Source: Cucumis sativus
Taxonomy: Eukaryota > Streptophyta > Magnoliopsida > Cucurbitales > Cucurbitaceae
NCBI RefSeq assembly: GCF_000004075.3
Contig: NC_026657.2
Span: forward strand, 36,876,732-36,940,731
Direction: 5' to 3'
Length of the DNA stretch: 64,000 bases
Part shown: positions 1-64,000 of the stretch, piece after piece
Numbering within the stretch: the stretch's first letter is position 1
Layout of the letters: every line of letters begins with the position of its first letter
The notes under the pieces: generated by a model
What the model was told of the DNA's origin: nothing
Seen by the model: the letters and a program-made list of their open reading frames with translations, nothing else
Databases searched by the model: none
Program-made: the position numbers and the translations under genes

Positions 1-516
1 AAGGATATGACAAAGGTAAACTTTCTTCATTTATTTGTGGAGCAAATTGAATTTTGTAAGTACAAACTTCTTATTGTCTCCGTCTTTTTAATTGTTGTTT
101 CATTTGTATTATCCAGGACTCTACTTTTGAATTTGAGAGGTGGCGTCATAGGCCGCATAAATATGACAGGAATGTCACTGAAGATACATTGAAGGCTATT
201 AAGAAGATTGATAAGATCAGAATGGATAGGGAGTCGAGACATATTGCACGCAGGTTAAAAATTCCTTCCATTCCCATTTGTTATATGCCTATATTTTTTG
301 CAAATGCTATTTCAGTTGTAACTCAGGATCGTTCACATTTGCAGACACCAAGGAAAGAAAGCAAAGGAGTTCAGAGAGGCAAAGAAGGAATTGGATCAAA
401 GCATCAGTTTGGTCAAAGCACCTTCTGTTCTCAAGGAGGATCCTTCCCTCACCCTTCCAAAACTCAAAGTCAAAGTGGTACCATCACAATCAGAGCAAGA
501 TCGTATGGAAGAATGA
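1..516 (+). CDS. RLP24: Ribosome biogenesis protein RLP24-like, 3' part (5' end outside window)
   Basis: This is the C-terminal part of the L24e-like assembly factor, which acts in the nucleus on pre-60S ribosomes before ribosomal protein L24 replaces it. Three coding segments are visible: 1-15 (KDMTK), 117-253 and 345-516, joined at GT/AG introns 16-116 and 254-344. The joined protein reads through [36 protein letters not shown] and a basic stretch [20 protein letters not shown], ending in [12 protein letters not shown] and TGA at 514-516. The order and wording match plant RLP24 tails. The zinc-ribbon N-terminus lies upstream of base 1. The conserved [13 protein letters not shown] junction spans the first splice site, which supports that intron. 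Confidence in the family is high; the symbol is by similarity only. Confidence 0.9.
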
Positions 517-2650
517 GTTCGTTTATCTAATATCTCACTATATCAAATATTTATGTAGTAGTTCCGTTTTCACATATCTAGAACTGTCACAGTTCTTGTA
601 CAGTGGTAGATTATCTTTGTTCGCCTTTACGCAAGCATGGTTGTCATGTACAATTTCATTTTGAGAATGTGTTTTTTTTCCTTTAATATACAGACTTCTA
701 AAAATATTTATTGAATCATTTCCAATTGGTTTTTGCGGTTTTGTTTGAGGCTATGTAGTGGTTTAAGGCAATACCCAAGTTTTTGTTATGCATGGTTTCT
801 TTTCTATTTGGTTCTTTTCTTTTTCATCCATCGATAGATAGCCTCCGGCGGACTTTCTATTGTGCCTGCCTTAACTTCTGTTTACCTTCCTCTTGTCTTA
901 TGCCTTACTTTGAAGTAATAACATAGGTTAACAGACGATTAAAGAGATGAGATATCTTTAATCAAAGTCGAAAACAGTTTAATGAAAGGTTTGGGAGAGC
1001 GGGATGATGAGCCCAACGAAGAAAGGAGCTTGTAAAACGTTGCAAGGAAGCAAAGGGTTGGGACAGCAAGTTAGAATCCTACTAAGTCCTTTGTACTTTA
1101 GAGCGTTAAAGCTACCACCGGTAGAGGTTTTGTGCAATGGATAATCTACATACAAACACATCTCTAACTTCTAAATTGTGAATTCTCACATCTACTATTT
1201 TGATTACACCTCATTCATGAAATCTAATAAGTTTGAATTTTAAATAAGGGCGTAGCTTAGATAAATATATTTAATTAGACAATTGTCTTTTTTAACTATT
1301 CTTTTACATGAATAGCCTGATGAATTTTCAATTTTCCATACGAGTACATAAATTTATTTAATTACACACAAATCAAACTCAATTTATCTTCTCATCTCAA
1401 CAACAATACATTTATGAAATACTAGTAAAAAATTACGTGCGATCCATGTCTTTATGAATTTTATTGTACATATTGAAAATTCACAATTTGTTCTCAACAT
1501 GCATTTGGATTTGAATATTAGTTAGCATCGACTTAGATCATTTGGAAAAATATATTTGAGAATGTTAAAATTCGTAGAATAATCTGAACCAAATTGAACA
1601 TCTATTCTACACCAAATTGAACATCTGCACTCACGTAAGATTAGTTCGGTAAAATTAGTTGAGGTGTATTAGCTCAGACATTCATCGACATCAAACAAAA
1701 AAAATTGATTAGGTAAAAATAGAAAGAGAGGAGAAAAGTTAATCCCATGTGATGTGTGTGCATATGAACTTTATAAATGGAAACACACACATATATAATT
1801 TCAATGGGAAAACAATAAAACTCTTGAAGGAAGGAATCCTGATGTAGGTCCAATTTATCTTCTCATCCCAATAACAATCCTGAAATAAACTAGATTGTTA
1901 AATTAACATAAAATTTTCAAAGTTTCACTTTCCTACAATTTAATTTATTCTCTGGCACAATTTCACTCAATAACTCCCTACTCCATCGGTTACCTCTGGT
2001 TAAGAATTATTTTGTTTGAGAATTAATGTACTCCTTGTGATCGATCCAGACTTGCCACTAAGACTAGTTCTAAATGTGTGATTCGGATTATTTGTCACGA
2101 ATTAGGGCGATGAAATCTGTTTCAACCATAGATCTATAAACTTAGAAAAGAAAAGCAGAGTCCAATAATTTAATTTGTAAGGTTTAAAGATCAAGAGCTA
2201 CTATGACATAAACTTCAAGTTTAGGTACAAAGAAAACATTAGATATATAGAAAAGAAGATCATGTATTGGTAAGGTGGAGACATTTTGGAATAAGCATGG
2301 CACGGATCTATTTTCTGGTGCCCTCCCTTGATTAATACATTTGCTTTGGATTGAAGTTTTAACTACATATCATTCCTATATAACAATCAAAGAGCAATTT
2401 TAAAATGCAATCATCTAGAAAGTACATCGCTATGCCATCATAGAAATAAATTCTTGTCTAGATTTACGCTTCCTTTTTTTTCTTTTTCTTTTTTCTAGTT
2501 TAAATTCCCTTACAAGATTAAAGGAAATAAGTTATAGAGAAACCTGACTATTGAAGGCATGGCGAAGAGGATAGCCAAGAGCTGCCAATAACTAATTCAA
2601 AATCGCCCTGTGAAACCTTCCGAGGGCCGACATTGCTGGTAAGAATGCAG
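517..2650. other. Intergenic, tail-to-tail between RLP24 and the DUF21 gene
   Basis: AT-rich spacer between two converging genes. The first few hundred bases should hold the RLP24 3' UTR and the last part the DUF21 3' UTR. Apart from a small ORF at 1004-1144, listed separately, I see no coding sequence, RNA gene or clear transposon. Confidence 0.6.
1004..1144 (+). other. Small unassigned ORF, 46 codons
   Basis: An ATG ATG start opens a 46-codon frame beginning MMSPTKKGACKTLQGSKGLG and ending in TAA at 1142-1144. Its base composition is less AT-rich than the flanks, which is why it stands out. I recognise no family and see no neighbouring exon that extends it. It could be chance, a gene fragment or part of a noncoding transcript. 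Confidence 0.15.
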
Positions 2651-5600
2651 TCACAAATTAACATTTGGGGAAAGCTGCGGTTGATTGATGCTGAGTTTTT
2701 CTGGAGATGGTTGCATGTTGATTTTTATTCTGCATTCAGTAAAATTACCTTTTATCTTTTGTGATCATCCAAGATAAACGTTAATGAATCAATAAGTATA
2801 TTTACAAGAACAAAACAAATTCAATTCAATAGATTCATAATGATACAATCTCAACAAAGAAGAAAAGTCTACGAGTTCTGGTCCAGGCCATGTCACAAGA
2901 AAAGGTAAACATGAAGCATAAATGCACTTTTCTTAGCTAGTGAGATGTACCTGTTGTGGATATTGACATACTCATCTGTTTCGTCTAGTATCTCCTCCTG
3001 ATATAAGAATATATGACATGTAAGATCAAGATAAGAAATGGGTAAGAGAGATGATTTAAGCCGGCTAAGTAACCATATCGCTTTAGATTTGATTGATTCG
3101 AACTCATCCTCAACTCAAAATAACTAAGCTATATTTACAAAGCCAATAACTTAGACATTAATTAAGGAACTGCAAGTCCTCACGACTTCACAATCCATTT
3201 CTTGTCCGAAACACTCCAAAATATTAAATTCTGAGCTAATGTGCCAATATTAGAAAATGACACAAGTGAAAGGAATTTGCCATTACCTGAAGAAGTTCTT
3301 CAATCACATCCTCCATAGTAATGACACCAACCACCTCTTCACCAAGTGGAAAGACAGGAAGAGGTGCATTTTCAACATCTAAAATACAGAATGAACAACC
3401 TCTGTGTCGTTTCTTAAAAGCAGGAGTAGCTGGTGGACTTTTCTTCGTCTGTAGGCCACCAGCCTTTTCAGCTACTGTTTGAGCATCAACTGATTCCATT
3501 TTCATCCCTATATTTTGAGCAGCAGCAGCATCACCAGAGTTAACACCAATGTCTGAAAATGAAACAGACAGGAAAAGGAAACGTCACAAAAGTAACAAAT
3601 GGAAATGATCTATTCACAGTGAAAACATCACAACTAAGAGCATTTAATGTGAATCCCCAATAATTGGTGGATCTATAGAGTATCAAAGGATCAAACAGAG
3701 AGAAGCATCAAAATGTGACGAGGAGCTAAATGAAGCTGAGTAATGTGTAGATCCTAAACAGATTTGGGTGAAATATATTATTTTTAATTGTGAGGGACTA
3801 ATAGATAGACAGCATACACAACAATTATAAAACTGACGTGATCCTAAACCCTCCTGCCCAAACATAACGGAATAGTCTATTTGTGTACATTTACTTTCTT
3901 AATTTATCTAGTTCACATCTTCACCTTTTTTGGGCAATGTTTCAGATTGGTGACCATGTTTCTTGAATACCACAGCAATGTGACTATGGCCCTTTTGAAA
4001 TTCATTTAAAATGTCATAAAGAGGCATGTCTTCAGAAACCCTGTAGTAGTTGAGGAAGAAAAACTAATGGAGCTTATTTTACAGGAAGTCCAAAACTGAC
4101 ATTGGATCGTTTAATCTGAAAGCATAAGAATAGAAGCAATGAACATGCTCTTACCGTGGAATTTTTCTAATAATCATTTTTTTAAGGGAAACTCTATCTT
4201 CTGGGTCAACAGTCAATAGATTTTTAACCTGCATAATTATCAAGATAGAACAAATGATCAGATACGGCATCCCACTGAACATATCTCAAGTCCAGCTATC
4301 ATTGGCACAATAGTGAACACATAAAATGAAACAAAGATATATGCAGGGTACTTCAGTTTTGCATGTTAAGTGCACTGATTTTTAAAACCAAGCAAGAGGG
4401 ACCTGAGAAATCCCTCTTAGCTGTTTCTGAATTTCATTCTTAGCTCCCATTATTTTACACTACATCAGAAGGTGGTACAACAGAGAGCAAGAACGACGAT
4501 TCGTTTCAACATATCAAGTAATGGTATTGTTAGTCATAGGAATGGACGATCCAAGTGGATTACCAAAACTAGTCCAATTATATTTTTTGGATCTCCAGAA
4601 TAAACAGGAACTCTACTATGGCCTTTCGTCATGATAGCATTGAGTGTCTCCCTGCCCATATAAAAGAAGAAACTTTAGAGAAAAGAAGGAATGTGCAAAT
4701 CATGTTTGAAAGACGCAAGATTGGAAATTTTTTAGGGGAGAAAAAACAAAAAAGAAACCCACAAATCAAGAGTTGCATCCAGGTCAAGGGAAAATGCATT
4801 TGATATTGATGTCATGGCATCTTTTGCTGTCTTTTCAGTCAATTCAAGTGCCCCAGCAATAATAGTAGTCTCATCGTGAGTTAAATCTCCACCTTTTCCA
4901 GCCTAAGACAAGATAAATATTATGCATTCATCAGATAATGGTGACTGGAGCGAGGAAAAATCAGAGCCAAAAATAAGGATAGTGTTCCTTTGGAACACTA
5001 AGATCCTAGCATATTAATTCATGCAAATGATTTTCCATGAGTACGTGTCCAAGTTGATTGACAAACCTCATTCCCATGAAAGTTCACAAATGTCTTGAGC
5101 TCTGCTCTCCTTAAGAGCACAGCGTGCCCTTTACCCAACATCCAATCAAGAACCTGAATTTTAAAAAGGAAAATATAAAAGAAATTAAAAGCTTGACTCA
5201 GTAAACATTATTGCTTACCTCCAGCTAAATAAGATATTCAAACCAGATTCCAAAATATCTCGTAAATATGGAACAATGATCTATTATCTTATGTTATCTT
5301 GACTAGAGACTTCTATTTTCATTTCCCAGCTTAGTACTAGGAAGAGTTAAAGGGAATGATCAACTCCCATTAGTTTTACCTTACTGATTGGATAAGAAAT
5401 AGGAAAGAAAACTATGAGAAGAATTCGAACAAGAGGTGCCATTATTGCTCCAACTTTCAACCCATAACGAGTACAAATTGCTTGCGGCAATATCTGCAGT
5501 CAAGTATATGTCACATAAACTGAATAACATCCAACAGCACAAATTATTCTCACTTTGGTCTGATCAAAATTACCTCTCCAAACATGAGAATAAGTGTAAC

Positions 5601-6273
5601 CGATACAAGGACAGCTGCCCAAGGAGGTACAATCATATCCAAGAATATCGGAAGAGCCTACCAGGAACACACACAACATCATTAAGCTCAATTAGCAAGC
5701 TATGTAAGCTCCATAAACAGCAATGTGCAAACATTGATATAGACTACACGATTACCTCCATTGCCAAAGAGTTACCAATCAAAAGCGTGCAAAGTAGAAG
5801 ATGCTGATTCTTTACCACTGGTAATATCTTAGCTGCCAAAGAACGATAGCATCGTTACTTCACAATTCACATGATCCCACAGGCACAAAACGTTTAACTC
5901 GATCTTCTAAAACTCCCCCAATCAATCAAACAAAGTCCTCTCAGTTCAATACACGCAAACACAACTACCAAATTCCCAAAGAATTGCATAATTTTCAATA
6001 GTACAGGCCCTCCTAAAATGAGCCCCCTAAGATCATCAGGATTCAAGTAGGCTCAGAAATGAATTTCAATAGTTGCGAGTCGTGAGAGAGATTACCGGCG
6101 TGTTTTCGATCCTGGGGGCGGCCGGACTTTATCAAAACTTCCAGGTCAACAAGGCCGAGAGACATGAGACCCAAAGTGAGGCCAGCCATGAGTCCAGCAA
6201 AGGCCACCAATCCTGCGATTATCAACAGAAACAAAAAGAACTTGGACTCACAACACCGAACATCTTCCGCCAT
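2651..6273 (-). CDS. DUF21 and CBS-pair domain membrane protein (CNNM-like), 12 exons
   Basis: Protein of 449 aa, in the plant CBSDUF group related to CNNM/CorC proteins linked to magnesium and divalent-cation transport; its exact substrate is unknown. Exons on the minus strand: 6096-6273, 5756-5832, 5574-5657, 5380-5493, 5067-5153, 4763-4902, 4564-4651, 4155-4228, 3925-4040, 3287-3552, 2951-2997 and 2651-2729; together they make exactly 450 codons. The DUF21 domain is about residues 8-185, with membrane segments around [40 protein letters not shown] and [17 protein letters not shown]. The CBS pair follows at about 205-400 ([40 protein letters not shown]). A polar, probably disordered insert at about 320-385 splits the second CBS unit. 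The start at 6271-6273 gives the usual MAEDVxCCE-type N-terminus. A TC microsatellite lies in the presumed 5' UTR. Confidence 0.92.
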
Positions 6274-6282
6274 CTCCGTCTC

Positions 6283-6297
6283 TCTCTCTCTCTAAAG
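6283..6297. repeat. TC dinucleotide microsatellite in the DUF21 5' UTR
   Basis: A short (TC)n run (GA on the sense strand of the DUF21 gene) lies directly upstream of its start codon. Such runs are common in plant 5' leaders. Confidence 0.6.
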
Positions 6298-6303
6298 GAG
6301 TAA

Positions 6304-7480
6304 ATTCAGAGGCACAGAAGCTTATCCCCCTCGCTTTTTGGCCTACAACAACTTTATCCTCTCAGTAGGAGGGAAGAAGATGATTGGCAGCAGCCGCAGC
6401 CTCCGGCAGAGTGGTCGCTTTCGCTTACTAGAGTGTAAACGGTTTTGGGGAGAGGAATTTTCCTCGATAATCGGCGGGAATCGCAGACTGGCGCTGACAG
6501 AATATATTTGGTTCTTCTACAGAAATTCGGCTTTTTCCGTCGCACTTAATTCGCACACCAAAACCAAACACATGAATGAATGAAAGAGAAAACACACTAC
6601 TGACATTCGGACCCACGCTCCTGACTCGCGATTTAAAACACGCGCTTTTGTACTACTCATTTTACACCGTACGATCTTAGGATAAGTTTGGGAGGTTCGT
6701 GCCTGGTGGTGGTCCACTCATCCTCTGGGTCCCACTTACAAGTTTCCAAATCCTTCTTTCCTTCTTTCCTTCTTTCCTTCTTCCGCTAATTCAAATTGTC
6801 ACGCTTCTCTAATAAATAATAATAAGTGATCGTGGACTAAAAATTCATTGATTGCTATTGCCTTTGGATATTTTCATCAACCTTCACCTTATACAGTTCT
6901 CTTTTTTCTTCTTTTTTCGTTTAATTTCTTAATAATTTAAGTCACAATCTTATAAATATACCACTTCAATACAAATCTTTTAACTCTCCAACCAAAAAAC
7001 TTAACTAATTAAAACTACAAAATTGTTGTAAATAAATCCATATAATAGTTTCTCACCCTATATCATATTACATATAAATTATAATGTTTTACTAATTCTT
7101 TTATTCAAATTGAGTTACCATAGATTTTAACTTCAAAATTTAAAGAAAGAATTTTACTAGACTTTGAACTCAAAACTTCTCCCTTAAAATACCAATTAAA
7201 TTCTCAATCAAACTCAAAAGATTAAGAGTTGGTTCACAAAATCTCTCCTGAAAACAATTACAAAATCATTACCAATAAATTTCATGATATCAGTAGTGTC
7301 TTTTCTTTGATAACAATAGTAATTTGTAGTTACAATCTTAAGTTCCTACTTTCTAGATTTCCATTTATTGTTTATTTTTTTATTGACACAAGAAACCAAA
7401 TGGTGATCAGCCGAAGCATTTTGCTCCATACCTTCCAACGAAATTTCCAGCCATTTCAACTCTATTAAAAAGCAATCAAA
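6304..7480. other. Upstream region of the DUF21 gene, with TTCTTTCC microsatellite
   Basis: The DUF21 gene's promoter should lie here, reading leftward. A tetranucleotide-like (TTCTTTCC)n run occupies 6751-6784. From about 6790 the sequence becomes very AT-rich with no supported gene. ORFs in this stretch lack family resemblance. Confidence 0.5.
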
Positions 7481-7663
7481 TTCCATTGTAGGAGAATTTA
7501 AGCTTCACCTTCTTAACCTAGGAGGTCCGTTTTGGAGCAGCAGCCTTCTCCTTTCAGTAATGTTCACATTTTATCTGATGTGTAGCAATTATGTTCAAAA
7601 TGGAGCCTGTTCTTGGCTCCGCATCAATACAGAAGCCTTAAAAGTTGGTGCAGATGTTCAACC
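7481..7663 (-). other. Presumed 3' UTR of the LRR receptor-like kinase
   Basis: Less AT-rich sequence directly after the stop codon of the receptor gene, with no ORF of its own. I assign it as 3' UTR by position only. Confidence 0.4.
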
Positions 7664-10600
7664 TTAGTTCTCAACGTCTCGAAATTCTTCTGGTTCGGGG
7701 ACTATTTCATTGGATAGCCTTTTATTTGAAGACGAGAAATCATATCCACAGCTGCCATGGGAGCTTATTCTTCCTCCTTGTTTAGAACCACTGCCACTTT
7801 CTCTATTTACATCTGATGAGCTGTGTCTCCAGCTACCATGAAAAGCAGCACTCCAAGATCTTCTTGATGAAGTTGTGCGCAACCTGCCGGAGCTAGAGCT
7901 TTCTTCCCTAACTACTTTCAATGGATTTTCCAATGCTTTAAGGATGTATCTCATGAGGGGTCGTCTAGATGGTTTGGGGTTTAGGCACGACTTGGCGATG
8001 ATCGACATTGCCCAAACCTCTTCCAAAAGATCGTCGTCTATCATTAACGATGGATCGACTATCTTTGTTACGAGTTCCTTGTCATGGATACTTATGTTAG
8101 ATAAGGTGTGTTCCAACCACTCCTTTGTTGTAGAATCTTCTGCTTTGCTGATACCAAGCTTTCCCGTTACGAGTTCTAATAACACTTTACCAAAACAGTA
8201 AATGTCTTGCGAACATGATGCTGGTGAGGGGCCTGTATACACAACAAACTGGCAAGTCATACTTCCAGAACCCAATAGAGGAAATAGAAAATCATTCAGT
8301 TGAAAAATAGAGGACATTGACTAACCAATAGTTCGTTTTGCCTATAGTTCTAATATTAAGTATTTATATCAAGCAGCCTCTAACCCACCAAATTAGACCA
8401 GCAAAAGACCTTGGCGAAAGCCTGCTGTAGCCATTAAAGTCATTTTTTTTCTTCTTCAGTTAGATATGTTTAAAATGAAGTACTGTTTATCAAGATGGTA
8501 AAGGATTCAAATTCTGGTTCATTATTCGTTAGCGTAAGGTTGACTTCAGTCTTCAGGTTATAGATATTTATCTTACAATTAGCTATTAGATAGAAAGTAT
8601 ACTTCAAAAAGAGAGATCTCAGATCTTAGAAGAAATACGCACCAGAAGAGCATTGTTCAGAGCTTCTGCACAAGAGAATCAAGAAGAAGACATTAGAATT
8701 TCGATTAAATAACAAACAAAATAAGTTAAGCTGCAAGCCTCAAGAAAATGATCTTTACATAGATTAACAAATATAATTAGGCAAATCATCAAAACAATTC
8801 AGAGTCAAAGATAAAAATAAAAGTTTCAACAAACAGAAATTCATGTTAGTTGTAGAAGGATACTTCTAATATCAACCAAAGGTAGTATAATATGCAACTG
8901 TGACGATTCTTTGTAACATCTACGAAGATTAATGACTCCACAGACATAACACCACTTATTAGACACGTGCGAAATCATAAACAGGGTATTGTCTGTTACA
9001 TGATTAATTATTGTTATTTTATTATTAAAAAAATAGTTGTCTTTGACACCCAAATACTTTTAAGCAATATTTCTGTAGTGTCGTACAATAGGACATAAAA
9101 GACTACATTCCCAATCCATATGCATGCAAATCATGTACTGATGTCTGCATGTCTACACAAAGAGCGACTGGCAACATTATGCAATAACAATAGCCACACG
9201 ACAAGCTCATAGATGATCCAAACTACATCTCTTCACCTAAACAAAAGTTAATGTTAACTACTTACACTCGCTAAAAAGGATCTTGCTTGTTCATGCATAG
9301 TATAAGACAAATAGTTGGCTGAACAGCAAAACAGGAAGTTTATTATAGGGATATTTCTTTCCAATAAAGAATAGCTAATTTATAATTCTATAAATACTAC
9401 TTAAGATACGTACTGTGGCTTTCTCCGCAATCTCGTGAAGACATTTTGATGCTGATCCCCATCTAGAACACATGCCTCACTCAAGCTTCCAAGACGCACT
9501 TCAAATTTGTCATCGAGGAGGATACTGCTTGCTTGAACATCCCTTCAAACATTTAAGAAAAGAAAAGTTAATACATTTTTTGTACACAGTATAAACTGGA
9601 GATCATATGGTACTTCTGTCAAGTCAATTGAAAAACATAAGCATAGAGTGAACCTACCTGACTATTTTTAAAGGTGCTCTTGAGATAATGGCCAAAACTT
9701 CTTATACTTTATGTGCTCAATTAATTTCATCAAATAAGAAACTAACATTTTACGAGTAAATACCTCCACTTAAAATTTTGATATTATAGTACCACAAAGA
9801 AAGCTTGTGACCGATACCTGTGCACGACAGGAGGGTTACACTCATGATGCAGGTAAGATAGGACCTCGGCAGCTCCTATTGCTATTTTCAATCTGATAAT
9901 CCAATCAAGGGACTGCACGTTGTCATCTTCTGAACAGGAAATGTTATGCAAGCAATTAGCCAAGTCCCCATTTGGCATACATTTGTACACCAAGAGCTTC
10001 TCATCCTCGCGCTCAAAGCAGTGCCCCAGGAATGGAACAAGTCTCATATGCGATACTTTGCTGAAAAAGTCTAGTTCCAGAGAGTACATTTCATTCTTCA
10101 AATACTGCATATTTACCTTTTTAACCACTACAGGAAGGCCACCCTCCAGGAACCCTTTATAGAGATCTCCAGAGTGACCATGTTTTATGAGATTGTGTTC
10201 GCTGAAATTCCCAGTACTGTGGAGCATCTGCTCGTAAGTAAATGAATCCCCCAAACCAGCAAAGTAGATTGGATCCTTTGGAAATGAAGGGCTGTCTCCA
10301 TCTGGAACAGGACCTACATTTGCTTTTCCTTTTTTATTTGCTTCACCTTTACCACAAAATTTCAAGAGCACTACGAGGATAAGCACAAAAATAACAACAA
10401 AGCCCAACCCACCAAATAGTCCTACCATTATGAACTTTAAGCGACTGTTTCTAACATGACCACGCTTCATTTCGTCTGGATTTCCATTTTTAAAACCTTC
10501 AAAAGTTAAGGTTCTTTCAGAGTAGAAGAGGCTACATGCCTCAAAATTTCTTTGATCTGGCTCCATATCCAGACAGTTTCCACTGAGGATAGCATCAGGA

Positions 10601-11745
10601 CTCTTGTTGACTACGACTCCCTGGAAATAATTTCCAGATAAATCGATTGACCCATGCAATTCAAGCGGTAGATTTAAATGACCATAAAGAACATTATTTG
10701 AGAAGTTGAATACAACCACACTGTTTGGCACAAAACTTGGCAAGAAACCCGTAAAATTATTGTTGGATACATCAAGAAACTTCAATTTGGGGTGTGATAA
10801 CAAGTCATGATTCAGACGGCCATCAAGTCTATTTCCTCTCAAAACCAAAATTTCCAACTGAGCAAGGCTTCGAAACAAATCAACCGGCAAAGGACCCTCT
10901 AAGCCATTATCTCCAATATTCATCTTTTCCAAATTCCTCAACCCCCTCAAATCCACAGGGAGCGCACCCGTCAGTGAATTCTTACCGAGATCAAGCACTA
11001 GTAATTCTGATAGGTTACCCAATTCACTTGGTACGGAGGACGTTAAACTATTGTCCGAAAGATCCAACAATTGCAGTTTCTTAAGAGTGCTTATACTGGG
11101 TGGGATAGGTCCAGACAAAAAATTCGAGGCAAGTTCAAGCCGTCTGAGATTGTTAAGTGATGAAAGAAATGGAGGTATTGACCCAGTAAGCAGATTTCTC
11201 GAGACATCAAGAACAGATAGTTGAGATAACAGTCCTAAAGCCGAAGGCATAATCCCAGTAAGACTATTACCAGACAAATAAAGATCGGTAAGCTTACTTA
11301 AATTGCCAATAGAGGAAGGAATTGAGCCAACAATCGAAGAGGAGCGTAGATCAAGCACTTGAAGCTCAACGAGAGACTGACCAAACCAGTCCGGAATGGA
11401 CCCAGGAAGCAAAAACCCAGAGGCATTGAACAAAACCAAGGAGGTAAAATTAGCTAGCGCATCGACGGCGAAACGAGGGCTGACCTGTCCAATCCGAGTT
11501 CGCCTCAGACCCGACACAGTGATCCCAACAACTCGACCACCTTTGCACTTAACTCCACTCCAATCGGAACAGGGGTTGGCTTTTATTGGCCAATCTCTGC
11601 TTCTTAACCCTAACGATGACCTGAGATAGAGTAACGCCGTCCACTCTGTACTGGAGTTCAACCACTCCTTCTGACCTAAACCAAACTGAATTAACAACAA
11701 TACGACTACAAGTAGCAAATACCGCCGATGAGCTTGAACTTCCAT
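7664..11745 (-). CDS. LRR receptor-like kinase, At2g16250 type, probable pseudokinase, 4 exons
   Basis: Plasma-membrane receptor-like protein of 882 aa. Exons: 9818-11745, 9414-9542, 8643-8665 (only 23 nt) and 7664-8232, totalling 883 codons. The signal peptide is about residues 1-24 (LLLVVVLLLIQFGLG). An LRR N-terminal cap contains NPCSDWSGVKC. About ten leucine-rich repeats span 126-380 with LDLSDNSLT-type units. The transmembrane helix is about 437-463, and the kinase-like domain runs from about 515. The beta-3 lysine (VVVKKV, K542) and HRD (642-644) are present. However, the glycine loop is KHGHSGDLYKG, HRDxKxxN reads HRDVQASS, and DFG is replaced by SLS (662-664), so catalysis is doubtful. 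The C-terminal tail is Ser/Arg-rich (LRTTSSRRSWSAAFHGSWRH). Ligand and partners are unknown. Similarity to At2g16250 is from memory. Confidence 0.93.
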
Positions 11746-13967
11746 CGCCGTCTGATAACGCAGAAGAAAACAAGAAACTCACAGTGGGCTTTGAAATTAA
11801 ATTCGCAACTCCATCTTCTTCGAGGATCCAAGAACACCAGTAGAAAACTAATTTGAGCAACTTCAAGTAAGAGTTGGCCAATTTAACGCTGTATTAAATA
11901 TCACCTCCAATCACGAGCGATGATTCTACGTCTTACACTGAACCGCCATTAAATGCAAACCCAAAATCACCTACAGAAAAAATAATGAAACAATAATATA
12001 CTTCACTTCCACTAGGTGTATTTTATTCAGATTCACAGCATTACTCGTAAATCTTGCCCAATAAACACACGCACAGAGACGAAGAGAGAGATAGAAAGAT
12101 GAAGAACAGGGTACTAAATGACCAAGAAAGCGAAAGACGCCGAAGATCAACAACAATAAAGAACAGGTAGTTGGTTTTTCAGCAAATTTTGTGATCTTTG
12201 CACTAAAAGAACTTTGTGGTAGAGATTTTTTCAGAGAATCATAATGGAAAAAGGACTCATTAAACTCATGACAACAGTAAATGTAATAAAAGAGAGACAA
12301 GATGCCATTGTTAAACAATTGAAGCTGCTCCCATCATATTCAAACCTTACCTTTTAACTTTGTTTGATTTTTCCTTTTTCAGAAGTGGACGGAAAGAAAC
12401 TCCACCCAGCAAGAATCCAAACAAAGTTTGGACACCATTTCAGCATCATCATCAATATCATCCTTGTGACTGTGTAGGTTAGGATTAAGTTTGAATACGG
12501 TTTGTTTGAAACACAGCTTTGGTAAAAACAATTATTTTAAACGCTTAATATAAACAAATATTGTATGGAGATCGTTATGGATAATAGATACACTTTTTAA
12601 AATTACTCATCTTGTAAAAAGCATACACACATTGGGTTTACCACAATATGTCAATTTATAATTATAATATGATATAAGAATACACTTCTTTATAATATAT
12701 GGATAGAAAAGGAGTAGGCTATGTGTAGATTTCTCATTAAATTTTTCATTAAAATACTAAAGTACCCCACTAACAAAACATAAAAGATCAAGTTGATGAT
12801 AACATTACAAAAACATAATATAAAGAACAACATCAAACATATTCAAATGCAATAGTCAATAGAAATACAATAGAAAATATGGGTGACGTATTAGAGTCCT
12901 ATCGATTAGAGAAAAGGAAAATTAGGAGAAGTACGAAGATGAAGAGATAAAACTTAGAGAAATTTTTACATATAGAAAATGGTAAACTATTTACAAAAGG
13001 AGTAAAAAGACACTATAAACTTTTATAAGTTTCTAATAATTTTCATAGAGCATGTAATCAATATAAAAAAAATTGATATAACTTGTAAATAATTTCACTC
13101 TTTTTTCTACATCTGACAAATCTCCAAATACTTATAAGTCAAAATGTTAGAGATATTATAGCAATAAAATAATGGTCCATCATGTTCTCGTTACAAGTAT
13201 CATCTACGTATTTAAAAAATATTCATGAGCTTCTATCTCAAGTAAATGATAGGATCATTTTAAATTATCGAAACTTAACAAATTTTACGTCTCCATTTTG
13301 TTGTTTTTCAAGAAACACAAACTAAATAAATAAATTTTGAGGAAAACAAAAAAATTCTATTCTTACAAAATAGTTTGAAGAAGTTTTTCAAATGCCATCT
13401 TAAGAAGTATACCTAAATCATAATGGCTATTACAATTCCTACTTCAATTTTGTTGCGTTGTGTAATTATTCAAGGAAATATCATATTAACACGCAAACTC
13501 TTTTTAAGAATTGAAAATTCTTTGGTCTTTATTCTTTTTTGTTTTTTCTTGTATGTAGAAGATTGTTGTTATTTTAATTCTATAAGAAAATAACTCTTTA
13601 AATACGTTTACCATGTTAATCACAATCTCATTTACAATAATCAATAAAGTATTTACGTATCTCACAACGTCGTATCATATTAATTTAGATGTTTTAATGA
13701 TTTAGAATTAGGAGTTCTCATCGTAAAAGACTTTATAATTCCAACGGTTGGAGTTTTCGTATTAGAAGTTTAGTGGGTGCTCTTCAGTATTGCACAATCA
13801 CTCGTTCTGATAACAACTACTATGTTAGTTAATAAACTCTGTCAGTTTATGCATGCTCCCACATCTTTGCACCTTCAAACGGTTAAATAAGTATTACGTT
13901 ACTTAAAAGGCACCAATCATCATCAGATTTTGTTATTGAAGTCCCCTGTTTCGGCTTTAACTATATT
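11746..13967. other. Upstream region of the receptor kinase gene and AT-rich spacer
   Basis: The first 600 bases are relatively GC-rich and probably contain the receptor gene's 5' UTR and promoter; minus-strand ORFs there have no family resemblance. From about 12500 onward the sequence is AT-rich and I see nothing that can be named. Confidence 0.4.
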
Positions 13968-14005
13968 AATTTAGACAAAATGAAACTATATTTAATATAT
14001 ATTGT
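13968..14005 (+). repeat. 38-bp direct repeat, left copy, bordering the plastid-DNA insert
   Basis: Identical over 38 bases with 14904-14941; both copies contain TTTAGACAAAATGAAACTAT. The bases on either side differ (t/g before, g/a after), so the match ends sharply. Together the copies bracket 898 bp. Confidence 0.9.
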
Positions 14006-14592
14006 GGTGCTCTTCCAAGCAAAAAAGTTGTCTCTCTATTCAAGGCTGAATTGGAATATAGGGTCTTCCCAATATTACTGCATAAGTATTATCGATTCAA
14101 TCGGTCTTGTTTGAAATTGAAGCTGGCAATATATGTACCTCTTTGTCAGTAGCGGATTCAAAATTTTTATTTAAGGCATCAAGCACTATATAATAAACTA
14201 TAAGTGTTCAAAAAATATCTCGACGTTTCACTAATACTCCAATAACCGTCAATACATTTGTAGCAATAAAGGAATACCGACAATATTCACATGATTTTTT
14301 ATAATATAAACATGTGAATTTAAAATTTGCATAAAAATAAAATAAAAAATAAAGAATAATACCATTTTCACGGGATATTGTTGGGAGAGTGGAATTTTGA
14401 ATCACTCACTTTGTTGCAATTTTTTTTAAAAAAAACTTGTTAGATAACAAATAAGACGAAATAAGTTAGAGTTTTATCTTCCATGAGTTTTTTTTCCTCT
14501 TTTTTAAAATTTATCTTCCTTTTAGAAAATCAAATTTTCTTTTTAGAAAATCATTAAAATTTAGAACAAAATTTGAACTCAAAACCATTATG

Positions 14593-14873
14593 AATATTAT
14601 CCGTGAACGTATTGAGCAATATACTAGAGAAGTCAAAATTGTAAATACCGGTACTGTACTTCAAGTAGGCGACGGCATTGCTCGTATTTATGGTCTTGAT
14701 GAAGTAATGGCAGGTGAATTAGTAGAATTTGAAGAGGGTACTATAGGCATAGCTCTCAATTTAGAATCAAATAATGTTGGTGTTGTATTAATGGGTGATG
14801 GTTTGCTGATACAGGAGGGAAGTTCTGTAAAAGCAACGGGAAGAATTGCTCAGATACCAGTAAGCGAGGCGTA
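14593..14873 (+). pseudogene. atpA: Nuclear copy of a chloroplast atpA fragment (NUPT)
   Basis: About 281 bp that translate without a stop into the N-terminal part of the plastid ATP synthase alpha subunit, roughly codons 11-104: [78 protein letters not shown]. The plastid protein is about 500 aa, so most of the gene is missing. Similarity stops abruptly at the GAGGC GTA codons and runs into unrelated bases. The nearby ATG only happens to precede the plastid-derived frame. The sequence still reads very close to plastid atpA, with few changes, so the transfer looks young. It is not expected to make a working protein. Confidence 0.93.
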
Positions 14874-14903
14874 CAAGAGGCACAACCACTACAACAAAAG
14901 CAG

Positions 14904-14941
14904 AATTTAGACAAAATGAAACTATATTTAATATATATTGT
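14904..14941 (+). repeat. 38-bp direct repeat, right copy
   Basis: Second copy of the repeat at 13968-14005, starting 30 bases after the end of the atpA similarity. Confidence 0.9.
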
Positions 14942-15349
14942 AATTTAACACTTCCAAACTAATATTAAAATACAAAAATCGATAATGTGAGGGAGCACGT
15001 GCCCCCTGGTCCCTTAATAAATCTTCCCATGCTCTTTGTTACTTTGTGACACTGTCATTGCATGAATTGAGTTGCAAGCTAAAACTATTTAACTGAAATT
15101 AATCATCCTATTTTATTGTGTTTGAATGATATAGAAAACTTAATTGTTATTGGACATTCATCATTTTTTTTATATTAGTTGTCACAGTATTTACTATTTT
15201 TTCTTCTTAAACTAAAATAATTTACACCACAAACACGTACTACTATAACCCAAATTAAAACAATATCACCCTAAACACAACATGAAAAAAAGTTTATAAT
15301 AATAGAACCGCCTATGTCACTGTATTTTATAAATTGCAAAAATATCAAA

Positions 15350-15900
15350 TTTAAAAGCGGATAATCGTTTAAATATCGTTTATATTTGTATATAAGTTTA
15401 TATTTGGTACCCATTTAAATTTGATCTAGACAAATCTCAACTATTTCTTTTTAACATTTTTCGGAGATTTGTTCATTTAAATTTGGCTACCTAAATCTAA
15501 ACGATTTTTTAAAGATTATGTGGTAGTTTAAATACTTTTTTTTCAAAAACAATTATATTCGGTAAATGATTTTGAACAACCAATAGTTTGAAAAAAAAAA
15601 AACTAAAAAATAGATATTTTATTTGGTACAGGATCCTGAACGAAATAACCCTTTTGAAAAAAAAAAACAAAAGAAAAATGAAAGAAGAAGAAAGAAGAAT
15701 GACTGAACAAGAGAAAAAGACGATTGAGAGAAAAAAAATGGCAGAAGAGGAAGAAAGGAAAGAATAAAATGAAGGGTAAATCTGAAATATTTTAAAGGAA
15801 TGACCAGCTTAACGTACATTTTCATTTTGTTACCTACACCATAAATATTTTATGAAAATTAGTCATATTTTATGGTAGTTTTTTTTTGTTAAAGGCCACT
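15350..15900 (+). repeat. Dispersed purine-rich repeat, copy A
   Basis: Composite element. A left part has repeated ATCGTTTAAATTTGG / CCTAAATCTAAACGAT half-sites. It is followed by CTGAACGAAATAACCC, a strongly purine-rich core of about 15650-15775 (GAAAGAAGAAGAAAG type), AAATCTGAAATATTTTA, and an ending near CATAAATATTTTATGAAAA. Copies B (18940-19340) and C (33280-33960) share these landmarks in the same order. The ORFs over the core are low-complexity artefacts. Confidence 0.65.
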
Positions 15901-16194
15901 TGAATCACATATATTGTTTTATGGTAATAAATATTAAATACATGATATTTTTTCCTAAACCCTAAATGTCTCAAATTATTAATGAAATATTTGTGATTGA
16001 ATAGTAAATAATTAAAACTAATGAATTACTTAACTTTAGGGTAAAGATCAGTTAAATTTAACAGAAAATAATTGATTGTTATGTTAACTAGTTACTTAGT
16101 CAATAATAGTAAAAAAAAAAAAAAAAATGCCTCTTACCTAAACATAACTAAATTAATAGAAAAATAGTTAAAATATTAATAAGAGATTTTTAAA

Positions 16195-16345
16195 AATAAC
16201 AAAAATAAATTAAAATATTTACAATTATATCAAAATTTTGGATTCTATCAATAATAATCACTTATAGACTTCTATCATATAGTATATCAGTGGCTATCAG
16301 TGAGAATTAATAATATTTGCGGTAGATTGCAGATATTTTACAAAA
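16195..16345. repeat. GATAGA-type AT-rich hairpin repeat, copy 1
   Basis: Contains AAAATATTTACAATTATATC followed by alternating TCTATCA / TGATAGA-like words and ends in AGATATTTTAC. Comparable copies lie near 16590-16740, 19440-19575 and 22870-23045. They look like short nonautonomous elements. I recall very similar repeats in cucurbit introns and spacers. Confidence 0.5.
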
Positions 16346-16589
16346 AAATTATTTTAAAAAATTCTCCTATTAATAATTAACAATAATAATTTATATGAGA
16401 TTACACACTTTGAATGGTATGAAAAAACTCATGGCACGTTATGTAGATAATAATAGGTTTAATTTTAAAAACTAAAAGTCTATAAAACAAATAGAAATAT
16501 TAAATGTTTGAAATCTCGTGCAATCCCAAATATGTAATTATAATTAGTTGAAATTTTAAAAGTAATAATTAAGTATAGGATAATATTTT

Positions 16590-16740
16590 TGAAAATTACA
16601 AATATAACAAAATATATTAGTGATAGATTTATGTTATTGATAAATTCTCATAATTCATCACTAAATCAATATTTACACCGTGATGTATTGGTGATAGATT
16701 TCACACAATTTATTATATTTATAAATTTTTAAAATGTTAA
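16590..16740. repeat. GATAGA-type AT-rich hairpin repeat, copy 2
   Basis: Begins with AAAATTACAAATATAACAAA, contains TTAGTGATAGATTTATG and GGTGATAGATTTCACAC, and ends with a run related to TATTTATAAATTTTTAAAA. Same layout as copy 1, but diverged. Confidence 0.45.
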
Positions 16741-17892
16741 TATATATTTAATTATTTTAAATTTAATTACTGTATTTATATCCATCTGTACCTATTTTAT
16801 ATTTTGTTTTATTTCAGTTTATAAAAAAAAAAAAGAAAAAGAATTTAATTGTAGTTAAAGCTTATCAATAATTAGATGGAAGACATTGATGTTGGTTGAC
16901 TAACAAACTTTTTTACAATTATAAGGTTCTCATAATTGGAGAGAGAAACAACGAGGGTACTCCATCTTTTTCTTATATATATATATATGATACTCTAACT
17001 AATGAAAGATTATTATGTTTATGATTGTGTGGGATAAATGATGTTACAATTTCACAAGCCCAAATTATGATCCTTTTCAACTTTTTAATTAATTAAACAA
17101 TCAAATGTATTGATAAACATTTATTAGTAAATAAACTATAATTTTAATTATAAATATTTGAGAGATAGTTTATGATTGAAATTGGATGCCTTATTATATT
17201 AATTATTATTTCATATTTAATTATTTTTCTAATTAAGTATAATATTATTACAGTATAATTAAAATTTTAGGTACTTTTAACACAATTAATAATTTAAAAT
17301 AGTATGAAAGCAGTGTATTTTAAAATATTGAACTTCTAATTTTTTCGTTATTTTAGAATTGTACCTTAGACATTAGAATTTTTTTTTCACAAGCCAACAA
17401 ATAATTTAACTATTTTTATTGTAGTAACCTCTTAGAATCATAAATTAATCAATTTGCATATATCAGCAAATTTCTTAAAATGTCGGTTTTGTAAGAATAA
17501 TTCAAATTGATGCATTAGTGACTTGAAAAATTATAAGTTTTGTTTCAAAATCTTTGATCAGAATCCACATTCTAATTGAAGAATTACGGGAGTGCTCAAA
17601 TTAATAGTGAGACCCACTACCTTATCATTATAATTATTGAGTCAAGTAGCAACAAATAATAATAATGATAATAAATATGCGATAGATTCGTAATTCTATA
17701 GAAACTTAATAAAAAAAAACAGTCTTAATATATATGGAAGTTAGGTTATTTTGATTTATCTACCAATATAATTTTATTACAATTACATTAATTTAGATTT
17801 TAAATCGATAAATGTGATATAAAAATGTAAATTAATACACTTAATTAGGAAAAAGTTAGGTATTCAAAATTTCCACCTCAATTTGAACTTAA

Positions 17893-17916
17893 TATATATA
17901 TATATATATATATATG
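17893..17916. repeat. TA dinucleotide microsatellite
   Basis: An uninterrupted (TA)n run within AT-rich intergenic DNA. Confidence 0.8.
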
Positions 17917-18939
17917 TTGATATTATTGATGCAAAAAAGTTAAAATATAAAGTATAAATGGAATTTTAAAAAGAAATGAAAGAAATGAAGTTTTTGCAAA
18001 CTTTTGATTAGAGAGATTGTAGTGCAACAAATTGAGTCGTGTCCAAACAACAGTAGAGTTTAGGACAAGAGTAGGTGGGCAGAAAGCGACTGGCAAAACA
18101 ACTCATATATGGTGTTAAATTTCTACGTGGGTCTAAGGTACCTCTCCAACCTCCAAACTCCAAACCCACCTTTCACGAACCACTTATACAAATACAAATA
18201 CCATTCAACTTCCCAATTCGTTAGGGGTGATTGAGGGAAAGAAAGAAAAATAGAGGAAGTAGAATAAAGAAATAATTATTTATAATCTTTGTTTAGAAGA
18301 AGGATTATTTATAATAGTTGTTTGAGGAAGGTTTATGATATAAAAATTTATATTCTTTTTTTCATTTGTGTAAAAAGAATTGTACCAAAAAACTAATTTA
18401 TTTTTTTATGAGTATGAAATTTTTGTTTTTTTTTCAACCCAATACAAAATGAAAAATGTGCTAATATTTTCTGCATTTGTGTAAGTACCATAAAATATTT
18501 ACAACCGAAAATTTATGAGAAAATGAAGTTTATTATTATTATTATTTAATTCGTACTATGGTATTTTTTTAAAAAAAGTTGTAGTAAATCCAATACACAA
18601 ATATTAGTTTGTAAAGAGCTTAGTTTATATGATAGGACCACAAACAAATTGTTCATTAGAGGGTCAATGATACTTAAAGATAAAAAGATAATTACAGGAA
18701 TGAAATATGGATATTTGGTCGAACTGTATTTATATCCGTAGACGCACCATGTTCTATATCATATGAGACAATGTTTTAAGTACACGTATTGTTGTTAAAT
18801 AATATAATCTCAATACTCTAGAAAATAACAAACTATCATCGATCGACATGAAACAAACATGAGATATAACTCGACAAAAATTATTAATTTGTATCCCTTC
18901 AAATTACTACAACCCAACTCATGATGCGTAAGAGCAGAC

Positions 18940-19340
18940 AATCTTTATGCACAAATAAGACAAATAGAGGGGAACACAAACAAATCTATCTTGAACCAAA
19001 TAACAATTTGAAGGGAAAAAATAAAAGAAAATTTGCATAAGAAGAAAATAATATGATGGAGAAGAAAAGAAAAATTGATAAGATGGAAAGGAAGAGCAAA
19101 CATAAATATTTAAAAAAAATTGAAAAAGAAGAGAAAATGACGATGGAAAGAAAAAATCACACAAGAAGAAGGAAAGAAAAACTATGAAAATGAAGGACAA
19201 ATCTGAAATATTTTAAAATAAATGGTCAAGGACAAGGAGAAAAAGAGAAAACTTGGAAAGACAAACATGAGTTTTCTCATATTCTTAAGCAGTCCATAAA
19301 TATTTTATCGGTTTGTTGTATTTATGAAAATTAACGAAGA
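18940..19340 (+). repeat. Dispersed purine-rich repeat, copy B
   Basis: Carries GAACCAAATAACAATTTGAA, a long purine-rich core (about 19010-19190), AAATCTGAAATATTTTA and CATAAATATTTTATCGG, in the same order as copies A and C. The left hairpin part is not evident here. Confidence 0.65.
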
Positions 19341-19439
19341 GAAAGGTATACAATATTTATTACAACGTGATTGAAATAAATTACTGTTGTCTAAAAAAAA
19401 TAGTGTGAAAATTGTTTCAATGAGCAGTTTTAGAAAAAG

Positions 19440-19575
19440 CAAAAAAAAAAATTAAAATTAAAATATTTACAAGCTACAACAAAATTTTAGATTATATCAC
19501 TATAACATATCAACCACTATCAATAATAGAATTTGTTATAAGTTATAAATATTTTGTAAAATTTACTATTTTTGA
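19440..19575. repeat. GATAGA-type AT-rich hairpin repeat, copy 3
   Basis: Reads AAAATATTTACAAGCTACAA, then CAACCACTATCAATAATAG and TATAAATATTTTGTAAAATT. Same arrangement as the other copies. Confidence 0.4.
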
Positions 19576-20755
19576 AAATTTAAATTGAAGTGTAATTGGT
19601 AAAGAAATAATAAAAAGTAATAGCATAGTTTATTTGAATTGAATGGACTTGATTAACTCAGGTATGGTCAATCACCTTCCCACTTGTGAAACATTCCAAC
19701 ATCAACATGTATCGCATTCCTTTGTTGCAATTGTCTTAATCACCATGTACCCAATATGCCCCACTTTTACATAGCATTTTTAAATTTTTTATTTTTGAGA
19801 TACATATATCCAAGATATTTTGTAGTCAACCAAACTATGTGTGTATATATAATATAACATATATAAATACATACATATACACCTCGTCAAGTGATTTTAA
19901 AATCTTATTAGAGATCAACCATATACAAATAATTTGTATGTAGTTCCTATGACTTAACTCCAATCTTTCTAGTTTTCACATTTCTTCTAAACCCATTATG
20001 TATGTGGTAAGTGTCAAAATTATCTCTTCAAACAAATTGATTATTAATATCATAGGAAGAAAGTGTGTTAAAGAGAAAATAATGTCGGCATATAAAAAGA
20101 TTATGAAATATTTGATGTGATGAATTGTGAAATCGAAAGGGGGAAGAGGAAGATGATAGGCAAAAGTTAGAAAAGTGAGGTGGCATGTGTTGGTGGAAAA
20201 ATAAAGTGGTCCACGGCTGCGGCAGCCAATGAGAAAAAAACAAATGTACAATTGACTTGGTCTGCACAAAGTGGAAATGACATGTGAGCAATACCTAATT
20301 ATTTTGAAGACATTGACGTGGACGTGGACCTCCAATTATTGCATTCAGATTGAAGAGGCATTGTAATTTACATTTTTGTCCCTAACGCACAACCAGTAAC
20401 TGCGTAGCAACTTCCTCATTTGGCCTTTTTCATTCTATAGAATTAGAAGCCATTGCCAAGCCAACGTCTCTTTTCTTTTTCTTTTTCTTTTTCAATAATA
20501 ATAATCAAAGGATAACATGAATAAATTCCCCACAAGCTGAACAGTCTCCATTTCTCTCTGTTTAATTTACTGTTATCTTGGTTTACATAAGTATTATCAA
20601 CTTTTAGAAGGACATTATTGGAGAGTGTCATCTGCTCGTAGGCTAAGAAGTAGAGCGAAGAGTTTCCACAGTTCCTAAGCTGAAAGTCAAAGATATATTT
20701 ATTGATTGAGTCACTAATGAGCTCTACAGTTGTCGATTCCAACCGATATACCATT
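19576..20755. other. Intergenic spacer, no gene recognised
   Basis: AT-rich with one less AT-rich patch at about 20140-20340 that has promoter-like composition, but no convincing coding frame follows it. Minus-strand ORFs over 19976-20335 resemble no family. Confidence 0.4.
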
Positions 20756-20946
20756 TTAACACAAGCGAGATGTTGGTAACTCCATGACCTTGGTAACTTC
20801 AACAAAATTAAACCGTCTCTCAGCACAAAGGATGTCAACATTAGTTGAGAGAAACCTACACAAAATCTCTTTGGTAATTTGACACTTCCAAGCGAGATGT
20901 TGTATCGTTTCCTCATGCTCCCTACAAAACACACACAAAAGATCAA
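20756..20946 (-). pseudogene. Remnant of a LINE reverse-transcriptase zinc-binding domain
   Basis: The minus-strand translation contains CVFCREHEETIQHLAWKC, which fits the CxxC-x-EET-x-HL-x-C spacing of the zinc-binding domain found C-terminal to the reverse transcriptase of plant non-LTR elements. The frame stops soon after, and an overlapping frame continues to about 20443 without family resemblance. Only a decayed tail of the element is recognisable; no RT or endonuclease domain is seen nearby. Confidence 0.55.
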
Positions 20947-21114
20947 ACTAGACTCCTAAGCATCGCGTGCAAATGAACTAGTAATATTTAAATCCACAAT
21001 CTTTAAACCCAATAGGATACTTAACATTGACATTGTTACGTTGTTGTTATTGTATAATGTAACTATTATATTAAATTTAAAGTTTTATGTGGTTGTGTCC
21101 AAATAACTGGACGT

Positions 21115-21605
21115 ACAATTCAAACAATCTCAACTATCCAACTCAATTTGTAAAAGTTGAGTTGTATTAGTTTTCCTTTTGGATTGAGTTGTGTTGATTT
21201 TTTTATGTTTATGTCGGTTGGATTGAGTTCGGGTTACATTTTTTAAAATATGAGTTGACTCAACTTAATGCGAATTTTTAATATGATTTAAAAAATATAT
21301 TATAATTTATAGATATATTATAATTCATACGTATTATTATGAAGTTGGTAGGTTGAATTTTGATATTTAAAGTGTGAGTTTTTATGAAATTTTAGTTATT
21401 AACATATGTTGTAGTCAAATTTAAGCGTTTTAAGTTAATAAAAATAATATATTTAAAACAATAATAAAATTAATTAATTAATTGACAACTTAATTTCAAC
21501 TCGAATTTTGATGGTTGGGTTGGGTTGAGATTTTATTTGAGTTATTTGGGTCGTTAATTTAACCAATTTAACCCAATCCAGCCCAACCCATTTACACTCC
21601 TAGTT
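21115..21605. mobile_element. MITE-like repeat ending in CCATTTACACTCCTA
   Basis: A roughly 490-bp stretch repeating words such as GGTTGGATTGAGTTCGGGTT, TTGAGTTGACTCAACTTAAT-like and GGTTGGGTTGGGTTGAG, and ending in AACCCAATCCAGCCCAACCC then CATTTACACTCCTA. This right end is typical of a common plant nonautonomous element. The left border is uncertain and no target duplication was identified. Confidence 0.45.
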
Positions 21606-22869
21606 ATATTGTTTTACGTCAAAATGATAATATATTTGAATTGAACAATTAGATTTAGATTATACATTAATAATTTAATTGGTAGTTGTTTCAATCTAAT
21701 TGAAAATTTTGAGTATTTTTTCTGGGCACGAGACTTGATACTTTGGTTGAATCCAATTAAAGTACTAAAATGCAAATGTTAAAAAAGAGTGATTTTGTAA
21801 TGGAAAACGGGGAGTGAAAAATATTGTGCACGTTTATAATATTTTTTCACATAGTAGTAATTTTTTGGTCCGTGGTTTTCTATACTAGTGGATAGGTGTT
21901 GGTAGAGGGAACATCTTGTGATGTGTTCAAGAAAAAAAAATATATATTCAAGATTTAGATACGGCAATGTTCTAATACCATAAGAACAAATTTAAAAAAG
22001 AAAACGAAAGTAAATTTGTTTATTAAACTAAGACCTTTTGTACCTGATACCCAAATGAACTAATCTATTTTACCATAAATAACCTAGATTTTTAGCTAAA
22101 ATTGCAACAAGAACATATAGAATTTAAAGAATAAATTGATCCAAAATGAGAAGAATGATTCATGAGTAAGATTTATCTTCAAATAAAAAGAAAGGAAGAG
22201 GGGGAAAAGTGAGAAAACGTTGAGAAGTGTGAACAGTGAACACAAAGGATGAAATGACGTAGCAAACGAGAGCACTGTTGTATTAGATTAGTTTAGCAAA
22301 AGCACAAACAAGTAGAGAAGGAAGAGTTCTAGTGTGTGAAGGCACTATAATACTGTACGAGTGATTTCAATGTCACATCCACTAGAATGTGACGTGCTCA
22401 ATGGATAATTAACGCCCTAAGTAATCTTATGTTCTTTTCTTAAAGAAAGTATATATATCTTAAAATACCTTATAGTTACAAGAGAAAATTGAAAGAATGT
22501 GTTTTTGCATCTATGTACTATAAATATTCATATTTAAAATGATATGATATGTCATGATTACCACGGATGGATGGAAAGTGAAAAATTTGAAGTTGCACAT
22601 TACTAACAGCAATTAGCAAACACCTAGTTATGACATTTTTTTTAGCCTAGATAACAATATAAGATAGAGATATTTGAATTTTTGACGTTTTTAATTAAGA
22701 GTGTACATCTCTCATTTCAGGCATTTTAACTTTAACAATCAAACATCTATATATGTATACGTTTTTAATTAAGAGTATACATCTCATATTATAGCCATGA
22801 TAGCTTTAACAGTTTATTGAGTTTACACATTTACAAGCTTTAAATCTATAATTGTGTGAAATAAACCAT

Positions 22870-23045
22870 AAATATAACAAAATGTATCTATAAAATAAAT
22901 TGAAATATTTATAGATATATAGAAAAATGTTATAGTCTATCATCAATAGATCATGATAGACTGTTATCTATGTATTGATAAACACAAATAGTAGTCTATC
23001 AAAATCTATCAATAATCGTGACATTTTGCTAGAATTGTAAAAGGT
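22870..23045. repeat. GATAGA-type AT-rich hairpin repeat, copy 4
   Basis: Contains AGTCTATCATCAATAGATCA, TGATAGACTGTTATCTATG and AGTAGTCTATCAAAATC, giving several overlapping inverted half-sites. It is the clearest copy of the family in the window. Confidence 0.5.
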
Positions 23046-23719
23046 AATATTTGGGTACATCTTAGGTATCATCTATCTTTGTGCATCTCTCCATATAAGA
23101 GAAATATTAAAATATTTCAAAAATGAGAAAAAAAAAGAAAGTAAAATCTGCCACAACATCACAATAGTTTGTTTTTTTTGTTATAAATATATTTTATTAT
23201 TATTATTCTTAAAGAAACCCAAAGAAGAACAAAATAAAAGGGAAGCTGAGGTGTTTCTCTTTACCACAAATGTTGGGCTAAATGTAAATTGATGGCTAAC
23301 CCAACTTATTCATGGCTGATGAAGCCCACTTGTTTCACTTCACTTGCAATTTGTTTTGCTATTTGGGTAACAACCTAAATACCATCTTTCAACCCTTCCT
23401 TTGTCAATCAAAATATGATAAATAGGAAGATGTGTTTGGGTAAATATAACTATTAGATTTAATATAATTAAGTGTATATCAATATTTTAAAAATTTTATA
23501 AATATAACAAATTTGTTTAACATTAAAACACAGAAATCACACTTGAACTTCAAAGCTGAAGAAACCAAATTGAGATTCATTGACAGGGAAAAAAAATAAT
23601 TACTGTCTAAATCTTCCAAATTAAGATTATGATTAACATAAAAAGAAAGTTAATTACAGCTTATAACTTTAGAAATCTTGTTTCGTATGTCATGCTTGAG
23701 GTTAACCTCTATTAGAAAT

Positions 23720-24050
23720 GGTTATTCAAACCGTAAAAAGCATTTTGTTTTTTAAAATCGATTCAAACCGAAAATGGAATTCGACCCAATTTAAAAAAAT
23801 TTGAGACCGAATCGAAAGGAAATCAACTATTGCATATTTATTTATATATTTTAAAAAGAACAAATCGAACTATTATTTATTTAAAGAATAAAACTGAATT
23901 TAAAACCAAACCAAATTATTATTTTTAATTTTTAAAAATACCAAAATCGAATTGAAACTAAACCCAATAATGTAATTTGAATGAATAAATTGGTTCGATT
24001 CAATTTGACCATTAAACATAATTGAACCGAACTGTTTTCACTCCTAAAAT
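23720..24050. mobile_element. MITE-like repeat of the AACCGAACTG type
   Basis: Runs from about GGTTATTCAAACCGTAAAAA through several CCGAAA / CCAAACCAAATT words to AATTGAACCGAACTGTTTTC followed by ACTCCTA. This word composition is characteristic of a widespread plant nonautonomous repeat. The borders are approximate. Confidence 0.45.
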
Positions 24051-25907
24051 TCTAAACCAAAACAACTCAAGTGGGCAAAAATGTGAGATTTGTTCCGTAA
24101 GTTTGGAAAATGGAATGTTCATGAAATCAACCAAATGGAAAAATGGATTAAATTTTAACAATATTCCAATACTACAAATCACCAAATCCCTACAATCATA
24201 ATAAATTAAATTAAAGGGTTTTTTCTTATACAAAATTACAAATATTTAATTCCAAAACACGTTGTTGAGAGATATTTTAGGAAAATCTAAGAACTATGAA
24301 AATCATACCAAATACCACTAACTTAAACTCATTTTGACAAAGATTTTCAATCTATAAGAAAATCTTTAATTCATATGTTTTATAGAAATTGAATTATATT
24401 TTTATTCTTTTGTAACAAGTTATATTGGTGTTGAAACTCCCTTTTAGTTTTTTAAATCTCTAAATAAATATTATATAAATGTGCACCCAATTGAATGGTT
24501 GAGAATAAGCAAAAGTAAAATAAAATAATGATGAAAAATAATTTGAAGAAGCACAATAATCAACAAGGAAAAAACTACAAACCTAAAAAAACCTTGAACC
24601 AAAAACTTTATATATGTGAAAATTTATTATAATCACACCCAACAATTCCCTCTTAATTCCAATTATAATAACACTCTCGTAAAAGTTTTGTATTAGACAC
24701 CATTTATCTTAAGTCTTTCTCAAACTAAAAAATAGAAAAAGAAGAATGTAACTAGAGGTATTATATATAAACTTAAACTATTGTACTTGAGATTATTTGA
24801 AATCTTGCACTGTCACTTCTTTTAAATTTTTTAATGCAGGACAACTGCACTTCTAATATTTTATAAAAAATCTACAATAAACCATACTTTGGACAAGATA
24901 TATATTTGAGAAATCTACTACATCCATGATCTTCAATGCCAATGATATATCTTAGCTCATATAATAATAATCAACTCCTCATAAAAAGTAGACCACTTGA
25001 AATGTCATCTTTTAAGACGATCTTGCGTTTTTCTTTCACATGTTAGTAAAGTTTGTTTGAGATCAATGACACAACTTCCACTACTTTGGTTGATCACCTA
25101 AAAAGTTCTCTCAGTTCTTTCGCCATTAACATATAATTTCCACCAAACACACCTTACATAATCAACAAGTCACGCTCATATGCATTAAAACACGACTAAT
25201 ATTATCGCATCCTTTGTCATGGTAAAATGGACATACTATTTGGATGCCCATTACAATCTTTCTTGAAAAAAAAAAAGAATTGCTATCTTCTATGAGGATG
25301 GAAATGACGCCAACATCTAACTTAGAGCCCTCAAACTAACCTACTACTCTCTTATGACAATTCGTATCTTGATGCAACCAAATTGTTCGCATCTCATTTT
25401 TCTTCTTTTTCTAATTGATAGCTATCAATGTTGAATCTTCTTCTAGTGAAGTAGATCCTTTAACTTTTTTGTTTTCTTTCTTTTAACAATTTTTTTTACT
25501 TGTAGTCCTGACAAAATCTAATATTTTATTCATATTAACGTCAAAATATGTTTAGTAATTTTCTTTCAAATATTTTTTACTAAAACTCAATGTTAATTTG
25601 AGGCATGTGGATCCTCACTATTGTCGATTATGCTCCCAAGTAAAATGAATACAATCCCGATAAGAGTAGATATAACAAACTTACAAGTGGGTATTGAATT
25701 TTTTAAAAAGTAAATTTATTGGCCATAATTTTATTCATTATTTTACTTCTATATAATATAAAAAAGTAAAAAAAAAAAAAAAAAAGATTTATCACAAAGT
25801 ATTTTTTGAAGAAAAAGTTTCAAAGTTTCGTCAAAGTTGAAAGGTTCATTGAGAATCACATTTCCTTTGAGATAAACGATAAAGATTCGCATTTCACACA
25901 GTAAGTT
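24051..25907. other. AT-rich intergenic stretch, nothing recognised
   Basis: I read both strands for transposon and gene motifs and found none that hold. A poly-A run lies near 25769-25786. Confidence 0.4.
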
Positions 25908-26105
25908 ATGTATAAATCACCTTTCTTCTCTCTCTCTCTAAACGACGCCGTTGGAGGAGTAAAATTCCGCACAGCGCCGCCGTCATTGAATCCGATGGAG
26001 AAATTAAAGGTTAGGTTGAAGAAAAATGAAGGGCGTAAAATTAAAGCTGAATATGAAAAATTGTTTATGGAGAAAGCGCTTGATTTTGAAGCACCGGAAA
26101 ATTGA
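25908..26105 (+). other. Exon-like ORF, 65 codons, unknown
   Basis: Stands out by base composition: 25930-26230 is much richer in G and C than its surroundings and contains a CT run (25929-25940) like a plant 5' leader. The frame contains MEKLKVRLKKNEGRKIKAEY then EKLFMEKALDFEAPEN and stops at 26103-26105. It could be a gene fragment or a lost first exon. I do not recognise the family and see no downstream exon. Confidence 0.2.
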
Positions 26106-26229
26106 ATCTGTCGGCCAGAAAGTCAGCGATTATTCTCGGGCATCGGAATCAGGCACAGAGGCGGCGGCCCCGCCAATTTGTAGCGGAAACAATCGGAGAG
26201 AGAAAGAGAGTAGGGAACGGTTTTGAAAA

Positions 26230-28300
26230 GGACGGGAAAAAGGCGATGATCGGAGAAAGAGAGAGAAATAAAAAATGAAAATATTCTTGTTTGAAGATTG
26301 TAGGATATGGCGATAAGGATTCTGAACATGAAATTTTGTTGAAGGAAAAAGGGATTGAATTCCACAATTGAATTTTCTGATTGGCCAACATTTTCAATCC
26401 AACTTTTAAATATTACTGTCAATTATGACAACACACAACAATTCTTGGAACAATACATGTTTATACTTTTTTGATTATACAACATCCCAGACTTCACAAT
26501 TCCAAATTGCCCACTTTTCTTAATTCTAATAAGAACGCACGTACCGTTTTTTTTCATGAGACATATAATAATTAATTGTATCATGACAATATTTTAAAAA
26601 ATTACAAAATATAGTTTCAAATAATAAACTTCATCTTTTAATTACTATATTTATAATTGTCACTTTTTTTATTTGTTTAAATCTCCTTTTTGTTAAATTT
26701 AAATAGTATATTAAAAGTAATGAAAATGTTTGAAACATAATTTTATAGTGTGACAAATATAAATAGTTGAACAATGAATGGATTTTTTTTTTTGTAAATA
26801 TCGGACATGAAGTTTAAAATTAATATTGTAACGTCGTAGAAGTCGATATCATATCTTAGTGAGATGGATCATGAGAACATGAAAATAAGGTTAAGAAAAA
26901 CTTAAAAGAATTAAAAGTCACTACTTATACCAACAATTAACATCTTTACTTGTAATGACTCAATTAGGAACTTCAAAGTTAAATGTGTTTAGCTTGTAAC
27001 AATTCTACATTAGGATTCGTGTTGGTTAGTGAAGACACTTTTATTGATAAAATATTTTGGTCGTTTTTTATTTTTTAAATAAAAAATTAATCATTCGAAA
27101 TAAAGAGACCAATATTTGAACAATTATAGAGAGATTTAATAGTAAACGAGAAGTGTAAAATTAATTGAAAAAAATTGTTGTGAAAGAGTATGAACGAATG
27201 TCGAAAATTCTAAGCTCTTAGCCTACTTTAATAAAGTATAGATATATGTAGGGAGACATATCTCAAATCATCTTGCAACAACAAAAAAAAACACAATTAC
27301 CTTATTGTTAGTATGTGCATAAAAGTATTTTGTAATTGCAACCAAAAAGTTGGTGGGTTCGATATCGATCTATCCTAGTTTTTCTTTTCTTTCAAGTATT
27401 AACAATTGCAAGGTGGAGATAATTACCATTAACTAAATTCATTTACACTGTCCAAAGACGAGATTCAGATTTATTCTTCATATTAAAATTTACATCTCAT
27501 TTAATTTTCATGGATTTTCAATTATTGCATTTTGACAATAAATGCAAACCATAATACAGGTTAGTTATGTGTTTCAATGTTGATCATGATCACTAATCAC
27601 AAATGTAGTAAAATCACAAAATTACTTATTAAATTTTTTTTATATATAAACCCAATGTAACAATAAGATCTACCCAATAAAAATAATAATAGCATTAATT
27701 AGAGGAAACCCCAAAAGAACCTTGCATACCAATCTAGCTATGAGCTAGCAACCATCAAGTTCTATTATTTTTCAAAAAATAGGACGACGAGAATGAATTT
27801 GAGAAAATAGATGCTAGATATCCCCAACATAATATGTACAATCATATTAATCATGTGGTTAAAAATAAGTTAGACTTTTACTCTCTCAAAATAGTATAGG
27901 TAAGATCGTGAGTCTTTCGACATTTATCAAAGCTTTTTTCCACAAACGCATGGAATGAAGTTAGATACGAACTATATGTAAAACTATATTTTGAAGCTAA
28001 GATATATACTTGATTGTATCAAGTTGATGAAATTTTGTTTGAAAAAAATTATATTAATATTCTATTTCAAATTGGGATTTACAACGTTACTAGGACAGCA
28101 ATGTGAAAACTCCTTTGTAAACCCCTACCTTAAGTTATGGATTTAGAGTCCCAAGGGGTACCCACATATTTTTTTTTAGAGGGTGAGAAGATTGATAAAT
28201 GTGGAAATAAAAAAAAAGTGCATTCCAAGCAACATTTAACCACCATAGGTTGAAGTTCATATGTTTGTTGTAAGTACTAGTTATAATAATCACTAATTCT
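26230..28300. other. AT-rich intergenic stretch, nothing recognised
   Basis: No coding frame, RNA gene or transposon could be supported on either strand. Confidence 0.4.
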
Positions 28301-28307
28301 CCAAAGG

Positions 28308-28620
28308 TATTTGATAGTGTAAGATTCCTTATCAAAACCATCTGACAATCTATCTAATAAAGAATTTGGGTCACTTTGGTTTTTCCAATGTGGGATATAT
28401 TCTCAACATGCCCTTTCAAAACGATGTCTTCTTTTGTGTTCACCAACCTTCATCATATCTCAATTTTGTTTTATTGGACTCAATAACCATACTATATTTG
28501 ATAGTATGAAATTACATCTCAAAATCAACTGACAACGAGAGAATTAAGTAACTTCTTATAAAAAGTTCGAGTTCTCTTAATTATTTTCAATATGAAATTC
28601 TCAACATGTTCAAGCTTCTA
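28308..28620. repeat. Degenerate tandem duplication
   Basis: Two diverged units of about 190 bp. Each opens with ATTTGATAGTxTxA, passes through (T)CAAAAxCA(A/T)CTGACAA and ends at CTCAACATG (about 28407 and 28600). The words match a repeat often seen in plant intergenic DNA and LTR flanks. Confidence 0.4.
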
Positions 28621-31600
28621 ATAGATTAACATTGACCAAAATTCAAGACAAGAAGAAGTGAGTTATGATTATAAAAGTTACTAATAGTCCATAAGCCACT
28701 CACATTAAACAAAAGAAAAAAAAACAAAAGAAAACGTCTTTAAGTGAAGTGGTGTGTTGTGAACAAAATTACTTATTAACTTCCTATCACGAGTCGATAT
28801 TTAAAATCTATTCGTAACTAAATTGAGTTGATCAATCGAATAATAATCCATATACATTTTCTTTATATATTTTTGCATAGTTGTTAGAGGCTCATGTATA
28901 TTTACAACAATAATACATTTTGTCTTTAATTATTGAAGATGTTAAGTAAGATAGCGCACTATAATATCAAAAGGAATTAACATTACTTTAGTAAATTTAA
29001 ACAATTTTTCTTTTTGTATGTCACCGAATATTGATAATATGTTTTAAAATATCTTCAAGTGGACATAAAGAATTAAATTACACCTTTCTTTTGGAAGATA
29101 AAAACATGTTGAGAAGGGAATGGAATAATTAAACTTGCACTAATTTAATGGGTTTAGAGTTAAATATATATATAAATCCATTTGGGTTTTGTTTAATAAA
29201 AGAAATAAGATATGTTTTTATCCCCGTAGAAGAAACCAAAAAATACTCCTGAAATGGTGTATTCACGCATATACCCATTTTTTAAGTTAAAGAAAAGAAA
29301 AAAGAATAGCAAATTGCATGGGACAATCGAAGATTACGATAACATTATCTTGGTAATTAATATCCATAAAGAATGGTATTTGTTCTTTATGTTTTTTTCC
29401 CTTTTCTATGACGCAAATGGCATAACATTTGACTCTTTTTTCTTTTGCTATTCTCATCCCATCTTTGACTTGACACAATATGCCCACTCAACCACAGCAA
29501 CAACAACAAAAGCTACCTCTCAAATTCACTAATCTCAACTTGACCCCTATAACAATTCAAACTATAAAAAAAAGAAATAAACATCTAAGCTTAAATTTAA
29601 TCAAAATATGGACTGAAAAATTTAGCATGGTTGAGAGTGCTTCAATCTCGTTTACCTTTATGCTCTTTGTAGAAAGATGTAGGTAGAAAAAACATATGAT
29701 ATCAATAATTATAGTTAGTTGTTAAATGTAAATGTGTATGCTTCAACTTTCTTTTGTTTAAATCTCATATCATACATATATTTTTTTTTCCTTCATATAA
29801 AGCTCTTTCTCAATAAAGTTTTTTGATTTGTGTTACTGTCAATATATATTATAGTTCTTTACGAAAAATATCAATTCACACCTCTAAATATAGTGTTTAG
29901 TCAATTTAAACATTGAACTTTTGTAAGAGAATCATAAACTTCTCAATATTTCATGAAATGAGTCAATTAAAATTTTTATTTGAAGATTATCTATGCATCG
30001 TCGATTTTAATCGTTCGTTTTATTAATCCGACATTTAAAGAAGTCTACATTTGTACAAGAATTGAAAGTATAGTCAATTTGAAATTATAATTGGAATAAA
30101 AAAAATCTTAACGGATTCACTTATAACAATCAGAATAGTATTTAAAATAATTTTATGTTTAATGATGAATTTTAACCAAACGTTAGACATGTTCGTTTTA
30201 AGACTAATTTTAAAATTTTATTAAAAATTAATAAATAAATAGGAATGTAAAATATTTATAAGAGTATTTAATAAAAAGAAAAAAGAAATTAAGAGTATCT
30301 TTCCAATTCAATTATGACACATTTGAAATGTGGGGAAGAAAAAATGAGACTTGTAATTTTGGAAGTCTAAGTACTACAATACATATAAATATATGTTTCT
30401 TGGGGCAATGTGAAGTAACGTGGAAAGAGGGGAAAGTCAGGGTGACGGGGATCCTATTGTACAAAATTGTACGGAGCCGATAAACTTGACGGCTAAATTT
30501 AAGTAAACCAAAATAGTAATTTGAAAAACACACCAAAACAGAAAGGCACCGAAACCCAACTTTGGCCTTTTCCATTAACACATAATTGAGACTGCTCAAA
30601 TATTGCACAACTTGCACTTTCCAGTTTCCAGTATCCACCCCGAATTTTAATTATGTGTAATTACAAATGTCTCATCTTATGCTTTTTCTTCAAGGATCTT
30701 TGCAAGTTCCAGAAGTATAAAAAATATTGTAGCTAGTTGGATAAAAAACTGTGAGAGGAAATTTGTTAGAATGATGATATATAATTAGTGTTTTTGTTGG
30801 TGTGGGGAAGCACTAAAAGGGCAGCAGTAGAACAGTATATATAATAAAAGTAATTGAAACTGATGGGTTTAATTTTTGTCTCCAAATATGGGAAACGTGA
30901 GGGCCCAATAAAGTTGCTCTTAAAATGCCATTCTTTTAGAAAAACTAAACTTTCTCTCGGTTAAACTTTTCAGGCGTGGAGTTGTGTCCCATGAAATTCA
31001 CCTTTTGCTCTTGTTTTTTGTACCAAGAGCTTCCACTTCTGTAATTCTTAAATATTTTAAATCCATATTTTATTTATAATTCAATTTATGTTCAGATTAT
31101 AAAATTAAATATTAAATTAATTTTAAACAATTAAATGCTTACAAAAATGACATATACTCAATTTTTGTCCTTTTTACTTTCAATAATTTTCAAATTAATC
31201 CTTTGCGTTGAAATTGAATAATAACAATAATTTTGATTAAAGAAAAAACTATTCTTACAAAATGAATCAAAATATGAAAAAACTTATAAGAATGTCTATT
31301 TGTAGATATTAATAGGTTTCTATAATGGATAAAAGCCTAATCATTTTTAACATTTGCGTAGTTAAAGGTGAGAAAATGGAATGAATTTTAAAATTAAACA
31401 CAACTTACGCAAAAGCTGTAGTTTTTAACTTAAAATGTAAAACAAAATAATGACCAAAATATTGTTAAAATAAAGAATAAACAATAAAAGAGAGAGAGCG
31501 TGTTTTCCGTGGAAAGCAACAGGTAAAAGGCAAAGAAGGTCGAAGTCGAACCCACTTGCCCATAGAATTCGGTTTGTGTAATTGGAATTAGTATTTAAAC

Positions 31601-31692
31601 CATCAGAAAATGGCAGCAAAAAAGGAAAAAAACAATCGAGCACTGATCTGGAAAAATTGATAGTGTGTACGAGGGGGAGTTGATTTGATAGG
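28621..31692. other. Intergenic stretch upstream of the first RADIALIS-like gene
   Basis: Mostly AT-rich, no gene recognised. The last few hundred bases should hold the promoter and 5' UTR of the following gene. Confidence 0.4.
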
Positions 31693-32466
31693 ATGGGGTC
31701 TGGATCCAATTGGACGGCCAAACAGAACAAAGTGTTTGAAAATGCTTTAGCCATCTACGACAAAGACACGCCGGAGCGGTGGCAGAATCTGGCCAGAGCC
31801 GTCGGGGGCAAGACCGCGGAGGAAGTGAAACGACACTACGAAAGGTTGGTTGAAGATGTGAACAAGATCGAAACCGGCCAAGTTCCTTTCCCTAATTACA
31901 GAAGGTCCGTACCTGCCGCCCGAGGATTTTACTTTCTTGACCAAGAACAAAGGTAAGCTAAAACAAACCCCTCCCCATTTTCTTTTCTATTTTAAATTTT
32001 AATTTTGGGGTAATGTATTTCTAAAATCCGCTTTTAATTATAATTTGTTTTCTTGTTTTGAAAATAATAATAATAACAACAACAACGACAAAACTAAAAC
32101 TTTTGCACTCAAAACTTTGTTCTATGTTTCCCAAATGTAGCCAAAAGTTTTAACTGAGTATTTCAAGGAAAAGCTACTAAGAAAGTATATTACTGATATC
32201 TAATTGAGTCTAAAAGGAGGAGACTTCATTTTCAACTTTGGTTATAGTTTCATTCATTCACCAGGATGGTTTGTTTTACCTTTCTACAAGATTTAATTAA
32301 GAGCGATGATTTTGATTAATTAATTAATTAAGTACAACAAACACATATACATATATATTAACTTAGAGGAAAGCATTAAATTAGTTAAAAATTGATATAA
32401 ATTGTAATGTGATGTAATTCTGGTTTATGTGATTAATGCAGGATGAGGAGTCTGCAATTGAATTGA
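31693..32466 (+). CDS. RADIALIS-like single-SANT/MYB transcription factor, 2 exons
   Basis: Small nuclear protein of 94 aa in the RADIALIS/RSM family. These proteins have one I-box-like SANT domain and act by binding or titrating other MYB proteins, for example in flower and seedling development. Exon 1 is 31693-31952 and exon 2 is 32442-32466, with GT/AG splicing between CAAAG and GATGAGG. The SANT domain spans about residues 6-60: [20 protein letters not shown], then [20 protein letters not shown] and [11 protein letters not shown]. The tail has the usual GQVPFPNYR motif. The last exon contributes only the end of R plus MRSLQLN. ATG at 31693 is the only start that gives the family's short N-terminus. 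Which RL subgroup it belongs to is not resolved. Confidence 0.92.
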
Positions 32467-33279
32467 AGTAGGAATGTGGGAAGAGAGGAGTTCTACGTTT
32501 CTATCTCTCCATTAACTTTTTCTTCAGCTAAAACTTGAAATTTGCAAGCAACAAATATTTATGAAATATGAAGGCCAAATGTAGCTAAGGCAGTTTTAAT
32601 TTTCTTCACCCATCTTCAATTGTAATTTCTAGTTTTTATCTTTTATCTTTTATCAACTGTCTCCAAATTGTTTTATATTAAATAAATACTACCTTTGGTA
32701 TAGTTTAAAACACATCAAATTGGAGGAAAGGATCACGGTTGAGTTTACTATGTTCTTAAACTCCAAATAATATTAATTAATAAAAAAAAACTCCAACAAA
32801 TAAGACTTTGTCTTATGTTATTATTATAATTGCAACATTGATTATTAGGTCCACCGTTCTAAAGGACTATTTATACCTTAACTTTTAGGAAAACTATCAC
32901 AATTTAAATCTTAAATTTTTATAAATCTGTTAGTTTAAACTACGAGAATATATGATTTTTTTACTATGATTATATGATTTTTTCAATTTAATCATTTCAT
33001 GAATATTATTCATGTAAATTAAAGATTTAATTTGATATATTGAAAAAGTTAAGAGTTTAAATTGATAGTACTTTTAAAGTTTAAGGGTATAAATTGATAT
33101 TTGCTTGTAATTTTTTGATTTAATAAAGAAGGAACGAGATTACTCTAACCCACTATACTCGGGCGAGAGTACTCCAAAGAGAGTGTACTCAACCCTCTAA
33201 TTTTGAAAATAAATTGAATAATGTCAAAATTAAAATAGGTAAAGTAGGTTGTTCGACCTTAGAGTGAATAAATTGAGTG
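32467..33279. other. 3' UTR of the RADIALIS-like gene and spacer
   Basis: The first 200 bases are probably 3' UTR; the rest is AT-rich spacer without recognisable features. Confidence 0.4.
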
Positions 33280-33960
33280 ACAATAATGATAAATTTTTGG
33301 TACACATTGTTTAGATTTGGTGTACGACCATTTAAATTTGGGTAGCCAAATCTAAACAAATTTTTTCAAGATTATTTGGTACGATCATTTAAATTTGACC
33401 TAGGATAGTTTATATGTAGCACATGATCGTTTACATTTGATCATTTAAATTAAGACAACAAAATCTAAATGATCTTTTTAAATATTTTTTGTATGATTGT
33501 TTAAATTAGGTTAGCCAAACCTCAACGTTTTTTTTTTCACAATCTTTTATATTTGACACACGATCTTAAAAAACTAAATAATACTTTTAAAAAAATAGCA
33601 CGAACCAAATAACAATTTGAAAAAAATATTTAAAAAATTATCGAAGAAAGAAAAAGATACGATGAAAATGAAAAAAAATTACAAAAAAAGTGAAAAAGAC
33701 GGTGAGAAGGAAAAAAAAATTGCAGATGAAAGAATATGAAAAGGAAGGTCAAATGAAAATATTTAAAAAAATTGGAGAAGAAGAGAAAAAGGGGTGGAAA
33801 GAAAAAATATGACATAACACAAAAAGAAAAAAACGATGATAAATAAGGGAAACCGCGATTTTTTTTGAAAAAATGATGAATTGTATGGACTTTTTCACCT
33901 GGTGACACTAAATATTTTTTGCATTTCCTCTATTTATGAAAGTTAATTGTATTTAACAAA
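33280..33960 (+). repeat. Dispersed purine-rich repeat, copy C (longest)
   Basis: The left part has several copies of a half-palindromic word pair, for example CATTTAAATTTGGGTAGCC followed by AAATCTAAAC. Next come GAACCAAATAACAATTTGAA (33602), a purine-rich core (33617-33850), and an end with CTAAATATTTTTTGCATTTC and TATTTATGAAAGTTAA. It matches copies A and B in landmark order. Confidence 0.65.
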
Positions 33961-34974
33961 TGTCTTTATTTTTCATAAGATTTAGTAAATTTTATAGATG
34001 AATTTGACCTTATCATTCATTTAAAATAAAAAAATATATATGAAAATTGATATATTTTGGACTGCATTTATTATGGATATTAAAATTAACATATTTATAC
34101 CACTAATTATTTCATATTTTTCTTTTTATTTAATTTATGAGTGATACTAACTAATTAGGGTATATATGACATACAATTAGGAAAGTTGTATTTGAATTTA
34201 ATTAACAAATATATTATCTACGATATTTCAACTAAACTCTCTCTCCGTTCATTTTTTCTTCTTTTGGTCAAATGTCGTATTTCTTTGTTGTTAATCTCCT
34301 TCATGTTTTTCGGTGAGTTCATACTTTTTGCGTCTTCTATATCCTACCCAATTATCATTCTATATATAACATTGCTTTTTTGATATCGAAATGGGTCTTT
34401 GGTATCAAGAGTTGCATAGTATATGATGTTGCTGTTTTTTTATATCAAACACCAAGTGGAATGTATTTTTAAAATGATTATTACAATGGATTTTATAGTA
34501 TTTCATTTGATTTCTCCTTACATTAGTAAAAATTAATTTTATTGATTTTCAATTTATAAAAACTATATTACATCCAATTTGCAATGTTTTTCATATATTT
34601 AAAGATCATTTCATAATTTTACATAGTATATAATGATACATATATAGATGATTTTTTTAATGATTCGAATAACTATATTAGTTACAGTGTATTGGGAATT
34701 TTAGTTTATGAACATGTGTCATTTCAAGAGTTACACAATAGTCTTATATCCAAGCTATGCAGATTTGTTAATATAGATAATCGGAATATATACATTTTCT
34801 TAGATCCTATAGAATGTTCAAAAAATAACTTGTCTATTAGTAATGATAGCAATGTAAAATAGGTTTACCACATAACAACGTCAAATATCGATCACCACAT
34901 TGGTCTCAATACTGATATGTCAATAGTCTTATATTTTGTTGGCTGCTTCCCTGTTACTTTGGATTCTAAAGCTT

Positions 34975-35106
34975 TTAATTCATTGCCAATAGACGTCCTT
35001 TAGATGATGGCCTTTTTTTTTAAAAAAGTATTGATGTGTAAAGAATTCATTGCCAATAGACACCCTCTCGATGAGGGCCTTTTTTTTAAAAAAATATTAA
35101 TGTGTA
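34975..35106. repeat. Tandem duplication of about 65 bp
   Basis: Two adjacent units each contain TTCATTGCCAATAGAC, GGCC followed by a T run and then an A run, and TATTxATGTGTAAA. They differ at scattered positions. They lie just before the recognisable transposase frame. Confidence 0.6.
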
Positions 35107-35227
35107 AAAAATTTCTTCTACTTTTGAAGTAAAAAACCATTACATGTTTCAACGAAGACTTTGTTGAAAAAATTCTTGCAAGCATTGTCATTAGAGACAA
35201 TTTTCAATAGTGTACTATTAAATTAAA

Positions 35228-36447
35228 CAAAAAAGTTTTTGCAGTGCGTATTTGAAAGATGTTCAGGGTCAATAAGTGTTTCATGTTGTTTTCCATGGTG
35301 ATAGATTTTTATGTGTTGTTACTAGGCTTGATGGTGAACATACATGCTCAGTAGATGTTTCTTTAACAAATCATAGACAAACTATTTTTTCTATTATCAA
35401 GGACCTAATAAAGAAGAAAATAAATATATATGGGCCAGAGTTGAACACTTCTAAAGATATAGTTCATTATATTTGTTGTGAGCATGATTTGAATATTAGT
35501 TACCAAAAAGCTTGGCGTGCACATGAAACTGCATTTGATGAAGTCAAAGGATTTTCTGAAGACTCATTCAAGATGTTACCAACATTTGTGTACTTGTTGA
35601 ATTTGAACAACTGGGGTATGTTCGCAATATATACCCTTCGAGAAACAATATATACCCATGATGTACATATTATACATTATTCTTTGTACGAAAATATCCA
35701 TTTTTCATGTCCATGGATTCTATTATTGAAAAAGGTTGTCGGTGAAGGTAGATTCATCTATTTCTTTATGGCATTGTCTACTTCAATTTTTGGTTGGCAG
35801 AGTTGTAGTTGTTGTCTTGTTCTCTCTATTGATAGTATAAGTCTAAAAAATAAATATAGTGGTACTCTTTTAACTGGCTCCACACCTAGTGCTAATGATA
35901 AGATTTTCCTTTAACCTTTTGTGTTATTAATTTTGAGAGTGATTTTTCATGGACGTGGTTTTGCAAATGAAGAAAATATTAGGTGAAAAGAATGATGTTG
36001 TGATAGTTTGTGAAATTCATAAAAGTATATGTAAAGCCATAGAGGTAGTATTTCCAAATGTATTACATTGCATGTGCATAGTTCATTTACTAAGGAATCT
36101 AAAGTTGAGGTATAAAAGAATAGTTGATATTGTATTTCATGCATGTGGCAAAGCTTCTAATGCATTAGATTTGAACATGAGATGCCTCAATTCGAATCTG
36201 ATGCATCAGGTATATGCTAAAAGTTGGAATCAATTGATTTTTTTGAGATGTTTTCTCGTGCGTACTCACCCCATAAGAGATATACGGTGATGACCACTAA
36301 TATATATGAGTGTTTGAATTCGGCCATGCTTAAAGCTAGGAAGTTACCAATATCTTCCATGTTGGAGGTATTGTGAATAATGTTGCAAAAATGGTTGTTT
36401 GATAGAAGAAATGAAGTGTGGATACAAAATATGAATACTATGTCAAA
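35228..36447 (+). pseudogene. Mutator-like (MULE) transposase relic, copy 1
   Basis: Decayed MuDR-type transposase. In order it shows DGEHTCSVDVSLTNHRQ and NISYQKAWRAHE (N-terminal DNA-binding part), then FFMALSTSIFGWQ, SIDSISLKNKYSGTLLTGST (start of the DDE catalytic domain, first Asp retained), then in another frame SDFSWTWF, HKSICKAIEVVFPNVLHCMC and IVHLLRNLK, and finally TNIYECLNSAMLKARKLPIS and LEVL followed by a stop. At least one frameshift and several stops separate these pieces, so no active enzyme is made. The 3' part appears cut off by the LTR-like insertion starting at 36454. No terminal inverted repeats were identified. Confidence 0.82.
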
Positions 36448-36453
36448 CGATTT

Positions 36454-38428
36454 TGTCACACCCTACCTCGAGTACCTCATTGTTTGGCTCAAGATGTGGC
36501 GTGAAGTCAACCGATATCGCCCCCTTCAAGAACAACACCAACTAACCTTTTAACCTAAACCTTTAAACTGAAAAACGTTAACGGAGACTTAACACATAAC
36601 TTTTTAAGAACAATAGGGTAAAACCTTTTTCATTAAAATAAACTTTATATAAGTTTTACATAGATAAAACGTAATCTTATTTACATAAAACAAAACCTAA
36701 CAGCAACCTTCCCAAAAACCTAAGTCTAACATTACAAAAGACTAACTGATCGCAAGTACAAGATAATAGGACACATAGAATAACAAAATGAAACCCTTCA
36801 GTAGACCGATAGCATTGATTTAGGCTCCAAGGACACAATCTCTACTTGGAAAGTGGAAAAACATTTTGAAGAGTGTGAGTTAAACGAGTCTAGTGAGTGA
36901 TAGTTTCTAAAGATCTTTTCATAAACTTTAAATCATAAACCTTTGGAACAGTAAACGATAAACTATAACATGAAAACTTAAACCTCAAAGCATTTAGAAA
37001 ACGGTAACATAAAGCCTTGTTTTTTCTAGACCCAAGTATCTACTTCTGAGAGGTGGTAGAGATTACTCGAAATCAACTCTAAACCTCATTGATGGGCATC
37101 CCCAATTTCTGTTCCTGGAGTTTGGCGTCCCTAGCTCTAATCCTGAAGATAAGTGTCCTTACCTCAAATTCCTCAGCACCTCGTAATCTGGCCTCGTTAA
37201 GGGTTATTTTGAGACATCTTGGTTATGAGAAAACATTTATAAAACTGTAACCTTAGTTAAACTTTAAATTCCTTCAATAATCCTCTTACATAACCTTTAA
37301 ACTCATTTCCTAGTAAATCTTTAACATTTCTTAGTAAATAGTAATCTTGAATAAATACATTTAAACAATAACATGCTTGAAAGACTTTTCATAGAATATC
37401 TTAAACATTTAATACAAATCATTCATAACTCATAACTTAAGAACATGCTTGAAATCATTTAATAAAATCATTTTTTACTCACATATACAAGCTGAAATCC
37501 TTGGTTTATAAATTTTTCCGATCTCCTCTTGTTCTGAAATAATGATAAAATAATCCAATTAATTCTCTTTTACCAAGAAAATACTAAAAGTGTACTTAAA
37601 AATTCTAAAAACCATAAAAAACTGCCCTAAGTGCCTCATAATACTATCTGGCGCACATGGGTTGGCGGTAGAGCCTTGGCCGAGTGTGTTGAGCTGCCTG
37701 TGTGCTAACCTCACAAGTGGCTTGCCTCATGCTTCACCTTGGTCGTGTGGCTTGCATCCCGTGCATCCTTCCTCAAGTACATAACTTGTTGTCGTGCCTT
37801 GCATATAGGTTGTGCTCCAACAACAACCAAAATGTGTCACTAACGTCCTTGAACATCAAAATTTCTACCCATCTCGTCTAGTGTACCTTGTCACTTAACC
37901 AACCACCAACTTGTCCAAAAACTCATTTTTCGTCCATAAACTTAACCAAACTTTAAAAAATCATGACTAAAATTCCACAAATCTTTTGAGGAAACTTCCT
38001 TCTACAAAAATGCATAAAAACATCTTAACTTTCTTACCTTAAAATTTTAGCTTCAAATTTCGATGGATGAGCTATGCAACTCTCTAGAAGTCCACCTTGC
38101 ACAGATCCACCCGAAAATTGACCTTCCTCACTTTATTCAACTCAAACTCAACCCTTCCTTGCTAAAAAATGTATGGCAACCCTATTTGGAAACTAGACTC
38201 AATTTTTTAATCTTTTGAGAGCAATTTAAACCAAAACATAATAGTGAAATGGGAAAAATGTTTATCTGAAGAGACCTATATATACTAAACCCTACATGAA
38301 CCTATATATAACAATTCGACGAAACCCTAGATTTCTTACCCCAAAACTAAAAATAGTGATACCGGTCGATTTCTTTCAATAACGCTGTAGTTTTTGGAGG
38401 TTGCTTCAAGAAGGAATGTTCTCGAACA
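36454..38428 (-). mobile_element. Probable solo LTR (Ty3-type ends) inserted in the MULE relic
   Basis: Read on the minus strand, the block starts TGTTCGAGAAC and ends GGTAGGGTGTGACA, the TG...CA form usual for plant LTRs. A GATTT pentamer lies immediately left (36449-36453) and again at 38430-38434, one base beyond the right end, like a slightly altered 5-bp target duplication. A TATATA stretch near 38280-38305 could be the LTR promoter. No gag or pol reading frames lie inside, and I find no second LTR in the window, hence solo LTR. The length of 1975 bp is on the long side. An alternative is another nonautonomous element. Confidence 0.45.
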
Positions 38429-38719
38429 TGATTTGAAAATAAAACGGATATCTCCCTTTTGTGTATTTACCTTAACTACGACACTTCAATTTCTTTTTTC
38501 TTTTAACAATATTACTAGTCATAATAGGTTAGTTTTGGTATTTGGGCTAGACTTTTATGCAGAATTGAAGCTGATTATGCCTTTTATGAAATAAACTGTA
38601 TTCTTATGCTCAATGAACACTCCTATTCAGGCTATATGAGTTAAAAATCAATTTTGCCATTTATTCAAACAAAACTTCTTAATTTTGGAGGATCCAACTC
38701 AACAATCTCCAATGTATTT

Positions 38720-38773
38720 TGGGCTTAAATTGGGAGAATAGCCCATTTTGGATTGAAGCCCTATTAAAGCCCA
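38720..38773. promoter_or_regulatory. Three site-II type TGGGCT motifs upstream of the Maf gene
   Basis: TGGGCT occurs at 38720-38725, and AGCCCA (its reverse) at 38740-38745 and 38768-38773, about 150-200 bp before the ATG. Clusters of TGGGCC/T are known TCP-binding elements in promoters of plant housekeeping genes. Function here is inferred. Confidence 0.45.
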
Positions 38774-38924
38774 CACAATTGATTCAAGTCCAGAGACCCG
38801 AAGAGTCCGAAGATATAAAGTTTTGTCCCGCCTGTAGAAGGTAGTGAAGTTGGGAGTGATCGCACCATTCAATATTCATCGGTTACGAGCTTCAACTTTC
38901 TAACTCATCGTTGAAGCAGGGAGC

Positions 38925-41900
38925 ATGGATGCTACTTCGTCTTCGTTTAAGGTACGCTCCGCTTTCAATCTTTCCTGCTTCCACGGTTGAATTTTCTGCC
39001 CTTTTCCGGCTTTGATCAAACCGAAATCGCCAGAGGCGTACAATCTCTCATCCACGAATCCATTTTTTCACTTTCCATCTCCTGCACCATGTGTTGAAGT
39101 TCAGGAACTCGTTTTCAAACTGTTTGCTCGTTTTTCGGCTGTTCATATGATAAGATTCTTCCAATCTACTTTCTTGGAATCGATATGTCGTCTCCGGTTA
39201 CCGATATGTAGCAGATATTTACTTGCCTTTTACAAGAAATGATGTCTGTTGCCTGTAGATATTCTTTGTTTTGTTTTGTTTTTTAAATTTGCAACGACTT
39301 CCTCTTTCAAAGACTGTAGGACGTTGCTGAGAGTGGAATGTTTAAAATCGTCTACCTCATTCAGATTTACAAAAGCATCAGTCGAAGTTGTAGAACGTCG
39401 TTTGTTTAGTATTTATCTAGATACTGATTACAATAGTTCAAGTCAAAATACTGTTGCAACTGCATAGTCTAGACTAAAGGAAGATTCTATTTGGGAAATG
39501 CTGAGAATACTTTTATAAATATCATGGCATCTCCAAACATTGTGAAGTTGTTCGTATTAAGAAAAAATTATTCAGCACTTAATTATCTATGGTATTCGCA
39601 ATGCTGTCAATTTCTGTTACTTATTGGTGATTATTTCACATTTCATTGATGTCTTCCTCAGATTTTGGACGATTTTCTAGATGTCTAATCTTTTCATCAA
39701 TAAAAAGGCCAATATGTTAATTAGAATTTTCCTCTATTTTAAATGCAAACTCGTGGGTTTGCTAAACGTTGCTGTGTGTGAAAATGTTCATAACCAATGT
39801 GGTGTGGTTTCTGTGATAGTGTTTTTATTGTATGTAACGGGTTCTGTTTGACAGATAATTTTGGGATCATCTTCAGTGGCACGTAGGAAAATATTATCTG
39901 AGATGGGTTATGAATTCACCATTATGGTATATTCTCTACCTAGATTTACTTACATGACCTGAAAACTCTACCTTCTCAGAATGTTTACCTTTTTCTCTCT
40001 CCCAAAATGAAGTCTGCAGATATCGATGAGAAGGCCATACGCAAAGAAAAGCCGGAAGAGTTGGTTGTGGCTCTTGCAGAAGCAAAGGTTAGGTGTCATC
40101 TTGGGATTAATTTGTGCTTCACCAATCACCATATTCTGACTGTGAAATTGCTACATGTTATATTGGTTCCTTTTTGTAAAATGCTTGTGCTACCTTTTGT
40201 AAATTGCCTGTGCTACATGTACAACGTCATCAAAAAATGATTTCAGATGTAGAATTTGTTGTTTGTTCCAAGCTAACATGACATCTAGGATTTAAAAACT
40301 TCTGTTAGCTGCATAATATTTTTAGAACCATCCTATAGTGGATGCAGTGATTTGCATAGTTGGGATATTATGCTTCAACAGTGAAGTACAAATAGTGTAC
40401 AAAAGTGGTAGATTTGAGTCATTTGACTAACCCTTCAAGCCAGGGACGTGGATTCAAAGCTAATGTGCTAGAAATGTGGCCACACTAATCTCTTTTGCAT
40501 CTATTTGTATTTTTTAATTTCCCCTTTTAAATCTCTATATAAAGTAAATTGGCATGTGATTACTTGTGCACGAGCATCTTGTATTAAGACAAGAGTTTCA
40601 TCTCAGGCTGATGCCATCATATCCAATTTACAAAACATTCATACACATGAAAAGGAAGCAGAACCAACAGTTTTGATTGCTGCTGACACAGTATGTTTTC
40701 CTATGTTGGTATCAGTCGTTATTATCTCTGTTTTAAAATATGGTGAAGATGGCTTGTTATCACATGAGAACATTTATAAATTGAGGATACAGTTACAACA
40801 GCCCACTTTAAGTTAGGATGTGTTTCCACAGAATTAATCTGTTTCAGTGTGCAACTTTTTCGTTACTCTCTGAAGTCCTAAGTGTAACTTCTTCATGCTA
40901 AAGCTTCTTCCATTTTCACAATTTTAGTATGGGGTTTGATTGTGGTAGTAGGTTACTTTGGTTTATTTCTTACCTGATGGATATTTATTGTCAGGCAGAT
41001 GCCATCTTAGGAAGACTTTCCACAGATGATTTTATGAAAGATGCAGAGCCAACATTGTTGATTACTTCTGATCAAGTATATCTATCAAGTCCTTTGACAT
41101 ATGTGTCCGATTTTATATGTTTTAAGTGATTTCTTAATTTTTTGTGCAATGTTCATTGCACATCTTTCTCACCTGACGCATTAAAAATAATAAGGGATTT
41201 GTTGCCTTATTCATTGCATCTCTAAAAAAAGGCGACAGTAAAAACTAGAAAGTTTATTAGAATGATTTTCATATGTAACATCTGTTTTTTTTTTTTTTTT
41301 TCTTATATTTTGTGAATTTTGAGAAATTTGCTTGAATCCAGCCAATAATGACAAGTTGATGCTTGATGGTCTTTCCTAAGTCTCTGTCTCCTTCACCGAT
41401 AATCAGATTAAACATATTCCCATTTCCATGTGAAAAACCTGCTGCCGCTCATTGTGCCTGTCTGTGTTATTGTACCCATTTACCTTGAGATAGAAGTTGA
41501 TGGAACAATCCTCTTGTTATATTTTTATTCATAGACCTGTTGTCGATTGTATCCTCAATGCATAAATGGTCTTTTTGTGATAACGTATGCCATATCAACA
41601 CCTTGTTCTGTTTGCAAAGTTCCTCTTAGACATATTTTCTTACTTCTATTGGTAATTGATGTGGAGGTGGTGATCTATGAAGGTGTGATCAGAGAAAAAC
41701 CAGCCAGCAAGGAGGAAGCACGACAATTTTTGAAAGGTTTATTTAGATAATAGTTATGCGTTTCAATTTTCTTTACTATTTCTTGAATGTCAGTTCAATA
41801 AAAAAATTATGTTGCAGATTATTCAGGAGGGCATGCAGCCACACTTGGATCCGTACTTGTTACAAACCTCAAAACAGGATTTAGGAAAGGGGAATGGGAT

Positions 41901-43248
41901 CGAGTAGAGGTAAATATATATACATGTTTGTTTATCTGTTGATGATCTTTTTATTTCTCGTTTTCTAGTTCCCGTTTCTCTCGATATTTTTCCTATATTA
42001 TATTAACGTAAAAACAGATCGTTGAGACTGCTACATTTTAATTTACTAAACAAATAGGCCATATCCTACTTATATAAACCTAACATAGACTTCTTCAAGA
42101 CAACTCGATTGGTATGTGCTCTGCTGTGGGACCAGCAGAATAGGTGCAAGATACTGTTTTTTTTCTAAAGAGAAAGGAGCTCCTGTTCTTATCTCTAGTA
42201 CCTAGATGAGACTTGTAGAAGATTTTGGTTTTGTTTTAGGTCATGAAATGGTTAAAATCAATTTTGTCATTTTGAAACCACAATGAAACATGTTTTTAAC
42301 CGAAACTTTCATTTACAAGTGTAAAATTTACTATTAAATTTAGTTTGAGTGATTAAAAATGTATTTTAGAGTGATTCCGTGATGTTTATGATTTTAAATT
42401 TGCTTTCAAACATTCACTTACAATACCACACTTTTTTTTTTTTGTTTTCTTATGCTGTTCAATGTTGACATGTGCTCTTGCAGATCTTTTTCAATGAAAT
42501 ACCCGATGAAGTCATCAACAAGCTGGTAGGGATTTCACTTTATAGCTGGTTGTGTTTTCATTGGAAAACGGGAACATTGTATCTTTTGTGATCATGGTTT
42601 TATTTTTCTTTTCATTTACGTTTCAGGTCGAGGAGGGGACTGTGCTCTATGTCGCTGGAGGGCTGATTATCGAGCATCCTTTGATTTTACCCTATGTGAA
42701 AGAAGTGGTTAGCTTTTTTTCTTCCTTTCCTACTGGCAATGACCTCAAGCTAATGATATTGTTTCTCCTGCTCGCATTCTGGTCGTCTTTGATCTGAACC
42801 TTGAATAAAATATTCCTATATGTCCTCCTAGTGGTCTGAATTCCATGAATATGATGTGCATGGCATGCATGTATGTGATAATGAGAGCTCATACAACACA
42901 AATATACACACTTAGATATCATGAAACTGAAATTACATCATACAGATGTGATGACGATTGATATAATTGTTAACATGGGTATTTAGGGCCTAAAAAAGAG
43001 AGGTATCTTGAAAAGGCTGTACCTTGTTGTGAAGAAGGAAAAAAAGACAGCCATAGTGGTTACGTTTGTAATATATTTTAATTGCATATGCACACACAAG
43101 CCTCTTCTGTCTGAAAACTAGATATAGTTTTATTACATACATATGGGCTGATAACCCAAACTTTGGATCTCTACAGGTAGGGACGACAGATAGTGTGATG
43201 GGTCTTCCCAAGGCTTTGACTGAGAAACTCTTGAAGGAAGCCATGTAG
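38925..43248 (+). CDS. Maf-family nucleotide pyrophosphatase with two alternative catalytic exons
   Basis: House-cleaning enzyme that hydrolyses noncanonical or modified nucleoside triphosphates to monophosphate and pyrophosphate. Exons: 38925-38951, 39855-39926, 40013-40087, then 40607-40690 or 40995-41075, 41667-41736, 41818-41909, 42484-42525, 42627-42707 and 43177-43248. Using the 84-nt exon gives 204 aa; using the 81-nt exon gives 203 aa. Visible motifs are the N-terminal phosphate loop LGSSSVARRKIL, SADIDEKAIRKEKPEELV, the catalytic Asp in either LIAADT or LITSDQ, then VVIYEGVIREKP, SGGHAATLGSV, and the C-terminal AGGLIIEHPLI and GTTDSVMGLP. The two alternative exons both begin with ADAI and end at the same splice phase. 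Both have good GT/AG sites, so inclusion should be either/or. Housekeeping-type promoter motifs lie upstream. The closest Arabidopsis gene is probably At5g42770, from memory. Confidence 0.93.
40607..40690 (+). other. Maf alternative exon a (ADT motif)
   Basis: 84-nt, phase 0/0 exon encoding ADAIISNLQ, HEKEAEPTVLIAADT. Acceptor CTCAG, donor GTATGT. It carries the alanine-aspartate-threonine form of the catalytic motif. Confidence 0.88.
40995..41075 (+). other. Maf alternative exon b (SDQ motif)
   Basis: 81-nt, phase 0/0 exon encoding ADAILGRLSTDDFMKDAEPT then LLITSDQ. Acceptor GTCAG, donor GTATAT. It is homologous to exon a, separated from it by 304 nt, and carries the serine-aspartate-glutamine form of the motif. 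Confidence 0.88.
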
Positions 43249-44016
43249 GTGATATGAATAATATTTTACATTTCACCTTTAACTTTTTTTTTCTAATCAA
43301 CATTTCTTTCCTTTCCATTGAGAAACACTCAGCCTAACCTCACAATCTATTATTCTTGCTTCTTGTGGATTGGTAACACTCAACTATTATTTGTATTAGC
43401 AAATTTCAGCTAAAAATTTAAGAGCAAACTTGTATGTTGTATCTCTTCTGAATTGTTCTCCCTTTGTAGTTGGTATGATCTGATCTTGGTTGTTTCGTTC
43501 ATACTACTAGTAAGTGTAGAAAATAACAATTAGATTGTATTTCTAAACTAATGCATCTAGCAAACATGAGTGAAGGTCTTGTCGCATAATTTTTAACCAC
43601 CTGTTGTTGAGAATTAAGATCAACTTTTTGTTAATTCGTATTGTTTTTATTATTTATCATTAAATCTTGAAAGGTGTACGTATGAGCATATTTCCACTCA
43701 GAAACTAATTGATCGTACATGTAGTATGCCACTATTTAGAAAATGAATGGAGGGATGACGTGTAGGTCAAAATATTTGAATTGACGAACCAATCAAATAA
43801 TTAGGGTAAGGCACTTCAAGGGTCTTGCAACACAAGGGAATTTCAAAGAGTACGGGCGGCACAGACGTTTTTGTATATTGAGGGGGAAGATCCATATTTA
43901 CTATTTTGCAGTGCATCATGGTTCTCTTGATTGAGTTGTTGCAAAGTGATAAATAGGCTTGCTTTCCAACACGCAGGTTACCAAAAGAAAAACATAACAG
44001 AAAGAAAACAACCTTC
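43249..44016. other. Tail-to-tail spacer between the Maf gene and the sugar transporter
   Basis: Holds the two converging 3' UTRs. No other feature recognised. Confidence 0.6.
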
Positions 44017-47000
44017 TTATCTGAAGGAGAACTGAATTTCTTCCAGTGTTCTTCCTTTTGTCTCGGGAACCCAAAGTATAACGAATGCCATTGTTAAAGC
44101 ACTCACCAACATGTAGATGGCGAACGTTCCTGCAACCAAATAGCAGCAGCATGATGTGAAACTTTTATCTAATTCCAATTCAAATATTGAGAGGGAAAAT
44201 GGAAGAGGGAGAAAACCTCCATTGCTCCATTCCAAAAGCAAGTTTGCTGTCATTGTGACCAACCAAGCGATGAACCAGTTAGCGAGCGTTGCCATGCTTC
44301 CTGCAAGACCCTTGATATTGATGGGAAGAATCTGCAACAGTATTTTCCCTTCTTAGACAGCTAGAATCATAATTACAATTTACAATCAACTATGCAAATC
44401 ACAATGTTACAAAGATGTGGATTCATTCACGTAAAAGCTATTCTTTTTTAGACTACGAGACAGGGCAACAGTGAAAGAATGGAACATAATATAAACATGA
44501 ATGAGAGTGACAGTACCTCAGACATTATAACCCATGGAATAGCCCCAAGACCCAGAGAGAAGAATACAACAAGGGCCTGGAGAGAAGAAATAGGTGGATG
44601 AACATTTCTCTAGAGAAGTACTTTAGAAATCAAATTGTATTTAGTGCTGCTTAGAAACAAACATACCACAACACTAACAACTGATAAAATACTCAGAATA
44701 TTATATAAACTGGATGTGTCGGAGGTAAGATCCTGATACAAATTTTAAATTGCAGGAAAGACGTGTTAGAAATGTTATTTTATAGTTTTGTAGTAATAAA
44801 ATACAATCGTTAGACTTTACCTTCAGAAAGAAGACTACAGAAACAATCAAAAGACTAAACGTCATTCCAGCTGTGGACACCTAAAAACACAAATCAAATC
44901 ACAGTTACTCTCTGGAGTCTGGACTATGGCATTAATTTTATTGTGGAGTCTAATTTCAATTGATATTTCAACATTTTTTAGGTCAACATTGACCTGAATA
45001 ATGTGTCGTAAAAATGTTTCCAAAACAAGCAACAGAATGTAATAATATTAATATGAAAAATGTGTAAGAAATATATCTGTTTATATTTTAGTTGAGACTT
45101 CCGTGAAATGTAGAGATCGTACATTTTTATATTTGATATCGACACCTCAAACCTGGAAAAAGAAAATAAAACTCTTACAATGAGGAGAATTCGACGGCCT
45201 GCTCTGTCAACCAGCCATGTCGTCACTGCAGTCGCAACAACCTATAAGACATGAAATTCCATGTCAATACCAAATTGGGAACAGAGAAGGGATGCAATAA
45301 TTTGTACCAAAGAAATTCTTAAAATTTAACCTGGACTGCACCGAGCCCACATGTAGCAACATTACTTGATTCAACACCTGTTTCATACAAAAATCAACGG
45401 GCATTGTTTAGTTTAGTTTGATATGGCTCATGAACAATAGCTGCAAATTGTGGGTGAGTTTGAATAAATTTTCAAACGTTTAATTTTAAAAATAAATTAT
45501 TATTATAGAAAAAGAGAAATTACTTGACCACCACCCAAAATAGTTTTGAAGTATTTTAAAAAAAATTAATTAAAGCAATTTTCCTTTGTTCTTCAACATG
45601 GCTTAAACAAACATAATTAAATTAAATTACAAATTTGGCTCCCTAGTTCAGAAAAGAAAAACAAAGAATTTAGTCTATATAGTTAAAAATTAGAACCCAT
45701 CTCATAAGAAAATTAGAACCCATCTCATAAGATTAATCCTAAATTTTAACTTTTTAAAATTAAGGACAAAATTCTAATTTACTTCAAATCATATGAACAA
45801 AATTTTAACCGGTAAATGACAACACATAGAGGATTAAGATGAATTTTCTTTTTCTTACCAGCAGCTGCAAATATGGTACTTGAATAGAACAACACTGCAT
45901 TAATTCCAGTAAGCTGCTGCAACATTAGTAACCCAATACCAATCTGCAATTTGGATGATAGCAGAGATCAATTATACTGCCAAGTTGGAAAATTAAAAGA
46001 AAATGCTCAATCAATAGTACCATCAAAGGAAACCAGTATCTTCTCCGCTTGAGTTCAGCAAATCGAATTGTTGTTCTTTTGGTTGTGGTTGCTACAGATC
46101 TCTGCACCATACGTACCATAAAAAAGAAATAAGAGAATTGGCCAAACTATGAGTGTCTGTCTTCTGTCTTGTAATAAGTTTTTGAGGAATTTGTCTTATG
46201 CCTATTTACCTTGATTTCATTCACTTCAATTGAGATATCAGCATCAAATCCTCGAAGAACTTGCAAGGATGTTTCAAATTCTTCTGTCATACCCATTTTC
46301 GCCTGAACTTAGTTTGAAAAAGATTCAGCAATCAGAATGTATGCATATAATATTCATAAATAAAGTTAACATAAGGAAATCTACTTAAGAAACTCACCAG
46401 CCACCGAGGAGATTCTGGGATAAAAAACAATCCAGGTATCAGAACCGTACAAGGCAAAATTCCTGTAAGAAAACCAAAGAAATCGCCAACCATTAAAATG
46501 CATTTCACTTTAGAAGGAGAGAGGATTCTTAGAAGGAACGTTCATCATTACTAAGCCAAGAAACTTTATAATGCATTTCATGATTAGTTGCTAAGTAAAA
46601 CCTGGAATTATTATGTACACATTCATCGTATTTACCAACAGAAGCAATACTATACAATGTTTCTCAAGAGCATTACCCAGAACTGCAAGTAGTCGCCATG
46701 GTACGAAAAGTCCGAGAAGATAAGCAAGCAATATTCCAATGGTGACAGAGAGCTAGCGATAAGAAATGACAATATTTTAACTAACAGAAAACCACTGTGA
46801 AGACAAAAGAAGTCAATAGTTCTAACCAACCTGGTTAACTGAACCAAGCCCCCCTCTCAAATTTTGAGGAGCTATCTCAGCAATATAAACTGGAACCTAC
46901 AATCATCAACAAATGTTGTACTCTCCAGATTCTATAAGAAGTAAAGAATTGAACATAATAGATACTCAATAATGTCTAACCGTATATGAGATTATTCCCA

Positions 47001-47955
47001 CACCAAAACCTTCCAACAACCTCCCCATGTAAAGGAAAGAAGAATCCTAAAAAAGGATTAAATAAGCAAAAAGGATTAGAAATTGAGACTGATTCCAAAG
47101 GGAGCCATTACTCCAATCAATTTATAGCAATACATTATGATAATCAAAATCATCCAACTTACTTTTGCAAATGATATAGCAAGCCACCCTATAATATTAG
47201 GAATTGCAGCAATCATCAAAGACTGAAATAAACCAAGACAAATTAATCACGGAAACCAATAGCAACTAATTAAACAAGACAGATTGAATGGAAAATGATC
47301 CATGAAAGGATCTTACTCCTTTTCGACCAATGTATTCGGCTATCTGTCCACTAGAAATAGCCCCAACCATAGCACCCACGTTGGATAAAGATCCGAATAC
47401 AGAGTACTGAACCAAAAATCAGATATAAAAAATCCAACGTGATATTATTCGAATGGGGTTGGGGAAAGAACGGGAAGGCGTTTTGAATCCACACCTCGGG
47501 GACTGTGAGTCGTAGATCCTTCATTATGGAAGATTGCGTAGGAGACGAATAGCCACACTGCAGATAAGTGATGCTAAGTTACGTTCAAATTCAATCCAGA
47601 AGTAGGTATGAGATCAGAAACGCCGTATTAGCAATAGATCAAATTAAACACTAGAATAATAAGATGAACTCAATCGATTATAAACCAAAACTTTCTCTCC
47701 TACTTTACTTTTGTAAAATAAATAAAATAAAAGATATAGAATATGAAGAAAAATGATGATTACAGTAAAACCAAACTGGATTGGACCGAGAGCGACGATC
47801 AAAACGCAGGCAAGAACTGAAATGGAGCTATCGCGAATGCCCTGGGATGATCCCATCATACTGGATTGCCTAGATCCCATACGGTACCAACTTCCGGTAT
47901 GGAGGAAAGGCTTCCTGAGATCCCTCCCTTCCTCATTGTCGTCCCTGAAACTCAT
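44017..47955 (-). CDS. ERDL6-like: ERD6-like sugar transporter (ERDL6 type, MFS), 18 exons
   Basis: Monosaccharide transporter of 486 aa, family of the tonoplast H+/glucose exporters. Exons: 47764-47955, 47495-47557, 47317-47406, 47163-47222, 46981-47046, 46831-46896, 46677-46752, 46398-46462, 46210-46302, 46021-46101, 45859-45943, 45331-45377, 45179-45241, 44821-44880, 44667-44732, 44517-44576, 44217-44331 and 44017-44129, closing at 487 codons. The N-terminus [20 protein letters not shown] is the family's cytosolic tail with an acidic cluster and LRKPFL. Sugar-porter signatures are present: [50 protein letters not shown] and [11 protein letters not shown]. Twelve membrane segments are expected. 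The upstream in-frame ATG at 48037-48039 was rejected because homologues start at MSFRDD. A 23-bp tandem duplication lies in the intron at 45378-45858. Confidence 0.95.
45686..45731. repeat. Perfect 23-bp tandem duplication in an ERDL6-like intron
   Basis: Two identical adjacent 23-bp units, each containing TTAGAACCCATCTCATAAG (45686-45708 and 45709-45731). Probably a recent local duplication; likely variable between accessions. Confidence 0.9.
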
Positions 47956-50009
47956 CTCTTCCGCTCTGCTTGAAATCAACAATGGATGTATTACGTCACT
48001 TACCGAACACAATAGATTGGTATGGTAATCAAATGCCAATCATATTGGTGATGATTGCCAAAGAAAGAAAGAAAATGAATTCTAATCTGTTTCAATTGAT
48101 TGCCAAAGAAAACGAAACGCACGTTATTTGTGGTTGCAACAAACAACAAAACAACAAAAACAACAAAAAAGAGAAATGGCAGAGAGAAGATGTGAGAGAG
48201 GGCGGGAGAGATCAGTCAGCCGTTGTCATCTAAATTTATATACTTCAATTACATACATCCACGCTGCCTCCTCGTTATGCCACGCTGGACTATACCCTGG
48301 GCCTCGCCCAATAAACCCCATTAAGGCTTCTTCTTATTCTTCTTGGATCTCGGCCCAGCCCATCAAACTAAAACATAATTACACTTTCTAATTACATCAT
48401 CCGAAACCTTTCATCCCATTTTTCAGACTCCTTGGAGTGATCTTCATTTTTCATTTTTGTTTTTCGATGCTCCATCTTCCATTTTTCCATTTTCCTTTGT
48501 TAACATTTTTCATTAAACAAAGGTAAAAACCCTAAACCCTCACCCGAAGAACAAACGTAAAAATGTTCCATCTTTTTTGTCTCTTAAGGCGAGATTTTTT
48601 ACTCGATTTTTTTTCTCAAAATAATTTGTATCATTTAATTAATAAAATATAGACGATATTTTTTAGAAATTTCATCTAAAAAATAAACACAATATTTTAG
48701 CCTATTTTGTTGGAAAAAAAACATAATAGAAAATCATTATCCTTTTAAAATCATTTTTTTTGTATAATTAAAAGAGACGAAAGAGAAGAAGACGATGATG
48801 AATGCAAGATGCATTGATCGATCAAGAGCTTTGAGGGTGATTAAAAAATGAACTATAAATTATGAAACAATCGAGAGTTTAAGTAGTTCTGAAGAGGTAT
48901 TCCCTTTAAAAGAAAAAAAACTAGTTCTAAATTTCAGCCTATTAATCGAATATGTTTGTTCATACAGGAAACAAACAACCAAATGGAAGCAAGATTAGTT
49001 GAAAGATCGAAGGTAAAATGAATGAAGAAGAGAGAAAGAACTTAAGCAATAGGTGGTATGAGTGTAATAACAAAAAAAAAAATCGAAGACAAAGGTAAAC
49101 AAAATATGACTTAAAAATCCAAATCACATTCATCAAACAAAAAATACTATATACTATTCAACTTACTCTAAATGGACTTCAACTTAATTTAAATAAAACA
49201 CCAGAGATCCATCAGTTTTGTAAATGAAGTGGGTAGAGAGTTCCAAAGAAGGGAGGGAAGAAAAACGTGTCTGGAGGTAGGTCCCGAGAATGAAACCGAC
49301 AATAATATGATTTTGGTCTTTATTTTGGGTTTGACACAACAATTTGATTGTGGACTTAGCCCACTAGAGAAGAAAAGTTTGAAAACGAAACACTTGATGT
49401 TGGAGATATGCAAAAAGGTTAACTAAGACAATGTGTTTGGCCAAAGGAAAATTCAAGAACATTGGTTGCTCTGTAACCTGAAATAAGATGATTTTGGGCT
49501 ATGGGCTGAAGTGAATGGACCTTATTGAAGCCAAGTGTTCTTTTCAAAGTCGAAAGAGAGGATTTCTTTTTCAACATTGAAGAGCATAATGGGGGGAGGG
49601 GGAGGGGGGGGAGGGGGGATTGTTTGTAAGCATACCTTAAGAAAAAAAGTGTTTTGAAGGGTTGCGTAATGTTAGATACCTAGATTAATTATTATGTAAG
49701 TTTGGTTATAAGTGAGAGGGGCAATGAGTGGAGTGATCTAGGACTTGAGTGAAAGTACTCAAGACGGAGGTTGCAAATGCTTTATACTTGAGTTTATCTT
49801 GTATTTTCTTATAGTTACATTATAATAAATTGAAAATTTGTTCTTGTTAGGAAGTATCCTAACATATTGTTTGGTACCACTGTGGACTTCAAACTCATGT
49901 TGGTTAATGAGATAACTATACAATAAAAATTACAAAATTTAAACAAGTGAAATATATATAAGTATGATAAATTAATTAAATATATAAACAACTAGTAAAT
50001 CACTCACGT
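47956..50009. other. Upstream region of the ERDL6-like gene and spacer
   Basis: The leader and promoter of the transporter lie at about 47956-48550. TGGGCC is at 48298-48303, GGCCCA at 48352-48357 and AGCCCA at 48357-48362. A telo-box-like AAACCCTAAACCC block sits near 48524-48540. Beyond this the DNA is AT-rich except for the G-run at 49591. No gene found. Confidence 0.5.
49591..49618 (+). other. G-quadruplex-prone G run
   Basis: Four uninterrupted G tracts of six, five, eight and six bases separated by single A residues, in otherwise AT-rich DNA. This fits the strict G4 pattern with one-base loops. Confidence 0.85.
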
Positions 50010-51000
50010 TCATTGATTTACTATCCCTTAATGCCTCTTGTAGCAAATCTTCTGTATAAGAGGCTAGTTCTAAACGTTGAAAACTAGAATTACTACGACT
50101 TTCATAAAACCATTGTTGAATCAAACTTCAAATCAATTCAAGAAGACCAATAACAGATAGCTTAGAGGCATCCTTAAGAATGTTGTTCAAACTTTTAAGA
50201 TATATTCGTTGTCATCAAATTGTACCTTTTGTTTTTGTACAAAATGCCTTGCACCACTGTTATTTTTGTCTGATATATCATTCTAATTCATTCATTATCA
50301 AAGGGCAAATATCATCCAACTGCCTCGTGTAATATTCATACTCGATAGTTGTATAGTCCTTAGCACAACTATAGAACGATCCTTCAATTGGAGTTTACTT
50401 GTAATATTTTTTAAGATTTTTAAATATATGAAAAGTACACACGCCACCAGACACAATTGAAGATCTTGCACTCACCAAATGCAACTTTTAAATTTTGAAA
50501 AAATCAACACTAGAAATCATCATTATCTGAATCAACTATACCAAATGTAAGGGGGACGATTTTGGAATTACCATCCAATGTGCACGTAGCTAGTATAGTA
50601 CCACAAAATTTGCTCTTCAACGATGCACCATCAACTGAAATGATCAGAAAACAATACTCCCATGCATGAATTGAAGCAGCATGAGCCATAAAATAATATT
50701 TGAATATGTCATCTTATTTACTTCTTCTGTTGTATATGTAACTATCAAAAGTTAAATAAAAAAGTAACAATACGTCAATAAACGGATAATAGATGTATAT
50801 TTATAATTTAATGACACTGTAATTATAAAGTAAAACCTACTTGGATTATTTTCAATCAACACATTAGAGAATGTAGGTAGCAAAGCATATAATTACTATG
50901 GAGACCCACATACCGAGTTTAATGCAAGCTCACGGGTTCTCCAAGGTTTATCATAACTGATATCAACCCCATGTTTCTTTTTCATAAAGCTTATTACATA
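50010..51000 (-). pseudogene. Mutator-like (MULE) transposase relic, copy 2
   Basis: Minus-strand translation in several frames gives, in order, FMKKKHGVDISYDKPWRTRE (50930-51000), the catalytic core MAHAASIHAWEY, ISVDGASLKSKFCGTILATC, TLDGNSKIVPLTFGIVDSDN (50530-50695), then CTFHIFKNLKKYY, SCAKDYTTIEYEYYTRQLDD and SLNNILKDASKLSVIGLLEL (50020-50440). Frameshifts and stops break it, so it is inactive. It is a different copy from the relic at 35-36 kb and lies in the spacer between two divergently oriented genes. Confidence 0.82.
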
Positions 51001-52350
51001 TGAGAGACAATAGGGAGTCGTGAAATTCATATTGAATAATATCTTTATACACTTATATACTATCCACAAAGTTTCCTAACTATGTGAATTCTTTACAACG
51101 TCAATACTTGATAAGAAATATTATGTCATTATTTACATATTATTTTAAATATGAAAGTGTATATAATGATCACATCACAAAATTATTTTAAATATGCAAT
51201 AGTATATAATAAAAATTGTATAGTACTATTTAAATAAGAAAGGGAAAAGAAGTTGATTGTTGATTATATACTTGACTCACTGTATACTATAATTAAATTT
51301 AAGAAAGAAAGTTAATAACATGAAACAATTAGTTGCAAGAGATGACCGAAATTTCGCATTCACTTTAATTTTTATTGACTGAAAACTTCAACGAAAAATT
51401 AAATCGACATTATATATGTCAAAATTTCATAAACATAATCAATAATATGAAAGAAATATGCCTTCCCAGTATAACTTGAAAGAGATGACAAAAGTAAGAA
51501 AGATAGTATCGAAAGAGATCGAAAAGGAGAGAAATGAGACAGAGAAAGCGATCGTTTACGGTGCCGAAAAGGTGGACAGAGAGGGCGAAAATAGGATGAC
51601 CGAATGATGTGCAATCAAAATAAATTAAATAATTTTGTGAAAATTCTTTAATATATTTTTACAATAATACTCAATTTTATACCATATTTAAAATGAATAT
51701 CTGATAAATGATACCTTGTAATTGAATAAAAGAGTATATTATTTATTTAAAACATTAAATAGGTAAATTATAAGATAAATAGTAAATGTTATAAAATAAA
51801 TATGGTATTATATTAAATATGGAAATGAGGTGTTTTCTCTTAATTTTTCATTTTTTTATAACCGGTGATTGTAATGGGCCGGGCTATAAGATTTTATAGT
51901 TATTGAAGTCTGGGGCAGCCCAAGAATCCAGAGCTCATGGGCCGACAAGGGGAGAAGAGTACATCGACCCGCTTACAAAGGAGCGTGAAGCAGCGAAATG
52001 AGTGTGGAGAGGAAATCGAAAGCCAGAACTGAACGGAGCGACGGACAGAAACAGAGAAACAAAGAACAACGGCGGTGGGATTTCTTTCTCCTCCATTTCT
52101 ATGCCATTGATCATCCACTTCTATACTCTGTAACATTATTCCAAATCCTCAATCTTCTCAGTTTCACAGTTGATTTTCAATTTCTCTTTCTGTTAGACTT
52201 TAACCCGTTCTTGCGGACATCGAGTTTTGCCCCCTTTCTGATTCTCCGCCGTTACCTTCCCCACCGATTTTTGGCTGTGTGTTCTGTTTCATTTCGACCG
52301 ATTTGTCTGAGTAAAGGGGGAAATTACAGATTGAATTGAATCTCTTACAT
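51001..52350. other. Spacer and promoter of the DNA glycosylase gene
   Basis: The left part is AT-rich with no recognised feature. From about 51870 the sequence becomes GC-richer. TGGGCC is at 51875-51880 and 51938-51943, and AGCCCA at 51917-51922, forming a site-II cluster about 400-480 bp before the ATG. The rest up to 52350 is probably 5' UTR. Confidence 0.5.
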
Positions 52351-55300
52351 ATGGGAGAGCAAACGCAAGTGCAAGTTCAGACACAAACCCAAAGCCAACC
52401 TCAGCCACAATCGCAGGCTCAGAATACGTTTCATGAATCCTCCAACTCCACAACCCCTATCGCTCAAGCCACTGTAATGCTAAGCGAGGTGATGAATGCG
52501 CCATCGCAAATCTCTTCTCCTCCATCGAAAATGCCTTTGCGTCCCCGGAAGATCCGAAAGCTCTCGCCGGAGGAATCAGATCCGAATTCCTCTCATGTTG
52601 TTGCCATCCCGGATGGACCGAAACCTATCGCCACCGTTAAATCTAACAAAAGCAAGACGGCCCATCAACGCGCCGCCTTCGCGTCTGCCACAGTTCCGCC
52701 TGCACGATCACTTTCCTGCGAGGGCGAGGTGGAAATCGCGCTTCGGCATCTACGGAATGCGGATCCACTCCTTGCACAGTTGATTGACCTTCATCAACGT
52801 CCTACCTTCGACAGTTTCCAAACCCCATTCCTTGCCCTAACTCGAAGTATCTTGTATCAGCAGCTGGCTTATAAGGCTGGCACTTCTATCTACACCCGTT
52901 TCATCGCCCTTTGTGGTGGTGAGGCTGGTGTTCTTCCTGAAACCGTTCTTGCTTTGAACCCTCAACAACTCAGGCAAATTGGAATTTCGGGTCGTAAGTC
53001 TAGTTACCTTCATGACCTTGCAAGGAAATATCAAAATGGGATTCTTTCAGACCCGGCAATTGTAAATATGGATGATAAATCGCTTTTCACGATGCTCACA
53101 ATGGTCAATGGAATTGGGTCTTGGTCTGTTCATATGTTCATGATTTTCTCGCTGCACAGACCAGATGTGCTTCCTATCAATGATCTTAATGTTCGCAAAG
53201 GGGTTCAGCTTCTTTACAATCTTGAAGAGTTGCCTCGACCATCGCAGATGGATCAGTTATGCGAGAAGTGGAGGCCTTATCGATCGGTTGGGTCGTGGTA
53301 TATGTGGAGGCTTGCTGAGGCAAAGGGGGCTTCTTCAAGCGCTGCAGCAGTGGCTGCTGGTGCCAGTTTACAACTGCAGCATCAAGATCACCATCAGGAA
53401 CACCAGCATCCACAGCATCCACAGCATCCTCAGCAGCCACAACTTCTTGACCCGCTTAATAGCATTCTCAATCTCGGGTAAAACCTTTATGTCTTTAGTT
53501 TTTTTTTTTCCTCTTGTTGGTTATTTATTTCCACGTTGTATGCAGTTCATGTTGGAAAATCTGTATTTTCCTCTTTTGATGGATATAAACTAATATTAGT
53601 TTTATTTCTTGTATTGGAGCTATCATATTTGCATTCCACATTGTATTTCTTGCTTCTATTGTTCAGCAAATGCGGCATATCGTACTCATACATGTTGTCT
53701 AGGGTGAAATCTTTCCATTGCATCTAGCTTCTAATGCATATCTATAATGGACTATTGCAATGTTTCTTGTGATGTACATAAGTAAGCTTTCACATCCAAC
53801 TTTCTTTCTGGGATCGTTGTGCTTCTTTACGTATTGGTCTTTTTTATTATATAAATTTTTATTGACATAATAAAATGTAAAAAACCACTAGGTATTGGCT
53901 ATTTTAAATACTTGTCTTCCCCGTTATTGTCTGGATGCTTGACGTAAATATATGTTCTAATTGGCTACGTTATTTGAGTCTTCGGTAGCTGGAGGCTTCT
54001 TATGATGGGGGATAGCATAGGTCACCAGTGTTGAATCAGAGTCACCAGCTAAATTTGATATAGGAATGTACTTCTGCATTTGTTGAATGTTTAATCAACT
54101 TCTCTGTTAACAACCCTTACATTCTCTTCATCTCTCCTCCCATATGAGGCTATGTCTACTTCTCACGTGTGAAAATAAGATCTTCAGAATATAAGGAAGT
54201 GCACCATGTGGGAAATTTAAGATGGCATGTTGGGTATATTTTGGCGATAGTTGGATCATTGATCCTCTTGTCTCGGGTGGTTAAAGAATGTGGAAGGTGG
54301 ATGTGGAAGTGAGTGTCACTCTTAAGGGGCATTGGATCCTCATATTCTTCTCTCCCTTAGTGCTTCCACTCGGTGAATGACCTACTGGTTCTTCCCCATC
54401 GGCTTTTTATTATTATTGTTTTTTTTAGTTCCAGAAGTCTGTAGTTTTGACTTGATACATCATACATTTTGGAGTTTTTCCTTGTTTTGGTTTTTGATAG
54501 ATAGGGGTGTCATTTTCTATTTTATTTCCAATTTGAATATCTGGGCTAGGCACCCTTTCTGGAAAAGCCAAAATCAAGTCGCTCTTAATAAGCAAGCTTG
54601 ACTCTCTGCATGAACAAACTCTTTTATTTATTTTTTGTTTGATTTTAATTTCGTAGGAAGAAATTCAGAAATATTTTTGAAAAAGGTTTAAGTCTCACCA
54701 CATTCTCTTATATAACCTCTAATTTTTTAAACTCTTCGTTATCATATCCTTTGCTATTTTATATTTTGCACACACAATTTATTTATAGTTTCCTATTGTG
54801 CTCCTTATAAGACACGGTCACTTCTTATTTATTTATTTATCATTATTTTTTGAATAAAAAAATTATTTTTCTTGGCTCTTCACGCTTAAGTCCCAGAGGA
54901 GTACATTCTGTCTGTTGGACCTGGAGAATGAGATTTGGACCCTAAGCATATCTCAATTTGTGAAGACATGCGACCAATGGGATAGAGATTTAAATCTCCT
55001 CACCCAAATGTTCTTTTGATCTGAAAAAATGAATACGATTTGTATCGTTTAGGTTTATGGTCATTAACATGAATCAAGAGGGGTCCTTCTTTAGGAGTAA
55101 AGAGAGAACTAGTTGAACAATTCTAAAAGCTTTTTGTTGCTGGCCCCAGATTAACTTAGGCATCTGTTATGTTTTGTTTGGCCGGTGGGTCTTAGATTTT
55201 TTGTCACTGGAAACTAACTCTGTTCTTCAATTTTTAGTTTGATGGTGGTTAATTGGTGTTATCATTCAATTCCTTTATTTGCTACTCTGTAAGTGATTTC

Positions 55301-55365
55301 TGACGCGGTGTTGATTGTTGTTTCTGTGCCATATGATATATAGGGCCTGTGCATGGGGACAGTGA
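52351..55365 (+). CDS. HhH-GPD DNA glycosylase (3-methyladenine DNA glycosylase II type), 2 exons
   Basis: Base-excision repair enzyme expected to remove alkylated bases in the nucleus. Exon 1 is 52351-53477 and a 22-nt exon 2 is 55344-55365, giving 382 aa ending GACAWGQ. If unspliced, the frame stops at 53479-53481 (376 aa). The first 25 residues are Gln/Thr-rich, and RPRKIRKLSPEE (about 64-75) may be a nuclear signal. The glycosylase fold starts near ALRHLRNADPLL. The helix-hairpin-helix is LTMVNGIGSWSV (249-260) and the catalytic Asp lies in PINDLNVRKG (D278). A His/Gln-rich run (QHPQHPQHPQQPQ) covers about 341-364. ATG at 52351 is preferred, as the frame upstream contains only a TTG codon. 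Exon 2 rests on the splice sites, frame closure and my memory of homologues' ends, so it is less certain than exon 1. Confidence 0.9.
53478..55343 (+). other. Long intron of the DNA glycosylase gene
   Basis: 1866-nt intron inferred from donor GGGTAAAA and acceptor TATATAG. Small ORFs inside it show no family resemblance. Confidence 0.6.
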
Positions 55366-57859
55366 CTCAGATTGAAAAGAGTACATCTCTGAATCCCAAT
55401 CAATTTGTCCACTAAATGAAAAGTATGCCGACTATGTGGGAGTAGAAGACTCAACAATGAATATTTTGTTCCTCGAGGTTGGATACTCTAGACTTCCATA
55501 CTAAATAATGAAATGACATGTGCTAGTTTCTTTTCTAGGTTGGTTGACATCACTTTTAAGGCCGTCAACATATATCATGCGGTGGGTGGGAATTTGTCCG
55601 TAGAATGTTCCTCTGAATCTCTGCTTTCAATGTGATTTAGCACAGTTGGACTTCAACCAAACCGCTTGTTCATTTGCGCATATTCAACGGCAGAATAGTC
55701 TGTAATGACTTTATGATCTATCTCTTACCCTTCTCTCCATTTCAAATTTACTGCCTCCTTGGTCATAGTTTGTATATAGAACAAGGATCATGAATGCGGA
55801 TAATCAATGACTGACTGGCTGTGGCATTTGCTATTTGGACTCATATTCTTATCTTATCTTTCCCCATCTATTCAACATGGTGGGAGAAAAGACATCGCTC
55901 AATAGCCCCATTCATCTTTCTTTCTTTTGAAAATATAGCTGATGTTTATAATAATAAAGTGTAGTATTGTAGATTTTACCTCTGAGAACTTGATTTATGG
56001 GGAGTGGGGACCATGAGGCTTGAATTCTGATGAATTTAGCTGAAGATATGTTGCAGTTGGGTAAGTCTACTTGTCACTGGAAATTGGAATCAAATAACTT
56101 TGAATATCTGAATGTGACAAGATGTAGGCCAGCTACTTCCTCTTTTTTCATTGTTTTTGGTCTTTTTGGCAGGGCCAATTTCCTTGCTGTTCTCAAGTGA
56201 TGGGCCATTTTCTGTCCCATGTATGTTAGCTTCAAATTTCCCTTTGGGGTGTCGTGAGTCGAAATTGATATCTAACTAATATATAGGTTTTTCAAATAAA
56301 AGGTGATTACTTTTTCCCCCTTTCCATAGCTTGACCAACAATCTTTCCATCCAATCAAAAGTGATTGATATTATTAAGTTTAATGGTAAAGTGTACTTTG
56401 ATGTCTATTTGATTTTTGGAGTTCCCAAACAAAAACTTTAGTACTAGAGGTTTAAAAAATAATTCTCAGTAGCCCCTCAATTCATTTGACCCATGGAAAT
56501 ACAATGTGGCCGTGATCCTAGATGAAGCCAACCAATTTTTCTCTTTTATTTCACTTTTACCAACCCATAAAAGAAGATGATTTGAATATGGTTTTTGTTG
56601 CTGGTGCATCTCCAATTTTTCTTGAGATGAATTTGTGCCGAGCCACTGAGGGAGAGACTTTGAATTTGGGTGGGTCTGAAACTTGGAATCAGTAATTTTG
56701 AAGCCAACTTTATTCTTTGTTCAAAAGTGAGTAGAGATGATGAACTTTAAATTGGTGAGGTTTAATGTCCATGATGCGTGGCTGTGACAAAGAAGAAGAC
56801 AATGCTGGAGAGGAATGGAGAAGTGAGAAAGGAAATAGAAGAAACAAGAGAGAAAATAAAGAACGGACTCCTAAACAAAAGCTAATAAAAAAATCGATCA
56901 AAGTGCCAAATCGTTAAAAAAAAAGAACATCCTAACAAAGATAAGGACAATTTAGAACTAATTTTTAAACTATAGGAACTAAAATGTACCAAATACATTT
57001 TTTCTTTTAGAAAAAAAAGTTGATGTATTTGAAAATCAACTAGAATAGCTTTTAGAATATTGTTAACATGTATTTTAAACCTTTTTTTTCAAAAATGTCT
57101 AAACAAAAATGACTTTAAAAACATTTTTTCATTCAAACAACCTTTTAAAATTATTTGAGAGTATTACTCGTAGTTATGCTTAAGTTGTATTATCTGTGCT
57201 ATACTGCAACATAAAATTAGTCAAATGTAAACTATAAATTTAACTGTAAAAATCAGTCATATTGTGATCCATGGCTTGTTACCCCCACGTGCTTAGAACT
57301 CAACCTGTGAATACTTTTAATTGATCATGAAGTAATATTTAATATTATGAATGTTACGAGATTTTCATACTCTATTCAATTCTTTTACAAAATAATTGGT
57401 TTTGTTCAAATCAAGAAGTGTTTAGTTTAGTGACAATTGACATGACTTTTCATTCTAAAGATGAGAGCTTCAATCATCTTTTCGTATTAAAAGATAATGA
57501 TTTTGTTCAATATTTGATTCAATTATTTTGTATTCTATTATGCCTTTAATATTTTATGCCGATTTTTCCATTGTAGTATGGTATTTTTCACATCTTTTTT
57601 TAATGGTCAAAATTTAGTTTATGTTGATTTTCATTTTCTTGTATACTGTCAAAATTTTGAATGTAGTTTAACTACCTAGCGTTTTACATCATGAGTTAGT
57701 AGAATAGTATCAAGTGTACTTTTATTGAATTTTAAATTACGTGAAATCTTTCCACCATTTTTACCAGCATGTTTTCATGCTTGTGAGTGAATTGTGGAAG
57801 AACTCATTCAAAATTTAGGTAGGATGATAAAAGGTGTGTCTACCTTTTGATGTGAGCAT
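55366..57859. other. 3' UTR of the glycosylase gene and intergenic spacer
   Basis: The first part is moderately GC-rich and may be 3' UTR or decayed sequence. No further exon, RNA gene or transposon could be named. I looked for a zinc-finger homeodomain gene, expected here from Arabidopsis gene order, and did not find one. Confidence 0.4.
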
Positions 57860-58125
57860 CAGTTGGTTAGAGTTGATTTTTTCATCAAATCAACATCAAA
57901 TTCAAATTAACCTCGACCATGAAAGAGTACAAATCAACCGTTTTGGTTATTTGATCGATTAGTTTAGATCGGTTTAAGTCTTTGAAATTCTTATAAAATA
58001 TTATCGATTTGGTTTTTTTTTTCAAACTGACACCGACTTAACCTCTCCTTATCTTCGACCACCTTTGATTCAGTCGATTGATTCGATTTTTCAGTTTAAT
58101 AATGCTCACCCCTATTCGACGCTCA
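57860..58125 (-). mobile_element. MITE-like repeat with AGGGGTGAGCA end
   Basis: Read on the minus strand it opens with ATAGGGGTGAGCATTATTAA and continues with GAAAAATCGAATCAATCGAC and other TCGGTT/GATT words. This is a border and composition typical of a common plant nonautonomous element. The left border on the plus strand is approximate. Confidence 0.5.
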
Positions 58126-60413
58126 AAGTTGGATTGAGTTAGTAATTGTCTAAATTTGGAATGCAAAATTTTGGTTGTGTTGGTAATAATTGCATATGCA
58201 TAGGGGTAAAGTTGAGTTAGATAGAATTATGGATATAATTTTTTTTAACCTAAAACAATATTTATTAATTTCTATAGGTTTTTTTCGTTTGTATTATTAT
58301 TATTATTTTGGTTTTTTTTCTTCCACTATTTAACTATACATATTTTTCCAAATTCGTTACACTCATTTGAGATATGAGCTCAGTAAATAAAAACATATTT
58401 TACAATTTCAACTAATTATTGCACTTAACGTGGGTAAATTTACTGTTATTTATAAATCAACAACTCTATAACATGCTTTATCGATTGAGAAACGTATGAG
58501 TTAAAACATGCATAGAAAATAGGATTGCCGTCAAAGGTCTATTTACATGTTCAATATATAAGCATGACTTAGGGTGAGTCGATTTTATGTATACAAAATC
58601 ATGACTATACTTACCATATTTAACATTTTCATGTATTTATTAAATAATTTCATAAATAATATTTTTCAAACGAATGTCCCATAATGCTTTTATAATTAAT
58701 ATAAAAAATTTCCATAAACATTTAGAAATCATGGTTAAAATTGGATAAATTTTATAAATTTTTTAAGACTAATAACATGAATAAAATGTAATTGAGAATT
58801 TAAGACGCCTATAATTATTAGAATTTTAAGACTCATCCAATGTTTTACATTCGGTGCATACCTAAGATTTCACTAATACCTACTTTTAGTTGATTGTTTA
58901 AATGAACTAATCTACAAAGAATTAATCTACTTGTAACTAAATTCTGTCAAAATGAACCGTACACTAAATAATAAAATAGGCCTTAAAATAGTGTACTGTG
59001 AAATTTTTCTAGACGTATGAGTTATAAAATTATCCAATTTAATCGTTCAATTAGTTAATATGATATTTAAAAAAAATCTATTGACATAAGAACTCAGAAG
59101 TAATGGATGAATTATTTTAATTATAATCTTAATAATGAATCAAAATTGATTATTCCAAATAATTATTTTATTTTATATACTTGTTTTTTTTTTAAACTAA
59201 CTGAGGTATATGACAATTTTTTTCATCAAATGATAGAAATGGTAACAATTTTAGAATAATATTATTTATGAAATCACCTCCTAAATAGATAGTAGTGTTA
59301 AAAAATGTTTAAAAAGTAGTTTTAATTTAATTGAAAAAGCCAATGACCTAAAGTTGGGTCAACAATTTACTTTAACTTTATTCATTTAAGGTGGAGAAAT
59401 TAAAAAAATATATGGAAATTGAGTGTTAAAAAAAGAGAGAAAAGTTCTCACATCATTTAAAACACATTCAGTGGATTGAGAGTTGTTCATGTGACACTCA
59501 TAAGAAGTTTCAATATTTAAAATTTTCCTATTTTTGTGAATATTTTGAACTTACTTGATTTTGCAAATTTTTTTATAAAATACATTATTATTTTTATGTT
59601 TATCCAAGATATAATAACATGAAATCAGCGTTCGCACAGCTAAAGGTGCGTGATTGCTAACCTCATGTTCGTGATCGTGTACCTTTTGTTGTGTGAACAA
59701 AGGTAAGTGATCGAACACTTTTAGTTACACAATGATAATTTTGTTTTAGTTAGTCATATGTTTGTTGATACAAGTTCGTTGTTTCAGTTAAATGCATATG
59801 ATATTTCGTGTTCGTTCCAACCATACTTGTAATTTGTATGAAAACGCTTAAATAATCTTTTAACTTTAAAACTCAAAAAGTAAAAATGATCTATGTTTAA
59901 AAATTATTAAGTCGTTTATATTCAATATTATTTTAAGGTTTGCACTTTTTTATGAATATTGTTGAAAAAAATATATATAACACAAAAAAATGTAGGAAAA
60001 TAAGTGGTCATTATGCTAAAAAGGAATCATATGGATGGAGACTGACAAAAATAAAATTACAAATTGAGGGTTTAACAATCACATATCTTTTGTTAAACAA
60101 AGATTGATTTTGTTGTAATCTTATGAGTTGTTTTTGCACTTTGCCATTATTATTTTTTTTTTTTCAAAATTTTTCAATTTCATGAATTGTAATAATAATA
60201 ATAAGAAATTTGATAAAAATAGTAAAATGAAGAGAATATTTACACTCCATAAAATATAAAATTAGAGTGAAATGAGTTTTTTTTTGTGTGTCTTTTCATT
60301 AGTTTCTTTTATGAAACTTAGTTTTTTTTTTTTACAAAAGTTAAATATTTTGTTTTTATATTGCTTTTGAAACAACTCATAATAATTTTCCACCAAAATA
60401 ACCAAAATAAAAT
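58126..60413. other. AT-rich intergenic stretch, nothing recognised
   Basis: No supported gene or transposon on either strand. Confidence 0.4.
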
Positions 60414-60475
60414 AATAAGAAGAGTTGTGTGTAAAAATATATATATGTATAACAGGGAAATTGTTATGAATAGAA

Positions 60476-60522
<47 letters not shown>

Positions 60523-60555
60523 TAAATGAGCTAAATAAGAAGAGTTGTGTGTAAA
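60414..60555. repeat. 22-bp direct repeats around an AT microsatellite
   Basis: A perfect 22-bp repeat containing AGAAGAGTTGTGTGTAAA occurs at 60414-60435 and 60534-60555, exactly 120 bp apart. Between the copies lies an (AT)n tract at about 60478-60519. Confidence 0.85.
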
Positions 60556-60599
60556 TAGTTTTAGTATTTTACTATTTTTGAAAATACTGGGAAGTTATT

Positions 60600-60614
60600 A
60601 TTATTATTATTATT
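60600..60614. repeat. TTA trinucleotide microsatellite
   Basis: A short (TTA)n run directly before a GC-richer island. Confidence 0.7.
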
Positions 60615-60666
60615 GGCCGAGTTCCTATCGGGTAGATCCAATCAATTTTAGGGATATTCCCGCGTA

Positions 60667-60849
60667 ATGACTGAACGAGCTCAATTTTCAACCTCGCTTT
60701 ACGAGAAGCAACTGCAATCCTCTCCAAAACGATCGGCTCAATTCTTTGTTGACGCCCCGGTTCCTATTTCAGATCGAATGTTCAAGTCATTATCAAATCG
60801 AATCACCTATCTCTATCTTGTCATTCCTACTGCTATCTCATCGTTGTAA
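60667..60849 (+). other. Small ORF in a GC-richer island, unknown
   Basis: A 60-codon frame (starts MTERAQFSTSLYEKQLQ) within 60610-60960, whose composition resembles a transcribed leader rather than its AT-rich flanks. I recognise no family, and no downstream exon was found. It may belong to a noncoding transcript or a lost gene. Confidence 0.18.
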
Positions 60850-61869
60850 AGGTCATTAACACTTTATGTAAGTCACGATCGCACATCTCCCATTGATTCC
60901 TTCATGTTCTTTTGTCCACCGCGCTATACATTTTATATCTGCTCTCCTGTTGAATTGGTACCTTGCACGGTCTAATTGAAGGGCTGATGTTAAGCGATTC
61001 TTTTTAGTCAGTCCCACACTCATTTGTTTTTGTTTTGTTTAATTTAATCATCTTTCTGGGTTTGTATTCTGATGTGATTATGGACCTACTTTAAATTCAT
61101 TTGATTCAGTTATCGTGTTAAAAATTAGCGTTGATCAATTCTCAGATACGAGAATTGGAAATGTTTCTTGTTCTCTCCTGAAGCTGAGCTCCGTGAGGGT
61201 GTAAACAAGTTTGTTTCCTTTTCATTTTTTCATTCAACTTATGCTGACTATTTTCTTATTTTACTGCATATAAAATCAGGGGAAATTAAGGGTAAGATAA
61301 GATGGGAGCGGTGGAGATGATAATCATAGTACAAAATTATACATAATGGGGGTGGATTCCAAATTATGGGATCATGTGCATTTGAGATTGGATATCATGT
61401 GGGGTGCGTAGAAAGTTGAATATACGAATGGATAATGGAAAATGTTAGAAAATTACGTAGTCACAGACTAATAAGATAGATCTGCATTGGACCAGGGGAA
61501 TGCCCGGCATTTTAGTCAAGTGGTAGCCACTAGAAAAAGAAGGGATGCATTTAAGGGATACGTGGACAAGTTTTGAACCTTCAAGGTCTATTCTATATCG
61601 TTATTTACGATAAATCCTGTCTTAAGATTTGCAATATCCTGTTATCAACATTTTTTCTGTGACTCAGATGACAGGCAGAGCTACTCATGCACCATCAACG
61701 TACTCATTAGTCATTCATTCCTAATCATAACTGCCTATTGTATTAGTATTTAATACCGTCTCCCTCTTAACTTAATTTTGAGATAATTATCAGATTCTTT
61801 GCTTGATCCACCTCAAAAGGGAAGTTGAAGTTTTAAGTGCCATGTTATATAGATTGTTGAAATGAAAAG

Positions 61870-62373
61870 TCAGTAGTCTGTTAATACATTTCTGCATACT
61901 AAACCATAATTTAACAACGGGCTACGCTATAAAATCGGCTCAATATATTTCTATAGGAATTATAGGACATAAGTTTCTTGTGATGGACATTTATTCTAAT
62001 GTACTAGTAGAAAGGAGAAGATTACTTAGGATAGGACACAGGGTTTGGAGTGACTTCGTCGGAGAGGAAATGTTCAGCAAGTTGGATATTACCTCTGCTG
62101 GTCAGCATACCCTCTGCCATTACATCCAGCGTTCTTGTAAAGGGGTATTTGGACTTGACCAGCTTCTATTTTTCTGACATCTCGTACTAGTAACTCATAA
62201 AGCCTTCTTGCTTCCTCAGCGGTTTTCCCACCACCAACAGCCCTCGCTACTTTCTCAAAACGGTCTGGTGTGTCCTCGTCAAAGAAGGCCAATGCCTCCT
62301 CAAATTTCTTGTTTTCCTTTTTGGTCCAGGATGAGTAAAAGCCATGTGTCGACGTGACAGAGCTTGACGCCAT
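61870..62373 (-). CDS. RADIALIS-like single-SANT protein, divergent, 2 exons
   Basis: Exon 1 (62093-62373) encodes MASSSVTSTHGFYSSWTKKE, then KKFEEALAFFDEDTPDRFEK, VARAVGGGKTAEEARRLYEL and LVRDVRKIEAGQV. This is a clear RADIALIS/RSM-family SANT domain with the short Ser-rich N-terminus of the RL5/RL6 group. The donor after CAGAG has the same phase and protein position (QQR) as the gene at 31.7 kb. A fitting second exon is 61870-61891 (acceptor TATGCAG), adding NVLTDY and a stop for 100 aa in all. That exon is uncertain because related proteins usually end in MRxLxL-like residues. Compared with relatives, the second core Trp is Phe (DRFEK), there is an extra Gly (VGGGKT) and the usual RRHYE reads RRLYE. 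It probably acts, like the family, by protein-protein contacts in the nucleus. Confidence 0.85.
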
Positions 62374-64000
62374 TATTTTCAGTTAGTTTGGCACTGAAAA
62401 AGGGGAATGAATGATGGTAGTTGACAAAGAAGGTTGGGGAAAAGTTTGTCTCAATAAGTGGGGAAAGAAGGAAGAAGTTGAGGGATGGTAAGAGCATGAT
62501 TGTCCTTTGCTCCTTATATACTGGAGGTGGAGTGTTTGTGTAGTGGGATCGATGCAAGTTGACGAATATATATTTAAGGCTAAAAGATATGATTCATTTT
62601 GTTGAGCAGACGCTAGAAAGAGTGTGGAGAGGACTGGCTGTAGTGAAATCCTTTAAAAAGTCTCTTTTCTTTTCATTTAAAATATCATCAGCAAGTAGAA
62701 TTTTCTCGAGAATTTACAGCCTGGTGGAGAATTAGATCCAATTCTTAGCCTATCTCTTGACACATAGATGCGCCCATAACAAAAGTTTCAACCCAGCTTT
62801 GAATGTGTAAAACAGGCTAGTGAAACTTACCCTTCCTTTTTATGGTTGGTTTTCTCTTTCTTTTTCTCATTCAGTTGCATGCTATAATATACCATACATA
62901 TTCCATCTTTAGTAATGATTATTCCTTCTCTCTTGGAAATAGATACTCAACTACTACTAAAATGACTTTATCTACAGTTTCATGGAAATGACAGCTGCTT
63001 GGGAGCAAAAGATTCATCTTTCTATGCGCATACACACAGGTTTAAATATGTTTTAGTGCCTAAACATCTATCCTTTTTTCTTTTGTTATTGCGATCTCCA
63101 AATTTTTTTAAATTCTGATTTTATTCTTCGAATCAATATTCATATTCATTTCGATAATAATTCAGTTTTAAAATGTTTGTTGGACTTCAGTTTTCTATAG
63201 ATTTTTTTATTGATTAAGTCCCTGTCTTAAAATTTTACTCTAATTTATTGAAAGTAGGTTCTCACACACCATCAATTATCTATGTATCATAACTTGAAAA
63301 TATACCTTTTAGATATATAAGAATTATGACTTAGAACTGAAGGCTGTGAGAACTGAAGTTGAAGTTTAATATAAAACTTTAATGTGAGCGGTTAGGCTAT
63401 CAATTTAGAAGCTGGTATAAGCTATTAAAGTTGCAAATCCATTTTTCTACTTATTTTATACTTTTTACATTTATCGAAAACATAGGATCCAAGTTGTTTG
63501 GGACTTGAATCGCATGTATGTGGAGTGGGTTAGAGGTTTGGTGTTCCAACTCTCTAAACCACTCGTTTATACCATAAATAGTATTTTGTAATCTCCAATT
63601 AATTAGCTACAATTATCATCATTTCGAAATTATTTTTAGTACAATATTTACTATTTGCTATACTAAAAGAATCATTTTTAGTACAATACTCATTACTTGC
63701 TATAATTTTTAGTATTTTACATTTATTTTCTTTTTTCTTTACATTACACCTTTTACTATTTCTTACTTAAACTCAATTAGCATACATCTCAAACACATAG
63801 TATTATAATTTAAATTATAACAATCTACCCCTAAACACAAACTATTATTGTGCACAAATTATATCATAACTACTTAAACTCCAACTTTTCATTTTAATTT
63901 CAATATATTAATGTCAATCAATAGCTCAAACGGTGACTAATTCTAATAAAAATAAGTGGGAATGTTCTAGAAGTTTGAGAATTAAAATAAAAGCAAATAA
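62374..64000. other. Upstream region of the second RADIALIS-like gene and spacer
   Basis: The promoter and leader of the gene lie at about 62374-62700 (minus strand). The rest is AT-rich. Near 63631-63702 two diverged adjacent units share TTTTTAGTACAATA and TTGCTATA. No other gene is seen to the window end. Confidence 0.4.

What the first reader, a model, noticed from the sequence alone, without database searches (positions are those of the whole stretch)
40607..41075. Maf pyrophosphatase gene with two mutually exclusive catalytic exons, one ADT and one SDQ
Seen directly: two consecutive exons (84 and 81 nt, both phase 0/0, both with sound GT/AG sites) encode the same protein segment, ADAI...EPTxLI followed by AADT or TSDQ. 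Inclusion of both would duplicate a beta-strand and the catalytic loop, so either/or splicing is likely. Established: in E. coli, YhdE (dTTP/UTP and modified pyrimidine NTPs) has a GADT motif, while YceF (m7GTP) has GSDQ; the Asp is catalytic. Inference: one plant gene may make two enzymes with different substrate choice by swapping a single exon. The rest of the protein looks YceF-like (ARR in the N-terminal loop, IIEHPL rather than YGIQG), so the ADT form would be a hybrid active site. Mutually exclusive tandem exons are rare in plants.
Basis: partly seen in the sequence, partly recalled or inferred. Interest (0 to 1): 0.85.

Follow-up and report, generated by a model that had tools for sequence, protein, structure and literature searches.

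The report
Plant Maf gene with twin catalytic exons
A cucumber gene for a nucleotide-cleaning enzyme carries two alternative versions of the exon that holds its catalytic residue; relatives among the eudicots carry the same pair and are annotated as using either version or both together, whereas other flowering plants seem to keep the two versions in separate genes.

Summary
Exons 40607-40690 (ADT) and 40995-41075 (SDQ) are homologous phase 0/0 exons of one Maf gene. The SDQ splice form equals a UniProt Cucumis sativus protein letter for letter; the ADT form is 99% identical to a melon isoform. The pair is old: all 53 retrieved proteins with a double-length exon-4 region, from poppy and Aquilegia to rosids, keep D-T in the first copy and D-Q in the second. 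Tandem-exon genes form one clade (96/88), so the duplication seems at least as old as crown eudicots. Non-eudicots in my capped lists show Q and T/I on separate proteins.

Strict mutual exclusion is not supported: orthologs, melon included, are annotated with ADT-only, SDQ-only and both-exon proteins, and both-exon frames lie on ~1-kb contigs. AlphaFold puts the SDQ strand in the core of the both-exon form and leaves the ADT loop disordered. The swap changes one of three published subfamily residues (A-T-E or A-Q-E; neither full YhdE R-T-Q nor YceF W-Q-E). A substrate difference is plausible but unshown; YceF Q70A keeps near wild-type kcat/KM on m7GTP. Unexpected: a 55-pair inverted repeat flanks the SDQ exon and could loop it out.

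The parts
38925..38951 (+). coding exon 1 (start codon) of the Maf gene
   Evidence: splice model; protein equals P0014
39855..39926 (+). exon 2: SxxR nucleotide loop (S16, A18, R19)
40013..40087 (+). exon 3: DIDEK Glu39 and Lys58
40607..40690 (+). exon 4a, 84 nt, phase 0/0, ADAI...VLIAADT: catalytic Asp plus Thr
40995..41075 (+). exon 4b, 81 nt, phase 0/0, ADAI...LLITSDQ: catalytic Asp plus Gln
   Evidence: exact match to UniProt A0A0A0LDW9 (P0014)
41667..41736 (+). exon 5: REKP Lys
41818..41909 (+). exon 6; a second acceptor at 41827 would drop 9 nt (DYS), as in melon isoforms X2, X5 and X6
42484..42525 (+). exon 7
42627..42707 (+). exon 8: AGGLIIEHP, Glu at subfamily residue 3
43177..43248 (+). 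exon 9 with stop codon
40737..40802 (+). left arm of an inverted repeat in the intron between 4a and 4b
   Evidence: 55 predicted pairs with the right arm, -65.2 kcal/mol; controls
41536..41606 (+). right arm of the inverted repeat, in the intron after 4b; exon 4b lies in the loop

Best explanation
A Maf-family nucleoside triphosphate pyrophosphatase gene holds a tandem pair of alternative exons 4 for the helix-strand unit that carries the catalytic Asp and the neighbouring pocket residue. Using 4a alone gives an A-T-E active site, 4b alone an A-Q-E site, and both together a third form that folds around the 4b strand (Q site) with the 4a strand in a disordered loop of about 29 residues. The pair arose before or at the crown eudicots and both exons are maintained, most likely because the two pockets differ in substrate preference (Q: m7GTP-like; T: another modified NTP, perhaps a pyrimidine). 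Shown: the exons, their wide occurrence, the invariance of D-T and D-Q, annotated isoforms in orthologs. Inferred: different substrates, the fold of the double form, and a role for the inverted repeat around 4b in skipping it.
Against: No cucumber RNA evidence was available. YceF Q70A raises KM for m7GTP from 32.8 to 173 uM but kcat/KM only falls from 3.7e4 to 2.9e4; W12A and E154A are similarly mild (PMC3899018 Table 1), so residue 2 need not set specificity. Outside the catalytic residues the tandem exons vary somewhat more than exon 4 of single-exon genes at like body divergence: mean identity 0.57 (4a) and 0.62 (4b) against 0.65-0.71, so some relaxation, most in 4a, is possible. Neither isoform carries a complete published subfamily motif. 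The five AlphaFold models of the double form vary (mean pLDDT 77 down to 54). Annotated isoforms are mostly gene predictions.
Confidence: 0.6

Rival explanations
1. Strict mutually exclusive splicing: either 4a or 4b, never both, with the 231-aa forms being annotation artefacts.
For: Equal phase, similar length and homology are the usual marks; 9 of 43 identical-body groups hold T-only and Q-only forms without a both-exon form; joint inclusion duplicates a helix-strand unit.
Against: 53 of 232 parsed proteins carry both exons, including melon (P0008, P0009) and frames on contigs of 1,036 and at most 1,119 bases (P0028, P0145), too short for a genomic copy with introns like those of cucumber; the double form keeps the frame and is foldable in the best model; the 304-nt intron between the exons is not too short to splice.
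Confidence: 0.15
2. The T and Q exons do not differ in substrate; the pair tunes amount, stability or partner binding, or is neutral.
For: YceF Q70A keeps near wild-type kcat/KM; monocot, Lauraceae and Nymphaea genes use Ile at this position, so it tolerates change.
Against: T in the first and Q in the second copy in 53 of 53 double forms, while most other exon-4 positions vary; Nymphaea, Lauraceae, monocots and eudicots each show a Q and a T/I form, and one common origin of the 13 non-eudicot T/I genes is disfavoured, p-AU 0.022, group chosen after the tree was seen.
Confidence: 0.22
3. One of the exons is a decaying duplicate that is no longer used.
For: The only Cucumis sativus row in the lists is the SDQ form (clusters at 90% identity hide near-identical rows); 4a is the more variable copy, 0.57 against 0.62.
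Against: Catalytic residues intact in both exons in 53 of 53 double forms; intact splice sites in cucumber; T-only forms in melon and many others.
Confidence: 0.03

Closest known systems
Maf nucleotide pyrophosphatases, YceF subfamily (E. coli YceF; T. brucei Maf, PDB 2amh)
   Different: Residue 1 is Ala (Ser, Pro or Thr in some plants), not aromatic; a second exon replaces Gln by Thr; eukaryotic gene split into nine exons plus the spare one.
YhdE subfamily (E. coli YhdE, B. subtilis Maf, human ASMTL-Maf)
   Same: Thr after the catalytic Asp in the ADT form.
   Different: No Arg at residue 1 and Glu instead of Gln at residue 3.
Mutually exclusive tandem exons (Dscam and 14-3-3zeta in insects; in plants FLM/MAF1, a MADS-box gene unrelated to Maf)
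   Same: Neighbouring homologous exons of equal phase; pairing intron elements near them.
   Different: Joint inclusion is annotated widely and keeps the frame; the pair spans the eudicots, whereas the FLM cryptic exon is thought recent (PMC3266260, passages).
Rice NAL22 (PMC9962836)
   Same: Plant Maf-like protein; its authors also find that it fits neither published subfamily (section 3.3); knockouts have narrower leaves and lower cell-division gene transcripts (passages).
   Different: 322 aa with two Maf domains; no alternative exon pair is mentioned in the parts I read.

Membership tests
Maf family (Pfam PF02545) | Profile score above the curated cut-off | tested here: met
   149.0 bits (ADT) and 146.5 bits (SDQ) against 27; NCBIfam TIGR00172 scores 110.7 and 104 lie under its cut-off of 117.15
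Maf family (Pfam PF02545) | S-R-E-K-D-K signature | tested here: met
   S16, R19, E39, K58, D84, K96 invariant in 69 aligned plant proteins, a chosen part of the 234 retrieved
Maf family (Pfam PF02545) | NTP pyrophosphatase activity | not testable with these tools
   needs purified protein
YceF subfamily | W-Q-E (aromatic-Gln-Glu) motif as given in PMC3899018 | tested here: not met
   SDQ form reads A18-Q85-E169: residues 2 and 3 met, residue 1 not
YhdE subfamily | R-T-Q motif | tested here: not met
   ADT form reads A-T-E: only residue 2 met
Mutually exclusive exons | Homologous neighbouring exons of equal phase and similar length | tested here: met
   84 and 81 nt, phase 0/0
Mutually exclusive exons | Exactly one of the exons is included | tested here: inconclusive
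   orthologs annotated with both exons, and both-exon contigs of about 1 kb; no read data for cucumber
Mutually exclusive exons | Mechanism that excludes joint splicing (competing intron pairings, short intron, U2/U12 clash) | tested here: inconclusive
   one strong pairing around 4b only; no excess pairing from the intron before 4a; 304-nt intron; GT-AG sites

The most novel reading that the evidence does not exclude
Eudicots condensed two enzyme specificities, which other angiosperms keep in separate Maf genes, into one gene by an exon duplication over 100 million years ago. An intron-intron RNA helix around the Q exon sets the ratio of T form to Q form, and the double-exon product is a working Q enzyme with a regulatory loop.
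Probability: 0.2. Interest if true: 0.85.

Novelty: new variant of a known kind. Interest (0 to 1): 0.6.

Why it matters
An alternative exon pair that swaps a catalytic-loop residue of a plant enzyme and is shared across eudicots would be unusual (my impression, not a survey). PMC3923563 wrote in 2014 that mutually exclusive genes in A. thaliana were 'not described at all', though it predicts 99 candidate exons there, and PMC6071210 calls such exons frequent in plants too (passages). Here the change falls on a residue that the biochemistry of the family already names as a pocket determinant, and the two states sit on separate genes elsewhere. That makes a direct test possible of whether exon choice and gene duplication solve the same problem. 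The papers listed by my searches gave no measured substrate for a plant Maf protein, while loss of rice NAL22 has a growth phenotype.

Tried and rejected
Dead-exon reading: disfavoured by intact D-T and D-Q in 53 of 53 double forms. Recent cucurbit duplication: rejected, both-exon proteins occur in Papaver, Macleaya, Aquilegia, Macadamia, Cornus, Vitis and rosids. Paralog on contig C4 (L009): a single exon 4 with TADT and no second unit found in the neighbouring introns. Exon-only tree (27 columns): too little signal to say whether 4b was copied from 4a or captured from a Q gene. Splice-site consensus matches do not rank 4a or 4b clearly. Rfam: 0 matches at gathering scores in 38800-43400. Pairing between the intron before 4a and the next two introns: no excess over single-base shuffles, 40 and 26 of 100 as strong. 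Literature: none of the papers listed by the searches was seen to describe this exon pair; mostly listings and passages were seen, and supplements could not be searched. A search for looped-out plant exons by inverted repeats found no paper holding all six terms. My first statement that neither exon is relaxed was dropped after the control. Whether the inverted repeat is a transposon pair could not be settled: the own-genome DNA search did not complete; inside the window the arms match only each other except for one 18-base stretch.

Full report
WHAT IS THERE. The window lies in a genome of 226.6 Mb. The gene runs from 38925 to 43248 on the + strand: nine exons in any single-choice form, ten if both exons 4 are counted. 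Exon 4a (40607-40690) encodes ADAIISNLQNIHTHEKEAEPTVLIAADT and exon 4b (40995-41075) ADAILGRLSTDDFMKDAEPTLLITSDQ. The 4b-only protein of 203 aa equals UniProt A0A0A0LDW9, Cucumis sativus (P0014); the 4a-only protein of 204 aa is 99% identical to melon P0004. Both score as Maf proteins (Pfam PF02545). Skipping or including both exons also keeps the frame.

ISOFORMS IN RELATIVES. Three protein searches showed the best 120 rows of 1,652, 1,831 and 1,703 hits; together they gave 234 distinct proteins. Of these 232 could be parsed by motif: 89 end exon 4 in T, 77 in Q, 13 in I and 53 contain both exons (P0072 and P0131 failed). That parse needs an exon-4 motif, so a form that skips both exons would not show. 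A second parse that ignores the motif and measures the stretch between exon 3 and the EKP of exon 5 took 230 of 234 (P0128, P0131, P0133, P0224 failed) and found the same number, 53, of double-length regions; all 53 read D-T then D-Q. Grouping by identical sequence outside exon 4 gave 43 groups of two or more, a few of which span sister species; 21 contain both a T-only and a Q-only protein and 12 of these also a both-exon protein. Melon has isoforms named X2 (both exons), X3 (T) and X4 (Q). Two both-exon proteins, P0028 and P0145, lie on contigs of 1,036 and at most 1,119 bases, far shorter than a gene of this structure (4.3 kb in cucumber); I infer that these are transcript contigs. Hence joint inclusion is probably real in relatives, and strict mutual exclusion is not supported.

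CONSTRAINT AND AGE. In 40 of the 53 both-exon proteins, aligned, D85, T86, T110, D112 and Q113 are invariant. Mean pairwise identity over 39 of them is 0.627 in 4a, 0.687 in 4b and 0.83-0.84 in the flanks. A control against single-exon genes tells a less simple story: in 14 chosen tandem genes exon identity is 0.57 (4a) and 0.62 (4b) with a body of 0.82, whereas exon 4 of single-exon genes has 0.71 (8 eudicot T genes, body 0.83), 0.65 (16 non-eudicot Q genes, body 0.80) and 0.65 (10 monocot T/I genes, body 0.85). So the catalytic residues are fixed in both copies, but the rest of the exon, most in 4a, is somewhat freer than in single-exon genes. On a tree of 62 chosen proteins without exon 4, the tandem-exon genes of Proteaceae, Ranunculales and core eudicots form one clade, 96/88; 7 of its 22 rows are single-form proteins that fall there by body. 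Nelumbo, with a T and a Q protein on different scaffolds, falls outside with weak support. The duplication is therefore probably at least as old as the crown eudicots, above 100 million years by general knowledge.

THE SAME PAIR AS SEPARATE GENES ELSEWHERE. In my capped lists no named non-eudicot protein holds both exons in tandem. Nymphaea has a Q and an I protein on different contigs; Persea a Q and an I gene with neighbouring numbers; Typha has Q and I proteins on different contigs; Elaeis, Ananas and Anthurium have Q and I or T proteins with different bodies; Amborella shows only Q. Several other non-eudicots show only one kind in the lists. In the tree the monocot T/I genes form one clade (100/98), but Nymphaea-I and the magnoliid I genes sit next to the Q genes of their own lineages; forcing all 13 non-eudicot T/I genes together costs 47 log units, p-AU 0.022, a group chosen after the tree was seen. 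Gene conversion could give the same picture. Of 32 bacterial relatives found in one scan, mostly Patescibacteria and at best 49% identical, 19 carry D-Q, 1 E-Q, 6 D-L, 5 D-T and 1 D-G; 1 of the 32 combines T with Glu at residue 3 (L028). Q is therefore the likely ancestral state in this branch. Cucumber also has a second Maf gene on contig C4 with one exon 4, TADT.

WHAT THE SWAP MAY DO. According to Tchigvintsev et al. 2013 (PMC3899018; passages and section 13 read) the subfamily residues are R-T-Q in YhdE (dTTP, UTP, modified pyrimidines) and W-Q-E in YceF (m7GTP). Cucumber reads A-T-E or A-Q-E. The Gln lies at the bottom of the base pocket, so the swap is well placed to change substrate. 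Against this, YceF Q70A keeps kcat/KM of 2.9e4 against 3.7e4. The rice NAL22 paper (PMC9962836; sections 2.9 and 3.3 and passages read) also finds that its plant Maf fits neither subfamily.

AN INVERTED REPEAT AROUND 4B. The intron before 4b (about 40737-40802) can pair with the intron after it (about 41536-41606): 55 predicted pairs, -65.2 kcal/mol. In a 50x50 scan the best duplex is -43.7, with 0 of 60 dinucleotide shuffles as strong. In a 70x70 scan it is -53.0, with 0 of 140 same-geometry placements in the window as strong, the next best being -48.5; by alignment score it is 46 against at most 40 in 105 placements. So it is the strongest, but not by a wide margin. The helix is also in the minimum-energy fold of 40691-41666, with 0 of 20 shuffles as stable. 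If formed, it would put exon 4b in a loop and favour the ADT form, a principle known from mutually exclusive exons (PMC6071210, passages). Only one species was available, so conservation is untested, and a transposon origin is not excluded.

VERDICT. The exon pair is real, old and kept with intact catalytic residues, and the isoforms stand in public annotation; none of the papers my searches listed was seen to discuss them. It is a new variant of a known kind: a tandem alternative exon pair in the active site of a plant enzyme. Substrate switching is the most likely reason for its upkeep but is not shown.

Noticed in passing
41818-41826: Alternative acceptor 9 nt inside exon 6 (after ATTATTCAG) would remove DYS; melon isoforms X2, X5 and X6 show this form.
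   Followed up: partly
40974-40994: The 21 nt before exon 4b read in frame as LMDIYCQ; some both-exon proteins carry a like insert at this place (LMETSSQ in P0023 of Vitis; LMETSQ in P0039, P0055 and P0064 of Rosaceae), so an upstream acceptor of 4b seems to be used there.
   Followed up: no
L009 1537-4758: Second cucumber Maf gene on contig C4 with a single exon 4 (TADT).
   Followed up: partly
31684-31953 and 62092-62382: Two frames that resemble single-MYB RADIALIS-like proteins (recognised by eye, no search run), one on each strand of the window.
   Followed up: no
35276-36287: Frames that look like a MuDR-type transposase remnant upstream of the Maf gene (by eye only).
   Followed up: no
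L010-L041: The bacterial relatives found in one scan with the plant alignment are mostly Patescibacteria, up to 49% identity; 6 of 32 have Leu after the catalytic Asp.
   Followed up: partly
P0003: Cinnamomum protein of 351 aa that joins two Maf copies, the second lacking exon 4; probably a fused model of two neighbouring genes.
   Followed up: no
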